64,000 nt of DNA from Prosthecobacter gellanilyticus. GTDB taxonomy: Bacteria > Verrucomicrobiota > Verrucomicrobiia > Verrucomicrobiales > Verrucomicrobiaceae. Both the position numbers and the translations under genes were made by a program. Where the stretch lies: positions 1-64,000 of the forward strand of contig NZ_BKAG01000019.1 of the NCBI RefSeq assembly GCF_007992435.1, given 5' to 3'. Shown here piece by piece: positions 1-64,000 of the stretch. How positions within the stretch are numbered: the first letter of the stretch is position 1; the number at the start of each line of letters is the position of its first letter. Under the pieces are notes generated by a model. That model saw only the letters and a program-made list of their open reading frames with translations, made no database searches and was not told the origin of the DNA.

Positions 1-38
1 CTTTAGTCCGCGCTCCGTCAGCCGCGCAGACCACGGCA

Positions 39-1478
39 TCACTTGGCCTTCTTTCGCTTCCCCTTGCCCTTCGGAATCTCAATCCCAAGTGCCGGGCCAT
101 TGTCCGGCGGCATGGAATGATGCCAGGCCAGCAGCTTCTCGCTCATCTGCTTCACCACCTCTGGATGTTGCTCGGCCAGATTCATCGTCTCTCCACGATC
201 CTTGGCCAGATCATAGAGCTGCGGCAGGCCGCCATCATACTCACAGAGGAATTTCCAATCTCCCTCACGCATCGCCAGATCTGGCAATCTCTCTGGCAGC
301 CCAGGTCCTGCGGTCTTCCGGTCCGGTGGACGACGCCAGAAGATCGGAGCCGCACGTGAGCCCTCGCCTTTCCCCAGCAAGACCGAGGACATGTCCTCAC
401 CATCCAGCTTCACACCCTCCGGCACGGGCACACCCGCCACTCCCAGCATGGAGGGCATCAGGTCGAAAGCCGCAAAGACAGACTTTTCGTTAGACACGCC
501 GGCCTTGCCCTTGTCCACCAAACCTGGTGCCCACACGATCAGCGGTGACCTTGTGCCACCTTCATAGAGGGTGGTCTTCGAGCCGCGAAAAGGTCCCGCG
601 CTGCCAGCGCCCGGCTCAGGCCCATTGTCCGAGCAAATGAGCACGAGCGTGTTGTCCCTCAGCTCAGGATTCGCCCGCAGATACTCGAAGAGCTTGCCGA
701 ACTGCCGGTCCATCTCCTGCAGCACGGAGAGATAGAGTTCACGCTTGTTGTTACCCCATTTCGCCACAGGCGGCCACCACGGCCCATGCACATCATCCGG
801 CCAGAGATTCACATAGAAGGGCTTCTTCTGGCTCGCCGCCTTGTCGATGAACGGAATCGCCGCATCGATGAAGCCCGTGGTGATCTCGGACCGCTGCATC
901 CATGTCACCGGCTTGCCCAGGCGCTCCGCATCTCCCCAGATTTTTCCAGGCTCCTTGTCGCCGGGCTTCAGTGTCAGTGGCAGCAGTTTCGGCCCCATGC
1001 CTTCAAAGTTCGTGAGCGACTCATCAAACCCATACGCTGTGATCGGCGGCGCATCATCCACATCCCGCTGACCTCCGAGATGCCATTTGCCGAAGTGCCC
1101 GGTGGCATAACCTTTCTGCTGAAGCAGACGCGCCAATGTGGTCGCCTGCGGATCCAGCCACTGCGCCACTCCGCGCTTTTCATTGTCCGCACGATTGTTC
1201 AGATACGAGGTGATGCGCCACCTCTGCGGATACTGCCCTGTGGTCAGCGCGCAGCGTGATGGCGAGCAGATGGGCGAGTTCACATAGAACTGCGAGAAGC
1301 GAATGCCCTCCGACGCGATGCGATCAATGTTCGGCGTCTTCGCCTCCTTGTTCCCAAAGCAGGAAAAATCTCCCCAGCCCATGTCATCAATGAAGATCAT
1401 GACAAAGTTCGGCTGGGCCGCTAAAGACGAGCCTAGCGCGGCACACGACAGGACCAGGGTGAGAAGAAAGCGCTTCAT
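39..1478 (-). CDS. Secreted arylsulfatase-type sulfatase (formylglycine, S1)
   Basis: Hydrolyses sulfate esters, probably on an exported polysaccharide or glycoconjugate. The start chosen (479 aa) gives a clear signal peptide, MKRFLLTLVLSCAALGSSLA; the longer frame adds 17 residues with no signal character. The metal-binding Asp pair is at about residues 31-32 (FIDDMGWGD) and the modification motif C-S-P-S-R at 71-75, so Cys71 should become formylglycine. GKWHLGG and a C-terminal region on the mature protein typical of S1 sulfatases follow. The C-terminus is strongly basic (KGKGKRKKAK). It stands alone, divergent from the dehydrogenase at 1641. The substrate cannot be told from sequence. Confidence 0.93.
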   Translation of the reverse strand: MKRFLLTLVLSCAALGSSLAAQPNFVMIFIDDMGWGDFSCFGNKEAKTPNIDRIASEGIRFSQFYVNSPICSPSRCALTTGQYPQRWRITSYLNNRADNEKRGVAQWLDPQATTLARLLQQKGYATGHFGKWHLGGQRDVDDAPPITAYGFDESLTNFEGMGPKLLPLTLKPGDKEPGKIWGDAERLGKPVTWMQRSEITTGFIDAAIPFIDKAASQKKPFYVNLWPDDVHGPWWPPVAKWGNNKRELYLSVLQEMDRQFGKLFEYLRANPELRDNTLVLICSDNGPEPGAGSAGPFRGSKTTLYEGGTRSPLIVWAPGLVDKGKAGVSNEKSVFAAFDLMPSMLGVAGVPVPEGVKLDGEDMSSVLLGKGEGSRAAPIFWRRPPDRKTAGPGLPERLPDLAMREGDWKFLCEYDGGLPQLYDLAKDRGETMNLAEQHPEVVKQMSEKLLAWHHSMPPDNGPALGIEIPKGKGKRKKAK

Positions 1479-1640
1479 GATGGGTGCATAACGTGCACAA
1501 AACTGCGGACTTCCAGCCCCTTCGCACACCGCGCTATTCAGGATGCACCCGAGGAATCGTCACCGCCGTCCTTGTCGTGAATCATCCATTCTTTGTCGTG
1601 GTGCGGAGTGGAAATGACGTATCATCCCGCCTCACCAACC

Positions 1641-2666
1641 ATGAAATCCGCCGCCGTCGTCAACTACGCTCCTGAAAAGGGCTCCGTCGAAGTCCGTGAA
1701 ATCGAAAAGCCCACCATCGGCCCTGACGATGTGCTCCTCGAGGTCGCCAATGTCGGCGTCTGCGGCTCTGACCTCCACCAGTGGACAGCGGATCATTCCT
1801 GGCCGGTGAACTACCCGGTCGTGCTCGGTCACGAGTTCGGCGGTCACATTGTCGAGGTCGGCAAAGAAGTGGAGCACTGGAAAGAAGGCGACCGCGTGGT
1901 CTCCGAGACCGCCGCCATCATCTCCAAGGACAACCCGATGACGCGCCGGGGTCTCTACAATCTCGACCCCACACGCAAAGGCTTCGGCTACGGCGTGAAT
2001 GGTGCCATGACCAAGTATGTGCGTGTGCCATCCCGCATCCTTCATCACGTTCCTGACCAGCTTCCTTTCGAGCAGGCCTGCCTCACCGAACCCTGCTGTG
2101 TGGCTTACAATGCCGTGGTGAAGAATGCGCGCATCGAACCCGGTGACCGCGTCATCGTCCTCGGCCCAGGCACAATCGGCATCCTCTGCGCTGCCATGGC
2201 CCGCCTCTGCGGCGCCGAAGTCGCCATCGTTGGTTTGCCCCAAGATGCTCATCGTCTAGAAATCGCGAAGCAGTATGGCTGCGAGGTCATCATCGGCGAT
2301 GCCAAGCCCTGGGCGCAGCAGCGCGATGGTCTCGGCTGCGATGGTGTCATCGATGCCGCCGGTGCCAGCGTCACGCTGAAGATCGCCCTGGATATCGTCC
2401 GCCCTGCCGGCTGGATCAGCAAAGTGGGTTGGGGCCCTCAACCTCTCGGCTTCAACATCGACCCGCTCGTGCAGAAGAACATCACGCTGCAAGGCAGCTT
2501 CAGCCACAACTGGCCGATCTGGGAGCGCGTCATCGCTCTGCTCAGCAGCGGCCAGTTTGATGTCAAACCCATCATCGGCGGCGTCTGGCCCGTCACCGAA
2601 TGGCACGAAGCCTTCGAGAAGATGCACAAAGGCGAGGTCGTGAAAAGCGTGCTGCGTCCGGTCTAA
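1641..2666 (+). CDS. Zinc-type medium-chain alcohol/polyol dehydrogenase
   Basis: NAD(P)-dependent oxidation of an alcohol or polyol; 341 aa. The MDR fold is visible: GroES-like half with Cys41 (GVCGSDLHQW), GHEFGG at 63-68 and Glu150 as likely catalytic zinc ligands, then the Rossmann half with VLGPGTIG near 174-180. The four closely spaced cysteines of the structural zinc lobe are not present in the 85-130 segment, unlike classical alcohol and threonine dehydrogenases. I start at the ATG at 1641 because residues upstream in the same frame do not resemble the family. Closest relatives would be sorbitol/threonine dehydrogenase-like proteins; the substrate is not predictable. Confidence 0.88.
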   Translation: MKSAAVVNYAPEKGSVEVREIEKPTIGPDDVLLEVANVGVCGSDLHQWTADHSWPVNYPVVLGHEFGGHIVEVGKEVEHWKEGDRVVSETAAIISKDNPMTRRGLYNLDPTRKGFGYGVNGAMTKYVRVPSRILHHVPDQLPFEQACLTEPCCVAYNAVVKNARIEPGDRVIVLGPGTIGILCAAMARLCGAEVAIVGLPQDAHRLEIAKQYGCEVIIGDAKPWAQQRDGLGCDGVIDAAGASVTLKIALDIVRPAGWISKVGWGPQPLGFNIDPLVQKNITLQGSFSHNWPIWERVIALLSSGQFDVKPIIGGVWPVTEWHEAFEKMHKGEVVKSVLRPV

Positions 2667-2685
2667 TACCACCGAGGACAGCAGA

Positions 2686-2789
2686 CTCTTTTAACCACTG
2701 ATAGACACTGATAATCCCTTATGACCAAGCCATCAGAAGGCTTGGTCAGTATCAGTGCCCATTAGTGTTTATCAGTGGTTAACAAAGAG
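2686..2789. repeat. Long imperfect inverted repeat with ACCACTGATA units
   Basis: Between the dehydrogenase and the convergent kinase gene. The left arm (2686-2731) carries AACCACTGATAGACACTGAT and ends in GACCAAGCC; the right arm (2739-2789) is its near reverse complement, GGCTTGGTC through ATCAGTGGTTAACAAAGAG, with a 7-base loop. It can fold as a stem of about 45 bp with bulges. Its position after two stop codons fits a bidirectional terminator, but the periodic ACCACTGATA/ACACTGAT wording is like dispersed repeats seen in many environmental bacteria. Confidence 0.8.
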
Positions 2790-2813
2790 TTCGCTAAACA
2801 CGAACGTGTCGCT

Positions 2814-5132
2814 TCACTTCCCGACCGCCCGCTGGTTCAGCACGCTCTTCACCAGACGGACCATGTCCATCGGCTCATAGGGCTTGGGAAGCACGGCGGC
2901 GAAGCCATAGCTGGCAGGCTTGGCCATGACGGGGTCGTCACTGTAACCGCTGGAGACAATGGCGAGCACCTCGGGATCATACTGGCGCAGCTTTTCCATG
3001 GTGCGCACGCCGCCCATGCCGTTCGGGATGCTCAGATCCAGGATGACCAGGTCAAAAGGCTTGCCGCTTTGCCGTGCTTCTTGGTAGGCCTTGACGGTCT
3101 CACTACCTTCCGCGGTCTCGGTGACCTCGTAACTCTGGCTCGTGAGATTGCGGACGATCAGCGCCCTCACGAGCGGATCATCTTCCAACACCAGGATGCG
3201 TGTGACCGCCGCCTGCGGAGCCGTTTCAAAGGCGCGGCTCAGGCCGAGCGCATCCACTTCCTCGCCATCCGCGTCGACGGGCAGATAGAGACTCACGCTG
3301 GTGCCCTTCCCGACCTCACTGCGGACAGAGATGGAGCCGCCGTGCGCCTTGGCGATGGACTCACACACCGTCAGGCCGAGACCCGTGGCGTTCTCCGCCT
3401 TTCGCGTGCTGAAGTAAGGCTCGAAAATGTGCGCCAGATTCTCCGTCGGGATGCCCTCGCCGCGATCCGTGACCTCCATGACAATGCCTGTCGGCGACGT
3501 CGGCACGTCACTGGTGATCTCATGCGGATAGCTCGCGCCCGGATCATGCGGATGACAGCGCACGGTGATCACCCCGCCGTCCGGCTGGGCCTGCTCGGCA
3601 TTGCGGACGAGATTGCCTAACAAACGACGAATCTGCGCCGGATCCAGCGCCAGCGTGGGAAGGCTCGGAGAGATCTCCAGACGATACTCGATGCGCGCAG
3701 CGCGGCTGTGATGCTGGAAGAACTGGTCGATGAGCTCGCCAGCCCGCGTCGGCCGTTTGATCGGCGCACCACCACGGGCAAAGGTAAGGAGCTGCTGGAC
3801 GAGCCCCTGCGCCTGCAGTGTGGCCTGCTTCGCTGTATGGATCTCCGGAAGCTGGATCACGGTGCGCAGGCGCATCTCGGCCAGTGAGAGATTGCCAAGC
3901 AGGACGGTGAGCAGGTTGTTAAACTCATGCGCGAAACCGCGCGCCAGAAGCCCGAGCGACTCGAGCCTGTCCAGGCGGCTCCGGCGCTCCGCCTCCTCAC
4001 GCTTCGAGGTGATGTCCTGCAGCAGCAGCAGCAGGCCTTCTGCAAACGGATACCCGCGCAGCTCGATCCAGATCTGCTTTTCCTCAAGATAGATCTCCCG
4101 GCTCACCGACTCACGATGCAGCATGGCATGACTCAGCGAGCCATAGTGCTCCTCACGCGTGGCGGAAGGCAGCAGATCCCACAGGTGCGCGCCTAACAAC
4201 TTTTCAGTCTGACGGCCCAGCAGCTGCTGCCCGCTCGCATTCGCATAGGTGATGCGCCAGCGCCCGTCGAGAGCGACGAGCGGATCCGAGATGCTCTCCA
4301 CCACATCCACGAGCGGTGCTTGCGCAGAGGTCGTGGAAGATGTGGCCGGGGCGGCGCTCGTCGCAGGCGCGGCATCCGCCGGCACAGGCAGGGCACGGAA
4401 GAGAATGACCACGCCGGTGAGCTGTCCGCTTTGGTCACGCAGCGGTGTGGAGCGGTCCTGCACAGGCACACGCTGGCCCTCGCGCGTGGTGAGCCAGACT
4501 GTGCGCTCCTGAGGAGGCTGCGTCGGCGTGGCCAGCTCCACCATGGCAGGCTCACCGCCTGAATGATAAATGCGGAAGACCTCATGCAGGGAGCGGCCCA
4601 CACATTCCGCCTGCGTCCAGCCAGTCACGGAGGCCGCGGCCGGATTGCTGAAAACGATGACTCCGGCGAGGTCCGCCACGATCACGCCATCGGCCAGACT
4701 CTCAAAGGTCTCCAGGTAACTCTGCTCGCGATGCCGGCGCTGCTGGTCTTCCTGCACACGCGAGGCCGCCACTTCCACGGTGAGCCTGAGCTCATCATGG
4801 CTGAAGGGTTTGAGCAAATACCCCTGCGGATGGGTTTCACGCGCACGATTCACCGTCTCCAGATCCGCGCACGCGGTCACATACACAATGGCCAGAGGTC
4901 CACGCTGCTGCAGACGGCGGGCGGTCTCGATGCCATCGATCGGTCCGTCCAGGTGCACGTCCATGAGCACCAGCTCCGGACGCAGATCATCATAGAGGCG
5001 GATGGCATCCTCACAGGTGGAGCACGTGCCCACGACCCGATAACCGAGGTCGTTCAGGAACGCGGCCATGTCACAGCCGACGAGGCCTTCGTTCTCGACT
5101 ATGAGGATGCGGAGTCGGTCAAAACCGGTCAT
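2814..5132 (-). CDS. Hybrid histidine kinase: REC-PAS-PAS-HisKA-HATPase-REC
   Basis: Cytoplasmic signalling protein of 772 aa with no membrane segment. Domains in order: receiver at about 6-122 (phospho-Asp58 in LMDVHLD, Lys108 in LLKPF), PAS at about 138-248, a Pro/Ala/Thr/Ser linker, PAS at about 275-372, a dimerisation domain with phospho-acceptor His402 in GFAHEFNNLLTVLLGNL, an ATPase with N-box (VRNAEQA), G1 (DRGEGIPTENLAHIFEPYF) and G2 (TGLGLTVC), and a C-terminal receiver (Asp699 in VILDLSIPNG). The FNNLL His box is typical of phosphorelay sensors. It lies 27 bases downstream of the PAS kinase gene on the same strand, so the N-terminal receiver may take phosphate from that kinase (inference). 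Confidence 0.93.
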   Translation of the reverse strand: MTGFDRLRILIVENEGLVGCDMAAFLNDLGYRVVGTCSTCEDAIRLYDDLRPELVLMDVHLDGPIDGIETARRLQQRGPLAIVYVTACADLETVNRARETHPQGYLLKPFSHDELRLTVEVAASRVQEDQQRRHREQSYLETFESLADGVIVADLAGVIVFSNPAAASVTGWTQAECVGRSLHEVFRIYHSGGEPAMVELATPTQPPQERTVWLTTREGQRVPVQDRSTPLRDQSGQLTGVVILFRALPVPADAAPATSAAPATSSTTSAQAPLVDVVESISDPLVALDGRWRITYANASGQQLLGRQTEKLLGAHLWDLLPSATREEHYGSLSHAMLHRESVSREIYLEEKQIWIELRGYPFAEGLLLLLQDITSKREEAERRSRLDRLESLGLLARGFAHEFNNLLTVLLGNLSLAEMRLRTVIQLPEIHTAKQATLQAQGLVQQLLTFARGGAPIKRPTRAGELIDQFFQHHSRAARIEYRLEISPSLPTLALDPAQIRRLLGNLVRNAEQAQPDGGVITVRCHPHDPGASYPHEITSDVPTSPTGIVMEVTDRGEGIPTENLAHIFEPYFSTRKAENATGLGLTVCESIAKAHGGSISVRSEVGKGTSVSLYLPVDADGEEVDALGLSRAFETAPQAAVTRILVLEDDPLVRALIVRNLTSQSYEVTETAEGSETVKAYQEARQSGKPFDLVILDLSIPNGMGGVRTMEKLRQYDPEVLAIVSSGYSDDPVMAKPASYGFAAVLPKPYEPMDMVRLVKSVLNQRAVGK

Positions 5133-5159
5133 TTTAGATTTAGCAATACCAAGCTAACT

Positions 5160-8100
5160 CTAAATATCAGAACTTGCTATAGGAAATCGCAAACGAATTT
5201 CAGTTCCCCCGGACTCGGGGCGTTCCAGGACGAGCTGTCCCCTCATCTGCTCGGCAAAGACAGCCAGGATTTTCAGGCCCAGCCCGGAGGCCGTGCCAGG
5301 GCGCTGGCTGTCGGAAAGGCCGATGCCATTGTCCATCACCATCAGCTCCCCATGATCGCCCTCATCTTTCAGCGTCACACGGACCTCGCCGCGGCGTTCA
5401 TCGGGGAACGCATGCTCAAAGCAGTTCGAGAGCGTCTCGTTCAGGGTCAGGGCCAGGGGCATCATCCACTCCTGCTGGATGTCCGCCGTTTCCAGGTCCA
5501 GATGCACGGGAATGCGGTCTGCAGAGACGGCGTAGCACTCCCGCAGACGCTCCAGCAGACCTTCGGCAAAGTCCCGGAAGCTACTGTTTTCCCCAGCCGC
5601 CACCTGATAAAGGTGCTGGTGCAGATCCGCGATGGACCGCACGCGGTTCTGGCTGGACCGCAGCGCATTCCGCGCATTCAGGTCCGTGATCGTGTTCGAC
5701 TCCAGGTTCAGCAGGCTGGAGATGATCTGCAGGTGATTCTTGATGCGGTGATGCGTCTCTGACAGCAGCAGCCGTTCACGGGCCAGGTTCACCTCCGGAA
5801 CCGCCTCACAGGGCGCCGGTGCTGGCAGAGGAGACTGCGGCAGGGGCTGCTCATGAGAGGGACCCGGCTCACTATGATAGGCCACGCCTGCCTCAGCAGC
5901 GCTCTCACCCACCATCTCACCGGGGTAGGAGGACGGGGCCTCATCCACAGGTGCCTCCACCTCCTCCACGATCTCATCATAGACCGTGGTCATGGCGATC
6001 TCATGCAGGGCGAAGTCAAACCCACCACCGCCGAGAGGCTCCACCTTGGCCTGCACCGGGTGGCGCGCGCCTGTGTGAGAGAAGCAGACCAGGGAATGGA
6101 TCACCTTCGGATCCTGCGCATACACGGAGAGGTCGGCGTAGAAACCGGTGGCATCACTTGGCCGGAAATGCTGGTGCAGCGGACGCCCGAGCGCCTCCTC
6201 CTCAGCCAGGCCCAGCAACTCCAGGCCGCGCTCCGTGCAGGCCTTGAGACGGCCGTTCACATTCGTTTTGAAAATCAGAGTCTCCGTGGGCATCTGCCTG
6301 GCCACGGTGCGCGTCACTTTAGTCACACCACGTGCTGCGACGGGCGTCGGCATGGGCATCGGCATCGGCATCGAGGGCGCTGAAGCCATCAGGCGTGACA
6401 AAACAGACGTGGGCGAAAACGCGGGCGGCGGCGCGAAAACAGCCGGCTCCGCAGCCGTGGCAGGAGCAGTGATGTAGACCGGGACCTCCACAGGCACGGG
6501 CACTTCCACGCGGACCTCCACAGGCACCTCCACCCGGACTTCCACGGGCACCTCCACCACCTGCGGCGGCGGCTCCAGCTCGAAGAAATGGATGGTGCAG
6601 TGCGGCTCGCCCTCAGAGTCCATGACCTGCGCCAGATGCAGATGCACCGGGATCGGGTCATAGTCCTCGCGGATCACATGCACGTCGATCATGGTGCTGC
6701 GCTGGCTGCGCAGCTGCAGGTCACGCACGGCCTCGGCACGCGCCGCGGCGCCTGCAGAGTCTAACCAACGATCCAACGGATGACGGCGCAGCTCGGTCTT
6801 CGGATGGCCAAAGAGCTCCTCCGCGTTGTGATTCACCTCAAAGACACTTCCGGCCTTGTCAATCAGCACGATGGGCAGCGGAGACTCCTGCAGCAGAGCG
6901 CGGAACTTCGCCTCGGTGGCGCGCAGTTGCTCTTCATGGCGCACCTTCTCCGTCGCATCCTGAATGCTCACCAGCAATCCGCCGCCGGTCAGGCTCGCGG
7001 GCTGGAACTCCAGGTCCTTCAGCAGACCGTCTGCGGTGGCGAGTGTGAAAGTGCGGGTCAGCTGACGGCGCCACACATCCTCACGCCACAGCGTGGTCAC
7101 ATGCTCACGGTGCCGGTCATTCGGGCAGCCTGCGGCCAGCCACTGCTCCACCGTCTCGTCTTTCTGCACGGCGCGGCCCAGCAGGCGCGTGACAGGCTGG
7201 TTTTGAAAGAGCGGCTCACCGAGCTCATTCAGCACCAGCACACCGAAGGGAAGCGAGTCCAGATAATGCTTCAGGCGTGTCTCGCGTTGTGCAAAAGTTC
7301 GTTCGGCCTCATGCAGCGTGCGCAGCTCCTGCTTCGCACGCGCCAGATCATCCTGCAGACGGCGCAGCTCAATGCCGCTGCCCAGTCCATCCGCGGCCGG
7401 AGGCTGGGCGATCGCTGCCACGGCAGAGGCGATGGCGGGAAGGTTAGGCGGAGCGATAGGCGCTCTCAAAGCAGGTTCCGCTGGCAGTGCCACCGCGGTG
7501 AAAAGCTCCATGCCCTGCCCCTGAGCACCGGCGGAGCGTGTCAGCAGCCAGCGTGAGGGGCGCTGCGGCGCATGGCCATCCGCGCCCGGCCCGGCACTCC
7601 AGGCCACATGTCCCACACCGGAAGGTGCTGGCGCGGCGGGCACATTTAAAATAGAGGACGCCGGAGCACCCGGCTGCGTCAGGCTTTCCAGAGTGGTCAG
7701 CACCTGCTGTTTAAAGAGGCTGGACGGCGCGCCGTCTCCAAAAGCCTCCCAAAACTCTGTCTCACCCTCTTTAAGTCCGCGGGCCAGGCAGATGTTCGTG
7801 GCAGCCACGTTCGCCACCTGGACCACCCCATGGTTATTAAGAGAGACGATGGGGACCGCCAGATCCACAATGGTTCCGGCCGGGCTCGAAGCTTCCGCAG
7901 GCGCGCTCTTGGCGGCCGCCTCTTCTTGATTTGCGGATTCAGGCGGGGTCTCCCCCTGGCCGAAACGCTCGCAGGTGATCATCAGACCGCCCACGCTGGC
8001 ATCCAGCTGGCGGCGCCACGGGCGCACTTCCCAGCGGTAGATGATGCGCCGTCCATCAGGTCCGGAGAGGGCATCATGCTCACTGCGGATGATGTGCCCC

Positions 8101-8420
8101 TGGAGCGCACGGTCATACACCTGGCGCCAGCCCGGGTGCAGGCTGGGAAACACATCATACTGGCTGCGCCCCATCAGGCCATGCACGGACCCGAGTCCAA
8201 ACTCCTCCACCCAGGCGCGGTTCGCCAGGAGGTAGCGCATCTGGTGGTCAAACATGGCCATCGCCACGGGTGCATTCTCCACCAGCACATGCAGCACGCG
8301 CTCCATGTCATCCCCTCCGGGCATTCCATGGAGATGCTCACCATCAGGCACCACATCCGGCAGCGGCCCTGAGCCGGCAGCGCGCGGATGGATCACATTT
8401 CGGAGGACAGAAGATGACAT
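5160..8420 (-). CDS. Multi-PAS sensor histidine kinase, HisKA_2 type
   Basis: Large soluble sensor kinase, 1086 aa from the ATG at 8420; an in-frame TTG at 8438 would add six residues. PAS at about 40-150, further PAS-like segments around 380-490, 500-640 and 730-850, then a HisKA_2-type kinase: phospho-acceptor region ETHHRIKNHLQIISSLLNLES (about 888-908) and an ATPase with NETLSNCFEHAF, DNGIGL and SGLGLKIL. The linkers are low complexity: alternating VEVPVEVR units (about 635-665), a Met-Pro run (MPMPMPMP) and Ala/Pro-rich stretches. No transmembrane helix is seen, so it should sense a cytoplasmic signal. It has no receiver of its own; the gene just downstream has one at each end. Confidence 0.9.
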   Translation of the reverse strand: MSSSVLRNVIHPRAAGSGPLPDVVPDGEHLHGMPGGDDMERVLHVLVENAPVAMAMFDHQMRYLLANRAWVEEFGLGSVHGLMGRSQYDVFPSLHPGWRQVYDRALQGHIIRSEHDALSGPDGRRIIYRWEVRPWRRQLDASVGGLMITCERFGQGETPPESANQEEAAAKSAPAEASSPAGTIVDLAVPIVSLNNHGVVQVANVAATNICLARGLKEGETEFWEAFGDGAPSSLFKQQVLTTLESLTQPGAPASSILNVPAAPAPSGVGHVAWSAGPGADGHAPQRPSRWLLTRSAGAQGQGMELFTAVALPAEPALRAPIAPPNLPAIASAVAAIAQPPAADGLGSGIELRRLQDDLARAKQELRTLHEAERTFAQRETRLKHYLDSLPFGVLVLNELGEPLFQNQPVTRLLGRAVQKDETVEQWLAAGCPNDRHREHVTTLWREDVWRRQLTRTFTLATADGLLKDLEFQPASLTGGGLLVSIQDATEKVRHEEQLRATEAKFRALLQESPLPIVLIDKAGSVFEVNHNAEELFGHPKTELRRHPLDRWLDSAGAAARAEAVRDLQLRSQRSTMIDVHVIREDYDPIPVHLHLAQVMDSEGEPHCTIHFFELEPPPQVVEVPVEVRVEVPVEVRVEVPVPVEVPVYITAPATAAEPAVFAPPPAFSPTSVLSRLMASAPSMPMPMPMPTPVAARGVTKVTRTVARQMPTETLIFKTNVNGRLKACTERGLELLGLAEEEALGRPLHQHFRPSDATGFYADLSVYAQDPKVIHSLVCFSHTGARHPVQAKVEPLGGGGFDFALHEIAMTTVYDEIVEEVEAPVDEAPSSYPGEMVGESAAEAGVAYHSEPGPSHEQPLPQSPLPAPAPCEAVPEVNLARERLLLSETHHRIKNHLQIISSLLNLESNTITDLNARNALRSSQNRVRSIADLHQHLYQVAAGENSSFRDFAEGLLERLRECYAVSADRIPVHLDLETADIQQEWMMPLALTLNETLSNCFEHAFPDERRGEVRVTLKDEGDHGELMVMDNGIGLSDSQRPGTASGLGLKILAVFAEQMRGQLVLERPESGGTEIRLRFPIASSDI

Positions 8421-8545
8421 GAGAGGCCCGGGAGACAAAAACTTGGTTTTTTTAAAATATAAGCAGGTCTTAGCTTCTCAACAAGGAGAAAGCGGGACAG
8501 ATGTGATTCGCAGATCCGCAAATTGCTGGTGGCACGGAATTTTGA

Positions 8546-8986
8546 TCATTCACGGTGGTAGGGCTCCTTTCTGAGGATGCTGTAGGCACGATAGATCTGC
8601 TCCATAACGACCACGAGGGCGATCTCGTGCTGCAGAGTAAACGAGGACAGGGTCCAGCATTCATCAGCGGCTTTTCGCAGCCGTTCAGAATGCCCGTCCG
8701 CACCGCCGATGATCAGGCTGGCGCGCTTCGTTCCTCGCACATCATGCTCCTGGATCCAGCCCGCCAGTTCCAGGCTCCGGCGGGCTTTCCCCCTCTCGTC
8801 CAACACAATGCGCAGGCTGTCTTCACTCGCCTGTAACAGCTGGGTCTCCACTTGCTCACGGGGCCCCTCTTTGATGACCATATGTTCCACACGCGCGGCT
8901 CGCTTCAGACGGCCCAAATAGTCCTCAAGCCCGGCCTTTGCCCAAGGCAGTGCAGGCTTCCCGACCGTGATGATTCTCCATTGCAT
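8546..8986 (-). CDS. rlmH: 23S rRNA (pseudouridine1915-N3)-methyltransferase RlmH
   Basis: SPOUT-class methylase that modifies pseudouridine 1915 in helix 69 of 23S rRNA. 146 aa, close to the usual family length. The SAM-binding knot carries SLIIGGADGHSE at about 90-101, and the C-terminus has the family signature with MEQIYRAYSILRKEPYHRE. The N-terminus MQWRIITVGKP is also typical. It lies upstream of the kinase pair on the same strand, with 125 bases between, so it may or may not be co-transcribed. Confidence 0.95.
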   Translation of the reverse strand: MQWRIITVGKPALPWAKAGLEDYLGRLKRAARVEHMVIKEGPREQVETQLLQASEDSLRIVLDERGKARRSLELAGWIQEHDVRGTKRASLIIGGADGHSERLRKAADECWTLSSFTLQHEIALVVVMEQIYRAYSILRKEPYHRE

Positions 8987-9090
8987 ATCTGCCCTGCTTT
9001 TCGGCTGAAACGCACATAAAAGCCAGTTATGAAAAACCTTAATTTAATAAAATATCAAGCAGTTCTACTCTTATCCGGAACTCATTATTG

Positions 9091-9118
9091 TTGCAAAAAC
9101 AAAAAAGTTCACTAAACT
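9091..9118 (+). promoter_or_regulatory. Possible sigma-70-like promoter of the CPYT-repeat lipoprotein
   Basis: TTGCAA at 9091-9096 and TAAACT at 9113-9118, 16 bases apart, lie in an unusually AT-rich stretch (about 9020-9140) ahead of the ATG at 9150. The match to consensus is partial, and only the strong local AT contrast makes it credible. Confidence 0.35.
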
Positions 9119-9149
9119 GGGAATGCGAAATTAAAAAATTCGGACTCCC

Positions 9150-9941
9150 ATGAACTCCCTTCAAGCGCTCTTACGTCTGCCGTTGCTCGGCATCACCGCG
9201 ATGGCTGTCGTGTCTTGCTCCATCCCTCCGCGCGATGCGTGGAACCAGATTCAGAGCCGTGGCTTGATCACCTATTATATGAACAAGGGGTCGGGCGCAC
9301 CGCTGAGCACGGGTTCATCCAGCCAGATGGTCGCTTCCCGTTCCACCAGCGCACCTCGCACAAGCGGTGCTATTGCGCAGCGTCGCATCGATACTCCGCC
9401 GCCTTCGCAGATCACGGGTGATCTTCCCGTCGCACGCGCTGTGGCTGATCTTCCTGGTTACGTCCGCTCCCCTTACACCACTCCAGGCCGTCTTGTGGAC
9501 GTGCGTGGCATGGGTGCCGGATCCAAAGTGGTCTGCCCTTACACCCAGAAGCCTTTCATTGTGCCGAACGGTGTGAGCGCTGCTCCGAGCCAGGTCGCCG
9601 CCGCTCCCACACCCCGCGTGCGCAGCACTCCGCGTGTGGCTGACAACTCACCTCCAACTCCGCGCATCGAGCCGAAGCCCGCGCCAAGCGTGAAGCCGAA
9701 CACGAACGTCGCCGCTGTGACCCAGCCTGAGCCGCCGAAGATCGAGCCTGCTCCAGCACCTGCCCCCGCACCTGCACCTGCCGCTGATCTGCCTTATGGC
9801 ATCGCCATCCCCGGCCGCGCGGGTTTCGTGAACAGCCCGTATGCTGCGAAGCATCAGCTCGTCGACGTCACCGGCCTGCCCACTGGCATGGAAGTGAAAT
9901 GCCCCTACACCGGCAAGCTCTTCCGCGTGCCACCGCAGTAG
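9150..9941 (+). CDS. Putative lipoprotein with two CPYT repeats
   Basis: Function unknown. 263 aa with a lipoprotein-type signal peptide; the likely acylated Cys23 is in MAVVSC. The mature part is Pro/Ala/Ser-rich linker with two related segments of about 40 residues, at about 101-139 and 219-262. Both follow the pattern G-(Y/F)-V-x-SPY, (R/Q)LVDV-x-G, C-P-Y-T-x-K-x-F-x-V-P. Each repeat holds one Cys (129 and the one in KCPYTGK), which could pair or bind metal across repeats. The linker between them is (AP)n-like. A strong terminator follows, so the gene is probably monocistronic. Confidence 0.8.
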
Positions 9942-9967
9942 TCGCCCACGAACTCATCTTCACTTTT

Positions 9968-9998
9968 AAAAAGCCCTGCCTCACCGCAGGGCTTTTTT
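9968..9998 (+). terminator. Rho-independent terminator after the lipoprotein gene
   Basis: Stem AAGCCCTGC / GCAGGGCTT with loop CTCACC, followed on the plus strand by six T, 27 bases after the stop codon at 9941. Flanking A and T runs extend the stem. Confidence 0.92.
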
Positions 9999-10012
9999 GT
10001 GCCCCAACGTAA

Positions 10013-10032
10013 AACCCCATTCGAATGGGGTT
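10013..10032. promoter_or_regulatory. Perfect 20-bp palindrome
   Basis: AACCCCATTCGAATGGGGTT reads the same on both strands and sits 14 bases past the terminator, 150 bases before the start of the PVC dehydrogenase. It could be an operator for a dimeric regulator or a second hairpin. No regulator gene lies next to it. Confidence 0.5.
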
Positions 10033-10182
10033 GCATCCACGATCCGCCAAAGAGCCCGCATCGACCATCTCTCGCGTCATCACCACCGCTCTACTTTCGT
10101 CATTCGTGATTTCCTTCCGATTCCTCCCAAAATTTGTCTGCCAGCTCGCCGCTGCTTTCTCGTAGCATCAGGCATATCAATC

Positions 10183-13100
10183 ATGAAGAAGCACCACCCA
10201 CTGCTCACGCTCTTTCTCACGAGCCTCGCTCTCGGCCTTCAACCGTCCATCAACGGCAAGGAACTCACCGGCACCTATCTGCCCACCACGAACGAATGTC
10301 CGTCACCGGAAGAAGCCCGCGCGAAAATGAGTGTGCCAGAGGGTTACGACGTCCGCTGCTTCGCTCATGAGCCGATGGTGCAAAATCCCGTCGCCATGAC
10401 CTGGGATCATCGCGGCCGCCTATGGGTGGTGGAAGCCTATGAATACCCGAATGGTTCTCCGCATCCCGCACCTTTCGGGGGCGAGGCCAAGGATGATCAA
10501 TACCATCCGATGCCGAAGGTCGTCGGCTCCATCCCTCGCGATCGCGTGATCATCCTCGAAGACACGAACAACGATGGCGAGGCCGACAAGCGCACCGTCT
10601 TCGTCGAAGGTCTCAACCTCGCCTCCGCCATCCTCTGCGGTGATGATGGCATCTACATCGGCCAGCAGCCGCACCTCATTCATTTCCGGGATGCCAATGG
10701 CGATGACAAACCGGACGACTGGCGCGTGGTGCTCACTGGTTTTGGACGGCAGGACACGCACGAGCTTGTGAACAGTTTTACTTGGGGTCCTGATGGCTGG
10801 CTCTACATGACCCACGGCGTCTTCACCAACAGCAGGGTCCGCCGCCCCGGCCAGCCCGAGAACGAAGGTTTCAAATTCGATGCTGGCATTGGCCGTGCGC
10901 GCCCCGTGAAGGTGGCTCAAACCCCAGGCCAGCCCGCACCTGCTCAGCTAACCAAAAGTGACGCAACGCCTCCCTCCTGGGAGTTTGAAGTCTTCGCCGA
11001 TGGCACCAGCAATCCCTGGGGCTGCGACTACGATGCGGCGGGGAACTTCTTCATCAGCGCCTGCGTCATCGATCACTTCTTCCACATGGCACCCGGTGGC
11101 ATCTACGTGCGTCAGGGCGGAGCGCCGGAGAACCCTTACTCCTATGAGCTGCTCCCCAGCATCGTGAAGCACAAGCACTTCCGCGCTGCCTATGCCGGTG
11201 TGCAGATCTATCAGGGCGGACGTTACCCGAAAGATACCTGGGGTCATGCCTTCATCGGCAACATCCATGACAACGCCATTCACGAAGAAGTCATCAGCCC
11301 CGTCGGTGCAGGCTTCAAATGCGAGCCTCGTCGCGACTTCCTCCGCGCCAATGACGGCTGGTTCCGCCCCGTGAGCACGCAAACCGGCCCCGATGGCTTC
11401 CTCTGGGTCATGGACTGGTGTGACAAGTATCCTTGCTACCAAAACGCCAAGGCCAACCCCGAAGGTGTCGATCGTGATCGCGGCCGCATCTGGCGCGTCG
11501 AACACGTAAACCGGACTTTCCAGTCCGGTTCCCCGTCCCGAGAACACACCGACCTCAACCTCAAAAAACTCTCCACCGAAGCCCTCGTCGAACTCTTCGA
11601 GCATCCCAACAACTGGATGCGCCGCATGGCACGCCGGGTTCTTGTGGAGCGCAAAGACGCCGAGAGATCCGCACGCCTCGAGTCCCTGGTGAAATCCGAG
11701 GAAGTCCCCTTCGCCCGCATGGAAGCCCTCTGGGCCATTGGCCAGCTCGACCACGATGGCAAGGTCGCCTCCACGCTCGACTACGCCGCCTCGCACAAGT
11801 CAGCTCCCTTCCGCCTCTGGGCCGCACGCTGGGTCGGCGAGCACGCAGCAGACACTTCCTTCAAGGAAGGTATGGACATCGCTGTGCCCGGTTTCCTCGA
11901 ACGACTCGCGGGCGACAAGGATCCCGCCGTGCGCCTCGCCACCGCCATCGCTCTCCGTCAGTTCAGCGCGCGACGCCTCACCGTCGATGGTCGTGGCAAG
12001 GACCAGATGCGTCTCGCCTGGCCGGAGATGTTCACCGCGCTCATGAAAGCTGGCAGCCTTGAGAAGGACCGCATGCTCAGCTTCTCCACCTGGCAGGCCA
12101 TCGAGCCCATGCTCGTCTCCAACCCCACCTTTTGGTTAGACTGGCTCGCGGAAACCGCTCCAGAAACCCAGCCCTTCTCGCAGGCCATCGTTCACAAGGC
12201 CATGCACCGTCTGTCCGACACTCAGAATGCCAAGCATGTGGATCGCGCCTTCGCCTTCTGTGAAGGTCTCACGGGTCAGGATGCGCTGCTCGGCACCGCG
12301 CTCGAAGGCCTGATCAAAGGCCAGGAGGGCAGCATCACCAAGCCCGTGCGCAATGTCTCCGCGGCTCTCACCGGCTGGCGCAAACATCAGGATCCCACCA
12401 TCAGCGCTCATGCGCGCACCCTCGCTGTTCTGTGGGGAGATGAAGCCGCTGTTCAGGAACTGCTCATCGGACTCAAGGACACCCAGAAGAGCGAGAAGGA
12501 CCGCATCGCCATTCTTCAATCTCTGCGTCAGGTCCGCACGGACTCCGTCAAGAATGCCGTCAGCTCGTTGCTCAATGACAACGAGCCCGGCACTCTCACC
12601 GTCACTGCCATTCGCATGGCCGCTGACATCGGTGGAGACGACTTCATCCCTGCCCTGCTCCGTCTCGCCGCTTCCAAAGACTTCCAGATTCGCTACGCCT
12701 CCATCGAAGCCCTCGCGGGTCGCGATGCCTGGACGGATGCCATGCTCGATGCCATCGCCGAAGGCAAGATCAGCGCCAGCGGTTTCCCTGCTCCCGTGCG
12801 CCGTCAGCTCGCCACCAGCAAGGACAAGGCGACTCGCGACCATGCCTTCAAAGTCCTCGGTGCCTGGCAGGACTCCTCCGAAGACATCAAGACCCTCATC
12901 GCCCAGAAGAAACAGGCCTGCCTCACCGGCGAGCCTGATCTCGCCAATGGCAAACTCTTCTTCACCGCCACCTGCATGGTCTGCCATGAGTTCCACGGCG
13001 GTGGTCAAAAGGTCGGTCCTGACCTCATCGGCAGCGGCCGCAGCAATCTCGATGCCCTCCTTGCCAACGTCATCGACCCTAACCAAATCATTGGCAACGG

Positions 13101-13845
13101 TTATGAGAACTTCACCCTGGCCACCAAGGACGGCCGCACTCTCAGCGGTCGTGTGGTCGAAGACACTCCCGGCCACGTAAAGCTCCTCGGCCCAGGCGGC
13201 GCTTCGCAGATCGTCGCACGTGCGGAGATCGCCACGCTCACGAACAGCCAGCAGAGCCTCATGCCCATGGGTTTCGGCAATCTGCCTGACACGGCCTTCC
13301 GCGACATGATCTGGTATATCCTAGCCCCACCTGAGGAGGGTCCGCTCACCCAGGAAAAGAAGGAACTCCTCATACGCGGCGTCGAACTCGCCGAGCCTGC
13401 CAAGCCTCAACCGCAAAAGACCAACTGGCGCGCCATCGACTGGGAAAGTGTCAGCCACTGGAATCCGGATTGGAAGGTGAATGCCCCCGACTTCGAGCGC
13501 ACCCCCGTGAAGCTCGCTGAGTATCACGGCCAGACGAACGTCCTGCTCGTGCATCCCTTCACCGACAAGAAGACTCCCGCCAGCCTCGAGCAAAAACTCA
13601 AGGTCACCAAAACCAAGCTCAAATTCCGCGTCGCCTCCGATGACCGTGGTGACTGGCTCCTCAAAGTCATGGTCGATGGTAAAGAGATCAAAGAGCAGAC
13701 CATCGACAACCAGAAGCCCCGCTGGAAAGACATCGAAGTCGACCTCACCCCTTACTCTGGCCAGGAAGTCACCGTGAAACTCGAAGCCCACCCCAACGGC
13801 TGGGCCTGGGAGTTTGCTTATTGGCAGGGCATCACCCTCGAGTGA
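10183..13845 (+). CDS. PVC-type secreted dehydrogenase with HEAT-like region and c-type heme
   Basis: Very large secreted protein (1220 aa) of the family typical of Planctomycetes and Verrucomicrobia: an N-terminal beta-propeller-like dehydrogenase domain (about 45-440; VPEGYDVRCFAHEPMVQNP, DHRGRLWVVEAYEYP, ILEDTNNDGEAD), helical HEAT-like repeats (about 455-900) and a cytochrome c-like domain with heme motif CMVCH at 931-935, Met-rich MPMGFGNL as possible distal ligand region. An extra C-terminal beta domain (about 1085-1220) is not seen in the paralogue at 34790. The start gives signal peptide MKKHHPLLTLFLTSLALG; the longer frame adds 62 residues unlike the family. Probably oxidises a sugar or alcohol in the periplasm and passes electrons to the heme; substrate unknown. 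Confidence 0.9.
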   Translation: MKKHHPLLTLFLTSLALGLQPSINGKELTGTYLPTTNECPSPEEARAKMSVPEGYDVRCFAHEPMVQNPVAMTWDHRGRLWVVEAYEYPNGSPHPAPFGGEAKDDQYHPMPKVVGSIPRDRVIILEDTNNDGEADKRTVFVEGLNLASAILCGDDGIYIGQQPHLIHFRDANGDDKPDDWRVVLTGFGRQDTHELVNSFTWGPDGWLYMTHGVFTNSRVRRPGQPENEGFKFDAGIGRARPVKVAQTPGQPAPAQLTKSDATPPSWEFEVFADGTSNPWGCDYDAAGNFFISACVIDHFFHMAPGGIYVRQGGAPENPYSYELLPSIVKHKHFRAAYAGVQIYQGGRYPKDTWGHAFIGNIHDNAIHEEVISPVGAGFKCEPRRDFLRANDGWFRPVSTQTGPDGFLWVMDWCDKYPCYQNAKANPEGVDRDRGRIWRVEHVNRTFQSGSPSREHTDLNLKKLSTEALVELFEHPNNWMRRMARRVLVERKDAERSARLESLVKSEEVPFARMEALWAIGQLDHDGKVASTLDYAASHKSAPFRLWAARWVGEHAADTSFKEGMDIAVPGFLERLAGDKDPAVRLATAIALRQFSARRLTVDGRGKDQMRLAWPEMFTALMKAGSLEKDRMLSFSTWQAIEPMLVSNPTFWLDWLAETAPETQPFSQAIVHKAMHRLSDTQNAKHVDRAFAFCEGLTGQDALLGTALEGLIKGQEGSITKPVRNVSAALTGWRKHQDPTISAHARTLAVLWGDEAAVQELLIGLKDTQKSEKDRIAILQSLRQVRTDSVKNAVSSLLNDNEPGTLTVTAIRMAADIGGDDFIPALLRLAASKDFQIRYASIEALAGRDAWTDAMLDAIAEGKISASGFPAPVRRQLATSKDKATRDHAFKVLGAWQDSSEDIKTLIAQKKQACLTGEPDLANGKLFFTATCMVCHEFHGGGQKVGPDLIGSGRSNLDALLANVIDPNQIIGNGYENFTLATKDGRTLSGRVVEDTPGHVKLLGPGGASQIVARAEIATLTNSQQSLMPMGFGNLPDTAFRDMIWYILAPPEEGPLTQEKKELLIRGVELAEPAKPQPQKTNWRAIDWESVSHWNPDWKVNAPDFERTPVKLAEYHGQTNVLLVHPFTDKKTPASLEQKLKVTKTKLKFRVASDDRGDWLLKVMVDGKEIKEQTIDNQKPRWKDIEVDLTPYSGQEVTVKLEAHPNGWAWEFAYWQGITLE

Positions 13846-13854
13846 CCCCGAAGT

Positions 13855-14025
13855 CGCGAAGCGTCCTGGAGTGCGCCGGCCCTCCGGCGCTCTCGAAGGC
13901 CTAACGATGTTTTCGCGCAAGCTATCTTCGAAGGTCAATCGAGGGTCATCTGCCAATCGAAACACGCCGATCACTCACTCCGTCGGAAAGCTCCAGAGGA
14001 CTGGAGCACTCCAGGACGCTTCGCG
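13855..14025. repeat. Structured element: perfect 20-bp inverted repeat enclosing two hairpins
   Basis: CGCGAAGCGTCCTGGAGTGC at 13855-13874 is the exact reverse complement of 14006-14025. Within the 131 bases between them are two further perfect stems: GCGCCGG-CCCT-CCGGCGC (13873-13890) and GCTCCAG-AGGA-CTGGAGC (13990-14007), each overlapping an outer arm. It fills the gap between two convergent stop codons (13845 and 14043). It may terminate both genes, but the symmetric build looks like a dispersed repeat or non-autonomous element. Confidence 0.85.
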
Positions 14026-14042
14026 AAATTCAAGACCACTAT

Positions 14043-14828
14043 TCACTCCGGCAGCACCGCCTTCAGAGCCTCCGCCCAAACGCCATAACCTTTTTGGTTA
14101 GGGTGAAGTGAATCAGGCATCACCTCCTTCGAGATGCTGCCATCCGGCTCCAGCCACTTGTCCGTGATATCCAGATAGGTCACGCCCGGCTTGTCCTTCT
14201 GCGCCGCAGCCAGCACTGCATTGATCTTCGCCAGCTCGGCGCGCTTTGGATTGTCGGCCATCTTCCCGCGCGGGAAAATCGCCATCACGATCACCTTCGC
14301 GCCGGGGCACTTCTTCTGGCATTGCTCCACGATCGCACCGATGCCCGCCGCAATCTCCTCCGGCGTGTTTGACCGGCAGTTCTCCGTCTGCGCCGTGTTG
14401 TTCGTGCCGATGTGAATCACAATCGCCTTCGGTTTCAGCCCGTCCAGCTCGCCGAGCTCGATGCGCTTCAACGCATTCTGCGTGCGATCCCATCCAAAAC
14501 CCAAGTTCAGCACCCGGCGCTTCCCAAACAAGCTTTCCCAAGTCTCCGTGCCGCGATTGCCAATGCGACCACCATCCGGCTTCCCGCCCCAGAAATGCGT
14601 GATCGAATCTCCAATCAGCACGATCTCTGGATCGATCTCATTCTTGATGCGCATGATCTCATCATGCCGCTCCTCCCAGCCATAGCCGTCCTTCTCCAGC
14701 TTCAGCATCGGCGTCACCGCCGTGTTGATCTCCGTCGAAAGCGCCAGCTTCTTCCTCTCCTCCGCCTGCATGAATGCCAGCCCCGCCAGCACGACGAGAG
14801 CAGCAAGCATTGCTAAACGTGTTTTCAT
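14043..14828 (-). CDS. Secreted SGNH/GDSL hydrolase, translationally coupled to jetD
   Basis: Esterase of the SGNH fold, close to PAF-acetylhydrolase/GDSL acylhydrolases; 261 aa. Signal peptide or anchor at 1-22. Catalytic blocks: Ser75 in LIGDSITHF, Gly110 in NLGFGWD, Asn143 in HIGTNN, and Asp239/His242 in DSLHPNQKGYG. Its ATG overlaps the TGA of the upstream jetD gene (ATGA, 14825-14828), so it is translated from the defence operon message. Such a gene is not a standard Wadjet component. Either it was placed there by chance, as an envelope esterase, or it is an accessory part (inference). Confidence 0.88.
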   Translation of the reverse strand: MKTRLAMLAALVVLAGLAFMQAEERKKLALSTEINTAVTPMLKLEKDGYGWEERHDEIMRIKNEIDPEIVLIGDSITHFWGGKPDGGRIGNRGTETWESLFGKRRVLNLGFGWDRTQNALKRIELGELDGLKPKAIVIHIGTNNTAQTENCRSNTPEEIAAGIGAIVEQCQKKCPGAKVIVMAIFPRGKMADNPKRAELAKINAVLAAAQKDKPGVTYLDITDKWLEPDGSISKEVMPDSLHPNQKGYGVWAEALKAVLPE

Positions 14829-16039
14829 AACGACGGGGGTGCGGAGGTGAAAAAAGGCCATGCTCTCAATAGCACAGGAGGAAGAGATTCTTGCTCAAAA
14901 TCACCACGCCGTTTCGAATCAAGCATCGGCTGAAGGTCCGCCTGGCAATCGGCCATCTGTGGATCATGCATCAACCTCTCAATCACCTGCCGGTCACGGC
15001 TGGTGAGAAACCAGGAGTTCTCATCAGACCGCCAGCGCATTTGAAAAGGTTGCACCTCACGTCCAGAGACTTCACGCATTCTCCTCAAGATATCCCAGCC
15101 GCTCGGATCTGTATCGCCAAAATGATAGTGAGGAATCTCCCGTGGCAGCTTCTGCAAAAGCAGACGCACGGCCTGCGTCGGAAATGACGAAGCCACCATC
15201 AAGGTGCTCCGCGCCTCATCAGCCCGCGCCAACTGCAGAAAGGTTGTCTTCCGGTTCTCCACGGTCAGCAAACGTTCCGCAGTCGTGGTGATGTGCACCA
15301 CCTTCTCCAGTTCAACGGCCGACAGCGCGGCCTCATAACGCAGATCGAGCACCTTCGTATGGTCTTCATAGTGCAGCACCATCGGCCCGCAGTAATGCAG
15401 CACACTGTTGCTCGTCTGGATGCCCAGCGCCTCCAGCGGCATCTCCCGTCCAAAAAGCTGTGCCAAGGCTCGTTCGATAAAGCTTTGCTCTTCTTCGAGA
15501 TACTTTGAGCCATGGCCAAGTCGTGTGCTCGCATCCCGCACCAGCGTGCCTTCCGGCCATTCACGGCTGGTGAGATGAAACATCAGCCTCAGCAACTCAT
15601 CCACCCGCTCCGCTTCCAGCCAGCGAAAAGGCTCCACCACCCGAGGAATGCTAAACTCAGCCTTCAAACGACCACAAAGCCCCAACCAAAGATCTGACAA
15701 GAGTGGATGCGGTTCCGCAGCCCAGCGATCCACCACCGCCAGCGCCCTCTGCTGAACTTCACCTCCTGGCGATGACCCAAACCTCCCATGCAGCCATGCC
15801 TCGGCCTCCAGCGGGATCTCGATCTTGTCGATGTAGCGAGGCTTGCTCTTGAAGGCGATCAAGCGGAGCTGAGACAGGTTCTGTGCTTCTCTCAGAGCCG
15901 TCTGCCGGTCCTCGGCAGACGTGATGCCCGCTTCATCGAGCAGCCCTTCCCAATCACGTCGAAACGCACGCGCAGCCAATGTCACCCGCCGTTTCCGGGC
16001 GGCCATCCACTGCTCATGAAGCGTTTGCAACCAGCGCAT
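14825..16039 (-). CDS. jetD: Wadjet nuclease subunit JetD (DUF3322/DUF2220, Toprim)
   Basis: Nuclease subunit that cuts plasmid DNA once the JetABC condensin has probed a small circle. 404 aa from the ATG at 16039; a GTG lies directly in front (GTG ATG), so either could be used. The C-terminal Toprim domain shows the expected acidic residues: Glu261 in TVENRKTTF and the DxD pair Asp309/Asp311 in FGDTDPSGWD, as in topoisomerase VI A/Spo11 relatives, with a late DFEQESL motif. The N-terminal half (DUF3322-like) is charged and helical. The gene starts about 50 bases after jetC ends and overlaps the SGNH gene downstream. Confidence 0.9.
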   Translation of the reverse strand: MRWLQTLHEQWMAARKRRVTLAARAFRRDWEGLLDEAGITSAEDRQTALREAQNLSQLRLIAFKSKPRYIDKIEIPLEAEAWLHGRFGSSPGGEVQQRALAVVDRWAAEPHPLLSDLWLGLCGRLKAEFSIPRVVEPFRWLEAERVDELLRLMFHLTSREWPEGTLVRDASTRLGHGSKYLEEEQSFIERALAQLFGREMPLEALGIQTSNSVLHYCGPMVLHYEDHTKVLDLRYEAALSAVELEKVVHITTTAERLLTVENRKTTFLQLARADEARSTLMVASSFPTQAVRLLLQKLPREIPHYHFGDTDPSGWDILRRMREVSGREVQPFQMRWRSDENSWFLTSRDRQVIERLMHDPQMADCQADLQPMLDSKRRGDFEQESLPPVLLRAWPFFTSAPPSL

Positions 16040-16089
16040 CACTCACCGTGGCGAAGATTGGCCCGCCGACAAGAGCGGGCAGCAGACCA

Positions 16090-19000
16090 CTACTCCACCA
16101 GCTCCGCCAGCCGTGCACCTTCCACGCGGACCACCCAGTTTTCGATGTTCTGGATCTGCTCGGACTCCGCGTCATACGTGCGTTCCACGCGGCACTGCAC
16201 CACCGTGTCAGCGTGCTGAAACATCGTCGGCAGACGGTCTTCAGGGAAGGCCATGATGAGCTGGAGCCCGAAGTTCCGCGCGAGCGCCAGGCAATCATCA
16301 ATGCGGTCACCGCTCAGCTTGCTGAAAGCCTCGTCCATCACCACCAGCCCCAGGTTGTGCTGCTCATCACGACGACCGAGATCATACACCCGACGGAAAG
16401 CCGCCAGAGTGGCCACAAAGAACGGCGCCTGATTCTCACCACCGCTCTGCTTCTTCGCGCTCTTGTTCAGGCTGATCGCCGCCGCATCACCACGACCTGC
16501 GGGCTTCGCCTCAATGTCCCAGTGATGATAGTAGCGATAGTCGAGCGCCTTCTGATGACGCTTGTCCTCCGGATTATCCGCCGCATCGATGGCCGCCATG
16601 AGCTCTGCCTTCGCACGCTCGATGTCGTCACGACCCGCTGCATTGAAAAGCTCCATCTCGCTACCGCTGGGCAATCCTTTCTCCACCAGCGTCCAGATGG
16701 CGCTGTGCGCCTTGTCGGCCCGGCTGGTGAGCTGGTAGCGCCAGCCGCCGATCTCATGATCCATGGCGCGGTTCAGCTCGCGCTTCGTGCGGTCCGCCTC
16801 GCTCAGCTTTTCACGCAGCACATCCAGCACCTGGTGCTGCAAGCGGTCCTCCCACTCCTTCTTCGCTTCCAAAGCTGCTGTCTTGAAGCGCTCCAGTTCA
16901 TGGGTCTCCAGATCATCGCGACGCTGGTCATAAAGATCGTTATCCTCGGCATCGGGGTCCAGTGCATCACCCAAATCAGCATGCACCACCACCAGCTCGC
17001 GGCGTTGATCATCCCGCAGGCGGCGCTGCTCCACGGCACGGGTCTCAAGCTGTAAGGCCAAAGTGGCCGCCATCTCGATGGACTTCCGCCAGGACGTCGA
17101 CTTCTGCCGCTCAGACGCGATGCGACTGGTGATCTCATCATCCGTCACGCCACGCACGAGCACCCGGGAAGTCTGCCGTGCAAAACGGCTCTGCTCCTCT
17201 GCCGTCACATCCTCCACCAGCGCGTCCTCGAGCCTCGCCTGTTCCACCGAGAAGGCCGTGATGGCCGTCTTCAGACCGCCGATGCGCTCATGAATGCCTT
17301 CCAGCGTGGCATTCTGCACACGCAGGTTTTCCATGGCCTGCACATTGTCCGGCGTGGCCAGCAGATCCCAGGTGGCACGCAGCTCACCCAGGTCAGAACG
17401 CAAGCGTGGCAGGAGATGAATCTCATCCGCCGACTCCGGCGATGTAAAATGATCCAGCCGCCACTCACGGCCACGATTCACAAAGGAGCGCAGATCATCA
17501 CAGTCCTGGCGCACTTCCTGGATCACCGCCTCGGTGTCACGCAGCTCACCTTCACGCATGTCACGCAGACGCCGCAGACCTTCCTCACCCAGGGTCAGCT
17601 CCTTCTCAGGCGTGATCTTCAAGCGACGTGGCGGATCCTTGAGCCAGCCATCCAGCGAAAGAGCGCGCGGATGCTTGTCGAGCTGTGAAGCCTTGTTCAC
17701 CGCCACGATTCCGCCCAACAAATGATCCAGCAAAAAACCTGCTGTCTGATGCTTGGTCTCCAAAAACTCACGCAGGGAGCCTTTCTCCACGTTTGCCGCA
17801 GCCTGGCGCACCTCATCCGGGTGAATCAAGGGTTCCGTGGGGCTTGGCGTCTGCTGCGCCTGGTCCCACGCCGCCTTGAAGTCCTCCGGCAAAACAGCCC
17901 GCCGATAGAGTCCAATCATGCTCTCCAGCAGCGGCCACCATTTCTCCGCGGCAGGCTTCACCTCTACCACACGCCCAAGCGCCACGGCCCGCTGTCCGCG
18001 AGCCAAAAGTGCGTTCAAAAGCGGTGCGGGTGCAGCGTGACCTTCCTGAAGATGCCCCAGATCCTTCTGCAGCGCGGCTTTCCTCGCCTCATGCTCGGCC
18101 AAGCGCGCCTCGATGGGCCGGAGAGCCTCCATGGCCTGGTCACGAAGCTGGATGTAAACCGGCGGCATCTCGCGCGTGGCCGCCAGGGCGCGGCTCTCAT
18201 CCGCGCTCTGCATGGCGGACATGAGCTTTGAGGCATGGTCCGGGATGTCCATCCCTAGACGTGAACCGTGCAGCATCCAGTCCTGCCAGCGGCGCACACG
18301 ATCACGCAGCAGCTCACGCACATGCGTGGCCGCAGTTTCGAGACGGCTGACCTCTTTTTCAATCTCGCGGCGGCGGCGATCATTCTCCTCCAGTTTCACG
18401 GCCTTGTCACCGAGGGCAGTGCGCGCGGCCTCCACAGACGAGCGCAGTCTTTCACGCTCCTGCACAGCCTGCTCATGAGCCTCCAGATTGTCCGCATGAT
18501 CTGCACGCTTCGCCTCCAGAGTGGCTTTGCGACGGTTCAGGTTCTCCAGCGCCTCTTCATGCTTCAGCGCATCACTCAAATGCGTGTAGAGCGCGGACTC
18601 ACGCTTGGAGGTGATCCAGTCCTGATGATGCCCGGAGATGCGCTTCAGCCGCTCCAGCTGGTCATACATCTTCTCCAGACGCTCCTGCGCACGGCGATGC
18701 GCATCCACACTGGCCTTCACCGCCTTCACATCCGGCATGCCGGGCTCGAGCAGGAACTCCCGAACAAACTTTTCGAAATTGCTCTCCGGCTCAAAGGCCA
18801 TCGCGCGTGGCAGCGTCTTGCCCATCTGCTCCGGGTCAAAACCGAGATGCGATCTCATCGCCATCTCATCGAGATACGCCTTCTGCCGGTCCCACACATC
18901 GCCATCCAGCTCACGCCGCACACGGGTGCGAAATTCATCCTCAGGCATGAACCTCATCTCCTGCGGCCCTGCCTCGTTGTTCAGGAAATCCTGCCACGCG

Positions 19001-19425
19001 AGACGTCTTCCAGCACGAAACCAAATGGTCGAAGGCTTGGCTGTGGGGCTTTCATACTCAATGCGCGCGCCCCAGGTCTCACGGCGCGGCTCGGTCTCGC
19101 CCGGTTGCAGCGGCCAGGCAAACTCCAGGCCCGCCAGCGTCACGCTGCTCGGCCTCAGATAGCGCTCGGCACCATCGCGACCGGTCGTGTTCGTATCACA
19201 CAGGCAGTAGCCGCGCAGTGAGCGCCCGCTGCCAGCACCGGCAGCAGCTTTGTTAAAGCGGCTTTGCTGCTCACCCAGCATCACAAACTGGATGAGGTCC
19301 AGCAGCGCGCTCTTGCCACTGCCATTCGCACCTGTGATCAGCGAGAGACCGGCCACATCAATGAACTGCCGATAGCCATACCAGTTGACCGCGAGGACAC
19401 GGCTCAAGGTGATGCGCGAACTCAT
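16090..19425 (-). CDS. jetC: Wadjet condensin ATPase JetC (MukB/SMC-like)
   Basis: SMC-like motor of the Wadjet complex; 1111 aa, normal for the family. The N-terminal head has Walker A GANGSGKS at 32-39 (SLITGANGSGKSALLDLIQF). Long coiled coils run from about 230-480 and 640-930 around a compact middle region that would be the hinge. The C-terminal head carries the ABC signature KKQSGGE (about 991-997) and Walker B LGLVVMDEAFSKLSGD with Asp1031/Glu1032. Its ATG shares bases with the jetB TGA (ATGA, 19422-19425), which implies coupled translation and fixed stoichiometry. No zinc-hook CxxC is seen, arguing against SbcC/Rad50. Confidence 0.93.
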   Translation of the reverse strand: MSSRITLSRVLAVNWYGYRQFIDVAGLSLITGANGSGKSALLDLIQFVMLGEQQSRFNKAAAGAGSGRSLRGYCLCDTNTTGRDGAERYLRPSSVTLAGLEFAWPLQPGETEPRRETWGARIEYESPTAKPSTIWFRAGRRLAWQDFLNNEAGPQEMRFMPEDEFRTRVRRELDGDVWDRQKAYLDEMAMRSHLGFDPEQMGKTLPRAMAFEPESNFEKFVREFLLEPGMPDVKAVKASVDAHRRAQERLEKMYDQLERLKRISGHHQDWITSKRESALYTHLSDALKHEEALENLNRRKATLEAKRADHADNLEAHEQAVQERERLRSSVEAARTALGDKAVKLEENDRRRREIEKEVSRLETAATHVRELLRDRVRRWQDWMLHGSRLGMDIPDHASKLMSAMQSADESRALAATREMPPVYIQLRDQAMEALRPIEARLAEHEARKAALQKDLGHLQEGHAAPAPLLNALLARGQRAVALGRVVEVKPAAEKWWPLLESMIGLYRRAVLPEDFKAAWDQAQQTPSPTEPLIHPDEVRQAAANVEKGSLREFLETKHQTAGFLLDHLLGGIVAVNKASQLDKHPRALSLDGWLKDPPRRLKITPEKELTLGEEGLRRLRDMREGELRDTEAVIQEVRQDCDDLRSFVNRGREWRLDHFTSPESADEIHLLPRLRSDLGELRATWDLLATPDNVQAMENLRVQNATLEGIHERIGGLKTAITAFSVEQARLEDALVEDVTAEEQSRFARQTSRVLVRGVTDDEITSRIASERQKSTSWRKSIEMAATLALQLETRAVEQRRLRDDQRRELVVVHADLGDALDPDAEDNDLYDQRRDDLETHELERFKTAALEAKKEWEDRLQHQVLDVLREKLSEADRTKRELNRAMDHEIGGWRYQLTSRADKAHSAIWTLVEKGLPSGSEMELFNAAGRDDIERAKAELMAAIDAADNPEDKRHQKALDYRYYHHWDIEAKPAGRGDAAAISLNKSAKKQSGGENQAPFFVATLAAFRRVYDLGRRDEQHNLGLVVMDEAFSKLSGDRIDDCLALARNFGLQLIMAFPEDRLPTMFQHADTVVQCRVERTYDAESEQIQNIENWVVRVEGARLAELVE

Positions 19426-20096
19426 GGCGACACCTCCTCGGCCTCAAGACTTTCCTTGCCACTGCCAGAGGCACTGCTCTGCGGCTGATGCAGATCCACA
19501 CGCGTCTGCCAAGCGGTGATGTCATCAAAGGGAATCACCCGCGCCAGGCTGGGCAGGATCTCAATCTGCATCTCGCCCGCCTGTGTCATGCCTTCCGGCT
19601 TCAGCGTGCGGACCAGCCGATGCCGTTTCAGCCGCACAAGGCAGGACTCGATCTGGGATTTCTCCGGCGTGGCCACCTTGTCAAAATACACCTTCAGCGC
19701 GGCCCAGAGCTGGTCCACGGTCACAATGACCGCCTCCTGGCTGCCCGTGCTGATCTCATCATCATAAAGCCGCCACAGCGCCAGCAGCACCAGCGTCTCA
19801 TCCTTGTCAAAACGACCTAACAAAAGGCATGACTCCGTGCGCGGGCGTGCCTGCAGCAGCGAATGGTCATCATCCACGATCAGCTCCAGCGCCAGCGGCG
19901 CCAGGTAGTCCTCCACATGCGTGCGATAGTGGTCCCGGGCCAGCATATACAGCTCGCGCCCGCTGCCCTCGTCTCCCAGCAGCACACCGCGTCCCAGCAG
20001 CTCTGCCAGCACCTCGCGCAGCGCGGCGCGGTCACTGTCCGGCACATCACTCCAGAAGGAGCGCGGCCAGAGAGGATCAGAGGTGGGGGCAGACAT
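19422..20096 (-). CDS. jetB: Wadjet subunit JetB (DUF4194, MukE-like)
   Basis: KITE-type winged-helix subunit that bridges the kleisin JetA and the JetC heads. 224 aa. Family features include ALREVLAELLGRGVLLGDEG, the LLQARPRTES segment and the DKDETLVLLALWRLYDDE stretch, with a second winged helix around 150-200. Assignment rests on these together with its place between a DUF3375-like and an SMC-like gene. It starts 33 bases after jetA ends. Confidence 0.9.
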   Translation of the reverse strand: MSAPTSDPLWPRSFWSDVPDSDRAALREVLAELLGRGVLLGDEGSGRELYMLARDHYRTHVEDYLAPLALELIVDDDHSLLQARPRTESCLLLGRFDKDETLVLLALWRLYDDEISTGSQEAVIVTVDQLWAALKVYFDKVATPEKSQIESCLVRLKRHRLVRTLKPEGMTQAGEMQIEILPSLARVIPFDDITAWQTRVDLHQPQSSASGSGKESLEAEEVSP

Positions 20097-20129
20097 GGGG
20101 CGGTGATGATGGAGGGTTGTGGCGCTTCC

Positions 20130-21605
20130 TCAAGCCTCCCTTTTGATCGTGAACCGCTCCACACGATGACCCGCGATCTCGTCATGCTCGATGATGTGCG
20201 GTTCCAGGCCATTCCTGCGGCGGACACCGTCCACACTCCAGCGCACGCGCTTCCCGGCCAGGGCAGGCGCATGCTCGTAGGCCACCACGGCCAGCAGATC
20301 CAGCAAGTCGTCCGCCGTTTCCAGAGTGATTTCCTCCGTGCTCATCTCGCCTTTCTTGCTCGGCAGCAGCTTTGCCACCAGGCGCGCCGCGCGTTGAGGT
20401 GTCAGCGCCAGGCGCTGGCGTTCTCTCCACGCCGCCAGCACTTCATCCTCGCTCTGCTTCGAGGCACTGCTTTGACCAAATGTGAGATCCACCGGCATCT
20501 TCGTGCGGCGCGGTTTGTAGAGTGACTCTGAACCAAAGAAGAAACGTGTCTCCACACAGCGCGGAGCGAAGTCCGCCTTCTGCCCGGCGAACTCGGAAAA
20601 GCGTCCACCCGCACTCGCGGCATTGATCGCATCACAGTAGGCTTTGACGAGTTCCGGCCGGCGCCCGCGCAACTCCGTCTGGTAGCGATATCTCTGCTGA
20701 CTGAGCCGGTTGAAGGCCGCCATGCGCAGATCGATGGCCTCGGCGCGTCGTTTCAATCCGCCGAGATCCCGCTCCAGACGCGTGAGCATCATCACCGCAT
20801 GGTCATAGGACTCCGTGTCATCGTAGCCGTAGTGCTCACGCAGGCCTGTGGCCAGCCGCTCACGCATCAGCGGATCATCATGACGCTCCGAAATGGCACT
20901 GCGCGCGTTCTCGATGCGGGTGAGCAATCCGCCACGGCGCAGCGCATCATAGCACACCATGTGCTGCCCCTGGCCAAACTCCTCATAGAGCAGGTTCAGG
21001 GTGTCCGCAGCCGTCGCCGTTTGCCTCTGCCGCTGCTCGAAGCTGGTCACGATCTTCTCCACCGCATGCAGTTGCTCGATGGCACGCTCCAGACGCTGCG
21101 AGAGATCGGTGATGGTCGACCTGAGCTGGTCCGGCGGATTGACCTGCGGATCCAGCACCCCGCGCTCCTCCAGCGTCTGGCAAAGACCGCGCAGCGTGTC
21201 CGCAAAGGTCTTCAGTTCCGCCACACGATCCTCCGCCAGATCACGCAGCATGCGCATCAGTGGTCGCAGGCCCGGGGTGACCACCGCCCAGCGCTCATGC
21301 AGCCCCAGCGTCTGGTCTTCCAACCAGCCGGCAGCGATGAGGCGGTTGAAGAACTGCCCCGCACGCTGCCGCGCATCTCTGAGCGCCGCGCCTTCATCCT
21401 CAGCGAGGAGTGACAGCGGATGCCGGGCAATGACCTCGCGGATGATCTCCGTGGTCTCACGCTGGGAGAGCCGCCCAGCCTCGCCTGCCTCCTCGATCAG
21501 CCGGTCTGCACAGTCCACATACACCGGCGCTGACGGCCGTGCCAGCGGACGGAAGAAATCCGCCGAGACGCTGCGGCTGAGTCGGGTGCTGAGAGTTTCG
21601 GGCAT
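20130..21605 (-). CDS. jetA: Wadjet kleisin JetA (DUF3375, MukF-like)
   Basis: First gene of the Wadjet operon; kleisin-like subunit of 491 aa. The N-terminus is winged-helix-like (FFRPLARPSAPVYVDCADRLIEEAG), the middle (about 110-330) is helical with charged coiled-coil segments, and the C-terminal part has the DUF3375-like block AKLLPSKKGEMSTEEITLETADDLLDLLAVVAYEH. I use the ATG at 21605 because the longer frame begins at a TTG. The operon promoter must lie in the short gap shared with the divergent AsmA-like gene. Confidence 0.9.
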   Translation of the reverse strand: MPETLSTRLSRSVSADFFRPLARPSAPVYVDCADRLIEEAGEAGRLSQRETTEIIREVIARHPLSLLAEDEGAALRDARQRAGQFFNRLIAAGWLEDQTLGLHERWAVVTPGLRPLMRMLRDLAEDRVAELKTFADTLRGLCQTLEERGVLDPQVNPPDQLRSTITDLSQRLERAIEQLHAVEKIVTSFEQRQRQTATAADTLNLLYEEFGQGQHMVCYDALRRGGLLTRIENARSAISERHDDPLMRERLATGLREHYGYDDTESYDHAVMMLTRLERDLGGLKRRAEAIDLRMAAFNRLSQQRYRYQTELRGRRPELVKAYCDAINAASAGGRFSEFAGQKADFAPRCVETRFFFGSESLYKPRRTKMPVDLTFGQSSASKQSEDEVLAAWRERQRLALTPQRAARLVAKLLPSKKGEMSTEEITLETADDLLDLLAVVAYEHAPALAGKRVRWSVDGVRRRNGLEPHIIEHDEIAGHRVERFTIKREA

Positions 21606-21680
21606 GAAGGGCGAAGCCAAGAGGTCACCAGATGCTCCAAGAGGTCAAGTCGGCATGCAAACCGCTCCGTTGACCATCGC

Positions 21681-24452
21681 TTGACCCCACCCGGCCCCGA
21701 AGGCACCTTCCCAGGCTTGAACCAATTCCTCTCCAAAGTCATTCGCCTCATTCTCGGCAGCGGTCTGCTGGCGGGGGCGATTTACTTGGGCACGGATGCC
21801 TTTGGGAAGACCTGGCGCGACTTCGTGATCCGGGAGCTGGCGCAGCGCGGACTGCACCTGGATTTCAGCAGGCTGCGGATCAATCCCGTGGGCGGCATCG
21901 TGGCGCATGATGTGCGTGTCTTCGCCGGGAGTGACCGCAAGCATGTGCTGGCGGACGTGGACCACCTCATCCTCGACTTCAATCTGGGGAAGCTGATGGA
22001 AAAGCAGTTCGTGGTGGAGGCGCTGGAGCTGAGCCACACTCGCGTGTCCTTCCCGGTCGATCCGGAGTCACCCAACCCAACCCGCATTGAGCTGGATGAC
22101 CTCAGCGCGCGTGTCTATATCAATGATGGCCGTCTGGATCTGCAGCAGGTGGAGGGCACGCTCGCCGGCATTGTCCTGAGCCTGACGGGTGAGCTGCTGC
22201 TGCCGCAGAAGACCGAGACGGATCCCCCCACTCCCGGCGTGCCAGCCCCGACCCCCATGCAGCGCGTGCAGGGTCTGCGCGAACATCAGCAGCGGGTGCA
22301 GCGCGGCCTCGACTGGCTCAGCAGGTTCACCTTTGCCAAGGCACCGCATCTGAACCTCGAGGTCAATGGAGCGCTGGACAAACTCAATGAGCTGGATGTG
22401 CGGCTTTTCTTCGAGGTGGAGGGTCTGGAATACGGCAGCTATGCGGCGGACGAAGTGCGCGCCGAGGCAGAATACAACGCGGGCTTTGTGGACCTCACAC
22501 GCTTTCATCTGAAGGACCGTCTCGGTGAGGTGAATGTGAGTGCCTCCTGGCTCATGGGCGCGGAGGATCTGCGGTTTCAGCTCACCTCCAGCGCGGATCT
22601 TCCCGGCCTCGCGCAGGCCTTTCTCGACAACGACAACCTGCGCGAGATCGTCTTCTACGAATCACCTCACCTGGCGCTGGAAGGTGTGTGGCATGTGGAT
22701 GGGCCGCTCTCTGAGCACAAGCGTCCCGTGCAGGTCACGGGGCACCTGGACTGCGGCCGCTTCGGCACCCGGGGTGAGGTCTTTGATGGCTTGAAGGCGA
22801 CCATCGGCGTGGCGCCGGAGGGCGTGTATGTCCGTGATTTTTTACTTCGTCACAAGACCGGCACGTTGAGCGCGCAGACCCTTTTGCATGAGACGCAGGG
22901 CACGCGCTACCAGCTCACAGTGCGCATGGACCCGAATGCGTTTCTGCCCTTCGTGGAGGGGAAGCAGGGCCGGGAGATCATTCAGCGCTTTCAGTTCACC
23001 CCCGAGTCTTCGATCGATCTGGAAGTCGTGGGTGTCGGCACGGATCCTGATCCGAAAACATGGGTCAACAAAGGCCATGGCGATCTCCGGCGCATGAAGT
23101 ATCGCGGCCTGTATGTCGATGAATTCATCGCGGATGTGGAGATCCAGCATCCGCTGATGCACTTTAAGAACATCAAGGTGCGCCGCCCGGAAGGCGTGGC
23201 CGAAGCCACTCATGTGGAGGTGAATGATGTGGAAAAGTGGGTGAAGCTGGACGGCATCAAGTCCGGCATCGACCCCGTGGGTGTGGTGGGCGTCTTCGGC
23301 CCGAAGACGGCGGAGATCGTGGCGAAATACAAGCTGCCCAACACCACCCAGGCCTCCGTGCAGGGGACGATCTGGTATCGCGCGCCGGAAAAGAATGACT
23401 TCGTCGTCAAGTTTCACCATCCTTCCGGAACCGGACGCTATGTGCTCTTCAACGAGGACTATCTCATCCAGTCTCCTGCCGGTGAGCTCACCTTCAAGGG
23501 CATGGACCTGCGTTTTGATGTCAGCGGACACGTTCTTGGAGGCCCCATGAATGCGAAAGGCCGCGTGGATCTCCGGCCCGAGTCTGATGACTTCACCGCC
23601 TTAGTCACCGCGGCCAAATTCCCCTTCGAGGTCTTCAAAAAGCAGATGCCCTTTGAGAAGGTGCGCGCGGATGTGAGCGGGGGACGCGCGGGGACGAAGT
23701 TTGACATTCAATCCTCTTTGTTAGGCGGAAACTTCTCCCTGACGGGCACGACGGCCTCTGAGCGCGACCCGAAAGCTTACACGGGTGAGCTGCTGCTGAA
23801 AAACATCAGCCTGCCGCTCTTTGCCAGCATCTACTGGAAGGGGAATGACAGCCAGGGAGATGCCACCGGGTTCTTCAAGTTCACCGGCCGCATGAATGAC
23901 TGGCAGGCGCTGAAGGGAACAGGTGCCCTGACCATCCTGAATGGAGACCTCTACTCCATCCCCATCGTCGGCATGCTCGCCCCCATGCTCCGCACCATTT
24001 TGCCGAAGCAGATCGCGGGTTATAACATCGCCAAGGAAGCCGACTGCACCTTCAGCGTGGGGGATGGATTCCTGGTGACGAAGGACTTCACCGCCCTGAC
24101 CAGTGCCTTCAAGGTCCTGCTGGATGGCAGCATCGACTTCCTCAACGACCGCCTGGACATGAACGCGCAGGTGCGTGTGCGCGGCCTCCCCGGCATTGTC
24201 TTCCTGCCTTTCAGCGAGCTGCTGGAATACAAGGGCACGGGCCCGCTCTCCGATGCCAAATGGGAGGCCAAGCTCCTGCGCGGCGGCGAACGCACGGTGA
24301 AGGCCCAGCCGCTGGATGAGAACAACAAGCCCGTGGACCGCCCTGCCGCCGAAGGCATGAAGCCGCTGCTGCCGCAGTTGAAAAAGCTCTTCAAGAATCC
24401 GGACAAGCCCGACAAACCCAGTGACGGCAGGCTCTTCCGAAGCCCGGACTAG
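21681..24452 (+). CDS. AsmA-like envelope protein
   Basis: Large membrane-anchored protein, up to 923 aa, of the AsmA/TamB-like group that carries lipids or affects outer membrane assembly. One N-terminal transmembrane segment (about 20-38, VIRLILGSGLLAGAIYLG) and a long extracytoplasmic beta-rich region. The C-terminal block (about 745-860; GTGALTILNGDLYSIPIVGMLAPML through VRVRGLPGIVFLPFSELLEYKGTGPLSDAKWE) matches AsmA C-terminal regions. No ATG exists near the N-terminus: the frame opens at TTG 21681, and TTG 21717 (just before the membrane segment) is an equally good start. It diverges from the Wadjet operon. Confidence 0.82.
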   Translation: MTPPGPEGTFPGLNQFLSKVIRLILGSGLLAGAIYLGTDAFGKTWRDFVIRELAQRGLHLDFSRLRINPVGGIVAHDVRVFAGSDRKHVLADVDHLILDFNLGKLMEKQFVVEALELSHTRVSFPVDPESPNPTRIELDDLSARVYINDGRLDLQQVEGTLAGIVLSLTGELLLPQKTETDPPTPGVPAPTPMQRVQGLREHQQRVQRGLDWLSRFTFAKAPHLNLEVNGALDKLNELDVRLFFEVEGLEYGSYAADEVRAEAEYNAGFVDLTRFHLKDRLGEVNVSASWLMGAEDLRFQLTSSADLPGLAQAFLDNDNLREIVFYESPHLALEGVWHVDGPLSEHKRPVQVTGHLDCGRFGTRGEVFDGLKATIGVAPEGVYVRDFLLRHKTGTLSAQTLLHETQGTRYQLTVRMDPNAFLPFVEGKQGREIIQRFQFTPESSIDLEVVGVGTDPDPKTWVNKGHGDLRRMKYRGLYVDEFIADVEIQHPLMHFKNIKVRRPEGVAEATHVEVNDVEKWVKLDGIKSGIDPVGVVGVFGPKTAEIVAKYKLPNTTQASVQGTIWYRAPEKNDFVVKFHHPSGTGRYVLFNEDYLIQSPAGELTFKGMDLRFDVSGHVLGGPMNAKGRVDLRPESDDFTALVTAAKFPFEVFKKQMPFEKVRADVSGGRAGTKFDIQSSLLGGNFSLTGTTASERDPKAYTGELLLKNISLPLFASIYWKGNDSQGDATGFFKFTGRMNDWQALKGTGALTILNGDLYSIPIVGMLAPMLRTILPKQIAGYNIAKEADCTFSVGDGFLVTKDFTALTSAFKVLLDGSIDFLNDRLDMNAQVRVRGLPGIVFLPFSELLEYKGTGPLSDAKWEAKLLRGGERTVKAQPLDENNKPVDRPAAEGMKPLLPQLKKLFKNPDKPDKPSDGRLFRSPD

Positions 24453-24460
24453 GACTCAAG

Positions 24461-24496
24461 AGCCCCTTCGTGTGGAGCTGTCTTTTAAAAGGGGCT
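24461..24496. terminator. Weak hairpin between convergent genes
   Basis: AGCCCCTT (24461-24468) pairs with AAGGGGCT (24489-24496) across a 20-base loop between two convergent stop codons. There is no long T run, so termination is possible but unproven. Confidence 0.4.
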
Positions 24497-24503
24497 GTTC
24501 AGA

Positions 24504-25043
24504 TCACTCCCTCCAGAAATGCTTTCTCCCCGGATCACGGAACGCATTTTCAAGACTGTCGAAGAGCGAGTTCAACCTCGCCTCCTCCTTGATCACATAC
24601 TCCACCGTGTGGGCATGGGTGGAAACGGGATAGCTCTTCACCACCTTCGGCTCGGTGAGCGTAGGTGAGATGCGCCCTGCGGCCTCCGTGACTGCCTGGC
24701 GGGCTTTGTCGATGGCCTGCTGCCCCACGGCGACCACGCCATTTCCTTCCAGCCTCACCGGCTCCAGGTAGTAAAAGCGCACGGCCGTGTTGGAGCTCAG
24801 CGTGAGATTCACCTCCACCACACGTGCCGCCGCATCCGCGATATACTCATGCTTCGAAAGGGCGATGATCTGCCCGGCCTTCACGATGTAGCGGCCGCCC
24901 TTGAGCGAGCCGGTCCAAAGGCCGTCTTGGAGGAACTCCTCGGGGACTGGCTTCGTCTGCGTCGGTCCGGTGGTGCCTTGCGCATGCAAAAATCCGCCGC
25001 TGAAACCCAGGACCACGACGAGGAGGGGAAGAAAGTTTTTCAT
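24504..25043 (-). CDS. Secreted protein of unknown function
   Basis: I do not recognise this family. 179 aa from the ATG at 25043, which opens a signal peptide (MKNFLPLLVVVLGFSGGFLHAQ). The mature protein begins with a Thr/Pro-rich stretch, then a mixed alpha/beta region (VKAGQIIALSKHEYIADAAARVVEVNLTLSSNTAVRFYYLEPV) and a helical, basic C-terminus. It has no cysteines and no internal membrane segment. The ATG has a purine-rich AAGGGG nearby, one of the few Shine-Dalgarno-like sites here. It lies between the AsmA-like gene and the LPS fusion gene, so an envelope role is a guess from context only. Confidence 0.7.
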   Translation of the reverse strand: MKNFLPLLVVVLGFSGGFLHAQGTTGPTQTKPVPEEFLQDGLWTGSLKGGRYIVKAGQIIALSKHEYIADAAARVVEVNLTLSSNTAVRFYYLEPVRLEGNGVVAVGQQAIDKARQAVTEAAGRISPTLTEPKVVKSYPVSTHAHTVEYVIKEEARLNSLFDSLENAFRDPGRKHFWRE

Positions 25044-25158
25044 AATCCCCTTCAAACTGCCAAACATCGCCGCAGTTGTAAATCTCCGCTTATCGGACCT
25101 GCGCCTACGATTTCTCCGCGATTGCCAGCCCTGCCTGATTGTGTCAGGGAAGGAGCCC

Positions 25159-27117
25159 ATGAGCCAGCCCGACCCACCTCAGCACACGCGCTTCGAACTC
25201 GCGCGCTACTGGCTCGTGTACATGGCCTTCCTGGGCATGGAGGCGGTGCTCAAGATGCTGCCGCTCATCCTCATCTGGCATGTGGGGCGCGCCCTGGGTG
25301 CCGTGTCCTGGTTCGTCATCGGCAAATACCGCCGTCTGGTGCTGCGGAACGTCCGCATCGCCTTTGGACGGGAGAAAGATGAAGCGTGGCAGAGGAAGAC
25401 CGCGCGGGCGCACTTCTTGTCCGTTTTTGCCAATGGGCTCAGCGGCCTGAAACTCGCCACCATGACGCGGGAACAGATCGAGGCCCGCGTGCGGCTGGAC
25501 GGCATGGAGCACATGCAGGCCGCGCTGGCACTTGGCCAGCCCATCCTCGGCCTCGTCACTCATCAAAGCTGCTGGGAGGTGCTGAACAAGCTGCCCAATT
25601 TCTGCTCGTTTGGCCGTCATCCGGGCGTGATCTACCAGCCGCTGCACAATCCCTACATGGATGCGCACGTCCTGCGTGCCCGGCAAAAGCACGGCTACGC
25701 CATCTTCAACAGGCAGGAGGGCTTTCACGCGCCTATGAAGCACCTCCGTGAGGGTGGCAGTCTCGGCATCCTGGTGGACCAGCACGCGGGAGACCTGGGC
25801 GTGTGGGCACCCTTCTTTGACCGTCTCGCCTCCACCACGCCGATCGCCGGCATGGTCGCCCTGCGCACGAAGGCCATCATGGTCACCCTGGCCGTGTATG
25901 ACGATGGTCCTGCACGCTGGCGCGCCAGCTATGGTCCTGCCATTCGTCCCACAGTGGAGTCCACCTTTCAGACTCTCACTGCCGAGGTGAATCAAGCCGT
26001 GGAGGCCCTCATCCGCCAGCAGCCGGAGAGCTGGTTCTGGGTGCACAACCGCTGGAAGACACCGAAGCCGCTCCTCATGATCAACAGCTACCGCCGCGGC
26101 ATCGCCTACCCGCCGGGGTATGACATGAGCCGCCTGCAGCCCTTCGAGCTGCTTGTCAGATCACCTAATTGGTTAGGCGATGCCTGCATGGCCTTCCCTG
26201 CCGTGCGCGCCATGCGCACCGGCCGCCCGGATCTGAAGCTCACCGTCTTCGGCCCGGAGAAGCTGCGTGACCTCTGGGAAGCCCAGCCCGGCGTGGACCG
26301 CTACATTGGCAAGGACAACAAGGAAGGCCTCTTCTCCGTGGCGCGCCGGATCAAAAACAGCGGCGTGCCCTTTGATGCGGCGGTGCTTCTGACCAACAGC
26401 ACCCGCAGCACGCTGGAGCTGTGGCTCGGTGGCATCGAGCGTCTTATTGGTTATACCGGCTCCTTCCGCAGCAAGTTCCTGCGTCACAAGATCCGCGAGC
26501 CCAAGGTCAAAGGACCGCCCGTCCATCACACCGATCGCTATCTCTACATCGCCAAGATCATCGGCTCTGAAGTCTCCGATGCTCTGGTCCCCAACCGCGA
26601 ACCGGCAACCAAAAACGGCGAACTGAAGATCGGCATCTGCGCCGGCGCTGAATACGGCCAGGCCAAACGCTGGCCGCTGGATCGCTTTGCCGAGGTGATG
26701 AAGCAGGTCTCCAGCCAGCGCGCAGGCATCTCCTGGACCTTCTACGGCGCTCCGGGTGAAGCCGCCATGGGCGAGCAGCTTTCAACCCTGGTGGGTGATG
26801 CCGTGAAGCACACGAATCTCGTCGGCAAGACCAAGCTGGCCGAGCTCATCACCCAGCTTCGCGGCTGTGATCTGCTGGTCACAAATGACACCGGCACCAT
26901 GCACCTCGCCGCCGCCCTCGGCGTGCCGACGGTGAGCATTTTTGGTTCGACCGAACCCATCCTCACCGGCCCGCTCGGTGACCAGCATACCGTCATTCGT
27001 CATCAAGTCCCCTGCAGCCCCTGCTTCAAGCGCGAGTGCCCCTTTGGTCACTATGAGTGCATGACGAAGATCACGCCGGAGAGAGTGGCGGGTGCTGTGA
27101 TGGCGAGGATCAGCTAG
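25159..27117 (+). CDS. Fused lipid A acyltransferase (LpxL-like) and heptosyltransferase (GT9)
   Basis: Bifunctional lipopolysaccharide enzyme of 652 aa. Residues about 20-320 are a LpxL/HtrB-type late acyltransferase: membrane segment near 18-40, catalytic HX4E (His135-Glu140, THQSCWE), YQPLHNPYMDAHV, and WFWVHNRWK near its end. Residues about 330-652 are a GT9 heptosyltransferase (RfaF/WaaF-like): LLVRSPNWLGDACMAFPAVRAMR, GICAGAEYGQAKRWP, and the nucleotide-sugar block VTNDTGTMHLAAALGVPTVSIFGSTEP. The two halves are normally separate proteins. The start has a good Shine-Dalgarno (AAGGAG, 5-6 bases before the ATG); 86 further residues of open frame upstream do not look like the family. Confidence 0.93.
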   Translation: MSQPDPPQHTRFELARYWLVYMAFLGMEAVLKMLPLILIWHVGRALGAVSWFVIGKYRRLVLRNVRIAFGREKDEAWQRKTARAHFLSVFANGLSGLKLATMTREQIEARVRLDGMEHMQAALALGQPILGLVTHQSCWEVLNKLPNFCSFGRHPGVIYQPLHNPYMDAHVLRARQKHGYAIFNRQEGFHAPMKHLREGGSLGILVDQHAGDLGVWAPFFDRLASTTPIAGMVALRTKAIMVTLAVYDDGPARWRASYGPAIRPTVESTFQTLTAEVNQAVEALIRQQPESWFWVHNRWKTPKPLLMINSYRRGIAYPPGYDMSRLQPFELLVRSPNWLGDACMAFPAVRAMRTGRPDLKLTVFGPEKLRDLWEAQPGVDRYIGKDNKEGLFSVARRIKNSGVPFDAAVLLTNSTRSTLELWLGGIERLIGYTGSFRSKFLRHKIREPKVKGPPVHHTDRYLYIAKIIGSEVSDALVPNREPATKNGELKIGICAGAEYGQAKRWPLDRFAEVMKQVSSQRAGISWTFYGAPGEAAMGEQLSTLVGDAVKHTNLVGKTKLAELITQLRGCDLLVTNDTGTMHLAAALGVPTVSIFGSTEPILTGPLGDQHTVIRHQVPCSPCFKRECPFGHYECMTKITPERVAGAVMARIS

Positions 27118-27152
27118 CGAAGCCTCAGGAGTCCATTCACGACTCTCCTCCC

Positions 27153-27169
27153 CGGCAGCAGGGCTGCCG
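27153..27169. terminator. Stable hairpin between convergent genes
   Basis: CGGCAGC-AGG-GCTGCCG is a perfect 7-bp stem with a 3-base loop, 36 bases after the fusion gene and 10 bases before the stop of the nuclease gene on the other strand. It has no T run, so its role as terminator is inferred from position. Confidence 0.45.
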
Positions 27170-27178
27170 CAGTCCATG

Positions 27179-27817
27179 TCAGAGCCGTCCCCACGCTCCG
27201 CGTCTCGCATTTCGCGCCTCGGCTTCCATCTGCTTGAGTTGCTGCTCATACGCCTTCTTATCCCGGCCATCCGGCAAGGTCGTCCCGCCCGTGTGGATCC
27301 GCGCCAGGCCTGCGCTCACTAGCTTCGCCGAGAGGTCCAGATCATCCGGGAAGATCACAAAGGCATAGTAGCGCCCGCTGTTGTAGACCTTGTGCCACTT
27401 CGTGCACACCACGAAGGGCTGCGTGCTCATGAGCTCACGTGTGAACGCCTCGCCCCTCTGCCCCACAAGCACTGTTTCAGCCTCGCTCAAGCCGCCGAAG
27501 TAGCGCCCCTGCTCGGCCAGGCGATCGCCATTCAGATGATGCCGTTTCTTCTCCGGACAATCCGCGAAGTAGAGACGGAACTCATGCACCTTGCCACCGT
27601 GCTCGAGATGAAAGCTGTCGCCATCATTGTCACGATGCGGATGCCATTTTGCATCCAGGATGACCTCGAAAACCTTTGTGGCTTCGCGCTCGGGTGAGGA
27701 GGTCTTCTGGACCACCTGCTCCCAGCCCTGCCAGCCGGCAAAAAGCAGCGCGATCCATAGCCACAACCACCCCTTCCCTTTTCGTCCTCGCCTGGATCGG
27801 CCCCTGTAAAAATTCAT
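27179..27817 (-). CDS. Membrane-anchored staphylococcal-nuclease-like protein
   Basis: SNase/TNase-family nuclease, 212 aa. A basic N-terminus (RGRSRRGRKGKG) precedes one hydrophobic segment at about 17-32, which predicts an anchor with the nuclease outside. The OB-fold carries the expected active-site pattern: Asp-rich DNDGDSFHL (about 63-71), Arg in FRLYFADCPE, Glu in RGEAFTREL and Arg in SGRYYAFVIF. The C-terminus is a charged helix (YEQQLKQMEAEARNARRG). Probably degrades extracellular or periplasmic nucleic acid for nutrition (inference). Confidence 0.85.
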   Translation of the reverse strand: MNFYRGRSRRGRKGKGWLWLWIALLFAGWQGWEQVVQKTSSPEREATKVFEVILDAKWHPHRDNDGDSFHLEHGGKVHEFRLYFADCPEKKRHHLNGDRLAEQGRYFGGLSEAETVLVGQRGEAFTRELMSTQPFVVCTKWHKVYNSGRYYAFVIFPDDLDLSAKLVSAGLARIHTGGTTLPDGRDKKAYEQQLKQMEAEARNARRGAWGRL

Positions 27818-27862
27818 GTGTCTCTCATGCCGCTAAACAGGCGCGCTGGCAACTTCATCGCA

Positions 27863-29275
27863 CTACTCGGCGGTCACACGTTTCGCCTTGGACCTGCCGC
27901 CATGCAGCAGGTCGTATTGAGGGTCGGCATAGGTGTGGAAAAAGGCATCCAGCCGGGCTGACATCTCCTTCACCACGGGCTCCATGCCGGGTTGACCGAG
28001 CAGATTGAACCGCTCCTGCGCATCTGCCTGCATATCATAGAGCTCATGCGGTCCCGCTGGATGCCGCTGCACATATTTCCAGCGCTGCCCACGCACGGCA
28101 CGGCAGGTCTCCATCTCATAGAAGATCGTGTTGTCCCAGGCATCGATGTCACGACCTCGCAAAACAGCGGAGAAATCACGGCCGGGCAGCCTGGGCTTCG
28201 TCGGCAGCTTGTCTGAGAGATTCAGGTAGCCCAGCAGGCTGGGCAGGAAATCATAGTTGCTCACCAGAAAGTCCGACGTCTCACCCGCTGGAATGCTTCC
28301 TGGCTGTGAGAAGATCAGCGGGATCTGCATCATCAGCTCATGCGCGCCGATGGGCCGGGTGTGATCCCCCATGCCCCAGATGCCATTCTGGCCGCCCATC
28401 CAGCCTTGATCGGACGAGTAAACAACCAGCGTGTCCTTTTCCAATCCCAGCCTCTTCAGCGCGGCCATGACCTCGCCCACGCCATCATCCACACCACTGA
28501 CCTCGCTGGCCATGCGGCGCATGGCACGTGGATCGTTGTGAAACTGTTTGTTATGGTGCTGCCAGGGGTGCATGGCATCTCGCGGGAAGCTCGGCAGCTC
28601 CTTGTCCGCATAATAAGCCGCGTGACGGTTCTTCGACTCATTGAGCATCAGATTGCCCAGCGAATAAGGCCCATTGTAAGCCAGATACAGGAAGAAAGGT
28701 TTTTCCTTGTTCGCCTCCATGAACTCGATCCCGCGTCTCGTCCAAAAGTCCGTCGTATACTCAGCCACCTTCGTGACCTGGCCGTTTTCGATGATCTCCT
28801 GATCATAGAACTCCTTCGTGCTGCCATCCGGCTTCGTGACCCAGAAGGAGAATCCTTCGTTAGGCTTGAGATTGTCGCCAAGATGCCATTTGCCACTGAG
28901 GCCGCAGGTGTAGCCGGAGTCTCTCAGGATCTCGCCGATGGAGGTGAACTCTCCCAGCGTGTTGTAAGCCTGCGGGCCCATCATGAACTTCGGATCCAGA
29001 AATGAATGCACTCCATGCTGCGATGGAATGAGTCCCGTGAGAAAGGTCGCGCGTGTGGGCGAGCACACCGCATTGCTGCTCAGTGCCCGTGTGAAGCGGA
29101 TGCCACCCTTCGCCAGTGCGTCGATGTTCGGCGTGCGGATGTCTTTGTTCCCATAACAGCCCAGGGTCCACGCGCCTTGGTTGTCCGTGAGGATGAAGAC
29201 CACATTCGTCGGACGTGCCACCAGCGTGGTAGCGAGGACGGATAGGACGCAAAGGACAGAGAGGGCCAGGCGCAT
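27863..29275 (-). CDS. Secreted sulfatase (formylglycine, S1)
   Basis: 470 aa; signal peptide MRLALSVLCVLSVLATTLVA supports this start over the frame's first methionine 20 residues upstream. Metal-site residues ILTDNQG at about 28-34 and C-S-P-T-R at 71-75, so Cys71 is the formylglycine precursor; GKWHLGDN follows near 135. Metal-ligand region YSSDQGWMGGQNG is also typical. It lies 28 bases downstream of the SpoU methylase gene and could be in the same transcript. Not closely similar to the sulfatase at the window start, so it probably acts on a different sulfated sugar. Confidence 0.93.
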   Translation of the reverse strand: MRLALSVLCVLSVLATTLVARPTNVVFILTDNQGAWTLGCYGNKDIRTPNIDALAKGGIRFTRALSSNAVCSPTRATFLTGLIPSQHGVHSFLDPKFMMGPQAYNTLGEFTSIGEILRDSGYTCGLSGKWHLGDNLKPNEGFSFWVTKPDGSTKEFYDQEIIENGQVTKVAEYTTDFWTRRGIEFMEANKEKPFFLYLAYNGPYSLGNLMLNESKNRHAAYYADKELPSFPRDAMHPWQHHNKQFHNDPRAMRRMASEVSGVDDGVGEVMAALKRLGLEKDTLVVYSSDQGWMGGQNGIWGMGDHTRPIGAHELMMQIPLIFSQPGSIPAGETSDFLVSNYDFLPSLLGYLNLSDKLPTKPRLPGRDFSAVLRGRDIDAWDNTIFYEMETCRAVRGQRWKYVQRHPAGPHELYDMQADAQERFNLLGQPGMEPVVKEMSARLDAFFHTYADPQYDLLHGGRSKAKRVTAE

Positions 29276-29303
29276 GATCTCTAAACGCGAGACCGGCAGC
29301 GCA

Positions 29304-30092
29304 CTATCCGCGTCTTCTCTGTCGGGAAGCCTCAAAGAGCATCACGGCACCCGCAGCGGCCACATTGAGAGACTCCACGCCATTCGCCATCGGGATGCGC
29401 AGGCGGGTGTCACAGGTCTGCATGAGCTCTGCACTCACACCTCGGCCTTCATTGCCCAGCAGCAGCAGCGTGGGCTGGCGCCAGTCATAGCGGTCGTAGT
29501 CCAGCTCTCCCTCGCCAGCGGCGGCGGTGAGATGCAGCGCGTGCTTTTGCCTGAGATCGGCCAGGGTCTCATGACTCACCTCCGTGATCACCGGCAGGCG
29601 GAAGGCCGAGCCCATGGAGCTGCGCAGCACTTTGGGCGAATACACGTCCACACTGCCACTGAGCACGATCACGCCGTGAGCTCCGGCAGCCTCCGCCGTG
29701 CGCAGCAGAGTGCCCATGTTTCCAGGGTCCTGCACACGATCGATGCCCACCAGCAGCAAGCCTGTCTGATCTCGAAACAGCGCACCTGCATCCGGCGCTG
29801 GACGTTTCGCGATCAAAATGACCCCCTGGCTCTGCACGGTGTCTGCCATGGCGTCCAGCACGCTGCGGGAAGCCGTGAGCACGGGCACCTTTTGAGCCGC
29901 CAAATCTGCCACCAGCGCCTCCAGCCTTGCCTCCTGCGCTTCCGCATCCACAAAAGCTGTCTCCACATGGGTGCCGGACCTCAGTGCCTCCTCGGCCAGT
30001 CTCAGGCCATCAATGAAAATCAGCCCCTCCTCACGGCCGTCACGCACCCGGCGCGCGTGTTTGACACGCTCGTTGCTGGAACTGGAGATCAT
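29304..30092 (-). CDS. SpoU/TrmH-family RNA 2'-O-ribose methyltransferase
   Basis: Methylates ribose 2'-OH in rRNA or tRNA; 262 aa. An N-terminal substrate-binding domain (about 1-95; ISSSSNERVKHARRVRDGREEGLIFIDGLRLAEEAL) is followed by a SPOUT domain with all three motifs: IDRVQDPGNMGTLLRTAEA, LLLLGNEGRGVS and IPMANGVESLNVAAAGAVMLFEA. RlmB or TsnR-like enzymes are the nearest types; the target nucleotide cannot be given. The frame is open for another 79 residues upstream, but these are Ser/Ala-rich and overlap the divergent kinase gene, so I start at 30092 (30101 also possible). Confidence 0.9.
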   Translation of the reverse strand: MISSSSNERVKHARRVRDGREEGLIFIDGLRLAEEALRSGTHVETAFVDAEAQEARLEALVADLAAQKVPVLTASRSVLDAMADTVQSQGVILIAKRPAPDAGALFRDQTGLLLVGIDRVQDPGNMGTLLRTAEAAGAHGVIVLSGSVDVYSPKVLRSSMGSAFRLPVITEVSHETLADLRQKHALHLTAAAGEGELDYDRYDWRQPTLLLLGNEGRGVSAELMQTCDTRLRIPMANGVESLNVAAAGAVMLFEASRQRRRG

Positions 30093-30219
30093 GGCTGGCA
30101 TCCGGCCTGCTGGGTAGCGCAGCCACGGGAGGACCGCAAGGCACGAGCGTGACACCGCGCCGTCTCTTGGTGCTTGCCAAGCCGCCGCTTTCCCCCGAAA
30201 AAGTCCTGCGCCCCCCATC

Positions 30220-31704
30220 ATGTCCGATATCTCCCCGACTGCCGATTTCCCAACCGCTGAAGAGCTCGGCTCGGCACTGCCGCAGTATGAGATCGAGGAG
30301 CGCATCAGCGTGGGCGAGGAAAGCGCCATCTACCTCGCGCGCCAGCCTGCGCTGGACCGCGCTGTGATGATCCGCGTGATGGCGGAGCCCTCCATGGGGG
30401 CCGCCGGCCGCCTGATGGAGCGTCTGCGCGCCCGGGCCCGCATCGTGCATCCGCGCATCGTGGCCGTGTATGACTTTGGCCGCGCCATCTCCGGCCATCT
30501 GTATCTCGTCACCGAGCATGTGGACGGCCGGGTGCTCTCCGACCTCATCCAGGAGCGCCAGGTGCCGCCGAAGCTGGGCTACAGCTACGCCCTGCAGGTC
30601 TGCGACATCCTCTCCATGCTGCATGAGCAGGGACTGAAGCATGGCGCGCTGAACTCGCGCACGGTGCTGGTCGATGAAGAAGGCCAGCTCAAGATCACCG
30701 GCGTGGGCATGAGCATCACGCCCAGCGGCGAAATCTCCTGGCTGCATGAAAGCGAGGCCTCCATCACCGGAGATCTCACCGATCTCGGCGCCCTGCTGCA
30801 TGAGATGTTTGGCCGCGAGCCTCTGCCTGAGGATGGCCGTGTCTCACGCAATCTCCCGCCTGCCTTCGGGGCAGTGATCCGCCGCTGTGTGCAGCTGGAG
30901 ACCACACGCCGCTACACCAGCGCGGCTGAAGTCCGCGAGGCTCTGGTGCAGGCGCTGAAAACGCAGCAGCAAGGGGCCTCCACCAAGTCCGCTGGCACAC
31001 CCGCCGCCGATCCGCCTTCAGCACACGCAGCCAGGCCAGCCCCGGCACCTGCCCCCGCGCGGGCATCACGCCCGGCGCCCGTCTCTGCCCCCGCCGCGCC
31101 TCCACCGGTCTCGCACTCGCACGAACCTGCGGTGCCTGCCACCCACGCCCCTCCGCGCTATGCGCCCGGACGTCCGCCGCCTCCGGTCGTGCGCCCGCAG
31201 CCCTCCTTCATGAAGAAGCTGGATGACTTTCTGTGGGCCTGCCTGCGTGCCAGCCTGCATCTCTCCATCTTCCTCGTGGCCGCTGTGGTCATGCTCATCT
31301 TCTACGTGATGAAGGACAAGATCGTGCTCAAGGATCCGAACGATCCTGATTCCGCACGCGAAGAAGCCGCGATGCCGGGGCAGATGCTCGGCAAGCTTCC
31401 CGAAGCTCCGCAGCTTCCGCAAGCACCCGTCACCGCGCCATCGTCACCCATCACCCTGCCGCCACCCGCACCCGCCGCGGATCCCCTCGCAGCGCTGAAA
31501 GCCGAGTATCGTAACGCGGTGCAGAGCGAAGCTACTGCCGCGCTCGACAAAGTGCGTCTCAACGAGCTGCCCTTCTTCCAAAAAGAACTGCAACGCCTGC
31601 AAAATGGCGAATCAGTGCCTGACACGGACGAGCCGAATCTGCCAGCCGCACTCAAGCGCCTGCGTGACGACTATCGCAGCAAGAAAGCAGCTCTTGGAAA
31701 GTAG
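30220..31704 (+). CDS. Membrane-anchored Ser/Thr pseudokinase
   Basis: 494 aa. Residues 22-245 have the Hanks-kinase fold order (YEIEERISVGEESAIYLARQ, YLVTEHVDGRVLSDLI, LHEQGLKHGALNSRTVLV, DLTDLGALLHEMFG), but the catalytic residues are gone: the glycine loop is degenerate, the ATP Lys is Arg52, the catalytic Asp of HRD is Ala143 (HGALN), the Asn is Thr148, and DFG reads GVG (161-163). A Pro/Ala-rich linker (255-328), one transmembrane helix (about 346-364) and a 125-residue C-terminal tail with an Ala/Pro linker and a helical end follow. It should not phosphorylate; a binding or scaffold role is likely (inference). Confidence 0.85.
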   Translation: MSDISPTADFPTAEELGSALPQYEIEERISVGEESAIYLARQPALDRAVMIRVMAEPSMGAAGRLMERLRARARIVHPRIVAVYDFGRAISGHLYLVTEHVDGRVLSDLIQERQVPPKLGYSYALQVCDILSMLHEQGLKHGALNSRTVLVDEEGQLKITGVGMSITPSGEISWLHESEASITGDLTDLGALLHEMFGREPLPEDGRVSRNLPPAFGAVIRRCVQLETTRRYTSAAEVREALVQALKTQQQGASTKSAGTPAADPPSAHAARPAPAPAPARASRPAPVSAPAAPPPVSHSHEPAVPATHAPPRYAPGRPPPPVVRPQPSFMKKLDDFLWACLRASLHLSIFLVAAVVMLIFYVMKDKIVLKDPNDPDSAREEAAMPGQMLGKLPEAPQLPQAPVTAPSSPITLPPPAPAADPLAALKAEYRNAVQSEATAALDKVRLNELPFFQKELQRLQNGESVPDTDEPNLPAALKRLRDDYRSKKAALGK

Positions 31705-31774
31705 TCTCAAGTGCATCGTGCACTCGTGAACATCATCGCCGAATTTGACAAAGTTGGTTACCCGTGCGTGACTA

Positions 31775-31935
31775 CCCGTGCAGCCGAAGCTGGTGCTCCT
31801 TCCTGAGCGCTGGCACGGGGGAACCAACTTCCTGAAGAATCGCAAGAGCCTTCAGGATGGGGCGCACAAGGGTGGGCAACCACCTGAGGGGTCACTTCCA
31901 AGACCTAGCCCGTCAGCTAACCTCGCAGGCCGATT
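31775..31935 (+). ncRNA. ydaO-type cyclic di-AMP riboswitch aptamer
   Basis: The leader of the zinc-ribbon/PH/SPFH genes contains the conserved ydaO aptamer blocks in order: GCCGAAGC (31783-31790), GCACGGGGGAACCAAC (31813-31828), a GGGGCGCA block (31859-31866) and the highly conserved 3' block AGCCCGTCAGCTAACCTCGC (31908-31927), ending AGGC, which can pair with the 5' GCC. Compared from memory with the Thermoanaerobacter and actinobacterial aptamers, spacing and order agree. In known cases cyclic di-AMP binding lowers expression of downstream genes. Aptamer edges are approximate. Confidence 0.85.
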
Positions 31936-32052
31936 TGGGAGGGCAATCCTCTGCCCGGTGCCTGTGCATCGGGACCATGGTTTCCCCACATAGACCTGCT
32001 TTTTCGCAGGACGGGAGACCGTCTGGCAAAAAGCCGCCAAGAGACCATATCC
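31936..32052 (+). promoter_or_regulatory. Likely expression platform of the cyclic di-AMP riboswitch
   Basis: The 117 bases between aptamer and ATG hold several hairpins: CCCGGTGC-CTGT-GCATCGGG (31954-31973, one G-T pair), CCTGC-TTTTTC-GCAGG (31995-32010) and GACGG-GAGA-CCGTC (32010-32023). None is followed by a clear T run, so control might be at translation or through a non-classical terminator. The 70 bases from the kinase stop (31704) to the aptamer hold a small GTGCA-TCG-TGCAC hairpin and presumably the promoter. Confidence 0.5.
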
Positions 32053-32310
32053 ATGAACCTGACCGCGATCCGCGGCTGCCATCCACGCAGCCTGACGGAA
32101 CCTCCTGCGCCTGTGACCTGCCGCGAGTGCGGCGTGCCGATGACACGTGGCTGCCTGCTGCAAAACAACGTCTGGGTCAGCCCCACGCCGATGGACCAGA
32201 CCATCCTGCGCCAGCTCAATGCCTGGATCTTTGGTGTGAGGCGCGAAGCCCGCAAAGTCAGCGCCTGGCGCTGCCCTCAGTGCCAGCGGCTCGAGTTCAT
32301 CACCAAATGA
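32053..32310 (+). CDS. Small zinc-ribbon protein under the riboswitch
   Basis: 85 aa, function unknown. Two CxxC knuckles, CRECG at 24-28 and CPQC at 75-78, separated by about 47 residues with a helical segment (TPMDQTILRQLNAWIFGVRREA), would form one split zinc ribbon. It is the first gene after the cyclic di-AMP riboswitch, and its TGA overlaps an ATG of the next gene frame (32307-32310), so the two are translated together. A nucleic-acid or protein-binding adaptor is possible; nothing in the sequence proves it. Confidence 0.72.
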   Translation: MNLTAIRGCHPRSLTEPPAPVTCRECGVPMTRGCLLQNNVWVSPTPMDQTILRQLNAWIFGVRREARKVSAWRCPQCQRLEFITK

Positions 32311-32321
32311 GGATCACCTTC

Positions 32322-32828
32322 ATGAAACAACATTTCAAAGCGCCCTGGGGCACAGGGCTGAAGTGGATCTCCCTTTTCTCCACCTTGTTTCTCGGACCGA
32401 TGTGTCTGGCCGCTCTCGCAATAGCCTACGTCAACGCGTCATCCTTGCTGGCTCTCCTCATCTGCCTTGTTCCCTGGCTCATCGTTGTTCCAGCGGCGTG
32501 CTATGCTGTCCGTGGTTATACTCTGGATGCAAACATCCTGCGCATTCATCGTCTGCTCTGGGACACCGTAATCCCCATCAGCGGCTTGAAGTACGCATTG
32601 ACGATGCCCGAAGCCATGAGCGGCAGCATCCGCATATATGGAAACGGCGGTTTTTATTCCATCACCGGACATTACTGGAACAGGCGTCTCGGGCACTACC
32701 GTGCCTATGTGAATGACTGGAAACGGCCAGTGGTGCTGATCTTCCATGAGAGAAACACCATTGTGCTCTCCCCCGACGATCCCGAGGACTTCGTCGAAGC
32801 CGTGAAGGCCGCGGTCACTCCGCCATAG
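32322..32828 (+). CDS. Membrane protein with bacterial PH-like domain
   Basis: 168 aa. Two hydrophobic segments at about 14-34 and 37-58 (WISLFSTLFLGPMCLAALAIAYV; LLALLICLVPWLIVVPAACYA) are followed by a bacterial pleckstrin-homology-like domain: YTLDANILRIHRLLWDTVIPISGLKYAL, a central beta region, and VVLIFHERNTIVLSPDDPEDFVEAVKAA, the ending typical of bPH_5-like domains. GAGG 8-9 bases before the ATG at 32322 is a fair Shine-Dalgarno; ATG 32307, five codons earlier and overlapping the zinc-ribbon stop, is the alternative. Function unknown; such domains often occur in membrane stress proteins. Confidence 0.75.
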   Translation: MKQHFKAPWGTGLKWISLFSTLFLGPMCLAALAIAYVNASSLLALLICLVPWLIVVPAACYAVRGYTLDANILRIHRLLWDTVIPISGLKYALTMPEAMSGSIRIYGNGGFYSITGHYWNRRLGHYRAYVNDWKRPVVLIFHERNTIVLSPDDPEDFVEAVKAAVTPP

Positions 32829-32946
32829 AGCAGGCCGACATCCAATACAACATCCTGTTAGGCCAGTATCACAACGGCCCTCTGGATATCCATGTCTCCA
32901 TCACTCCACCACTCCCTTTCTCCAAACATTCCCCCTTCTCTTCTCT

Positions 32947-34752
32947 ATGAAAACTCTTCTCGATCTCGCGCTCACCTACTGGTGGGCCACCCTCATTATC
33001 TTGTTCATCATCACCATCAATGTCCTCGGCATCGTCCATATCAACGAGCAGCAGGTCGGCCTCATCATCAAACGTTTCGCCCGTAACAGCCTGCCTCCGG
33101 GCGAGATCATCGCCCTGAATGGAGAGGCCGGCTTCCAGGCGGACACACTTCCACCAGGGCTGTATTTCGGTTACTGGATCTGGCAGTATCAGGTGCAAAA
33201 GGTGCCCATCCTTGTGGTGCCTCAGGGAGAGCTGGCCCTCATCGTCGCACGCACAGGCGCTGCCATCCCACCGCAGCGCATTCTGGGTCGTGTGGTCGCC
33301 TGTGATCACTTCCAGGACGCCCGTGCCTTCCTGAAAAACAGCGGCGAGAAAGGCCGTCAGCTCGGCGTGCTCACCGCAGGCTCTTACCGCATCAATCCAG
33401 CCCTGTTCAATGTCATCACCACACGCACGTCGCATGAGCACGGCGTGGCTCCGGGCTGCCTGCGCCTTTTGCATGTGGAGCCCGACCGCGTCGGCATCGT
33501 CACCACGCTGGACGGTCTGCCCATCGAGCAGGGAGAAATGGCCGGCCCCATCGTGGCAGGTCACAACAACTTCCAGGACGCACAGAGCTTCCTCAATGCG
33601 GGCGGCAGCCGTGGCCTGCAGGAGCAGATCCTGCTCAGCGGTCAGTGGAACATCAACCCCTGGTTCGCGAGTGTGGAGCAGGTGGAGATGATCGAGATCC
33701 CCATCGGTCATGTCGGCGTCGTCATCTCCTATGTCGGCAAGGCGCATGAGGACGTCAGCGGCCCTGACTTCAAGCATGGTGACCTTGTAGAAGTCGGCCA
33801 CAAAGGTGTGTGGGTGAAGCCGCTGCTGCCCGGCAAGCACCCCATCAACACGCACATCATGCGTGTCGAACTTGTGCCCACGACGAACATCGTGCTGAAC
33901 TGGGCGAACCGCACCGAGGCGCATCGCTTCGATGAAAAACTCAGCTCCATCACCGTGCGCTCGCGGGATGGCTTCGCCTTTAATCTCGATGTCTCCCAGA
34001 TCATCCACATCGGTGCCAATGAAGCTCCAAAGGTCATCTCGCGTGCGGGTTCCTTGCAGAACCTCATCGACCACGTCCTGCAACCCATCGTCGGCAACTA
34101 CTTCCGCAACAGCGCGCAGGACTACACCGTGCTGGATTTCCTCAGTGCGCGCAGTGACCGCCAGTCGGAAGCCGCCAGCCATATCAGCACCGCCTTGCGC
34201 GAGTATGATGTGGAAGCTATCGACACTCTCATTGGCGACATCACACCACCCGAGTCCCTGATGAAAACACAGACGGATCGCAAGCTCGCCGAGGAGCAGC
34301 GCAAGACCTATGAGATTCAGGAGGCTGCGGAAAAGCAGCGCCAGCAACTCGTGCGCCAGACCTCGCTCGCAGACATCCAGCATGAGATGGTGAAGTCTGA
34401 GCAGGGCGTGCAGATCGCCCAGCTTCAGGCCAGTGCCGCCGTGAAGAAAAGCGAGGGCGAGGCCACCAGTACCCGCCTGCGCGCCTCAGGCGATGCTGAT
34501 GCCATCCGCGCCACCGGCCAGGCGAAAGCTGAGGCTCACAGCGCTGGCATCCAGGCCGTGGGTCAGGACACTTACTCGCTCATGCAGCTCTTCCAGATCA
34601 TCGCGGAGAAGAACCTCCGCGTCGTCCCAGACGTGCTGGTGAACGGCGGCGGCCTCAATGGCAATGCCTCAGGCCTCATCGAGGCCCTCATGGCCATGAC
34701 CGCCCGCAACAGCGGCCCGCGAGTGACCGTCCCGGTCAGTCCGGTGAACTAA
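32947..34752 (+). CDS. SPFH/flotillin-like membrane protein with N-terminal repeats
   Basis: 601 aa. One N-terminal transmembrane segment (about 10-29) precedes an SPFH/Band-7 region. Before the core (about 275-430; NRTEAHRFDEKLSSITVRSRDGFAFNLDVSQIIHI) two clear tandem repeats of about 95 residues share FQDA..FL, G..G.Q and INP motifs (about 90-155 and 180-255), with a shorter third copy after them. The C-terminal helical region (430-570) is rich in Ala, Glu and Gln with EAEA-like heptads (TDRKLAEEQRKTYEIQEAAEKQRQQ), as in flotillins. Probably a membrane-domain scaffold oligomer. It starts 118 bases after the PH gene and may belong to the riboswitch-led unit. Confidence 0.88.
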   Translation: MKTLLDLALTYWWATLIILFIITINVLGIVHINEQQVGLIIKRFARNSLPPGEIIALNGEAGFQADTLPPGLYFGYWIWQYQVQKVPILVVPQGELALIVARTGAAIPPQRILGRVVACDHFQDARAFLKNSGEKGRQLGVLTAGSYRINPALFNVITTRTSHEHGVAPGCLRLLHVEPDRVGIVTTLDGLPIEQGEMAGPIVAGHNNFQDAQSFLNAGGSRGLQEQILLSGQWNINPWFASVEQVEMIEIPIGHVGVVISYVGKAHEDVSGPDFKHGDLVEVGHKGVWVKPLLPGKHPINTHIMRVELVPTTNIVLNWANRTEAHRFDEKLSSITVRSRDGFAFNLDVSQIIHIGANEAPKVISRAGSLQNLIDHVLQPIVGNYFRNSAQDYTVLDFLSARSDRQSEAASHISTALREYDVEAIDTLIGDITPPESLMKTQTDRKLAEEQRKTYEIQEAAEKQRQQLVRQTSLADIQHEMVKSEQGVQIAQLQASAAVKKSEGEATSTRLRASGDADAIRATGQAKAEAHSAGIQAVGQDTYSLMQLFQIIAEKNLRVVPDVLVNGGGLNGNASGLIEALMAMTARNSGPRVTVPVSPVN

Positions 34753-34766
34753 AGTTAGTTGGGCAG

Positions 34767-34791
34767 AGCCAGCGGCAACAAGCCGCTGGCT
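34767..34791. terminator. Bidirectional hairpin overlapping a stop codon
   Basis: AGCCAGCGGC-AACAA-GCCGCTGGCT is a perfect 10-bp stem with a 5-base loop, 14 bases after the SPFH stop. Its distal edge covers two bases of the TAG stop of the convergent PVC gene (34790-34792). No long T run. Confidence 0.75.
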
Positions 34792-37700
34792 ACTTCCCGA
34801 GCAAGTAGCCGAGCAAATCCTGAAACGACGCCTCATCGATCGTCTGACCAAACACCGGCGGCATGAGAGACATGGGCATCACGTCACTCTTCTCCACATC
34901 CTTCTTGGTGACGCGATGCTCCTTGCCCGCAGCATCCACGAGGATGTTCACCTGCCCGGCCTCGGCTTTCAGGAAGCCACTGAACACCGCGCCGTCCTTC
35001 AGCGTGAAGGTGTGAACATGAAAGTGCGCATCCACATTGCGGTTCGGATCCAGGATGTCCTCGCTCAAGCGTGCCACGCCACGTGTGCCAATGCCATCCA
35101 GCTGCGGCCCGATGAGTCCGCCCTCACCGCCAATACGATGGCACACCGCACAGTTGGTTTGGAAAACCTGTTTTCCTTTGGCGACATCTGGCTTGGCCTT
35201 CGCAAAAGCCTCCACACGAGAGGTGATCAGCGTATCGATCTGCTTCCGCTGCTCGGGTGAGATCGGCAGTGGCGGCGGTGCTGGTCGCGGAGGCAGGTAA
35301 GCGGCCAGTTTTTCCCGCAACGCCGCGGGAGCACTGTGCTGAAGAATGACTGCGATCTTCTTCAAACCTTCCCGCACGGTGTCCTCCGTCTGAAAATCAT
35401 CCACACTCACCACCGCTGGCTCAATGCGTGTGATGCCCAGCCAGGCATAAGCCTTGCCATCATCTCCATCCACGATCTCCAGCCGCACCTGCTTGCCTGC
35501 ATGCTTCGCCAGATCCATTTTCATGCGCTGGCAGACATCATTCTTCGGCGGGAACACACTCGCGAGCACCTCACCAGAGGTCGCATCCACCACACGCACC
35601 AGGTTCTTGTCGTGAACCTCTCCTTTCGGAAAACCGCGATGCCCGTTCACCCAAAGTGATAATTGGTTCGGCGCTACAAACTCCTTGGATTTCAAGATGC
35701 CCACACGACTCTCCTCATCTCCACCGCCCCCGCTCATGCTCTGCAGCACCTGCGCCTCCTTGCCATCGGAGCACTTGCGGCTTTTGAGAGCCCATATGGG
35801 GGCCTTTGACGAAGCGACAGATGTCCAGGAAGGCTGAGGCTTCTTGGTTAGATCCACGAGCATTGCCTCCGCCAGTTCTTGTGCCCAGGAGTGGAGCTCT
35901 TGAGGCACAGGCGCACCTCGCTCGCTAAGGCCATCGGAAATGGCTTGAATGGATTCGGTTGAATTCGTTTTTTGGGACTTCACCAACTGAATCAGCGGCA
36001 CGATCAACGCGCTATCGCCATAACGTGCGATGTGACTGATCGCGCGGCCGACCTGGTCATCGCGGTTCATCCTGGGAAGGCGATCAAACAAATACTTCGC
36101 AGCTTCGGGGTTCCGCGTGCTGGTGATCACCTCAAACATCGTCCGCTTCAGCGGCTGCGGGATCAGCCCGTCTGAAAGCTCACGCATGCCTCCGGCCTCC
36201 AGGCAGTTACGAAGCGCGACCAGAAGAGAATGCTTCAAAGATACATCCGAGGCAGGGCAACGATGAAGATGGTCAATCAGCGGCGAGACAAACTCTGATG
36301 ATGGATGCGCCGTGACGGCATCTGCCAGGGCGTGGATGGTAAGCGTTTGATCCGTCGGGCACTCAAAAGCCGTGAAGACCATGGCATCTTTTGTTTCCGG
36401 TCTCCATGGGCCAAGCGCAGCAGCGATGCGGAGGGCAAGAAGGCGCAGATGGATCACTCTCTGACTCAACACGTTTACTACATCCGACTCGAGATGTGAG
36501 TTAGGCTGACCTGGAGATGGTCTCAGGCTCAACCACGCATGAGGTTCTGCGTGACGTTCATCAGGTGGAGGCTCCCCGACACCGCACATGGAAAAGTTTT
36601 TTTCGGCCCTCAGTTTCGGATCCTGCGCAAACGCCTCAATCGCCAGTCTTCGCTGTGCAGGCGTGCCCTTTTCCATGAGCTTGACGATGCCCTTGGCCTC
36701 ACGCGTCACATGACTCCACATCTCCAGGCTGGAGGTGGAGCCTTCCTTCACCACCCGCCAGATCCTGCCGCGCTCCTTATCCCTGCCCGGGTGCTCCAGC
36801 GACACCTCATAGTGGCCAATGATGCGGTTATAAAAGTCAGCGATGTAGAGCGCATTGTCGGGACCTAGTTGAAGATCCACCGGGCGGAACCAAGGATCAT
36901 CACTGGTGATGAAATCAGGCCTCTCATTCGCCTTCGGCGTGCTGCCGCTGAAGGTGACGAGGTCACGATTCACCTTTGAGGTCACCGGGTTGCCGACGAG
37001 CATGTGGTCATCCCACTCGGCGCCCCACACGCCACCATCGAGGTAAACGATGCCGCAGATACCCGTGCTGCCATGCGTGTGCTCACACATCACCGGCGCG
37101 AAGCCAAGACCGTCATGCGGCTTGCCAAAGCTCGGATAGTGCGCGCCACGGATCAGTTGGTAGATGGGAGAGCTGTGGCAGTCCGCGCTGTAAAGATTCC
37201 CATAGCGATCCCAGCACAGGCCAAACGGATTCACCTGACCATGGGTCCATCGTTCGACAGTGGAGCCATCGGGCTTGAAGCGAAACACATTCCCGCTGTG
37301 AAGCTCGAGTGAGCTGCCATCCTTCGCCTTAAACTTGCTGGTGTTGTTAAACCCATGCGTCGCATACACCCAGCCATCCAGACCCAGGCGGAAGCTGCTG
37401 CACATGCCGTGGGTGTCTTTCTCATAACCCAACGGGCCGAACAAAATTTGCCGAATGTCCGCTTTGTCATCGCCATCCGTATCCGCGAAATACCAGATGT
37501 TCGGGATGCTCCAGGCAATGCAGCCTGCCTTGTGCTCCGGCTTGTGCCAGGGCACCACACCGGTGGGAATGTTTAAGCCATCAGCAAAGTCGATCACCTT
37601 GTCCGCTTTGCCGTCGCCATCCGTGTCTTCGAGGATCTTGATGGCGTCGCGGCTGCCTTTGACTCGCGTGCCCTCGGCATCCGACCAGCGGCTTTTGTCC

Positions 37701-37951
37701 GCGCTGTAAGGATACTCCACCGTCGAGCTGACCCAGAGCCTGCCACGAGCATCGAAAGCCATGTTGATCGGCTTGTTGATCATCGGCTCGCTGGCAAAGA
37801 GCTGCACCTCAAAGCCCGGTGGCACATGCAGCGCGGCGCGTTCCTGCTCCGCAGTCAGAGGCTCTGTCTCGCGGACAAGGCGGTCTTTGCTCTCGGCGGC
37901 AGAGAGAAAGGCGGACAGCATCAAAGGGAGCAGCGGGAGATAAGAGCGCAT
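34790..37951 (-). CDS. PVC-type secreted dehydrogenase with c-type heme (second copy)
   Basis: 1053 aa; same family as the gene at 10183 but only distantly similar in the middle. N-terminal dehydrogenase-like domain (about 40-400; VPPGFEVQLFASEPMINKPINMAFDARGRLWVSSTVEYPY, ILEDTDGDGKADKVIDFADGLNIPTG), helical HEAT-like region (about 410-680), a beta domain with NPCBM-like look (about 730-860; VAPNQLSLWVNGHRGFPKGEVHDKNLVRVVDATSGEV) and a C-terminal cytochrome domain with heme motif CAVCH at 934-938. The frame's first codon is a TTG; ATG 37951 gives signal peptide MRSYLPLLPLMLSAFLSAAE. Probably a periplasmic oxidase/dehydrogenase of a carbohydrate. Confidence 0.9.
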   Translation of the reverse strand: MRSYLPLLPLMLSAFLSAAESKDRLVRETEPLTAEQERAALHVPPGFEVQLFASEPMINKPINMAFDARGRLWVSSTVEYPYSADKSRWSDAEGTRVKGSRDAIKILEDTDGDGKADKVIDFADGLNIPTGVVPWHKPEHKAGCIAWSIPNIWYFADTDGDDKADIRQILFGPLGYEKDTHGMCSSFRLGLDGWVYATHGFNNTSKFKAKDGSSLELHSGNVFRFKPDGSTVERWTHGQVNPFGLCWDRYGNLYSADCHSSPIYQLIRGAHYPSFGKPHDGLGFAPVMCEHTHGSTGICGIVYLDGGVWGAEWDDHMLVGNPVTSKVNRDLVTFSGSTPKANERPDFITSDDPWFRPVDLQLGPDNALYIADFYNRIIGHYEVSLEHPGRDKERGRIWRVVKEGSTSSLEMWSHVTREAKGIVKLMEKGTPAQRRLAIEAFAQDPKLRAEKNFSMCGVGEPPPDERHAEPHAWLSLRPSPGQPNSHLESDVVNVLSQRVIHLRLLALRIAAALGPWRPETKDAMVFTAFECPTDQTLTIHALADAVTAHPSSEFVSPLIDHLHRCPASDVSLKHSLLVALRNCLEAGGMRELSDGLIPQPLKRTMFEVITSTRNPEAAKYLFDRLPRMNRDDQVGRAISHIARYGDSALIVPLIQLVKSQKTNSTESIQAISDGLSERGAPVPQELHSWAQELAEAMLVDLTKKPQPSWTSVASSKAPIWALKSRKCSDGKEAQVLQSMSGGGGDEESRVGILKSKEFVAPNQLSLWVNGHRGFPKGEVHDKNLVRVVDATSGEVLASVFPPKNDVCQRMKMDLAKHAGKQVRLEIVDGDDGKAYAWLGITRIEPAVVSVDDFQTEDTVREGLKKIAVILQHSAPAALREKLAAYLPPRPAPPPLPISPEQRKQIDTLITSRVEAFAKAKPDVAKGKQVFQTNCAVCHRIGGEGGLIGPQLDGIGTRGVARLSEDILDPNRNVDAHFHVHTFTLKDGAVFSGFLKAEAGQVNILVDAAGKEHRVTKKDVEKSDVMPMSLMPPVFGQTIDEASFQDLLGYLLGK

Positions 37952-37987
37952 GAGAAAGGTCAAGGCTGGTCAAAAGGAGTCAAGAGG

Positions 37988-38389
37988 TCAAGAACGCCGC
38001 CACAGGACGCTTCCTTCTCGACCATCCACCTTGGCCTTCTTCACCCAAAGCTCACGATGGCCCCGCCCACTGTAGCTTCGGGCGAAGGTGAGGCGGCACG
38101 AGTGCGAACAGCTCTCGTATCCTCTCAACTTGCTGTGGATAGAGGTGAGACAATGCGCGCTACACTCCTCGTAGTAGGTCCTCGCCTGCACATTCAGAAA
38201 CCACACGTCGTGCTCGACAAAATCAGGCTCATACATCGAGACCGGCAGATTGTGGATCAGTTCAGCTTCGTAGTAGGCGGAACGGTCGCACATGCGCATC
38301 CACCAGCGCCATGACGAGACGTTACGGAGGTGCGGCAACGTGCAGTGCAGGAGTTCCCGGTAGATGACTTGTTTGGGTGGAAGAGCCAT
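37988..38389 (-). CDS. Cysteine-rich protein of unknown function
   Basis: I do not recognise it. 133 aa, with 6 Cys and many aromatic residues: LLHCTLPHLRNVSSWRWWMRMCDRSAYYEAELIHNLP, then YYEECSAHCLTSIHSKLRGYESCSHSCRLTFARSYS. The spacing CSAHC and CSHSC resembles a metal-binding or zinc-ribbon-like cluster. There is no signal peptide. It lies 36 bases upstream of the second PVC dehydrogenase and 29 bases downstream of the acyltransferase gene on the same strand, so the three may form a unit. The ATG start, tight packing with neighbours and protein-like composition support it being real. Confidence 0.62.
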   Translation of the reverse strand: MALPPKQVIYRELLHCTLPHLRNVSSWRWWMRMCDRSAYYEAELIHNLPVSMYEPDFVEHDVWFLNVQARTYYEECSAHCLTSIHSKLRGYESCSHSCRLTFARSYSGRGHRELWVKKAKVDGREGSVLWRRS

Positions 38390-38418
38390 GGCGTGCGAAC
38401 TGGTCTAATGAGATTCCC

Positions 38419-39051
38419 CTACGCCTCCTTCACCAGCGTCTGCTCCAGCGAGGCTCGATACCCCTCAAACTCTTCCTCGGTCATCCGGCGCGGCACGGTC
38501 ATCACCGGCTCAAAGATCACCTTCACGGTGGAGAAAGGCAGCGGCAGCATGAACTGGTCCCAGGTCTTGAACCTCAGCGCGCGTGAGTAGAGCACCCGCA
38601 CCGGCACGATGGTCCCGCCGGTGAGCTGCGCCAGTTTGATGATGCCCGGCTGGATCTGATACAGCGGTCCGCGCGGCCCGTCCGGGGTGATGCCTACATC
38701 GCGACCCTCCTTCACCTTTTCAGACAGCATGATGAGGGCGCTCAAACCCTTCTGAGGCTTCGAGCTCGACCCACGGGCCGCCTCAAAGCCAAACTGGGCG
38801 CAGGCATCGGCAATGATCTGGCCGTCACCGCTGGGGCTGCTCAAAATCGCGCCCGGAATGTGGGCAAACCACTGCTCATGCACATAGGGGATCACGAACA
38901 TGCGATTGTGCCAGAAAGCCCAGATCCAGCCTGGACGCTGGGTATCAAAGGCTCCCGTGCGGTCCTCGACCTCAAAGCGCAGCGTGGCCCCGATGCCGCG
39001 CATGAGCCACGACACGATCTTTCCCAGGTTTTTGATGCGAATTTTCGCCAT
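38419..39051 (-). CDS. DUF374 lysophospholipid acyltransferase-like protein
   Basis: 210 aa, normal for the DUF374 branch of the LPLAT superfamily, which includes enzymes linked to LPS and membrane lipid acylation. The key block is WIWAFWHNRMFVIPYVHEQW (His at about 48), followed by SSPSGDGQIIADACAQFGFEAARGSSS and the ITPDGPRGPLYQIQPGIIKLAQLTGGTIVPV segment, all diagnostic. Possibly acylates a lipid A or glycolipid at the inner membrane. Divergent from holA. Confidence 0.9.
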   Translation of the reverse strand: MAKIRIKNLGKIVSWLMRGIGATLRFEVEDRTGAFDTQRPGWIWAFWHNRMFVIPYVHEQWFAHIPGAILSSPSGDGQIIADACAQFGFEAARGSSSKPQKGLSALIMLSEKVKEGRDVGITPDGPRGPLYQIQPGIIKLAQLTGGTIVPVRVLYSRALRFKTWDQFMLPLPFSTVKVIFEPVMTVPRRMTEEEFEGYRASLEQTLVKEA

Positions 39052-39149
39052 GTGATCCCATGTCTTAGCGGGGCGCAGGGCAGACGCAACACGTCAGACC
39101 ATCCACCCCTTGCCACGAGGGTCGTTTGGGTTCACACATCGGCCCCGCC

Positions 39150-40307
39150 ATGCCTCCACCGAAAAAAGCCGCCGCCGCCACCGCCAGCAGCAGCACCTCC
39201 AGCAACCAGTTCTTTGCCGTCGTCGGCACGGACGAGGCACGCGTGAAGGAGGCGGCCATGAGGATCGTCCAGCGCATCACACCGCCGGAAGCGGGAGATT
39301 TTGGCAATGAGATCGTCGAAGGCCAGGCAGACAACGCCGAGCATGCCGGCCAGATCTGCGGAAACGTGATCATGGCGCTGCAGACCCTGCCCTTTTTCGG
39401 CGGTGGCAAGGTGGTGTGGCTGAAAGGCGCGAACTTCCTCGGTGACAATCAGACCGGCAAGGCCGCAGCCTCGGTGCAAGGTTTTGAAAACATTCTGGAC
39501 GTGCTGGAGTCGAACCTGCCGCCGGACATCAAGTTTGTGCTCAGCACAAGCTCCATCGACAAGCGCCGCACTTCCTTCAAGCGCCTCTCCAAGATCGCGA
39601 GCATGGAAGTCCATGACAAGCCGGACACCAGCAAGGCCGGCTGGGAAGAGGCGGTGATGCATCATGCCTTGAACAAGGCACGCGAACTCGGCCTCAGCTT
39701 TGAAAGCGGCGCTCTGGAACTCCTGGTGCAGATGGCGGGCGACGACACACGCCAGATGGAGAACGAGATCGAAAAGATCGACCTTTATCTCGGCGAGCGC
39801 CGCCGCTGCGGACTCAATACGGTGCGCGGCATGGTCTCCATGAGCCGTGCCGGCGTCGTGTGGGAGATCGGCAATGCCATCGGCGCACGTGATCTGCAGC
39901 GCGCCTTGGAGCTGCTCGGCGTGCTCATGTATCAGGGGCAGAACGCCATCGGCATCCTGCTCGCGGCCATCGTTCCGAAGGTGCGGAACCTCCTCATCGT
40001 GAAAGAGCTCACTTCAAGGAACAAGGTGAACACGATGAGTTACAACGGCTTCAGCTCCAGCCTGGAAGCCCTGCCCTCCAGCGCCACCTCGCATCTGCCG
40101 CGCAAAAAAGATGGCACCGGCTTCAACGTGTATCCACTCTTCATGGCTGTGGCCGAAGCGCGCAAATTCACGCTCGATGAACTGCACGACGGCCTCTCCG
40201 CCTGCCTTGCGGCGAATGCGAAGCTGGTGACGACCCAGCTCGACACCAAGGTCGTGATGGAGCGCCTGCTCGTGGGCCTGCTGGCGCCACGCACACGCAA
40301 GGCGTGA
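39150..40307 (+). CDS. holA: DNA polymerase III subunit delta
   Basis: Clamp-loader subunit that opens the beta clamp; 385 aa from the ATG at 39150 (the frame continues upstream to a TTG). Family features: FFAVVGTDEARVKEAAMRIV near the start, LQTLPFFGGGKVVWLKGANFL, PPDIKFVLSTSSIDKRRTSFKRL, the lid region LVQMAGDDTRQMENEIEKIDLYLG and the C-terminal collar helices WEIGNAIGARDLQRALELLGVLMYQGQNAIGILLAAIVPKVRNLL. An N-terminal Lys/Ala/Ser tail (about 20 residues) is extra. fdhD follows 21 bases later. Confidence 0.92.
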   Translation: MPPPKKAAAATASSSTSSNQFFAVVGTDEARVKEAAMRIVQRITPPEAGDFGNEIVEGQADNAEHAGQICGNVIMALQTLPFFGGGKVVWLKGANFLGDNQTGKAAASVQGFENILDVLESNLPPDIKFVLSTSSIDKRRTSFKRLSKIASMEVHDKPDTSKAGWEEAVMHHALNKARELGLSFESGALELLVQMAGDDTRQMENEIEKIDLYLGERRRCGLNTVRGMVSMSRAGVVWEIGNAIGARDLQRALELLGVLMYQGQNAIGILLAAIVPKVRNLLIVKELTSRNKVNTMSYNGFSSSLEALPSSATSHLPRKKDGTGFNVYPLFMAVAEARKFTLDELHDGLSACLAANAKLVTTQLDTKVVMERLLVGLLAPRTRKA

Positions 40308-40328
40308 CCCTTTTTTCCAACTCAGCTC

Positions 40329-41159
40329 ATGAGTGATGACACCACCTTTCCCGTGACGGTGCATCGCATCACCCTGCCGAGTGCCGTGGCCATCACGGAG
40401 GATGTCACCGCCCGCGAGGAGCCTCTGGAAATCCGCGTGGAGGGCCGCAGCGTCGCTGTGGTCATGCGCACACCCGGACATGATGAGGAGCTCGTCGCCG
40501 GATTCCTCATCAGCGAAGGCGTGGTGAAAAGTCCGCGTGATCTTCTGGAGGTCAGCCAGTGCCCGAGCACGAACAATAAGTATGGCAACGTGGTGGACGT
40601 GCTGCTCGCCGGCAGTGCCGTGGTGAACTGGGACAGCCTCACGCGCCATGTCTTCAGCGCTTCCAGTTGCGGCATTTGTGGGAAGACCAGCCTCGAGAGT
40701 GTGTTTCAGAAGTTCGAGGTTCTCGATTCTCAGTTGCCGGTTGAGTCAATCATCACGCCATCACTGCTCGCCACCTTTCCGGCGAAGCTTCGTGCCGCAC
40801 AGCCTACCTTTGCGCAAACCGGCGGCCTGCATGCCTGTGCTGTCTTTGACGAACATGGAAACTTGCTGGTGCTGCGTGAGGATGTGGGCCGGCACAATGC
40901 GCTCGATAAAGTCCTTGGCTGGGCCTTGCGTGAGAACCTGCTGCCTTTTTCCAAACACGTGCTGCTGCTCAGCGGCCGCGTGTCTTTTGAGATGATGCAA
41001 AAGGCCCTGGCGGCGGGTGTGCCCGTCGTCGCCGCCATCTCCGCGCCCAGCAGTCTGGCGGTGCAGTTTGCCCAGGACAGCGGCCAGACCCTGGTCGGCT
41101 TTCTGCGTGGCGAGACCATGAATGTCTACACGCATCCGCAGCGGATCGCTGGGGTCTGA
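40329..41159 (+). CDS. fdhD: Formate dehydrogenase accessory sulfurtransferase FdhD
   Basis: Transfers sulfur from IscS to the molybdenum/tungsten bis-MGD cofactor of formate dehydrogenase. 276 aa. Catalytic cysteine pair in SSCGICGKTS (Cys114/Cys117) and the conserved blocks EEPLEIRVEG, RTPGHDEELVAGFL, TGGLHACAVFD, REDVGRHNALDKVLGWAL, SGRVSFEMMQKALAAGVPVVAAISAPSSLAVQ. It is close behind holA (21 bases). No formate dehydrogenase gene lies within the window, so the client must be encoded elsewhere. Confidence 0.96.
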   Translation: MSDDTTFPVTVHRITLPSAVAITEDVTAREEPLEIRVEGRSVAVVMRTPGHDEELVAGFLISEGVVKSPRDLLEVSQCPSTNNKYGNVVDVLLAGSAVVNWDSLTRHVFSASSCGICGKTSLESVFQKFEVLDSQLPVESIITPSLLATFPAKLRAAQPTFAQTGGLHACAVFDEHGNLLVLREDVGRHNALDKVLGWALRENLLPFSKHVLLLSGRVSFEMMQKALAAGVPVVAAISAPSSLAVQFAQDSGQTLVGFLRGETMNVYTHPQRIAGV

Positions 41160-41237
41160 AAAAGGACTGGTATTTTTGTTCTTCTGATACGGAAGGAATC
41201 ACCTCCTCGGCCCGTTTGTTCCGCCCTCTTTACTCCT

Positions 41238-42791
41238 ATGCGCAAGCATCTCCTCATCCCCGTCCTCACGGCCCTCGCCTTTTCGGCGAAGGCTGAAGTC
41301 AAACTTCCCGCCATCATTGGTGACAACATGGTGCTCCAGCAGAAGCTGGCGAACCCCATCTGGGGCTGGGACACTCCCGGCACGGAGGTGACCGTGACCT
41401 TCGCGGGCCAGACCAAAACCGCCAAGGCTGAGGCCGATGGCAAATGGACCGTGAAGCTGGATCCCGTGCCTGCGAATGCCAAGCCTGCCACCCTGAGCAT
41501 CAAGGGCACCAGCACCCGTGAGCTCAAGAACATCCTCGTCGGCGAGGTGTGGATCTGCTCCGGCCAGAGCAACATGCAGTGGAGCGTGCAGGCCTCCTGG
41601 GATTCTGATCTCGAGATCGCCACGGCCAAGTATCCGAACCTCCGCCTGATTTCCGTGCCACAGGTCGGCACGCAGGAACCGCAGAAGGATTTCAAGGGCG
41701 GCTGGGCCGAGTGCTCCCCGCAGAATGTCGGCAACTTCAGCGCCGTCGGTTTCTTCTACGGCCGTCTGCTGCATCAGATGCTGGATGTGCCTGTGGGCCT
41801 CATCAACAACGCCTGGGGTGGCAGCGCTGCCGAGGCCTGGGTGCGCCGTGATGTGCTGGAAAAAGATGCCCGCTTCAAAGGCCTGATGGATGGCTGGGTG
41901 CAGCGTGAGAAGGATCTGGCCTCTGAGAAGGCCAAGACCGACTATGAAGCCGCTCTCGCCAAGTGGAAGAATGATGGTGAGGAAGCCAAGAAAGCTGGCA
42001 AGCCCTTCACCACCCGCGCTCCCGCCAGCCCGCAGAGCACACTCACTGGCAACAGCCGCCCCGGCAACATCTACAACGGTGTTCTTCTCCCAACTATTGG
42101 TTATGGCATCAAGGGTGCCATCTGGTATCAGGGCGAGAGCAATGCCGGCCGCGCTTATGAATATGGCTACCTCTTCCCGCTCATGATCACCCACTGGCGC
42201 AGCGAGTGGAAGCAGGGTGACTTCCCCTTCTATTGGGTGCAGCTGGCCGACTTCATGGCTGAGAAGCCCACTCCTGGAGACAGCTCCTGGGCCGAGCTTC
42301 GTGAGAGCCAGACCAAGACTCAGGAAGCCATCAAAAACGGCGGCCAGGCTGTGATCATCGACCTCGGCGAGTCCAACGACATCCATCCAAAGAACAAGCG
42401 TGACGTGGCCGAGCGCCTCGCCCGCTGGGCTCTGGTGAAGGACTACGGCCTCAAGCTTCCATACCGCAGCCCTGAGTTCAAAAGCGCCGAGTTCGCAGGT
42501 GCCAAGGCCACTGTTACTCTCGACACCTTCGGCTCCACCCTGCGCACGGTGGACGTGGGTGATGTCAAAGGCTTCGCCATCTGCGGTGAGGACAAGAAGT
42601 GGGTCTGGGCCACCGCCAAGATCATCGCCAAGGACAAGCTCGAAGTCAGCGCTGAAGGCGTCGCCAAGCCCGTTGCCGTCCGCTATGCCTGGTCGGACAA
42701 TCCTGTCTGTAATCTCTACAGCATCGATGGTTTGCCCGTCACCCCCTTTCGCAGTGACAGCTTCGACATGACCACGAAGCCGAAGCAGTAA
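41238..42791 (+). CDS. Secreted sialate O-acetylesterase (SASA family)
   Basis: Removes O-acetyl groups from sialic acids or from other acetylated glycans; 517 aa. Signal peptide MRKHLLIPVLTALAFSAKA. An N-terminal beta domain (about 20-105) precedes the SGNH-like catalytic part: nucleophile Ser111 in GQSNMQW, GLINNAWGGSAAEAW, GAIWYQGESNAGRA and the Asp/His pair in IDLGESNDIHPKNK. A charged helical insert (about 215-265; REKDLASEKAKTDYEAALAKWKNDGEEAKKAGKP) interrupts the catalytic domain, as is common in this family in Bacteroidetes/Verrucomicrobia. Related enzymes also act on acetylated xylan. Confidence 0.92.
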   Translation: MRKHLLIPVLTALAFSAKAEVKLPAIIGDNMVLQQKLANPIWGWDTPGTEVTVTFAGQTKTAKAEADGKWTVKLDPVPANAKPATLSIKGTSTRELKNILVGEVWICSGQSNMQWSVQASWDSDLEIATAKYPNLRLISVPQVGTQEPQKDFKGGWAECSPQNVGNFSAVGFFYGRLLHQMLDVPVGLINNAWGGSAAEAWVRRDVLEKDARFKGLMDGWVQREKDLASEKAKTDYEAALAKWKNDGEEAKKAGKPFTTRAPASPQSTLTGNSRPGNIYNGVLLPTIGYGIKGAIWYQGESNAGRAYEYGYLFPLMITHWRSEWKQGDFPFYWVQLADFMAEKPTPGDSSWAELRESQTKTQEAIKNGGQAVIIDLGESNDIHPKNKRDVAERLARWALVKDYGLKLPYRSPEFKSAEFAGAKATVTLDTFGSTLRTVDVGDVKGFAICGEDKKWVWATAKIIAKDKLEVSAEGVAKPVAVRYAWSDNPVCNLYSIDGLPVTPFRSDSFDMTTKPKQ

Positions 42792-42813
42792 TCGTCACCG
42801 ATCTCCTCCCCTC

Positions 42814-42852
42814 AGCCCGCAGGCCAGTCTCACGACTCTTGCGGGCTTTTTG
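42814..42852 (+). terminator. Rho-independent terminator after the acetylesterase
   Basis: AGCCCGCA (42814-42821) pairs with TGCGGGCT (42840-42847), followed by TTTTTG. An 18-base loop; 22 bases past the stop codon. Confidence 0.85.
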
Positions 42853-42895
42853 TTTTCAGAAGACACGTCTGATCAAACACGTTTCCCTCTCCCCC

Positions 42896-45121
42896 ATGAT
42901 GAAGACCGTTCTTCTCCCGCTTCTATTTCTCCCGCTCATCGCCAGCGCCGAGCTCATCCAGACCGATCTCCTGATCGTCGGAGGCAATGAATCTGCCTGC
43001 GCCGCTGCCATCCAGGCCGCGAGACTCGGCGTGAAGCAGATTGTGCTGGTGAATGACATCGACTGGCTGGGCGGCCAGTTCAGCGCGGAAGGCGTGGGCT
43101 GCATGGATGAATGGACCACGGTGAATGGCAAGCGCGTGAACTTCCCGCGCAGCGGACTCTTCCTCGAAATGATCCAGCGCATCCGCGCCTACAATTCGGC
43201 CAAGTATGGCAAGGCATGCCCGGGCAATTCCTTCTGCGGCACGGAGACCATCGAACCCAAAGCCGCCGCTGATATCTTCGAGGCATGGCTCAAGCCACAT
43301 GTCGACAATGGCGCGCTGCGTATTCTGCGTGGTTGGGAGCCAGACAAAGTCAGCGTGGAGGCTGGCAAAGTAAAAAGCGTCACCTTTCACGAGGTTCACC
43401 AACCTAGCCAAATACATGTCATCACGTCGAAACTCACTCTCGATGCCTCCGATTGGGGAGATGTGATCCGCCTCAGCGGTGCGAAGTATGGCGCAGGTCC
43501 CGATCTCAAGTCCCGCTTCGGTGAGACAAGTGCTCCAGAGGCCTATGATGAAGCAGGGGCCCAGGAGATGAACCCCATCTCTTACTGTGTGGTGCTGCGC
43601 GAATCACAGGGGAGGGATGTCACCGTCCCACGTCCTGCTAGCTATGATGCGCGTTCCTTCGCCGCGCTGGATCGCATTCCGCCATGGGTGGATAGTGACA
43701 TGAGCGCGGGCATCTACTCACCCAGCGGCAACAGTCCTTACACGCATCGTCGTCTCGTGGACCGCTGGCACAATGGCTTCGCTCCAGGCACAGAGGCCAC
43801 CTTCATCAACTATCCCGTGCAGGACTACCCGCTCTGCCAGCTTCCACAGCGTGTGGTGGAGGCACTGGAGAAGACTGAAGCAGGCGCCTCCAAGAAGAAC
43901 ATCGTCAACCTGACGCCGGCTCAGCGCCGCATCATCTTTGAAGATGCGAAGCAGCATGCGCTCGGCGTGCTGCACCATCTGCAAACAGCGGTGCATGATC
44001 GCGTGGGAGACTTTCCCCAGTCCTTCCGCTACATGCAGCTCACGGATGAATTTCGCACCCGGGACAAGTTCCCGCCCAAGCCCTATGTGCGTGAAGGGCT
44101 CCGACTCGAGGCCATGCACATGCTGAGCGAGCACGACATCCGCGCCACTTCCCGAGAACCCAAATGGGCCAAGGTGCTGCCCACGGATGCGGCCTTCGCC
44201 TTTCAGTTTAACATCGACTTCCATCCCACACGCCGGAGATTCCTCACCTCGAACCCCAATCAGCCATGGCAATACATCCACACCAAGGACCGCGGCTGGC
44301 ACACGGACACCGACCGGGCTGTGTTTCCGCTTCGCGGCCTCGTGCCCGTCGAGATGAATGGTTTGTTAGGCTGTGGCAAGAACATCGGTGTCAGCAGTGT
44401 GGTGCAGTCAGCGCTGCGTTTGCACGGCCAGATGATGCATGTGGGCCAGGCTGCGGGCACCCTGGCCTGGGTGAGTCTGCGGGATGAAAAGCAGCCACGC
44501 GAGGTCGTCACCGATCCCGCGCATGTGCGCGAGCTTCAGCTCAAGCTCGCACGCGGTCACGGCGGCCCAGGCGTGCTCATCTGGCCCTGGCAGGATCTCA
44601 TGCCTGATGATCTGCACTTCGAAGCCGTGAACATGCTATCTACCCGTGGCATCTGGCAGCCTTCGGCGGATGATGTGCTGTTTCATCCGGATCAAACCGT
44701 GTCACGCCGCGAGCTCGCGAAGCTCATCACTCGCACTCTTCGCAGCCTTCAGGGCTCCAAGGACTGGACGCGACATCACAAGCCGATCTACTCCGATGTG
44801 TCCGGCGATGACGCTGACAGGCCCTACATTGAAGCGATGGTTTCCTGGGGTGACTTCGCGCCTCTCGCGGACAAATTCAGCCCGGATCAGAACGCCACCT
44901 GGGGCATGCTGGAGACCTGGCTCACGCGTTCCCATCTCCCAGCTTCAAAAGGTCTGATTGATGCCAAGGACCGCGCCGCGCTGCCGCTCTCGCGCGCAGA
45001 AGCTGCCATCCAGCTCTGGCGTGTGCTTCAGCTCGGGAAGGAGTTTCTTTCGCAGCTCGTGGACTATGACCGCGATGGTAACAAGATCCCCGATCATCTG
45101 GAACCGCCGAAAGGTGCGTGA
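42896..45121 (+). CDS. Secreted FAD-dependent oxidoreductase with SLH-like C-terminus
   Basis: 741 aa; ATG 42896 (or the adjacent 42899) opens signal peptide MMKTVLLPLLFLPLIASA. Residues about 22-530 are a FAD oxidoreductase of the PF12831 type: LLIVGGNESACAAAIQAARLG, NDIDWLGGQFSAEGVGCMDEW, TLDASDWGDVIRLSGAKYGAG, and the late GLLGCGKNIGVSSVV. Residues about 560-715 contain SLH-like segments (LHFEAVNMLSTRGIWQPSADDVLFHPDQTVSRRELAKLITRTL and a second near 645-700). The end reads DYDRDGNKIPDHLEPP, a calcium-loop-like stretch. It may be held on the cell surface through the SLH part (inference). The next gene starts about 50 bases later. Confidence 0.87.
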   Translation: MMKTVLLPLLFLPLIASAELIQTDLLIVGGNESACAAAIQAARLGVKQIVLVNDIDWLGGQFSAEGVGCMDEWTTVNGKRVNFPRSGLFLEMIQRIRAYNSAKYGKACPGNSFCGTETIEPKAAADIFEAWLKPHVDNGALRILRGWEPDKVSVEAGKVKSVTFHEVHQPSQIHVITSKLTLDASDWGDVIRLSGAKYGAGPDLKSRFGETSAPEAYDEAGAQEMNPISYCVVLRESQGRDVTVPRPASYDARSFAALDRIPPWVDSDMSAGIYSPSGNSPYTHRRLVDRWHNGFAPGTEATFINYPVQDYPLCQLPQRVVEALEKTEAGASKKNIVNLTPAQRRIIFEDAKQHALGVLHHLQTAVHDRVGDFPQSFRYMQLTDEFRTRDKFPPKPYVREGLRLEAMHMLSEHDIRATSREPKWAKVLPTDAAFAFQFNIDFHPTRRRFLTSNPNQPWQYIHTKDRGWHTDTDRAVFPLRGLVPVEMNGLLGCGKNIGVSSVVQSALRLHGQMMHVGQAAGTLAWVSLRDEKQPREVVTDPAHVRELQLKLARGHGGPGVLIWPWQDLMPDDLHFEAVNMLSTRGIWQPSADDVLFHPDQTVSRRELAKLITRTLRSLQGSKDWTRHHKPIYSDVSGDDADRPYIEAMVSWGDFAPLADKFSPDQNATWGMLETWLTRSHLPASKGLIDAKDRAALPLSRAEAAIQLWRVLQLGKEFLSQLVDYDRDGNKIPDHLEPPKGA

Positions 45122-45174
45122 CGGAAACTGAACTCGTTGCAGGATCGGCTCGCTCGCAGCGTTTCCGCATCCTC

Positions 45175-46629
45175 ATGATGAAATCGCTGCTTCTGTGTTC
45201 CATCCTTGCCGTCACGGTGGCCTCTGCGGCTCCCACGAACGTGCTCTTCATCGCGGTCGATGATTTGCGGCCCGAGCTCAATTGCTATGGTGTCACGCAC
45301 ATGAAGTCGCCGAACATCGACAAGCTCGCCGCCAGCGGCATGCTTTTTGAGCGCGCCTATTGTCAGGTCGCCGTGTGCAATCCCTCCCGCAGCAGCGTGC
45401 TCAGCGGCACTCGGCCAGACACCACCGGCGTGCTGGACAACCAGCACTTCATGCGGCCCAACATGCCGAACGTGGTCACCCTGCCGCAGCATTTCAAGAA
45501 CAACGGCTACACCAGCCTCTCACTCGGCAAGATCTTCCATCATAGCGAGCGCGAGCCCGGCGATGATCCCCAGTCCTGGAGCCAGCCAGCGTGGTATCAT
45601 GGCGAGCCGTATCGCCATTGGTTCACCAAGGATTCGCTCGACTACGTGAAGAACCTCAAAGCCCTGCCGAAGGACAAGCAGCCCAAGCAACTCCGCGCCG
45701 CACCCTTTGAAGCCGCTGATGAGCCCGATGCCTCCTATCCCGATGCGCAAACTGCTGAGAAAGCCATCGAGACACTGCGCCAGCTCAAAGCGGATGGAAA
45801 GCCCTTCTTCCTCGGCGTCGGCTTTGTGAAGCCGCATCTCCCCTTCACCTGCCCGCAGAAGTATTGGGACCTGTATCCTGAGGACAGCATCCAGCTCGCC
45901 GCGAACTCCAAGCGCCCTGAAAACGCACCTGATCCTGCTTTCCATAATAACTACGAACTGCGTAGCTACGGCACCGTGCCTGAGAATGGCAAGGTCACTC
46001 CCAAGATGGCGCACAACCTCATTCGTGGCTATCGCGCCTGCGTGAGCTTTATGGATGCACAGCTCGGCCGTGTGATCGATGAGCTCGACAAGCTCGGCCT
46101 GCGTGAAAACACCGTCATCGTCTTCTGGGGAGATCACGGCTATCACCTCGGCGAGAATGGTACCTTCACCAAAATGACGAACTTTGAGTTCGGCACTCGC
46201 GTGCCACTCATCGTCAGCACCCCGGGCATGAAGACCGCAGGGCAGCGCTCCAAAGCCCTCGTTGAGCTTGTCGACCTCTATCCCACACTCACCGAAGTTT
46301 GTTCGCTGCCTCTGCCCAAGCATCTCGAAGGCACCAGCTTCGTTCCTTTGCTTGAGAACCCTACGAAACCCTGGAAGAACGCTGCCTTCAGCCAATACCT
46401 CCGCACAGGCAAACCACCCTACACCGGCCGCAGCATCCGCACCGAGCGCTGGCGCTACACCGAGTGGCACGACCTTCAGAACAAGCCCGCCGGCATCGAA
46501 CTCTACGACGAGCTCAACGACCCGCAGGAAACCAAAAGTGTGGCAACGGATCCCGCGAATGCGCCGACTGTCACCGACCTCGCCAAGCGCCTTAAGGAAG
46601 GCTGGAAGTCCGCTCTTCCCGCGAAGTGA
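45175..46629 (+). CDS. Secreted iduronate-2-sulfatase-type sulfatase
   Basis: 484 aa; ATG 45175 (or 45178) opens MMKSLLLCSILAVTVASA. The formylglycine motif is C-N-P-S-R at 68-72 and the metal site FIAVDDLRPELNCYG at 25-39, both typical of the iduronate-2-sulfatase branch (S1_7-like) rather than classic arylsulfatases. Additional landmarks: LGKIFHH, GVGFVKPHLPFTCPQKYWDLY, FWGDHGYHLGENGTFTKMTNFEFGTRVP. A GTG at 45118 that overlaps the stop of the FAD oxidoreductase would extend the frame by 19 residues without a signal peptide. Probably co-transcribed with that oxidoreductase. Confidence 0.93.
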   Translation: MMKSLLLCSILAVTVASAAPTNVLFIAVDDLRPELNCYGVTHMKSPNIDKLAASGMLFERAYCQVAVCNPSRSSVLSGTRPDTTGVLDNQHFMRPNMPNVVTLPQHFKNNGYTSLSLGKIFHHSEREPGDDPQSWSQPAWYHGEPYRHWFTKDSLDYVKNLKALPKDKQPKQLRAAPFEAADEPDASYPDAQTAEKAIETLRQLKADGKPFFLGVGFVKPHLPFTCPQKYWDLYPEDSIQLAANSKRPENAPDPAFHNNYELRSYGTVPENGKVTPKMAHNLIRGYRACVSFMDAQLGRVIDELDKLGLRENTVIVFWGDHGYHLGENGTFTKMTNFEFGTRVPLIVSTPGMKTAGQRSKALVELVDLYPTLTEVCSLPLPKHLEGTSFVPLLENPTKPWKNAAFSQYLRTGKPPYTGRSIRTERWRYTEWHDLQNKPAGIELYDELNDPQETKSVATDPANAPTVTDLAKRLKEGWKSALPAK

Positions 46630-46638
46630 CACAACGCA

Positions 46639-46668
46639 AGGAGGGGGACTTGCCAAGTCCCCCTCCCT
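46639..46668. terminator. Strong bidirectional hairpin
   Basis: GGAGGGGGACTT (46640-46651) pairs perfectly with AAGTCCCCCTCC (46655-46666) around a 3-base loop, 10 bases after the sulfatase stop and before the convergent peroxidase stop. Confidence 0.85.
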
Positions 46669-46677
46669 TCAAGGCAT

Positions 46678-46712
46678 CTGTACTCTCTGCGTTATCTGCG
46701 GTTAAAAAATCT
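46678..46712. repeat. Short dispersed-type repeat (CGCAGATAACGCAGAG)
   Basis: Read on the minus strand, the sequence is TTTAACCGCAGATAACGCAG followed by AGAG. ACCGCAGA/ACGCAGAG words of this kind recur in intergenic regions of many environmental bacteria. It sits in the 87-base gap between two convergent genes, next to the hairpin. Confidence 0.55.
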
Positions 46713-46716
46713 TCAC

Positions 46717-48084
46717 TTACAGCGCCCGCAGAAACGCCACCAGATCCGCCTTCTCCTCCGTGCTCAGATGCGTCTCGAGCACCACATTGAAGAACTCCAC
46801 GGTATCCTCGAGTGTCATCAGACGATCATCATGCAGATAGGGCGGAGATTCCTTGATCCCACGCAGCGCAAAAGTCTTGATAGGCCCGTCCGCACTCGCC
46901 TTGCGGCCATTGATCATTTTCTCCTTGAAGAAGCGCTCCGCCTTCAGGTCATGCATCAGACCATCCGTGAAGTAAGGACCCGTGTGGCAGATGGAGCAGA
47001 GCGCCTTGCCATGAAAGAGGGCCTCACCATTCAGCTCGCTCTTCGACGCCTTGCTGGGGATCAGCCAGCCGGTGGATGCGAGCTTGGGTGAAGGCGCAAA
47101 GCCCAGGATGTTTTGAAACTCAGCCATCGCCTGCACCTGGGTGCCGCGGTCCAGAGGATTCACACCTTTGCGGGAGGCCTGGTCAGGCTCGCCATCAAAG
47201 TAAGCCGCGCGCTGCTCAAACTCCGTGAAATCTTCCACCGACTTCATGGCACGCTGCGAACCAAAAGTGTTGTTAATGTTCATGCCTCGCAGGGTCGGCG
47301 TGCCGATGCGATGACGATGCTCGTTCGGACGGATGTCACCCACCGTATGCGTCGCACCATTTGAGTGACCATTGGAGTGGCAGTCAAAGCATGAGACGCC
47401 CTGTGTAGCCAGCAGCGCACGCCGGTCATGCGTGGCATTGAACTGTGCCTGCGGGAAGGGTGTGAGCAGAAGACGCAATCCGTCGAGCTGCTTGGTGTTC
47501 AGGAAGCCATGGAAGAGATCATAAAAGTTCGCCAGAGTTACAAGTTGGCCTTTGGACACATCTCCCAGGTCAGGGCGCGTGTTGATGAAGATCGGCGCAG
47601 GAAACTCCGGCAGCATGTGATCCGGCAGGTCATAGTCGAGATCGAAGCGCGTGAGATCGCGCTGCGTCTGCTTCTTCACTTCATCGATCTGCTTCTTCGG
47701 GAAGACCATGCCGCCTGCCTCATGATGTGGATGCGGCAGCGGATAAAAGCCAGCGGGCCAGACATCACCGTCCTTGATGGCCTCAGGAGACATCGCGTTC
47801 AGCTTGTCCCAGGTAAGGTCGTTCGGCAGCTTCACCCGCACGCCGCCTTGCACGGGCTTGCCATTCGTCATCGTCAGGCCTTCCACAGGCTTGTCTGAGA
47901 GATCGTAGCGCTCATTGAGCAAGTCCTGGTGACGTTTGGCAAATTTCGGTTTGTCTGCCTCGAGCCGTTTCACCAGATCTGGAAAGCTCTCCTTCTCCTG
48001 AGAGTAGGATACTCCGGCGAAGCCTAGGGTGATGGCAGCACATAAGCATGCGCGCCCCGTTTGAAGTGTAAGGGTGGTGTTCAT
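46717..48084 (-). CDS. Di-heme cytochrome c peroxidase-like protein
   Basis: Periplasmic di-heme protein of the CcpA/MauG superfamily; 455 aa. ATG 48084 gives signal peptide MNTTLTLQTGRACLCAAITLGFAGVSYSQ; ATG 48093 and ATG 48171 are in frame upstream. Two heme motifs, CFDCH at 232-236 and CSICH at 363-367. Between them is RIGTPTLRGMNINNTFGSQRAMKSVEDFTEFEQRAAYFDG, and after them FALRGIKESPPYLHDDRLMTLEDTVEFFN, the typical peroxidase ending. The 200-residue N-terminal part is longer than in simple peroxidases. It may reduce peroxide or oxidise a substrate; relatives without the peroxidase activity exist. Confidence 0.87.
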   Translation of the reverse strand: MNTTLTLQTGRACLCAAITLGFAGVSYSQEKESFPDLVKRLEADKPKFAKRHQDLLNERYDLSDKPVEGLTMTNGKPVQGGVRVKLPNDLTWDKLNAMSPEAIKDGDVWPAGFYPLPHPHHEAGGMVFPKKQIDEVKKQTQRDLTRFDLDYDLPDHMLPEFPAPIFINTRPDLGDVSKGQLVTLANFYDLFHGFLNTKQLDGLRLLLTPFPQAQFNATHDRRALLATQGVSCFDCHSNGHSNGATHTVGDIRPNEHRHRIGTPTLRGMNINNTFGSQRAMKSVEDFTEFEQRAAYFDGEPDQASRKGVNPLDRGTQVQAMAEFQNILGFAPSPKLASTGWLIPSKASKSELNGEALFHGKALCSICHTGPYFTDGLMHDLKAERFFKEKMINGRKASADGPIKTFALRGIKESPPYLHDDRLMTLEDTVEFFNVVLETHLSTEEKADLVAFLRAL

Positions 48085-48262
48085 GGCAATCATGGTTCGG
48101 CCCTCAGTGTCCGGTTGGCTGTAAGGGTGCCGCCTGACAGACGCAGGAACACTTGTTCTTGTGACCGCCATGCTTCCGCTAGACCTTGCTCAGGAGGCTT
48201 TGAGTCACATTTTCATAGAAGTCCACGCCCGGACCTGCGTTCTCACCCGCCCCCTCTTCATT

Positions 48263-49873
48263 GTGAATCGCCGTCACTTTCTCCAAACCGCTGCTGCCTC
48301 TGCTGCCATGCCTTTGTTGGCGGCCGATCCTCGCCCCAAAGCCCCGTTTCGCTTGCTCTACAGCAACGACACGACGAACATCACCTCCTGTGTGAGTCCG
48401 TTTCATGCAGCACGCCAGCCGCTCAGCCAGAAGATGATCGAGGCCACGGTGGATGAGGTCACGGGACTGGTGGATGCGCACATGCTGCAGCCCGGTCTTG
48501 GCATGGTGCCCATGTGGCCTAGCAAGGTGATCCCTGTGAAGGAGCACTATGCCTGGATCAAGGAGCGCTACGGGCAGAAGCCTGACTCCTTCGGCCAGTT
48601 CGTGATCAATGGCGGAGACATTGTCCAGATCTTCATCGACCGCTGCCGGCAGCAGAAACAGGCTGCCTTCATCTCCTTCCGCATGAATGATGCGCACCAC
48701 AAGGAGTTCAGCGATCCGAAACCGGGTGTGAATCCAGGCAGCAGCATCGGCATGAGTGTCACGCGTCACTATGTGGAGCATCCGGAATATCGCATCAAGC
48801 CGGGCTCGCTGCGTGGCACTGACCTTGTGCAAAATTGGGCCGTCGAAGAGGTGCGCGCTCAAAAGTTCGCTCTCATCCGCGAGCTCTGCGAAAACTACGA
48901 TCTCGATGGCCTCGAGCTCGATTACCTGCGCTTTTACAGCTACTTCCGTCTTGATGAGACCCCGCTGGAGAAGCGCCAGGCCATCATGACTTCCTTCGTG
49001 CGTAAGGTGCGTGAGCTGCTGGACAAAACCGCCCGCGATGGCCGCCGCCGCTGGCTCTGCGCGCGTGTGCCTTGTCATTTGACGGCGCTAGACGTCCTCG
49101 GCCTGGATCTGAGAGGCATGGTCGCTGCCGGTCTCGACATGGTGAACGCCTCGGATCACTACTTCACCACGCAGCAGCATGATCTCGTGGCCATCCGTGA
49201 GCAGACACAAGGCGCAGCACTTTACTTTGAGCTCTGCCACACTCTCTGGAAGGGAGAGAAAGTCACCGCTGGTTACGATGTCTTCCCCTATCGCCGCGCC
49301 ACCAAGGAGCATCTGCAGACCAGCGCACATCTAGCCTATGCACGCGGGGCTGATGGCATCAGCCTCTTCAACTTTGCCTACTACCGCCAGCATGGTCAGG
49401 GCGAAGGTCGCGGCACTTTTGGCGAACCTCCGTTTGAGGCCCTCAAAGAACTGAGTGATCCCAAAGCCTTGGCCAAGCAGCCTCAGCATTGGTTCATCGC
49501 CTTTGGCTGGCGTGCGCCAGGCATGAAGCCACCACCCGTGCCGCGCAAGGTCGAGTCAGGCAAGCCGCAGAAGTTCAACTTCGACATCGCCGCGCCTTCG
49601 GGAGGCTGGAAGCAGAACCTGCGTCTCCGCATTCAGTCTGACCAGTCCCTTAGCGACACCGAATGGCAGGCCACCTTCAACGGTGAGCCTATTAGCCCAA
49701 CCAACGATGCGTCTGAACCCTTCGCCGTGCCCTACCCTTCTCTGATGGGGAAGCCGGAGGAGTTGCGTGTCTGGACCGTTCCTGCCAAACTGATGCGCGA
49801 GGGCAAGAACAGCGCCGAGTTCACCTCCAAGGCAGGCAAGACGGTCTCCATCACCTTTGTCGATCTCGCGTGA
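48263..49873 (+). CDS. Tat-exported glycoside-hydrolase-like protein
   Basis: Probable TIM-barrel glycosidase-like protein, 536 aa. The GTG at 48263 starts a clean twin-arginine signal (NRRHFLQTAAASAAMPLLAA); the ATG at 48170 and the GTG at 48161 would place about 30 non-signal residues in front. Landmarks are DEVTGLVDAHMLQPGLGMVPMWPSK, FISFRMNDAHH, YDLDGLELDYLRF (acidic pair typical of a barrel active site), YFELCHTLWKGEKVTAG and AYARGADGISLFNFAYYR. The last 120 residues are a beta domain. It resembles the GHL/DUF-type secreted hydrolases in Verrucomicrobia; the sugar is unknown. Convergent with the pectate-lyase-like gene, only 3 bases between stop codons. Confidence 0.75.
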   Translation: MNRRHFLQTAAASAAMPLLAADPRPKAPFRLLYSNDTTNITSCVSPFHAARQPLSQKMIEATVDEVTGLVDAHMLQPGLGMVPMWPSKVIPVKEHYAWIKERYGQKPDSFGQFVINGGDIVQIFIDRCRQQKQAAFISFRMNDAHHKEFSDPKPGVNPGSSIGMSVTRHYVEHPEYRIKPGSLRGTDLVQNWAVEEVRAQKFALIRELCENYDLDGLELDYLRFYSYFRLDETPLEKRQAIMTSFVRKVRELLDKTARDGRRRWLCARVPCHLTALDVLGLDLRGMVAAGLDMVNASDHYFTTQQHDLVAIREQTQGAALYFELCHTLWKGEKVTAGYDVFPYRRATKEHLQTSAHLAYARGADGISLFNFAYYRQHGQGEGRGTFGEPPFEALKELSDPKALAKQPQHWFIAFGWRAPGMKPPPVPRKVESGKPQKFNFDIAAPSGGWKQNLRLRIQSDQSLSDTEWQATFNGEPISPTNDASEPFAVPYPSLMGKPEELRVWTVPAKLMREGKNSAEFTSKAGKTVSITFVDLA

Positions 49874-49876
49874 GGT

Positions 49877-51691
49877 TTACGGCTTCGCCTGTCGTATGAC
49901 GATGAGCGAAGCCGAGGGACAGCCCACATGCACGCCTGAGCCGCTCTTCAGCGTAATCACCACCGTCTTGTTATCACCCGCACTTGCCGCAGGTGTGAGA
50001 GGCACCATTGCGGAAGCCTGTCCGGCGGGAATCGTCACGCTCCCGCTGAGCGCTTGATAGTCACGACCGCTCGCCGCATCACCGCTGACTTCATAACTCA
50101 CCGTCAGGGCCTCCTTCAGATCGCCGCTGCGCATCACCCGCCACTCACCGGGCTGTCCCGCATGAGCACGCGATACCGTCGCGGCAACGGAAACAACCGG
50201 CTGGTCAGCACCACGGGGATGCGTGTTGTTGATGTAGTGCTCGATGTTCGCATAACCACCGGCAGCGATGTCTGCACTGTCCTTCGCATTCTTCGGATCC
50301 AGACCAAACTGCACTTCCCAGAAATCTGGAAGGCCATCCTTGTCTGCATCCGCCGGCGCGGGTAGCGAGCGATAATCCGGCCAACGCTGATCCTCAGGAA
50401 GATCCGTCTCTTTGCCAATCACCGCGCCTTTACCCTCACGCACCGCACTGACAATGCGCAGGTCCACTGCATCACGCGCTGGCAGAGTGGCACCCGTGTC
50501 CGCCAGCACGGCCTCATAAGCCTCACGGGCCGACTGCATGACGGGAAGCTCGCCAAACGGGGCATCCGCCTTCATCGCCTCTTTGTCAGACTCAGACACC
50601 TTTTTGAACTTTTGGTTATGAGAGACGGCCAGCTTGTTGTTGGCCGTGGCCTCGGCGGAGGCAGCGATGAGGTTCCCTTTCGCAAATACCCGGGCGCCCG
50701 GATCTCCATGAAACTCAAAGGCGTGACCCGCGATCTGCGCCGGTGTGCTCGGCCCGCGTTTGTAGGCGTTGTTCGTCCAGTTGAAGAACACACGCTCGCT
50801 CCCTGTGTGCGTGGCATATTCTGACCAGTCATAGACCACGCAGTTATACATGTTCAGCACCGCAGGCACATCATCGCCTCCGGTGAGCCGTGGATTGCGC
50901 AGGCGGTTATGCGCAAAGAGCATGTGATGCATCGTCGCCCTTCCATCCGGCGCGCCGCTGCCCCAGAGGCCGCCTTCAGAGTGATTCGGCGGTGTCTGCT
51001 TCGGGTTCGCATAGTCCAGCCCCTCTGCTGCGATGCTCCACGAAACCGTGGCGCGGTCCACATGCGTGCAGGTCAGGTTCTCGTCCGTGGCCCAGGAGGC
51101 GGAGCAGTGATCCACGATCACATCTGTCATGCCGGCAAACTCATGCACGAACCTGCCGCGCTCGAGCTTCTTGTCCTTCCGCTTGTCAAAGGCCTCCTGC
51201 GTCTGCCCCGCAGGAGCCTCCGCCTCACCCAGCGATGCGGCTTTGAACTCGATCGAGTCTCCCGTGTCTCCTTCGGAGTTCCAGCCACGTCTTGAGCGCA
51301 GGTGCCTCAGGACCACGTTGCTCGCATGGATCTGCAAAGCGCCGCCCCTGATGCAGATGCCCTCACCGGGTGCCGTTTGACCCGCAACGGTGATGCCGGG
51401 TTGGGAGATTTCAATCACACCCGGCTTTTCACGTCCAGGCTTGCCGACCTTGGAAATATCGATGATGCCCGACACACCAAACACCACGATGCGGTTTGGC
51501 TGGCTCACCGCCTCTGCGAGCGAACCAGGACCTTTCGCATTCAAGTTGGTGACAATCACCACTTCTCCGCCACGTCCTCCTGTGGCATGCATCCCAGCAC
51601 CTTGCGCGCCAGGAAAGGCAGGAATCTTGGGCTCGTCCGCATGAGCAATGGAAGAGCCAAGAGCGATCAGCAGCGGGAGAGATGCTTTCAT
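49877..51691 (-). CDS. Secreted pectate-lyase-like beta-helix protein
   Basis: 604 aa; signal peptide MKASLPLLIALGSSIAHA from the ATG at 51691. Residues about 20-330 form a right-handed beta-helix of the pectate lyase type: IPAFPGAQGAGMHATGGRGGEVVIVTNLNAKGPGSLAEAV, GITVAGQTAPGEGICIRGG, VVLRHLRSRRG, DVIVDHCSASWATDENL. A loop DADKDGLPDFWEVQFGLDPKN (about 450-470) is a calcium-binding type-3 repeat, and the last 110 residues look like a Calx-beta domain (SVAATVSRAHAGQPGEWRVMRSGDLKEALTVSYEVSG). Likely degrades a uronic-acid polysaccharide; enzyme activity is inferred from fold only. Confidence 0.85.
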   Translation of the reverse strand: MKASLPLLIALGSSIAHADEPKIPAFPGAQGAGMHATGGRGGEVVIVTNLNAKGPGSLAEAVSQPNRIVVFGVSGIIDISKVGKPGREKPGVIEISQPGITVAGQTAPGEGICIRGGALQIHASNVVLRHLRSRRGWNSEGDTGDSIEFKAASLGEAEAPAGQTQEAFDKRKDKKLERGRFVHEFAGMTDVIVDHCSASWATDENLTCTHVDRATVSWSIAAEGLDYANPKQTPPNHSEGGLWGSGAPDGRATMHHMLFAHNRLRNPRLTGGDDVPAVLNMYNCVVYDWSEYATHTGSERVFFNWTNNAYKRGPSTPAQIAGHAFEFHGDPGARVFAKGNLIAASAEATANNKLAVSHNQKFKKVSESDKEAMKADAPFGELPVMQSAREAYEAVLADTGATLPARDAVDLRIVSAVREGKGAVIGKETDLPEDQRWPDYRSLPAPADADKDGLPDFWEVQFGLDPKNAKDSADIAAGGYANIEHYINNTHPRGADQPVVSVAATVSRAHAGQPGEWRVMRSGDLKEALTVSYEVSGDAASGRDYQALSGSVTIPAGQASAMVPLTPAASAGDNKTVVITLKSGSGVHVGCPSASLIVIRQAKP

Positions 51692-51804
51692 AGGTTGGGG
51701 GTCGGATGCCGCATGAACGTCCGCCTTCCCCACAATCTGGCGTCATTTGCGCACAATGACCTGATACTTCAAGAACACACCCTTCGTTAAGGCCGCATTC
51801 CATC

Positions 51805-52671
51805 ATGAAACTGCACCACCTGATTCTCACGCTTTTCAGCCTGCTCACCAGTCTCGCCCTCGCCGCCGAGGATGTGCCTGGGAAGGTCTATGTCTACAAG
51901 CAGTCCGGCGGCAAACCGCAGGAGATGGAGATCTACTTCCCGCCGAACTGGGAGCCTGCGAAAAACAAGGTGCCGGGCCTCATCATGTTTCACGGCGGCG
52001 GCTGGGGTGGCGGCACGCTGGAGCAGTTCCGCTATGCCTGCCATTACTTCGCCAGCCGTGGCATCGTGGCCGCCACGGTGAACTACCAGCTTGCCGGCAA
52101 GAAGGATGCTGTACCCGGCCAATCTCGCAAGCGTGTCTGCATCACGGATGCCAAAAGCGCCATCCGCTGGTTCAAACAGCACGCGGGAGAGCTCGGCATC
52201 GATCCCGCGCGCATCATCACAGGCGGTGGTTCTGCGGGTGGTCACATCTGCATGCTCGCCACAAACAATCCCGGTCTCAATGATCCCGCTGATCCCAAGG
52301 ACATCGACACCAGCGTCGTCGCCTACCTGCTTTTCAATCCCGCTTTCACTACGGATGATGCTCCTGATGCCGAAGTGGATGTGCTGAAGCACCTGAGCGC
52401 AAAGCTGCCGCCGGCGATCATGTTTTTCGGCACGAATGATCCCTGGAAGAAGGGCTCAGACGTGGCGCTGAAACAGCTGAAGGATCTGGGCAATACCACC
52501 ACCGAGCTGTGGCTCGCTGAGGGCCAGTCCCACAGCTTCTTCAACCGTGCTCCCTGGCAGAACCTAACCATCAGTGAGGCAGACCGCTTTCTTGTGCGCC
52601 ATGGTTTGCTGAGCGGTGAACCCACTCTTCCCGCTCCACCGAAGGGTGAGAAGATCGTCAAGGCTCCCTGA
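51805..52671 (+). CDS. Secreted alpha/beta hydrolase (acetyl/feruloyl esterase-like)
   Basis: 288 aa; signal peptide MKLHHLILTLFSLLTSLALA. Oxyanion-hole motif HGGGW at 63-67 and nucleophile Ser143 in GGGSAGGH, then FFGTNDPWKKG (catalytic Asp region) and EGQSHSFFNR (catalytic His). This is the bacterial esterase D/BD-FAE type. It probably releases acyl groups from plant or algal polysaccharide. Its last 14 bases overlap the end of the convergent methyltransferase gene. Confidence 0.9.
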   Translation: MKLHHLILTLFSLLTSLALAAEDVPGKVYVYKQSGGKPQEMEIYFPPNWEPAKNKVPGLIMFHGGGWGGGTLEQFRYACHYFASRGIVAATVNYQLAGKKDAVPGQSRKRVCITDAKSAIRWFKQHAGELGIDPARIITGGGSAGGHICMLATNNPGLNDPADPKDIDTSVVAYLLFNPAFTTDDAPDAEVDVLKHLSAKLPPAIMFFGTNDPWKKGSDVALKQLKDLGNTTTELWLAEGQSHSFFNRAPWQNLTISEADRFLVRHGLLSGEPTLPAPPKGEKIVKAP

Positions 52672-53314
52672 CGCGTCTGTCCGCCACCCACCAGTCGCTT
52701 TTCAGCAGCCCCCATTCGTATTCGGCACGCCTCTGCAAGCGCCAGCCCGCCCGTTGCAGGAAGGGATCCGGCGCTGTGAGCTTTCTGGCCGAGACACGCG
52801 TCATGATCCCAAAGAAGAGATAAAGCACCGCCAGGATGAGCCGGGTGCGGAGACGCCTCCAAAAGCCCTGGGGCACCTGAAAATCCGCCAGCAGCCAGCT
52901 CGCATCTCGATCCGCTGCCCTGGCAATGCGCGGCACCAATGTGCGGATCTGCTCTTCAGTAAAACAGTCGAGAAAGAAGTGCGTGACGATCAGATCAAAC
53001 GAAGCCACCGGCGGCTCCCAGGTGAAGACATCTGCATGCACCCACTGCACGCGCGCAGCATTCACGCCGCTTTCTTTCAGTGCCTGCTGCGCCTGAGCCA
53101 TCATGGCCTTGCTGGCATCCACACAGATGATGCTGGCTTCGGGAAAGCGACGGCAGCACTCCAGCAGAAAAGGTCCGTGACCTTCACCCACGGTCAAAAT
53201 GCATCTCGGCACGGGGATCATATCCAGGAACTCCGTCCGCGCTTTTTGCAGCTTCCTGCCCGCAGTCAAGCGCTCCATGGAACGGTAGATGGGGGCAAGG
53301 GTGTCGAAACTCAT
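52658..53314 (-). CDS. Class I SAM-dependent methyltransferase
   Basis: 218 aa, unknown substrate. Rossmann-type motifs: ILTVGEGHGPFLLE (motif I at about 39-52), IICVDASKAMMAQAQQAL, VQWVHADVF and FDLIVTHFFLDCFTEEQIRTLVPRI. The last third (about 155-180; RLRTRLILAVLYLFFGIMTRVSARKL) has a hydrophobic helix that could touch the membrane, as in quinone or lipid methyltransferases. The 3' end overlaps the hydrolase gene by 14 bases on the opposite strand. Confidence 0.85.
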   Translation of the reverse strand: MSFDTLAPIYRSMERLTAGRKLQKARTEFLDMIPVPRCILTVGEGHGPFLLECCRRFPEASIICVDASKAMMAQAQQALKESGVNAARVQWVHADVFTWEPPVASFDLIVTHFFLDCFTEEQIRTLVPRIARAADRDASWLLADFQVPQGFWRRLRTRLILAVLYLFFGIMTRVSARKLTAPDPFLQRAGWRLQRRAEYEWGLLKSDWWVADRRVREP

Positions 53315-53450
53315 GGGGGACTGACATCAGGCTCTACGCGCAAGATGCCCCTGCGCCATGAATTATTGAAGGACGAGTGCTCTGGTCACACGTCTTGACC
53401 AGCAAGACGACAGATCTACACAGGTTAAGTAACCCGCCCATCCCTCCCCT

Positions 53451-55148
53451 ATGAAGATCCTCCTTCCAGTCCTCTGCCTTATGTCGCTGACAGCGCATGC
53501 CGCAGTCATCGAGTCTGACCTCTGCGTCTATGGCGGCACCAGTGGTGGCGTGGCGGCAGCCGTGCAGGGCGCGCGCATGGGCAAGAGCGTGGTCATCGCT
53601 GAGCCTGGTAAGCATCTCGGTGGCATGACCTCCGGCGGCCTCAGCGCGGTTGACATTGGTGATCCACGTTCCGTCGGTGGCATCGCGCGTGAATACTTTA
53701 CCAAGCTCGCCGCGACCGTGGGTGTCACGCTGGCCTGGGACAAGGCTTTTGAAAGCAAAGGCGGTGGCCCGGCCACGGGTGGTGCCTATGCCATCGAACC
53801 GCACAAGGCTGAGAAAGTCTTCACCGACATGGCCAGGGAAGCCGGAGTCAAAACCCACTTCAGCGCCCGGCTCGCGAGCGTGAAGAAGGAAGGCGCGCGC
53901 ATCATCGAGTTCACCACGGAAAACGGTGATGTGTTTCGCGCGAAGATGTTCATCGATGCCACCTATGAAGGCGACCTCATGGCGAAGGCAGGCGTGAGCT
54001 ACACGCTGATGCGCGAGGGCAATGCGAAGTATGGCGAGACCTACAACGGCATCCATTACAGTGAGCGCTTCATGCCACGCACTGGCTTTGGGCAGCCCGG
54101 CCCAACGGGACGTCTGAAAGACGGTCTCGGCGCCTGGGACCGTGATTTCCCTCTCGATCCTTATATGGTGAAGGGTGATCCGAAAAGCGGCCTGCTGCCA
54201 CTCATCCAGGAAGGCGATCCCGGCAAGCCTGGCGATCCCGCCCCCGGGGTGCAGGCCTACTGCTTCCGCCTCTGCCTAACCACGGATAAGACCAACATGA
54301 TCCCGATCACCCCGCCAGCGGACTATGATCCAAAGAGGTATGAGATCGTGGCGCGCTTCATCGAAGCCTGCAAAGCCAATGGCGATGACATGGATCTGCG
54401 CTGGTTCTCGAAACACGATGCGCTGCCTAACGACAAGTGGGATTTTAACACGGCCACCTTCGGCGGAAACCTCCCGGGAGCCTCCCACGCCTGGCCTGAG
54501 GCGAGCTACGCTCAGCGCGAGAAGATCGCCAAGGAGCATGAGGACTACCATCGCGGCCTGCTGCACTTCCTGGCCACGGATGCACGCGTGCCGGAGAAGG
54601 TGCGGAAGGACATGCAGCGCTTCGGTTTGCCCAAGGATGAGTTTGCCGACAACGGCGGCTGGCCGCACCAGATCTATGTCCGCGAGGCTCGTCGCATGAT
54701 CAGCGACCTCGTGCTCACTGAGCACCACACCTTTGGCAAAACCGTCGCGCCCAAGTGCGTGAGCCTCGGCAGCTATGGCACGGACACGCATGAGATCCGC
54801 CGCATTGTCCGAGATGGCGTGGTCACGCGCGAGGGCAAGACCGCCGGCGGCCGCGATGGCGCGCCGCCCTATCCCATCGGCTACGACGCCATCGTGCCAA
54901 AGCAGAGCGAGTGTGACAATCTCCTTGTCACCTTTGCGCTGAGCTGCAGCCACACCGCTTTCAGCAGCATCCGCATGGAACCCGTCTTCATGTGCAGCAG
55001 CCAGAGCGCTGCCACCGCCGCTGTGATTGCGATGGATGAGAAGATTCCCGTGCAGAAAGTGGATTATGCGAAGCTGAAGCCGCTCCTGGAAAAAGATGGT
55101 CAGGTACTGGAGTGGAAGCATGGCAAAGGTGCCAAAGGCGCGCATTGA
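53451..55148 (+). CDS. Secreted FAD-dependent oxidoreductase
   Basis: 565 aa; signal peptide MKILLPVLCLMSLTAHA. PF12831-type FAD oxidoreductase: VYGGTSGGVAAAVQGARMGKSVVIAEPGKHLGGMTSGGLSAVD at about 26-69, MFIDATYEGDLMAKAGVSYT, YCFRLCLTTDKTNMIP and SCSHTAFSSIRMEPVFMCSSQSAATAAVIAMDE. It lacks the SLH-like tail of the paralogue at 42896. Family members sit among polysaccharide-use genes in Planctomycetes and Verrucomicrobia; the substrate is unknown. The ATG follows a C/T-rich stretch with no Shine-Dalgarno. Confidence 0.88.
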   Translation: MKILLPVLCLMSLTAHAAVIESDLCVYGGTSGGVAAAVQGARMGKSVVIAEPGKHLGGMTSGGLSAVDIGDPRSVGGIAREYFTKLAATVGVTLAWDKAFESKGGGPATGGAYAIEPHKAEKVFTDMAREAGVKTHFSARLASVKKEGARIIEFTTENGDVFRAKMFIDATYEGDLMAKAGVSYTLMREGNAKYGETYNGIHYSERFMPRTGFGQPGPTGRLKDGLGAWDRDFPLDPYMVKGDPKSGLLPLIQEGDPGKPGDPAPGVQAYCFRLCLTTDKTNMIPITPPADYDPKRYEIVARFIEACKANGDDMDLRWFSKHDALPNDKWDFNTATFGGNLPGASHAWPEASYAQREKIAKEHEDYHRGLLHFLATDARVPEKVRKDMQRFGLPKDEFADNGGWPHQIYVREARRMISDLVLTEHHTFGKTVAPKCVSLGSYGTDTHEIRRIVRDGVVTREGKTAGGRDGAPPYPIGYDAIVPKQSECDNLLVTFALSCSHTAFSSIRMEPVFMCSSQSAATAAVIAMDEKIPVQKVDYAKLKPLLEKDGQVLEWKHGKGAKGAH

Positions 55149-55172
55149 AGATGCAAAACCTCTTGCCGTTCC

Positions 55173-56753
55173 ATGAGCGGCGGGAATGTATGCCCGCCCA
55201 TGGAACGCGAAAACCTACCCCTCGACCGCCGCCTCAGACAAGAGATCTTGTTTGCCCGCGAGAGGGTGTATCGCTTCGGCCAGCCGACTCTGATGGAACG
55301 GCTCGTTTTGCCCGGCCCGGGTCCGTCACCGGAGATCTGGGTGAAGCGTGAGGATCTCTCGCCCGTGAAATCCTACAAATGGCGCGGCGCCTGCAATGCG
55401 ATGACGCAGCTCACGGCTGAGCAACGCGCCGCCGGTGTGGTCACCGCGTCTGCGGGCAATCATGCGCAAGGCGTGGCTCTCGCGGCCAAAACACTCGGCA
55501 TTCAAACACGCATCTACATGCCGCGCTCCACACCGAAGGTGAAGCAAAACGCGGTGCTGCATCATGGTGGCGAATTTGTGCGCATCATGCTTTCTGGTGA
55601 CAGCTATGACGAGGCCGTGATGGCGGCGCGTGAGGACCAGCACAACAGCGGCGCGGCCTATGTGCATGCCTATGATGATCTGCACGTCATGGCCGGCCAG
55701 GGCACATTGGCGGATGAGGTGGTGCTCTCAGGTCACGGGCCGTTTGACGTCGCGTATCTGCAGATCGGTGGCGGTGGCATGTCCTCCGCTGTTTCTTGCT
55801 GGCTGAAAACTTACTGGCCGGAGATCGAGATTGTGGGAGTCGAAGGTGTGGGCCAGGCCTCCATGAAAGCCGCGCTGGAAGCTGGCAAGCCTGTGGAGCT
55901 GCATGATCTCGACATCTTCTGCGATGGCACTGCTGTGCGCAAAGCGGGCGAGAATCCCTTTGGCATCTGCAAGGACACACTGGACCGCATGCTCACCATC
56001 ACGAATTCGGAGGTGAGCGCGGCTATTCGCGTGCTTTGGGAAACGCTGCGCTGCATCTCTGAGCCTTCCGGTGCCATGGGGCTCGCCGCCGTGTTGAAGG
56101 AACGCGCCTCACTCGCCGGGAAGAAGGTGCTCATCGTCATCAGCGGCGCGAACATCGACTTCCTCCAGCTCGGTTTGATCGCTCAATCTGAAGGCTCCGC
56201 GAGCTCTGTGTCACGCACCTTGCGAGTGCAGATTCCTGAGCAGGCTGGCACCATGCTTCGCCTGCTTGATACCTGCTTCGAGGGCCTGAACATCTCTGAT
56301 TTCCAATACGGGCTGCATGATGCGCAGCAGGCCTGGCCCGTCTTCACCATCACAGCGGAGCGCCCCGAACTGCTCGATGCCCTGCCCGCGAAACTCGATG
56401 CTGGAGGCTATCGCTGGCAGGACATCTCGGACGCTGTGGATGTGACCTTCCGAGCGATCCCGCTACGCGGCGATCTGCTCATGCATCCGGTCTTCCTGCG
56501 CCTGGATTTCTATGAGCGCCCAGGTGCTCTGCATGACTTCCTCTCCCGCCTGATCCGCGGCCGGGCGAACCTCTGCTACTTCAACTACCGCCAGTCCGGC
56601 GAGCGCATCGGTCGAGCGCTCATCGGCCTCGACTTCCCGAGCGCTGAATCGCGCACGGCCTTCCTGCAAACGCTGCCCGAGCACGGTGAAGGCTACCGTT
56701 CCTGCAAACCGGTGGATGATGAGGTCATGGCACGTCTGACATCCGCTGGGTGA
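55173..56753 (+). CDS. ilvA: Threonine ammonia-lyase (biosynthetic type)
   Basis: PLP enzyme that deaminates threonine to 2-oxobutanoate, first step of isoleucine synthesis; 526 aa. PLP Lys69 in PVKSYKWRGA, VVTASAGNHAQGVALAAKTLGI, the glycine loop LQIGGGGMSS and EPSGAMGLAAVL. Two ACT-like regulatory segments at about 345-420 and 440-520 (VQIPEQAGTMLRLLDTCFEGLNISDFQYG; RLDFYERPGALHDFLSRLIRGRANLCYFNYRQSG) fit isoleucine/valine feedback. ATG 55200 (nine codons later) is an alternative start. It lies 24 bases after the FAD oxidoreductase but is unrelated in function. Confidence 0.93.
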   Translation: MSGGNVCPPMERENLPLDRRLRQEILFARERVYRFGQPTLMERLVLPGPGPSPEIWVKREDLSPVKSYKWRGACNAMTQLTAEQRAAGVVTASAGNHAQGVALAAKTLGIQTRIYMPRSTPKVKQNAVLHHGGEFVRIMLSGDSYDEAVMAAREDQHNSGAAYVHAYDDLHVMAGQGTLADEVVLSGHGPFDVAYLQIGGGGMSSAVSCWLKTYWPEIEIVGVEGVGQASMKAALEAGKPVELHDLDIFCDGTAVRKAGENPFGICKDTLDRMLTITNSEVSAAIRVLWETLRCISEPSGAMGLAAVLKERASLAGKKVLIVISGANIDFLQLGLIAQSEGSASSVSRTLRVQIPEQAGTMLRLLDTCFEGLNISDFQYGLHDAQQAWPVFTITAERPELLDALPAKLDAGGYRWQDISDAVDVTFRAIPLRGDLLMHPVFLRLDFYERPGALHDFLSRLIRGRANLCYFNYRQSGERIGRALIGLDFPSAESRTAFLQTLPEHGEGYRSCKPVDDEVMARLTSAG

Positions 56754-56826
56754 GCCGGGTTTTGGAAAGGGTTGGACAAAAGCCTCGTTGAATCGCCCCA
56801 TGAGCAACCGTCCAGCCCAATCCATC

Positions 56827-58278
56827 ATGAATGCACGTGCGCTTCTCTGCTGCCTCAGCGTCTTCGTCTCGATCTTCTTCATTTCATCATCGGCCTCGTC
56901 GGCCCAGATGAATGTGGTCCTCATCCTCGCGGATGATCTCGGCTCGAGTGATCTCCGCTGCTATGGCAGCGACCTGCATGAGACACCGAATCTGGACAAG
57001 CTCGCCAGCGAGGGCATGCGCTTCACGCAGAACTACGCCGCCTGCACTGTCTGCTCTCCCACGCGTGCGGCTTTGATGACGGGAAAGTATCCCGCACGTC
57101 TGCACATCACGGACTGGATTCCCGGTCGCATGCCGGAGAATCCAAAACTGCTCACGCCGGACTGGACGAGGTATCTGCCTTCCGAAGAAGTGACCCTTGC
57201 GGAAGCTTTCAAAGCTGCGGGTTACACCACGGCCAGCATCGGCAAATGGCATCTCGGCGAAGGCGAGCATTCGCCGGAGAATCAGGGCTTTGATGTGAAC
57301 ATCGCCGGCACCAATGAAGGCGCACCGCCGAGCTACATCGCGCCCTGGAAAATTTCCACGCTCAGCGAAGGCAAGGAGGGTGACTACCTCACGGATCGTC
57401 TCGGTGAAGAAGCCGCAGCCTATGTCGCGAGGAACAAGGACAACCCCTTCTTTCTCTACCTGCCGCACTACGCCGTGCACACGCCCATCCAGGCGCGTGC
57501 GGATCTGCTGAAAAAATATGAGGGCAAGATCAAAGCCGGCCTCATGCATAGCAATCCTGGTTATGCCGCCATGATGGAGAGCATGGACACGGCGGTGGGT
57601 CGTGTGCTGGCAGCCTTGGAAGAACACAAGCTCACGGACCGCACTATCGTCATCTTCACCTCGGACAATGGCGGCCGCGTGCCCACCACGGCGAACAAGT
57701 CCCTGCGTGTCGGCAAAGGCTCGGCCTATGAGGGCGGTCTACGCGTGCCGCTGATCGTGCGCTGGCCCGGCGTAACGAAACCCGGCAGCACCTCCGACAC
57801 GCCGACCATCACCATGGATCTCTTCCCCACGCTGCTCGACATGACCAGCGTGCAGCCCGTGAACTCCACCTCCGCCACAGGAGCCTCCGGGCGCGATGGC
57901 TTGAGCCTCCTGCCGCTGCTACGTGGAGAAGGCACGCTCAACCGCAGCGAGCTCTTCTGGCACTACCCGCATCACCAGCATTATCAACTCGGCGGCTCCA
58001 TGCCCTTTGGTGTCGTTCGCTCAGGGAACTTCAAGCTCATCGAGTTCTACAACGACATGCATGTGGAGCTTTACGATCTGCAAAACGATCTCGGCGAGCA
58101 GCATGACCTCAGTGCATCGCAGCCGGAGAAGGCTGCGGAACTGCGCGAACGCCTCCACCAATGGCGCGAGCAGGTCGACGCTCAAATGCCGCTGCCAAAT
58201 CCCAGCTATGATCCATCCGCGCCCGAGCACATTCCGGAACCTGTGAAGGGCAAGAAGAAAAAGAAGAAGGAAGCGTGA
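56827..58278 (+). CDS. Secreted sulfatase (arylsulfatase A-like)
   Basis: 483 aa from ATG 56827, which opens signal peptide MNARALLCCLSVFVSIFFISSSASS; ATG 56800 and a TTG at 56788 lie upstream in frame. Metal site VLILADDLGSSDLRCYG at 31-47, formylglycine motif C-S-P-T-R at 76-80, SIGKWHLGEGEHSPENQGFD, FTSDNGG and ALMTGKYPARLHITDWIPG. The C-terminus ends in a Lys run (KGKKKKKKEA), like the basic end of the sulfatase at 39. The next gene begins 22 bases downstream. Confidence 0.93.
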   Translation: MNARALLCCLSVFVSIFFISSSASSAQMNVVLILADDLGSSDLRCYGSDLHETPNLDKLASEGMRFTQNYAACTVCSPTRAALMTGKYPARLHITDWIPGRMPENPKLLTPDWTRYLPSEEVTLAEAFKAAGYTTASIGKWHLGEGEHSPENQGFDVNIAGTNEGAPPSYIAPWKISTLSEGKEGDYLTDRLGEEAAAYVARNKDNPFFLYLPHYAVHTPIQARADLLKKYEGKIKAGLMHSNPGYAAMMESMDTAVGRVLAALEEHKLTDRTIVIFTSDNGGRVPTTANKSLRVGKGSAYEGGLRVPLIVRWPGVTKPGSTSDTPTITMDLFPTLLDMTSVQPVNSTSATGASGRDGLSLLPLLRGEGTLNRSELFWHYPHHQHYQLGGSMPFGVVRSGNFKLIEFYNDMHVELYDLQNDLGEQHDLSASQPEKAAELRERLHQWREQVDAQMPLPNPSYDPSAPEHIPEPVKGKKKKKKEA

Positions 58279-58300
58279 TTAGCGGCGCTTATTCCACTCA

Positions 58301-59260
58301 ATGACTCGTCTGCTCTCCGCACTGCTTCTTTGCCTTCTGATCCATGGATCACAGGCCCAGATCTCCAAAGCGCCTCCTGCCACCGTTGCGACCGCGAGAC
58401 GCTCTTTGACGAAGGTTCACATCATCGAGAAGGTTCGCATCTATTACGCCACCGAGGGCGAGCACGCTGTCTCCGCCGGAGACCTCAATGGCAACGGCAC
58501 ACCGGATCAGGTCGAGGATGTGATGACGCAAACACGCGTCGCGCTACAGCTCTGGCAGAGCCTCGGTTTTGCCGATCCTCTCACCACGAAGCGCTATCAA
58601 GACACCTCCTGGATTGACGTTCATCTCATCAGCAAAGACGTGCTGAAGTCCAACGGCGTGACCTATGATGAGATCCAGCGCTTCCAACGCGCAGGCGATC
58701 CTGAGGGCACCGGAAGCCTGTGTTTCAATGTCGCCACCTCTGTGAAGGCATCAGAAAATCTCACCCCTGCGCATGAAGTCTTTCACATTCTGCAAAACAG
58801 CATCTGTTACTTCAAAAACAGCTGGCTCACCGAGGGCACGGCACGTTGGTCGGAGCGTGCGCTCGGAGAAGGAGGATTGACGGCAGGTCTCATGCCCGCC
58901 TCGTGGCCGCCGGATGATGCGACGATGACGTCATCCATCTTCACCAGTTCCTACGACACTGCGAAGACCTACTGGGGACCTCTTTTGAACCTGCATGACA
59001 AGGGCGGCAAGCTGCCCAAGGTGAAGCTACCGAAGTCGGTGATCGATGCCCGCTATGTGAATGGCGAGCCTGTGCTCAAAGATCTTGATCTCAGCGGCTG
59101 GGAACTCGTTCGTGAGATCTTCCAGGCTCTCGATGACGCCGATGAAGGTGTCTATCAGCAGAGGCAGCTCACCCGCTGGTCGGAGAAGGACCAGTTCTCT
59201 CCCGAGAACAACGCCATCATTCACCGCATTGTGCAGGAAGTGGCGGCCAGGAAGCGCTGA
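58301..59260 (+). CDS. Secreted metallopeptidase-like protein (HExxH)
   Basis: 319 aa; signal peptide MTRLLSALLLCLLIHGSQA. A DLNGNGTPDQVEDV loop (61-74) is the type seen in secreted bacterial metalloproteases. Zinc motif HEVFH at 158-162 (TPAHEVFHILQN), then WLTEGTARWSE, with Glu178 as likely third ligand 16 residues on, which gives a gluzincin pattern. It is 22 bases after the sulfatase and 24 before the nucleoside hydrolase. The family name cannot be fixed from sequence alone. The substrate is presumably extracellular protein. Confidence 0.75.
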   Translation: MTRLLSALLLCLLIHGSQAQISKAPPATVATARRSLTKVHIIEKVRIYYATEGEHAVSAGDLNGNGTPDQVEDVMTQTRVALQLWQSLGFADPLTTKRYQDTSWIDVHLISKDVLKSNGVTYDEIQRFQRAGDPEGTGSLCFNVATSVKASENLTPAHEVFHILQNSICYFKNSWLTEGTARWSERALGEGGLTAGLMPASWPPDDATMTSSIFTSSYDTAKTYWGPLLNLHDKGGKLPKVKLPKSVIDARYVNGEPVLKDLDLSGWELVREIFQALDDADEGVYQQRQLTRWSEKDQFSPENNAIIHRIVQEVAARKR

Positions 59261-59266
59261 CTTGTG

Positions 59267-59282
59267 ACGTTCTAAAGAACGT
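59267..59282. promoter_or_regulatory. Hairpin just before a start codon
   Basis: ACGTTCT-AA-AGAACGT ends two bases before the ATG of the nucleoside hydrolase gene (59285). A stem here would occupy the ribosome-binding region, or the site may be an operator. Confidence 0.45.
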
Positions 59283-59284
59283 TC

Positions 59285-60286
59285 ATGAAGACTCTGTCGC
59301 GCCTCATCCTGCTTTTCCCGAAGATCTGCCTGTCCGTGGTTTTCGCGGCTCCGGTGAAGGTCATTTTTGACACGGACATGGAAACGGACTGTGATGATGC
59401 CGGCGCCATGGCCGTGCTGCACACGCTGGCAGATCGTGGTGAATGCGAGATACTGGCCACGGTGACCAGCGTGCGAGATGTGAACTCCATCGCCACTGTG
59501 GATGCCATCAACCGGTATAGAGGCAGACCCGACCTCCCGCTTGGCATGGTCAAAAGCGCAGGCGTGCTGGAACCAACCAAGTTTGCTTCCAAGATCGCGA
59601 CGGAGTTCCCTCATCGGGTGACATCCGCCGAGGCCGTGCCTGATGCTGTGATGGTGTATCGTGATGTGCTGGAGAAGCAGGCTGATCACTCCGTGGTCAT
59701 CATCACGGTCGGTTATCTTACCAACCTCAAGAACCTGCTGCAACTGCCTGCAAGTGACGGTCATCCCAGCGGTCTCGATCTCATCAACGCCAAGGTCAGC
59801 AAGTGGGTCTGCATGGGCGGCAACTTCGTCGGCAATCCTCCCAAGGATGAGCTGAAACTCGGCAATGTGAACTTTCAGCGGGATGCCAAGTCCGCTTATG
59901 AAGTCATTCATCACTGGCCCGGTGAGACCGTCTTCGCAGGTCGTGAAGTCTGCTCTGTTCCCAGCGGATTGCAGATCGGTGAATCACTCGCCAGCACACC
60001 GGCGGACAACCCCGTGCGCCGCGCCTATGAACACTATTTTGGCGGCAAGGCCAAGAACCGTCATGTGGCTGATCTCGCGACTGTTCTCTATGCCATCCGA
60101 GGACTTACGGATTGCTGGGACATATCTGAGCCAGGTCGCATGAATCTGCAGCCGGACATGAAGTTTGACTGGCAGCCTGGCACTGTTGGCAAGCAGCGCT
60201 ACCTCTTGAAGAAACCGGCGAATGACCGCCAAGTGGAAGCGGTGCTGAATGAGTTGATCGTGGCACCGCCTCATGGCTCCAGATAG
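59285..60286 (+). CDS. Secreted nucleoside hydrolase-like protein
   Basis: Probably cleaves the N-glycosidic bond of nucleosides, or a related glycoside; 333 aa. Signal-like N-terminus (MKTLSRLILLFPKICLSVVFAA). The calcium/ribose site is FDTDMETDCDDAGAMAVL at 28-45, with Asp29, Asp31, Asp35, Asp37 and Asp38. This variant with extra Asp is seen in secreted members. Later KWVCMGGNF and NVNFQRDAKSAYEVIHHWPGETVFAGREV match the family; DCWDISEPGRMNL lies near the C-terminus. A stem-loop ends two bases before the ATG. Confidence 0.88.
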   Translation: MKTLSRLILLFPKICLSVVFAAPVKVIFDTDMETDCDDAGAMAVLHTLADRGECEILATVTSVRDVNSIATVDAINRYRGRPDLPLGMVKSAGVLEPTKFASKIATEFPHRVTSAEAVPDAVMVYRDVLEKQADHSVVIITVGYLTNLKNLLQLPASDGHPSGLDLINAKVSKWVCMGGNFVGNPPKDELKLGNVNFQRDAKSAYEVIHHWPGETVFAGREVCSVPSGLQIGESLASTPADNPVRRAYEHYFGGKAKNRHVADLATVLYAIRGLTDCWDISEPGRMNLQPDMKFDWQPGTVGKQRYLLKKPANDRQVEAVLNELIVAPPHGSR

Positions 60287-60329
60287 CCACCTTGTCCGAA
60301 AAGAACGGCACCCTATCATAAACCGTCAG

Positions 60330-60404
60330 ATGAAGATGACTGATCTGCTCACAACCTTCTTCAATGGTGATGCGACCACGAAATCGTGGTTCCTGGCAAA
60401 GTGA
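60330..60404 (+). CDS. Possible 24-residue open reading frame
   Basis: MKMTDLLTTFFNGDATTKSW and four further residues (FLAK), then TGA, in the 148-base gap ahead of the beta-propeller gene. No Shine-Dalgarno is seen and there is no homology I know. It holds a 16-base inverted repeat, ACCACGA-AA-TCGTGGT (60375-60390), which may be the real signal in this region. Could be chance. Confidence 0.2.
   Translation: MKMTDLLTTFFNGDATTKSWFLAK
60375..60390. promoter_or_regulatory. Inverted repeat upstream of the beta-propeller gene
   Basis: ACCACGA-AA-TCGTGGT, 45 bases before the ATG at 60435. Same geometry (7-bp arms, AA spacer) as the hairpin at 59267. Could be a terminator of the upstream gene or an operator; no T run follows. 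Confidence 0.4.
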
Positions 60405-60434
60405 GGCATCAAGACGCCGTTCTCATGCTCTCGC

Positions 60435-61679
60435 ATGAAACGACTCCTCACCTACCTCGCGTTCCACGGCCTCAGCCTTGTCTTGCTGACAGCCCACGCG
60501 GCTGATTTGAGCGTGAGTGTCTCACCACTGACGAGCGGGCCAAAGCATCACTTCTTTGGATACATCGGCCATGTGCGCACGATCCCCTGGAATCAGAGCG
60601 GTCGCTACATTCTGAGCCTGCAGACCACGTTTCAAGACCACATGCCGCGTGCCGAGGATGAAGCGGAGATCGTCTTGATCGATACGCAGAAAGGCAATTC
60701 CATCACGGTGGTGGAGCGCACGCGTGCCTGGAATCCACAGCAGGGCACGATGATGTATTGGAATCCGCAGCAACCGGAGACGCAGTTCTTCTTCAATGAC
60801 CGCGACCCTAAAACACAGGAAGTTTTTTGCGTGCTCTATGACATCGAGAAGCGTCAGCGCATCACTGAGTATCGACATCCCGAAACACCTTTCGGGAATA
60901 GTGGGGTCGCGCAGAAGGGCGGATGGTTTCTCGGCATCAATTACGCTCGCATGGCACGCCTGCGACCCGTGACTGGCTATCCCGAGACTCGTGACTGGAC
61001 CCTCGGAGTCTCGCAGCCTGAGAACGATGGCATCTTCAAGGTGAACATTGCGACGAAGGAAACCAAGCTGCTGGTGTCCTTCAAACAACTCGCCAATGCG
61101 CTGCGTGCCACGCATCCCGAAGTGGATGGGAAGGATCTCTTCATCAATCACACGCTGTGGAACCGTGACGACGACCGCATCTATTTCTTTGTGCGTGGCG
61201 ACTTCGAACTGAAGGACCGCTGCAACATTCCCTGTGTGATGCATGCCGATGGCACAAACCTGCGCCCGCTGGAGACATTCATCGGCGGACATCCTGACTG
61301 GGCTGAGGGTCATCTCATGATCGGCCAGAAGGATGATCGCCAGATCCTCTATGACACGGACAAGATGGAGATCGCTGGTGATCTCGGCACGCCGGAGCTC
61401 TTCCCCAAGCCCGGCGGCGATGTGGCGCTTTCGCCGGATGGAAAGTGGTTCGTGAACGGACATGGCGAGGGCGGTCAGAATTTTTATACCTTCCTGCGTC
61501 TCGCTGATGGCGCTTGGGTGCGCTCTCCAGGCTTCGATCAGGGTGGCTACACCGGTGGTGATCTGCGCATTGATCCAGGTCCACTCTGGAACCGCGACAG
61601 CACTCAGATCCTTGTTCCTGGCATCGGTAAAGATGGCACCCGGCAGTTGTCCATTCTGTCTGTTCAGTCGAAAGAATAG
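60435..61679 (+). CDS. Secreted TolB-like beta-propeller protein
   Basis: 414 aa, signal peptide MKRLLTYLAFHGLSLVLLTAHA. Repeating blade-like segments are seen: IPWNQSGRYILSLQTTF, QQGTMMYWNPQQPETQFFFNDRD, TLWNRDDDRIYFFVRGD, DVALSPDGKWFVNGHGEGGQNFY, LWNRDSTQILVPGI. This is like TolB/WD40-type propellers and the oligogalacturonate lyase fold (PL22), but I cannot see enough to claim lyase activity. It directly precedes a Tat-exported oxidoreductase, 31 bases between, so it probably serves the same sugar pathway (inference). Confidence 0.72.
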   Translation: MKRLLTYLAFHGLSLVLLTAHAADLSVSVSPLTSGPKHHFFGYIGHVRTIPWNQSGRYILSLQTTFQDHMPRAEDEAEIVLIDTQKGNSITVVERTRAWNPQQGTMMYWNPQQPETQFFFNDRDPKTQEVFCVLYDIEKRQRITEYRHPETPFGNSGVAQKGGWFLGINYARMARLRPVTGYPETRDWTLGVSQPENDGIFKVNIATKETKLLVSFKQLANALRATHPEVDGKDLFINHTLWNRDDDRIYFFVRGDFELKDRCNIPCVMHADGTNLRPLETFIGGHPDWAEGHLMIGQKDDRQILYDTDKMEIAGDLGTPELFPKPGGDVALSPDGKWFVNGHGEGGQNFYTFLRLADGAWVRSPGFDQGGYTGGDLRIDPGPLWNRDSTQILVPGIGKDGTRQLSILSVQSKE

Positions 61680-61710
61680 CATCTTCACACTGCTAAATTC
61701 CCGCCTCACT

Positions 61711-62877
61711 ATGAACCGCCGCCATTTCATCGCTGCCACTGCTTCCAGTCTCGCTCTCGCCTCCCATGCTGAACCAGCACGCAAATGGCGTGTGGTCGTG
61801 GTGGGAAACAAGGGAAGCTATGGTCATAGCCTGGACACCATGTGGCTAAAAGTTCCGAGCACGGAAATCGTGGCTGCAGCGGATCCTGATGCGAAGAAGC
61901 TCGAGGCAACGCTGAAGGAGCTGAACATCACCCAGGGCTTTGCGGATTATCATGACATCGCCAAGGCCAAGCCTGATCTGGTGGCTATCGGTCCGGCGAT
62001 GGGGCTGCATCGTGACATGGTGCTGGCGGCAGCGGCTTCGGGTGCTCGCGGCATTTATTTGGAGAAGCCTTTCTGTCGAAACCTTGCCGAGGCGGATGAG
62101 ATCATCGCGGCTTGTGAGAAGCATGGTGTGAAGCTGGCGCTGGCCCATCGCAATCGCTGGCATCCCACACTGCCGTTGGTGAAGAAGCTGGTGGAGGAGG
62201 GTGCCATCGGACGTCTGCTGGAACTGCGCGGTCGTGGCAAGGAAGATCGTCGCGGTGGCATGGAGGACCTTTGGATCCTCGGCTCGCATGTGCTGAACCT
62301 CGGTGTATTTCTGGCAGGCAAGCCGCAGAGCTGCTCGGCCCTGGTGAAGCTGAATGGAAAGCTCGTCACTCCGGCGGATGTGAACCGTGGCAGAGCTGAC
62401 TATGGCCCGATCGCAGGGAACGAAGTGCATGCACGCTTTGACATGAAGTCGGGTGTGCCTTTCTACTTTGATTCGATGCAGGAAGCGGGTGATCCGAAGG
62501 TGGGTTTCGGCCTGCAACTCATCGGCACGAAGGGCATCATCGACATCCGTGTAGACCAGACTCCGCTGGCGCATTTTCTTCCAGGCAATCAGTTTCAGCC
62601 TAACAACGAGCCTCGCACCTGGGTTCCGATCAGCGCGGCGGGCATCGGCAAGGCTGAGCCGGTGGCGGAGATCGGCAAGCAGGTGATGAGCCACACCGCT
62701 GGCGCGCTCGATCTGATCGCCTCCATTGAAGAGAACCGCCAGCCGCAGTGCAGCGCTGTGGATGGTCGCGTGACGGTGGAGATGATCACGGCGGTGCTGG
62801 CTTCGCATGTGCGCCAGGGTGCCAGCGTGAGCTTCCCGCTGGACATCCGGGACAATCCGCTGGCAGACTGGAAGTGA
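61711..62877 (+). CDS. Tat-exported Gfo/Idh/MocA-family oxidoreductase
   Basis: NAD(P)-dependent sugar or cyclitol dehydrogenase family; 388 aa. Twin-arginine signal MNRRHFIAATASSLALASHA supports the ATG at 61711 over 83 upstream residues of open frame. Nucleotide fold WRVVVVGNKGSYGHS (25-40) lacks the classic GxGxxG, and the catalytic lysine motif EKP is at 118-120 (IYLEKPFCRN). HRNRWHPTLPLVKKLVEEGAIGRLLELRGRGKED follows. Export by Tat implies folding with the cofactor inside. The last base of its TGA is the first of the next ATG (TGATG). Confidence 0.9.
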   Translation: MNRRHFIAATASSLALASHAEPARKWRVVVVGNKGSYGHSLDTMWLKVPSTEIVAAADPDAKKLEATLKELNITQGFADYHDIAKAKPDLVAIGPAMGLHRDMVLAAAASGARGIYLEKPFCRNLAEADEIIAACEKHGVKLALAHRNRWHPTLPLVKKLVEEGAIGRLLELRGRGKEDRRGGMEDLWILGSHVLNLGVFLAGKPQSCSALVKLNGKLVTPADVNRGRADYGPIAGNEVHARFDMKSGVPFYFDSMQEAGDPKVGFGLQLIGTKGIIDIRVDQTPLAHFLPGNQFQPNNEPRTWVPISAAGIGKAEPVAEIGKQVMSHTAGALDLIASIEENRQPQCSAVDGRVTVEMITAVLASHVRQGASVSFPLDIRDNPLADWK

Positions 62878-63824
62878 TGAAGCCTTTCCTCCAACGCCTC
62901 ATTCTTCTGCTGGGCGCACTTGCCAGTCACGGTGCTGCGGCTGCCGATGTGCCGGCTCCGACGCATGCCGATGTCGCCTATGGCACGCATGCGAACCAGA
63001 AGCTGGACTTCTGGCAGGCGAAGTCTGACAAACCCACTCCCCTGCTCTTCTTCATCCATGGCGGCGGCTGGATGAACGGGGATAAATCTGGCTTCAACAG
63101 CCAGGCGCTTTATCTCAGATCAGGCATCTCCGTCGTCAGCATCAACTACCGTTTCATCGCGGACGCTGAGAAGGACAAGCTGGTGCCGCCGGTGAAAGGT
63201 CCGCTGCATGATGCGGCGCGTGCCTTGCAGTTCGTGCGCAGCAAGGCTGGTGAATGGAACATCGACAAACAGCGCATCGCCGCCAGTGGCAGCAGTGCGG
63301 GCGCCTGCTCATCACTCTGGCTGGCCTTTCATCCGGATCTGGCGGATGCTGGCAGCAGTGATCCGGTCTCACGTGAGTCCACACGCCTCTGGTGCGTGGC
63401 CGTGGTGCGAGCCCAGACCTCCCTGGATCCGGTGCAGATGCGCGAGTGGACGCCGAACAATGAGTATGGTTACCATGCCTTCGGCTTCAAAGGTGACCGG
63501 ACCAAGGATCAAAAGCCCGCCGATGAGTTTGTGGCGAAGCGTGACTCCATCCTGCCCTGGATCGCTGAATACTCGCCCTATGCGCTGCTGACGGCAGACG
63601 ATCCACCGGTTTACCTTTTCTACGACACACCGCCTGCGGTCGGCCAGCCGCAGAAGAACCCGGCCCACACGGCCAATTTTGGGGTAAAGCTTCAGGAGAA
63701 GTGCCTGAGCATCGGCGTGCCGTGTGAGCTGGTGTATCCCGGGAGTGAGAATGTGAAGCATGCGCGGGTGGAGGATTATCTCATTGAGAAGTTGAACGAG
63801 CCAGCAACGCGAGGCACGAAGTAG
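62877..63824 (+). CDS. Secreted alpha/beta hydrolase (esterase/lipase-like)
   Basis: 315 aa; signal peptide MKPFLQRLILLLGALASHGAAA. HGGGW at 61-65 (oxyanion hole) and nucleophile Ser140 in ASGSSAGACS, then the DDPPVYLFYDTPP and ENVKHARVEDYL segments that hold the Asp and His. The ATG overlaps the preceding stop (TGATG), so the two are co-translated. An open frame reaches back to 62748 but lies inside the oxidoreductase gene. Related to the hydrolase at 51805 but clearly distinct. Confidence 0.9.
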   Translation: MKPFLQRLILLLGALASHGAAAADVPAPTHADVAYGTHANQKLDFWQAKSDKPTPLLFFIHGGGWMNGDKSGFNSQALYLRSGISVVSINYRFIADAEKDKLVPPVKGPLHDAARALQFVRSKAGEWNIDKQRIAASGSSAGACSSLWLAFHPDLADAGSSDPVSRESTRLWCVAVVRAQTSLDPVQMREWTPNNEYGYHAFGFKGDRTKDQKPADEFVAKRDSILPWIAEYSPYALLTADDPPVYLFYDTPPAVGQPQKNPAHTANFGVKLQEKCLSIGVPCELVYPGSENVKHARVEDYLIEKLNEPATRGTK

Positions 63825-63837
63825 GCTGCCCATCGCC

Positions 63838-64000
63838 ATGACCGACCTGCTTCTCACTGCAGATCTTTTTCAACCCGAGGAAACGCTTCGACCGCCCAGT
63901 CAGAGCGGCAGTGTCTTCCTGGCCTTGCTTCCCGCCCCGGATGAAGAGGCTCATTTGCTCGAGCGTTTGCGGGAATGGCAGAGCAAATACAGACTCCAGG
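63838..64000 (+). CDS. Partial gene: 2'-5' RNA ligase-like (LigT fold), runs off the window
   Basis: The first 54 codons are present: MTDLLLTADLFQPEETLRPP, then SGSVFLALLPAPDEEAHLLERLREWQSKYRLQ. The FLALLP...LLERLREWQ pattern is the N-terminal strand-helix of the 2H phosphoesterase/2'-5' RNA ligase family. The two HxT/S motifs would lie outside or at the edge of the window, so the call is tentative. The gene starts 13 bases after the hydrolase. Confidence 0.55.
   Translation, partial: MTDLLLTADLFQPEETLRPPSQSGSVFLALLPAPDEEAHLLERLREWQSKYRLQ

What the first reader, a model, noticed from the sequence alone, without database searches (positions are those of the whole stretch)
31775..34752. Cyclic di-AMP riboswitch leading a zinc-ribbon / PH-domain / SPFH gene set
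Seen: conserved ydaO aptamer blocks, including AGCCCGTCAGCTAACCTCGC, directly upstream of a split zinc-ribbon protein whose stop overlaps the next frame's ATG, then a two-helix bacterial PH protein and a flotillin-like protein on the same strand. Known: ydaO RNAs bind cyclic di-AMP and usually sit before cell-wall, osmotic or potassium genes. Inference: a membrane-stress unit under cyclic di-AMP control in a Gram-negative PVC bacterium, with a target set I have not seen described.
Basis: partly seen in the sequence, partly recalled or inferred. Interest (0 to 1): 0.72.

Follow-up and report, generated by a model that had tools for sequence, protein, structure and literature searches.

The report
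c-di-AMP riboswitch controlling vault-like membrane protein
In Verrucomicrobia, an RNA switch for the signal molecule cyclic di-AMP, known for controlling potassium uptake genes, also sits before a gene for a membrane-anchored protein that looks partly like a vault cage, which would tie that protein to cell turgor.

Summary
The finding is real and larger than stated. Window 31772-31946 (+) holds a full-length c-di-AMP (ydaO) aptamer (RF00379, 50.7 bits, cut-off 38), the only one found in the 7.65 Mb genome, which also encodes one CdaA-type cyclase. Split zinc-ribbon, two-helix PH and SPFH genes follow on the same strand. The conserved target is the SPFH gene: it follows the aptamer in 34 of 40 aptamer genomes of the order, and 65 of the 80 best relatives in a capped genome scan have the aptamer upstream. 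In 21 of 57 genomes behind these, another aptamer precedes a K+-transport-type gene, and 7 of 80 SPFH genes sit just upstream of KimA- or KdpA-type genes. The SPFH protein is no ordinary flotillin: the model (pLDDT 84.6) has one membrane helix, about four beta repeats, an SPFH domain and a long helix, collinear with major vault protein, though vault repeats alone match no better than unrelated rows. Known riboswitch class; target and leader not found described in the papers I could search. OFF control, mechanism, ligand binding and cage formation are untested.

The parts
31772..31946 (+). c-di-AMP (ydaO/yuaA) riboswitch aptamer
   Evidence: RF00379 50.7 bits, E 8.1e-9, all 134 positions; sole hit in the genome
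31817..31825 (+). conserved aptamer core GGGGGAACC, complementary 9 of 9 to the downstream element at 31979-31987
   Evidence: no chance control was run
31941..31948 (+). aptamer tail GGGCAATC, 5' strand of a predicted post-aptamer helix ('P8', name coined here)
   Evidence: RNAalifold helix in 37 relatives; 445 of 455 cells pair in 65 distinct leaders picked by pattern, covariation not testable; not used by the window's own minimum-energy folds
31954..31973 (+). post-aptamer hairpin ('PE1'), 8-bp stem CCCGGTGC/GCATCGGG
   Evidence: stem of 7 bp or more in 21 of 57 distinct relatives against 8.9% of shuffles
31979..31987 (+). conserved pyrimidine-rich element (GGTTTCCCC here; GGTCNCYCC in most relatives), candidate switching strand
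   Evidence: ligand-free folding of the window splits it between the aptamer core (4.4 expected pairs) and downstream sequence (4.0)
32013..32020 (+). GGGAGACC, the element's alternative partner in the window's leader when the aptamer is left out
32053..32310 (+). split zinc-ribbon protein, 85 aa
   Evidence: CxxC...CxxC by inspection; DUF6487 below cut-off; a CxxC/CxxC ORF lies between aptamer and SPFH in 14 of 64 relatives
32307..32828 (+). two-helix bacterial PH protein (bPH_5), 173 aa; alternative in-frame start 32322
   Evidence: Pfam PF10882 E 5e-11; hydrophobicity
32947..34752 (+). membrane-anchored SPFH protein with vault-like N-terminal beta repeats, 601 aa; core target of the riboswitch
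   Evidence: Band_7; synteny; AF2 pLDDT 84.6; Foldseek/VIA-align

Best explanation
The aptamer is a functional c-di-AMP riboswitch whose conserved target in Verrucomicrobiota is an SPFH protein; here a zinc-ribbon and a PH membrane protein share the leader. Inferred: c-di-AMP made by CdaA is high when K+/turgor is adequate, binds the aptamer and lowers expression; when c-di-AMP falls (K+ shortage, hyperosmotic shock) the genes are expressed. Inferred: control is mainly translational. The conserved element after the first hairpin (GGUCNCYCC) can pair with the aptamer core, with the aptamer tail, or with sequence downstream (the GGAG ribosome-binding site in relatives, GGGAGACC in the window); ligand held by the core would push it to the downstream partner. 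Inferred: the SPFH protein forms a membrane-seated cage (one membrane helix, vault-like repeats, SPFH ring, helical cap) that shelters or organises membrane proteins of turgor control, most likely K+ importers, which carry the same switch in some relatives.
For: Aptamer. Cyclase with CdaA_N and DAC domains. Synteny in the order: SPFH follows in 34 of 40 aptamer genomes (39 of the 40 over cut-off); 2 of the 6 others end within 90 bases of the aptamer. Co-occurrence in the 288-genome sample, counted from the listings: both 37, aptamer only 3, SPFH hit only 4, neither 244. Wider: of the 80 best relatives kept (capped list), 65 have the aptamer upstream on the same strand: 57 with the core motif inside an RF00379 hit, L167 by RF00379, 7 on contigs hit; 14 of the 65 are also in the order sample. 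Specificity: 6 Band_7 genes in this genome, only this one at the sole aptamer; 8 loci of more distant SPFH relatives gave no RF00379 hit at E up to 5. K+ link: 21 of 57 genomes with an SPFH aptamer also have one before a Kup-, KimA/APC- or TrkH-type gene; outside the order 15 of 19 aptamers precede K+ genes. Leader; predicted two-way folding of the element in the window.
Against: No ligand-binding or expression data. In this genome neither of the two kup genes nor kdpA lies at the aptamer. Three aptamer genomes have no SPFH hit at all, and G242 has a KimA-type permease at its aptamer. In 4 of the 37 co-occurring genomes the hit is on another contig (G165, G179, G242, G062); only for G062 does one search find the gene's start at the aptamer. 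DAC was not found in 3 of the 40 (G162, G028, G062), and it is in 263 of 288 anyway. 36 of the 57 genomes showed no K+ aptamer; one further hit (G655:C29) was not examined. The switching model is weak: in 61 leaders folded without ligand the element takes 4 or more pairs with the core in 20, the tail in 12, downstream in 14; blocking the tail raised element:SD pairing only from 1.36 to 2.55 mean pairs and lowered SD openness from 0.32 to 0.26 (40 leaders); the tail helix is too invariant for covariation (256 of 2000 permutations reach the observed value). The window's zinc-ribbon start shows no GGAG, and the 690-aa SPFH type has a different leader. Vault repeats alone (3gng, 3gf5, 3gnf) score Z 8.7-8.8, level with unrelated rows at 8.7-9.4, and Foldseek's TM-scores to vault chains are 0.35 or less.
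Confidence: 0.65

Rival explanations
1. The riboswitch acts by transcription (Rho-dependent or an unrecognised terminator), as in the Firmicute example, not by ribosome access; everything else is as above.
For: The Dehalobacter example is a transcriptional OFF switch with a terminator (passages of PMC9337991). In the window the element's partners (aptamer core; 32013-32020) lie away from the start codon at 32053.
Against: No terminator-like site in 31600-33000. Where a GGAG-ATG pattern was found (44 of 64 relatives), the core motif lies 132-152 bases from the ATG in 34, a fixed distance to the ribosome-binding site.
Confidence: 0.33
2. The switch mainly controls the first gene (zinc-ribbon), and SPFH is expressed from its own promoter in the 118-base gap.
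For: In the window the SPFH ATG lies 1.0 kb from the aptamer with two genes between. Short zinc-ribbon ORFs occur between aptamer and SPFH in 14 of 64 relatives.
Against: No such ORF was found in the other 50 of 64, and the SPFH frame often opens at an ATG 132-152 bases from the core motif. No promoter-like site was found in the gap (E. coli consensus only).
Confidence: 0.1
3. The RNA is an ON switch: c-di-AMP raises SPFH expression.
For: The polarity cannot be read from sequence; the predicted alternative helices allow either direction.
Against: The example read is an OFF switch, and related aptamers precede K+ importers, which should be shut off at high c-di-AMP.
Confidence: 0.14
4. The protein is a general envelope-stress scaffold like YdjI of B. 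subtilis, with the zinc-ribbon and PH proteins as partners, and has no special tie to K+.
For: In B. subtilis the SPFH protein YdjI needs two membrane proteins of its operon (PMC8581546, passages). The PH protein's helices resemble PspG weakly (E 0.003-0.011, below cut-off). 36 of 57 SPFH-aptamer genomes showed no K+ aptamer.
Against: This SPFH protein has its own membrane helix. PH is found in 12 of 40 and zinc-ribbon in 13 of 40 loci of the order, while a c-di-AMP switch and K+ genes recur.
Confidence: 0.26

Closest known systems
ydaO/yuaA (c-di-AMP, RF00379) riboswitches before K+ and osmolyte transport and cell-wall genes
   Same: Same aptamer family over its cut-off; in relatives the same class precedes Kup, KimA-type, TrkH and KdpA genes. 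Such riboswitches before K+ transporters are already reported as predicted in Verrucomicrobia (PMC6488665, passage).
   Different: Target is an SPFH protein. The passages seen name K+ and other transporters, an osmolyte gene and cell-wall enzymes, no SPFH gene. The leader after the aptamer is a distinct conserved element with no terminator seen.
Membrane SPFH cages (prohibitin, erlin, HflK/C, stomatin, QmcA)
   Same: Band_7 domain; best structural match of 246-487 is prohibitin, Z 16.5, rmsd 5.0 A, 204 residues; QmcA is the only PDB sequence match with E under 0.1 (2.2e-6 single, 1.2e-8 profile).
   Different: About four beta repeats lie between membrane helix and SPFH domain.
Major vault protein (MVP)
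   Same: Foldseek best E 1.1e-12; collinear match of model 14-480 to MVP 218-692, Z 12.8, 340 residues, rmsd 8.8 A (9bw5); other vault chains Z 10.2-12.1.
   Different: Membrane helix present, fewer repeats, no MVP sequence match in PDB at E up to 1. The repeat domain alone matches at only Z 8.7-8.8. MVP is described as lacking membrane association (passages).
pspA-ydjGHI operon of B. subtilis
   Same: An SPFH gene together with small membrane proteins.
   Different: sigma-W controlled, YdjI likely soluble and dependent on YdjG/YdjH; none of the seven proteins scanned around the locus is PspA.

Membership tests
c-di-AMP (ydaO/yuaA) riboswitch, RF00379 | Covariance-model score over the curated cut-off, full length | tested here: met
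   50.7 against 38 bits, positions 1-134
c-di-AMP (ydaO/yuaA) riboswitch, RF00379 | Leader position upstream of a conserved gene, across species | tested here: met
   34 of 40; 65 of 80
c-di-AMP (ydaO/yuaA) riboswitch, RF00379 | Host makes the ligand (DAC cyclase) | tested here: met
   One CdaA-type DAC protein
c-di-AMP (ydaO/yuaA) riboswitch, RF00379 | Binds c-di-AMP and changes expression | not testable with these tools
   Needs in-line probing and reporters
c-di-AMP (ydaO/yuaA) riboswitch, RF00379 | Recognisable expression platform | tested here: inconclusive
   Conserved element with competing partners, no terminator, weak thermodynamic support for SD masking
SPFH / Band 7 superfamily | Band_7 domain over cut-off and SPFH fold | tested here: met
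   95.8 against 23.6 bits; stomatin and prohibitin SPFH folds match within residues 246-487
Flotillin proper | Match to a curated flotillin family | tested here: not met
   No NCBIfam family at E up to 0.1; Pfam gives Band_7 only
Major vault protein | Sequence match to MVP models or chains | tested here: not met
   No family but Band_7 in Pfam at E up to 0.1; no MVP chain in PDB at E up to 1
Major vault protein | Beta repeats, shoulder and cap helix in that order | tested here: met
   Collinear structural match over 340 residues, Z 12.8; Foldseek E 1.1e-12. A fold match only; part of it rests on the shared SPFH-like shoulder, and the repeats alone reach Z 8.7-8.8
Major vault protein | Closed vault particle in the cytosol | not testable with these tools
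   A predicted membrane helix at 14-32 speaks against a free cytosolic particle
Bacterial PH protein bPH_5 | Pfam score over cut-off | tested here: met
   43 against 22.5 bits
DUF6487 zinc-ribbon | Pfam score over cut-off | tested here: not met
   18.7 against 24 bits

The most novel reading that the evidence does not exclude
Verrucomicrobiota run a c-di-AMP regulon in which a riboswitch with its own conserved leader couples turgor signalling to a membrane-anchored, vault-like cage that encloses or stabilises K+ importers. The cage would be a membrane-bound counterpart in architecture of the eukaryotic vault, and very large phages have taken up the cage gene without the switch.
Probability: 0.27. 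Interest if true: 0.86.

Novelty: new variant of a known kind. Interest (0 to 1): 0.66.

Why it matters
c-di-AMP biology is known mainly from Firmicutes and Actinobacteria and mainly through ion and osmolyte transport (general knowledge, not from a call). A riboswitch-SPFH link kept across a Gram-negative phylum would give this kind of SPFH protein a defined input signal and a testable setting (K+ and turgor); [quoted passage not shown] The vault-like architecture, if confirmed, offers a bacterial counterpart for the vault, whose purpose is described as mysterious (PMC12624060, passages).

Tried and rejected
Rejected: that the aptamer match is chance; that the zinc-ribbon/PH/SPFH trio is the conserved unit; that every SPFH relative carries the switch (none in 8 loci of more distant relatives; none in 15 of 80 in the wide scan, 12 of them titled Chloroflexi/Anaerolineae or Cyanobacteria; 3 of the 15 hold under 1.1 kb upstream: L128, L165, L188). 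No RF00379 hit in the 20 of 65 phage loci tested; a motif scan of all 65 gave only scattered weak matches.

Led nowhere: covariation test of the tail helix, too invariant; SD-masking energies, weak; first structure model, pLDDT 59.8, from a narrow alignment, replaced. Other Band_7 and K+ genes of the genome were located but not studied; TrkH was not found.

Errors found and corrected: loci from the genome search are not turned, so alignment A2 and the minus-strand loci were misread; A2 was dropped and redone. In one search the match for L148 was on another contig; its true aptamer lies 1.7 kb upstream with a second Band_7 gene between. Of one search's 38 hits away from SPFH, 28 were fetched (one of them, L230, is L148's own); 10 cyanobacterial ones and G655:C29 were not. 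Leader counts use only leaders that fit search patterns, which lean towards the pairing counted: 44 of 64, 40, 72 rows (65 distinct, 5 unmatched), 57 distinct (4 skipped).

Literature: searches (open-licence PMC only). 'c-di-AMP' with 'SPFH': 0 papers; 'c-di-AMP riboswitch' with 'flotillin': 0; 'c-di-AMP' with 'flotillin': 10, seen as listing only. Two papers recalled as likely to list targets (Nelson 2013, Block 2010) are not held, so 'not described' is limited to these searches. Papers seen as passages: PMC6488665, PMC3766115, PMC9337991, PMC8581546, PMC2636767, PMC12624060. The names KimA and Kup as K+ importers are partly recalled: Pfam gives K_trans for Kup and AA_permease_2 for KimA-type proteins; two APC-Usp proteins (L218, L222) are counted with KimA/APC by blastp cluster, and their K+ role is a guess.
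Full report
Observation. Rfam's RF00379 model matches 31772-31946 (+) at full length with 50.7 bits against a cut-off of 38, the only such hit found in the genome. Downstream on the same strand lie the zinc-ribbon ORF (32053-32310), the PH ORF overlapping it by ATGA (32307-32828) and the SPFH ORF (32947-34752). The genome has one DAC protein with a CdaA N-terminal domain.

What is conserved. In a sample of 288 genomes of the order, 40 carry RF00379 at E up to 0.001, 39 of them over the cut-off. I fetched the downstream DNA of the other 39 and used the window for the 40th; the SPFH gene follows in 34 of 40. The six exceptions are two contig ends within 90 bases (G179, G165), one KimA-type permease (G242), one locus with PH but no SPFH (G151), and two without the gene (G146, G157); by eye, an ORF in G157 contains a stretch like the SPFH N-terminus, suggesting deletion. 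By similarity to the window's proteins, zinc-ribbon genes are found in 13 of 40 and PH genes in 12 of 40. Presence of an SPFH relative at E up to 1e-40 tracks the aptamer in this sample: both 37, aptamer only 3, SPFH only 4, neither 244. In 4 of the 37 the hit lies on another contig (G165, G179, G242, G062). Related genomes share history, so this is not a count of independent events. Two SPFH types, about 39% identical, both sit behind the aptamer.

Beyond the order. They include many records titled Verrucomicrobia, Opitutae or Pedosphaera, and some Chloroflexi, Cyanobacteria and others. The aptamer core motif lies upstream on the same strand in 64 of 80. RF00379 was run on the genomes behind 73 of the 80 loci: for all 57 of these loci with the motif, the motif lies inside an RF00379 hit on the same strand, and L167 adds one. 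The other 7 are contigs already hit (G212, G049, G105, G084, G125, G136, G162). Total 65 of 80, of which 14 (L110-L122, L178) are also in the order sample. Of the 15 without, 12 are titled Chloroflexi/Anaerolineae or Cyanobacteria.

Link to potassium. I fetched 29 more aptamer loci: 28 of the 38 hits that one search left unassigned, and the G242 locus. 16 precede Kup-type genes, 9 fall in a KimA/APC-type cluster, 1 TrkH, 2 a second Band_7 protein (one of these, L230, is the SPFH locus of L148) and 1 (cyanobacterial) something else; Pfam was run on 7 representatives. Counted by genome, 21 of the 57 genomes with an SPFH aptamer also have an aptamer before a K+-transport-type gene. In the phylum sample 24 of 387 genomes have RF00379; of the 19 outside the order, 15 aptamers precede Kup, KimA-type, TrkH or KdpA genes, 1 precedes SPFH and 3 other genes. 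In 7 of 80 SPFH loci a KimA- or KdpA-type gene follows SPFH within 0.7 kb on the same strand; 58 of the 80 hold at least 2.5 kb downstream. In the window's own genome, neither of the two kup genes nor kdpA lies at the single aptamer. That c-di-AMP riboswitches precede K+ genes in Verrucomicrobia is already reported as a prediction (PMC6488665, passage).

The leader. SPFH leaders of the 600-aa type share a tail GGRAGGGYGAUCC, a variable hairpin, the element GGUCNCYCC, and in many a GGAG site. A GGAG-ATG pattern was found in 44 of 64, with the core motif 132-152 bases from the ATG in 34. Most Kup leaders and the 690-aa SPFH type look different. RNAalifold pairs tail and element; 445 of 455 cells pair in 65 distinct leaders, but these were picked by pattern and the strands are nearly invariant, so permutation is uninformative. 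In the window the element is complementary 9 of 9 to the aptamer core GGGGGAACC; in 54 leaders the value is 5 to 9, with no chance control. Folding the window's leader with the aptamer pairs element and core; without it, element and 32013-32020. In 61 leaders folded without ligand the element's pairs are shared among core (mean 2.37), tail (1.76) and downstream sequence (1.82). Energies favour SD masking only weakly when the tail is blocked. These folds ignore pseudoknots and ligand. Polarity and level of control are therefore inferred.

The protein. With 56 sequences, including relatives on viral contigs, AlphaFold2 gives pLDDT 84.6 and pTM 0.67: membrane helix (14-32 by hydrophobicity), about four beta repeats (34-306), SPFH domain, long helix. 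Foldseek's best matches are major vault proteins (E 1.1e-12, TM-scores 0.35 or less), then prohibitin and erlin (E 8.6e-11, 1.0e-10). VIA-align gives prohibitin Z 16.5 over 204 residues at rmsd 5.0 A, and MVP Z 12.8 over 340 residues at rmsd 8.8 A, collinear from 14 to 480. Against this: MVP repeats without the shoulder score Z 8.7-8.8, level with unrelated rows. No MVP sequence match exists, so this is shared architecture, not proven descent.

Phage copies. Scanning viral contigs found 65 loci coding for relatives (best-segment identity 34-51%; most nearly full length), five on contigs over 400 kb, and among 50,697 phage records one, LR756502.1, an uncultured phage of 642 kb, at 49.2% identity over residues 1-562. 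No RF00379 hit was found in the 20 of 65 tested.

Verdict. A genuine riboswitch with a conserved target not described in the papers I could search. Shown by computation: aptamer, synteny, specificity among Band_7 genes, K+ association in relatives, an SPFH fold with beta repeats collinear with vault protein. Inferred: ligand response, OFF direction, mechanism, cage function.

Noticed in passing
L241-L305 (IMG/VR contigs); LR756502.1:343802-345544: Viral contigs, five over 400 kb, encode relatives of this membrane SPFH protein, mostly nearly full length at 34-51% identity, with no c-di-AMP aptamer in the 20 tested.
   Followed up: partly
L241:1159-1198 and L261:5509-5923: A DUF805b cis-regulatory RNA lies directly before the SPFH gene in L241, and a GOLLD RNA follows the SPFH gene in L261.
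   Followed up: no
L221:284-1807 and L230 (minus strand, about 976-2448): A second Band_7 protein of about 500 aa also follows a c-di-AMP aptamer; in L230 it stands between aptamer and SPFH.
   Followed up: partly
L142, L146, L149, L150, L156, L173: A second, differently patterned small zinc-ribbon (CPECG...CADCG) occupies the gap between aptamer and SPFH in most of these loci, so a zinc-ribbon there may have arisen more than once.
   Followed up: partly
L101-L108: SPFH relatives in eight genomes of the order (six of them 52-56% identical to the window's) carry no RF00379 aptamer.
   Followed up: yes
L065 (G157) and L034 (G146): The aptamer persists where the SPFH gene is not found; by eye, an ORF in G157 contains a stretch like the SPFH N-terminus, suggesting a deletion.
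   Followed up: partly
window 30220-31704 (+): A Ser/Thr protein kinase gene ends 67 bases before the aptamer on the same strand; in the flanks fetched for the other 39 genomes a relative was seen only in G122, on the opposite strand.
   Followed up: no
window 34790-37963 (-): A 1057-aa DUF7133/cytochrome c protein is encoded convergently just after the SPFH gene.
   Followed up: no
L115: A record titled Akkermansia muciniphila carries a locus whose SPFH protein is 77% identical to the window's and identical to that of G122 of the window's genus: likely a mislabelled assembly.
   Followed up: no
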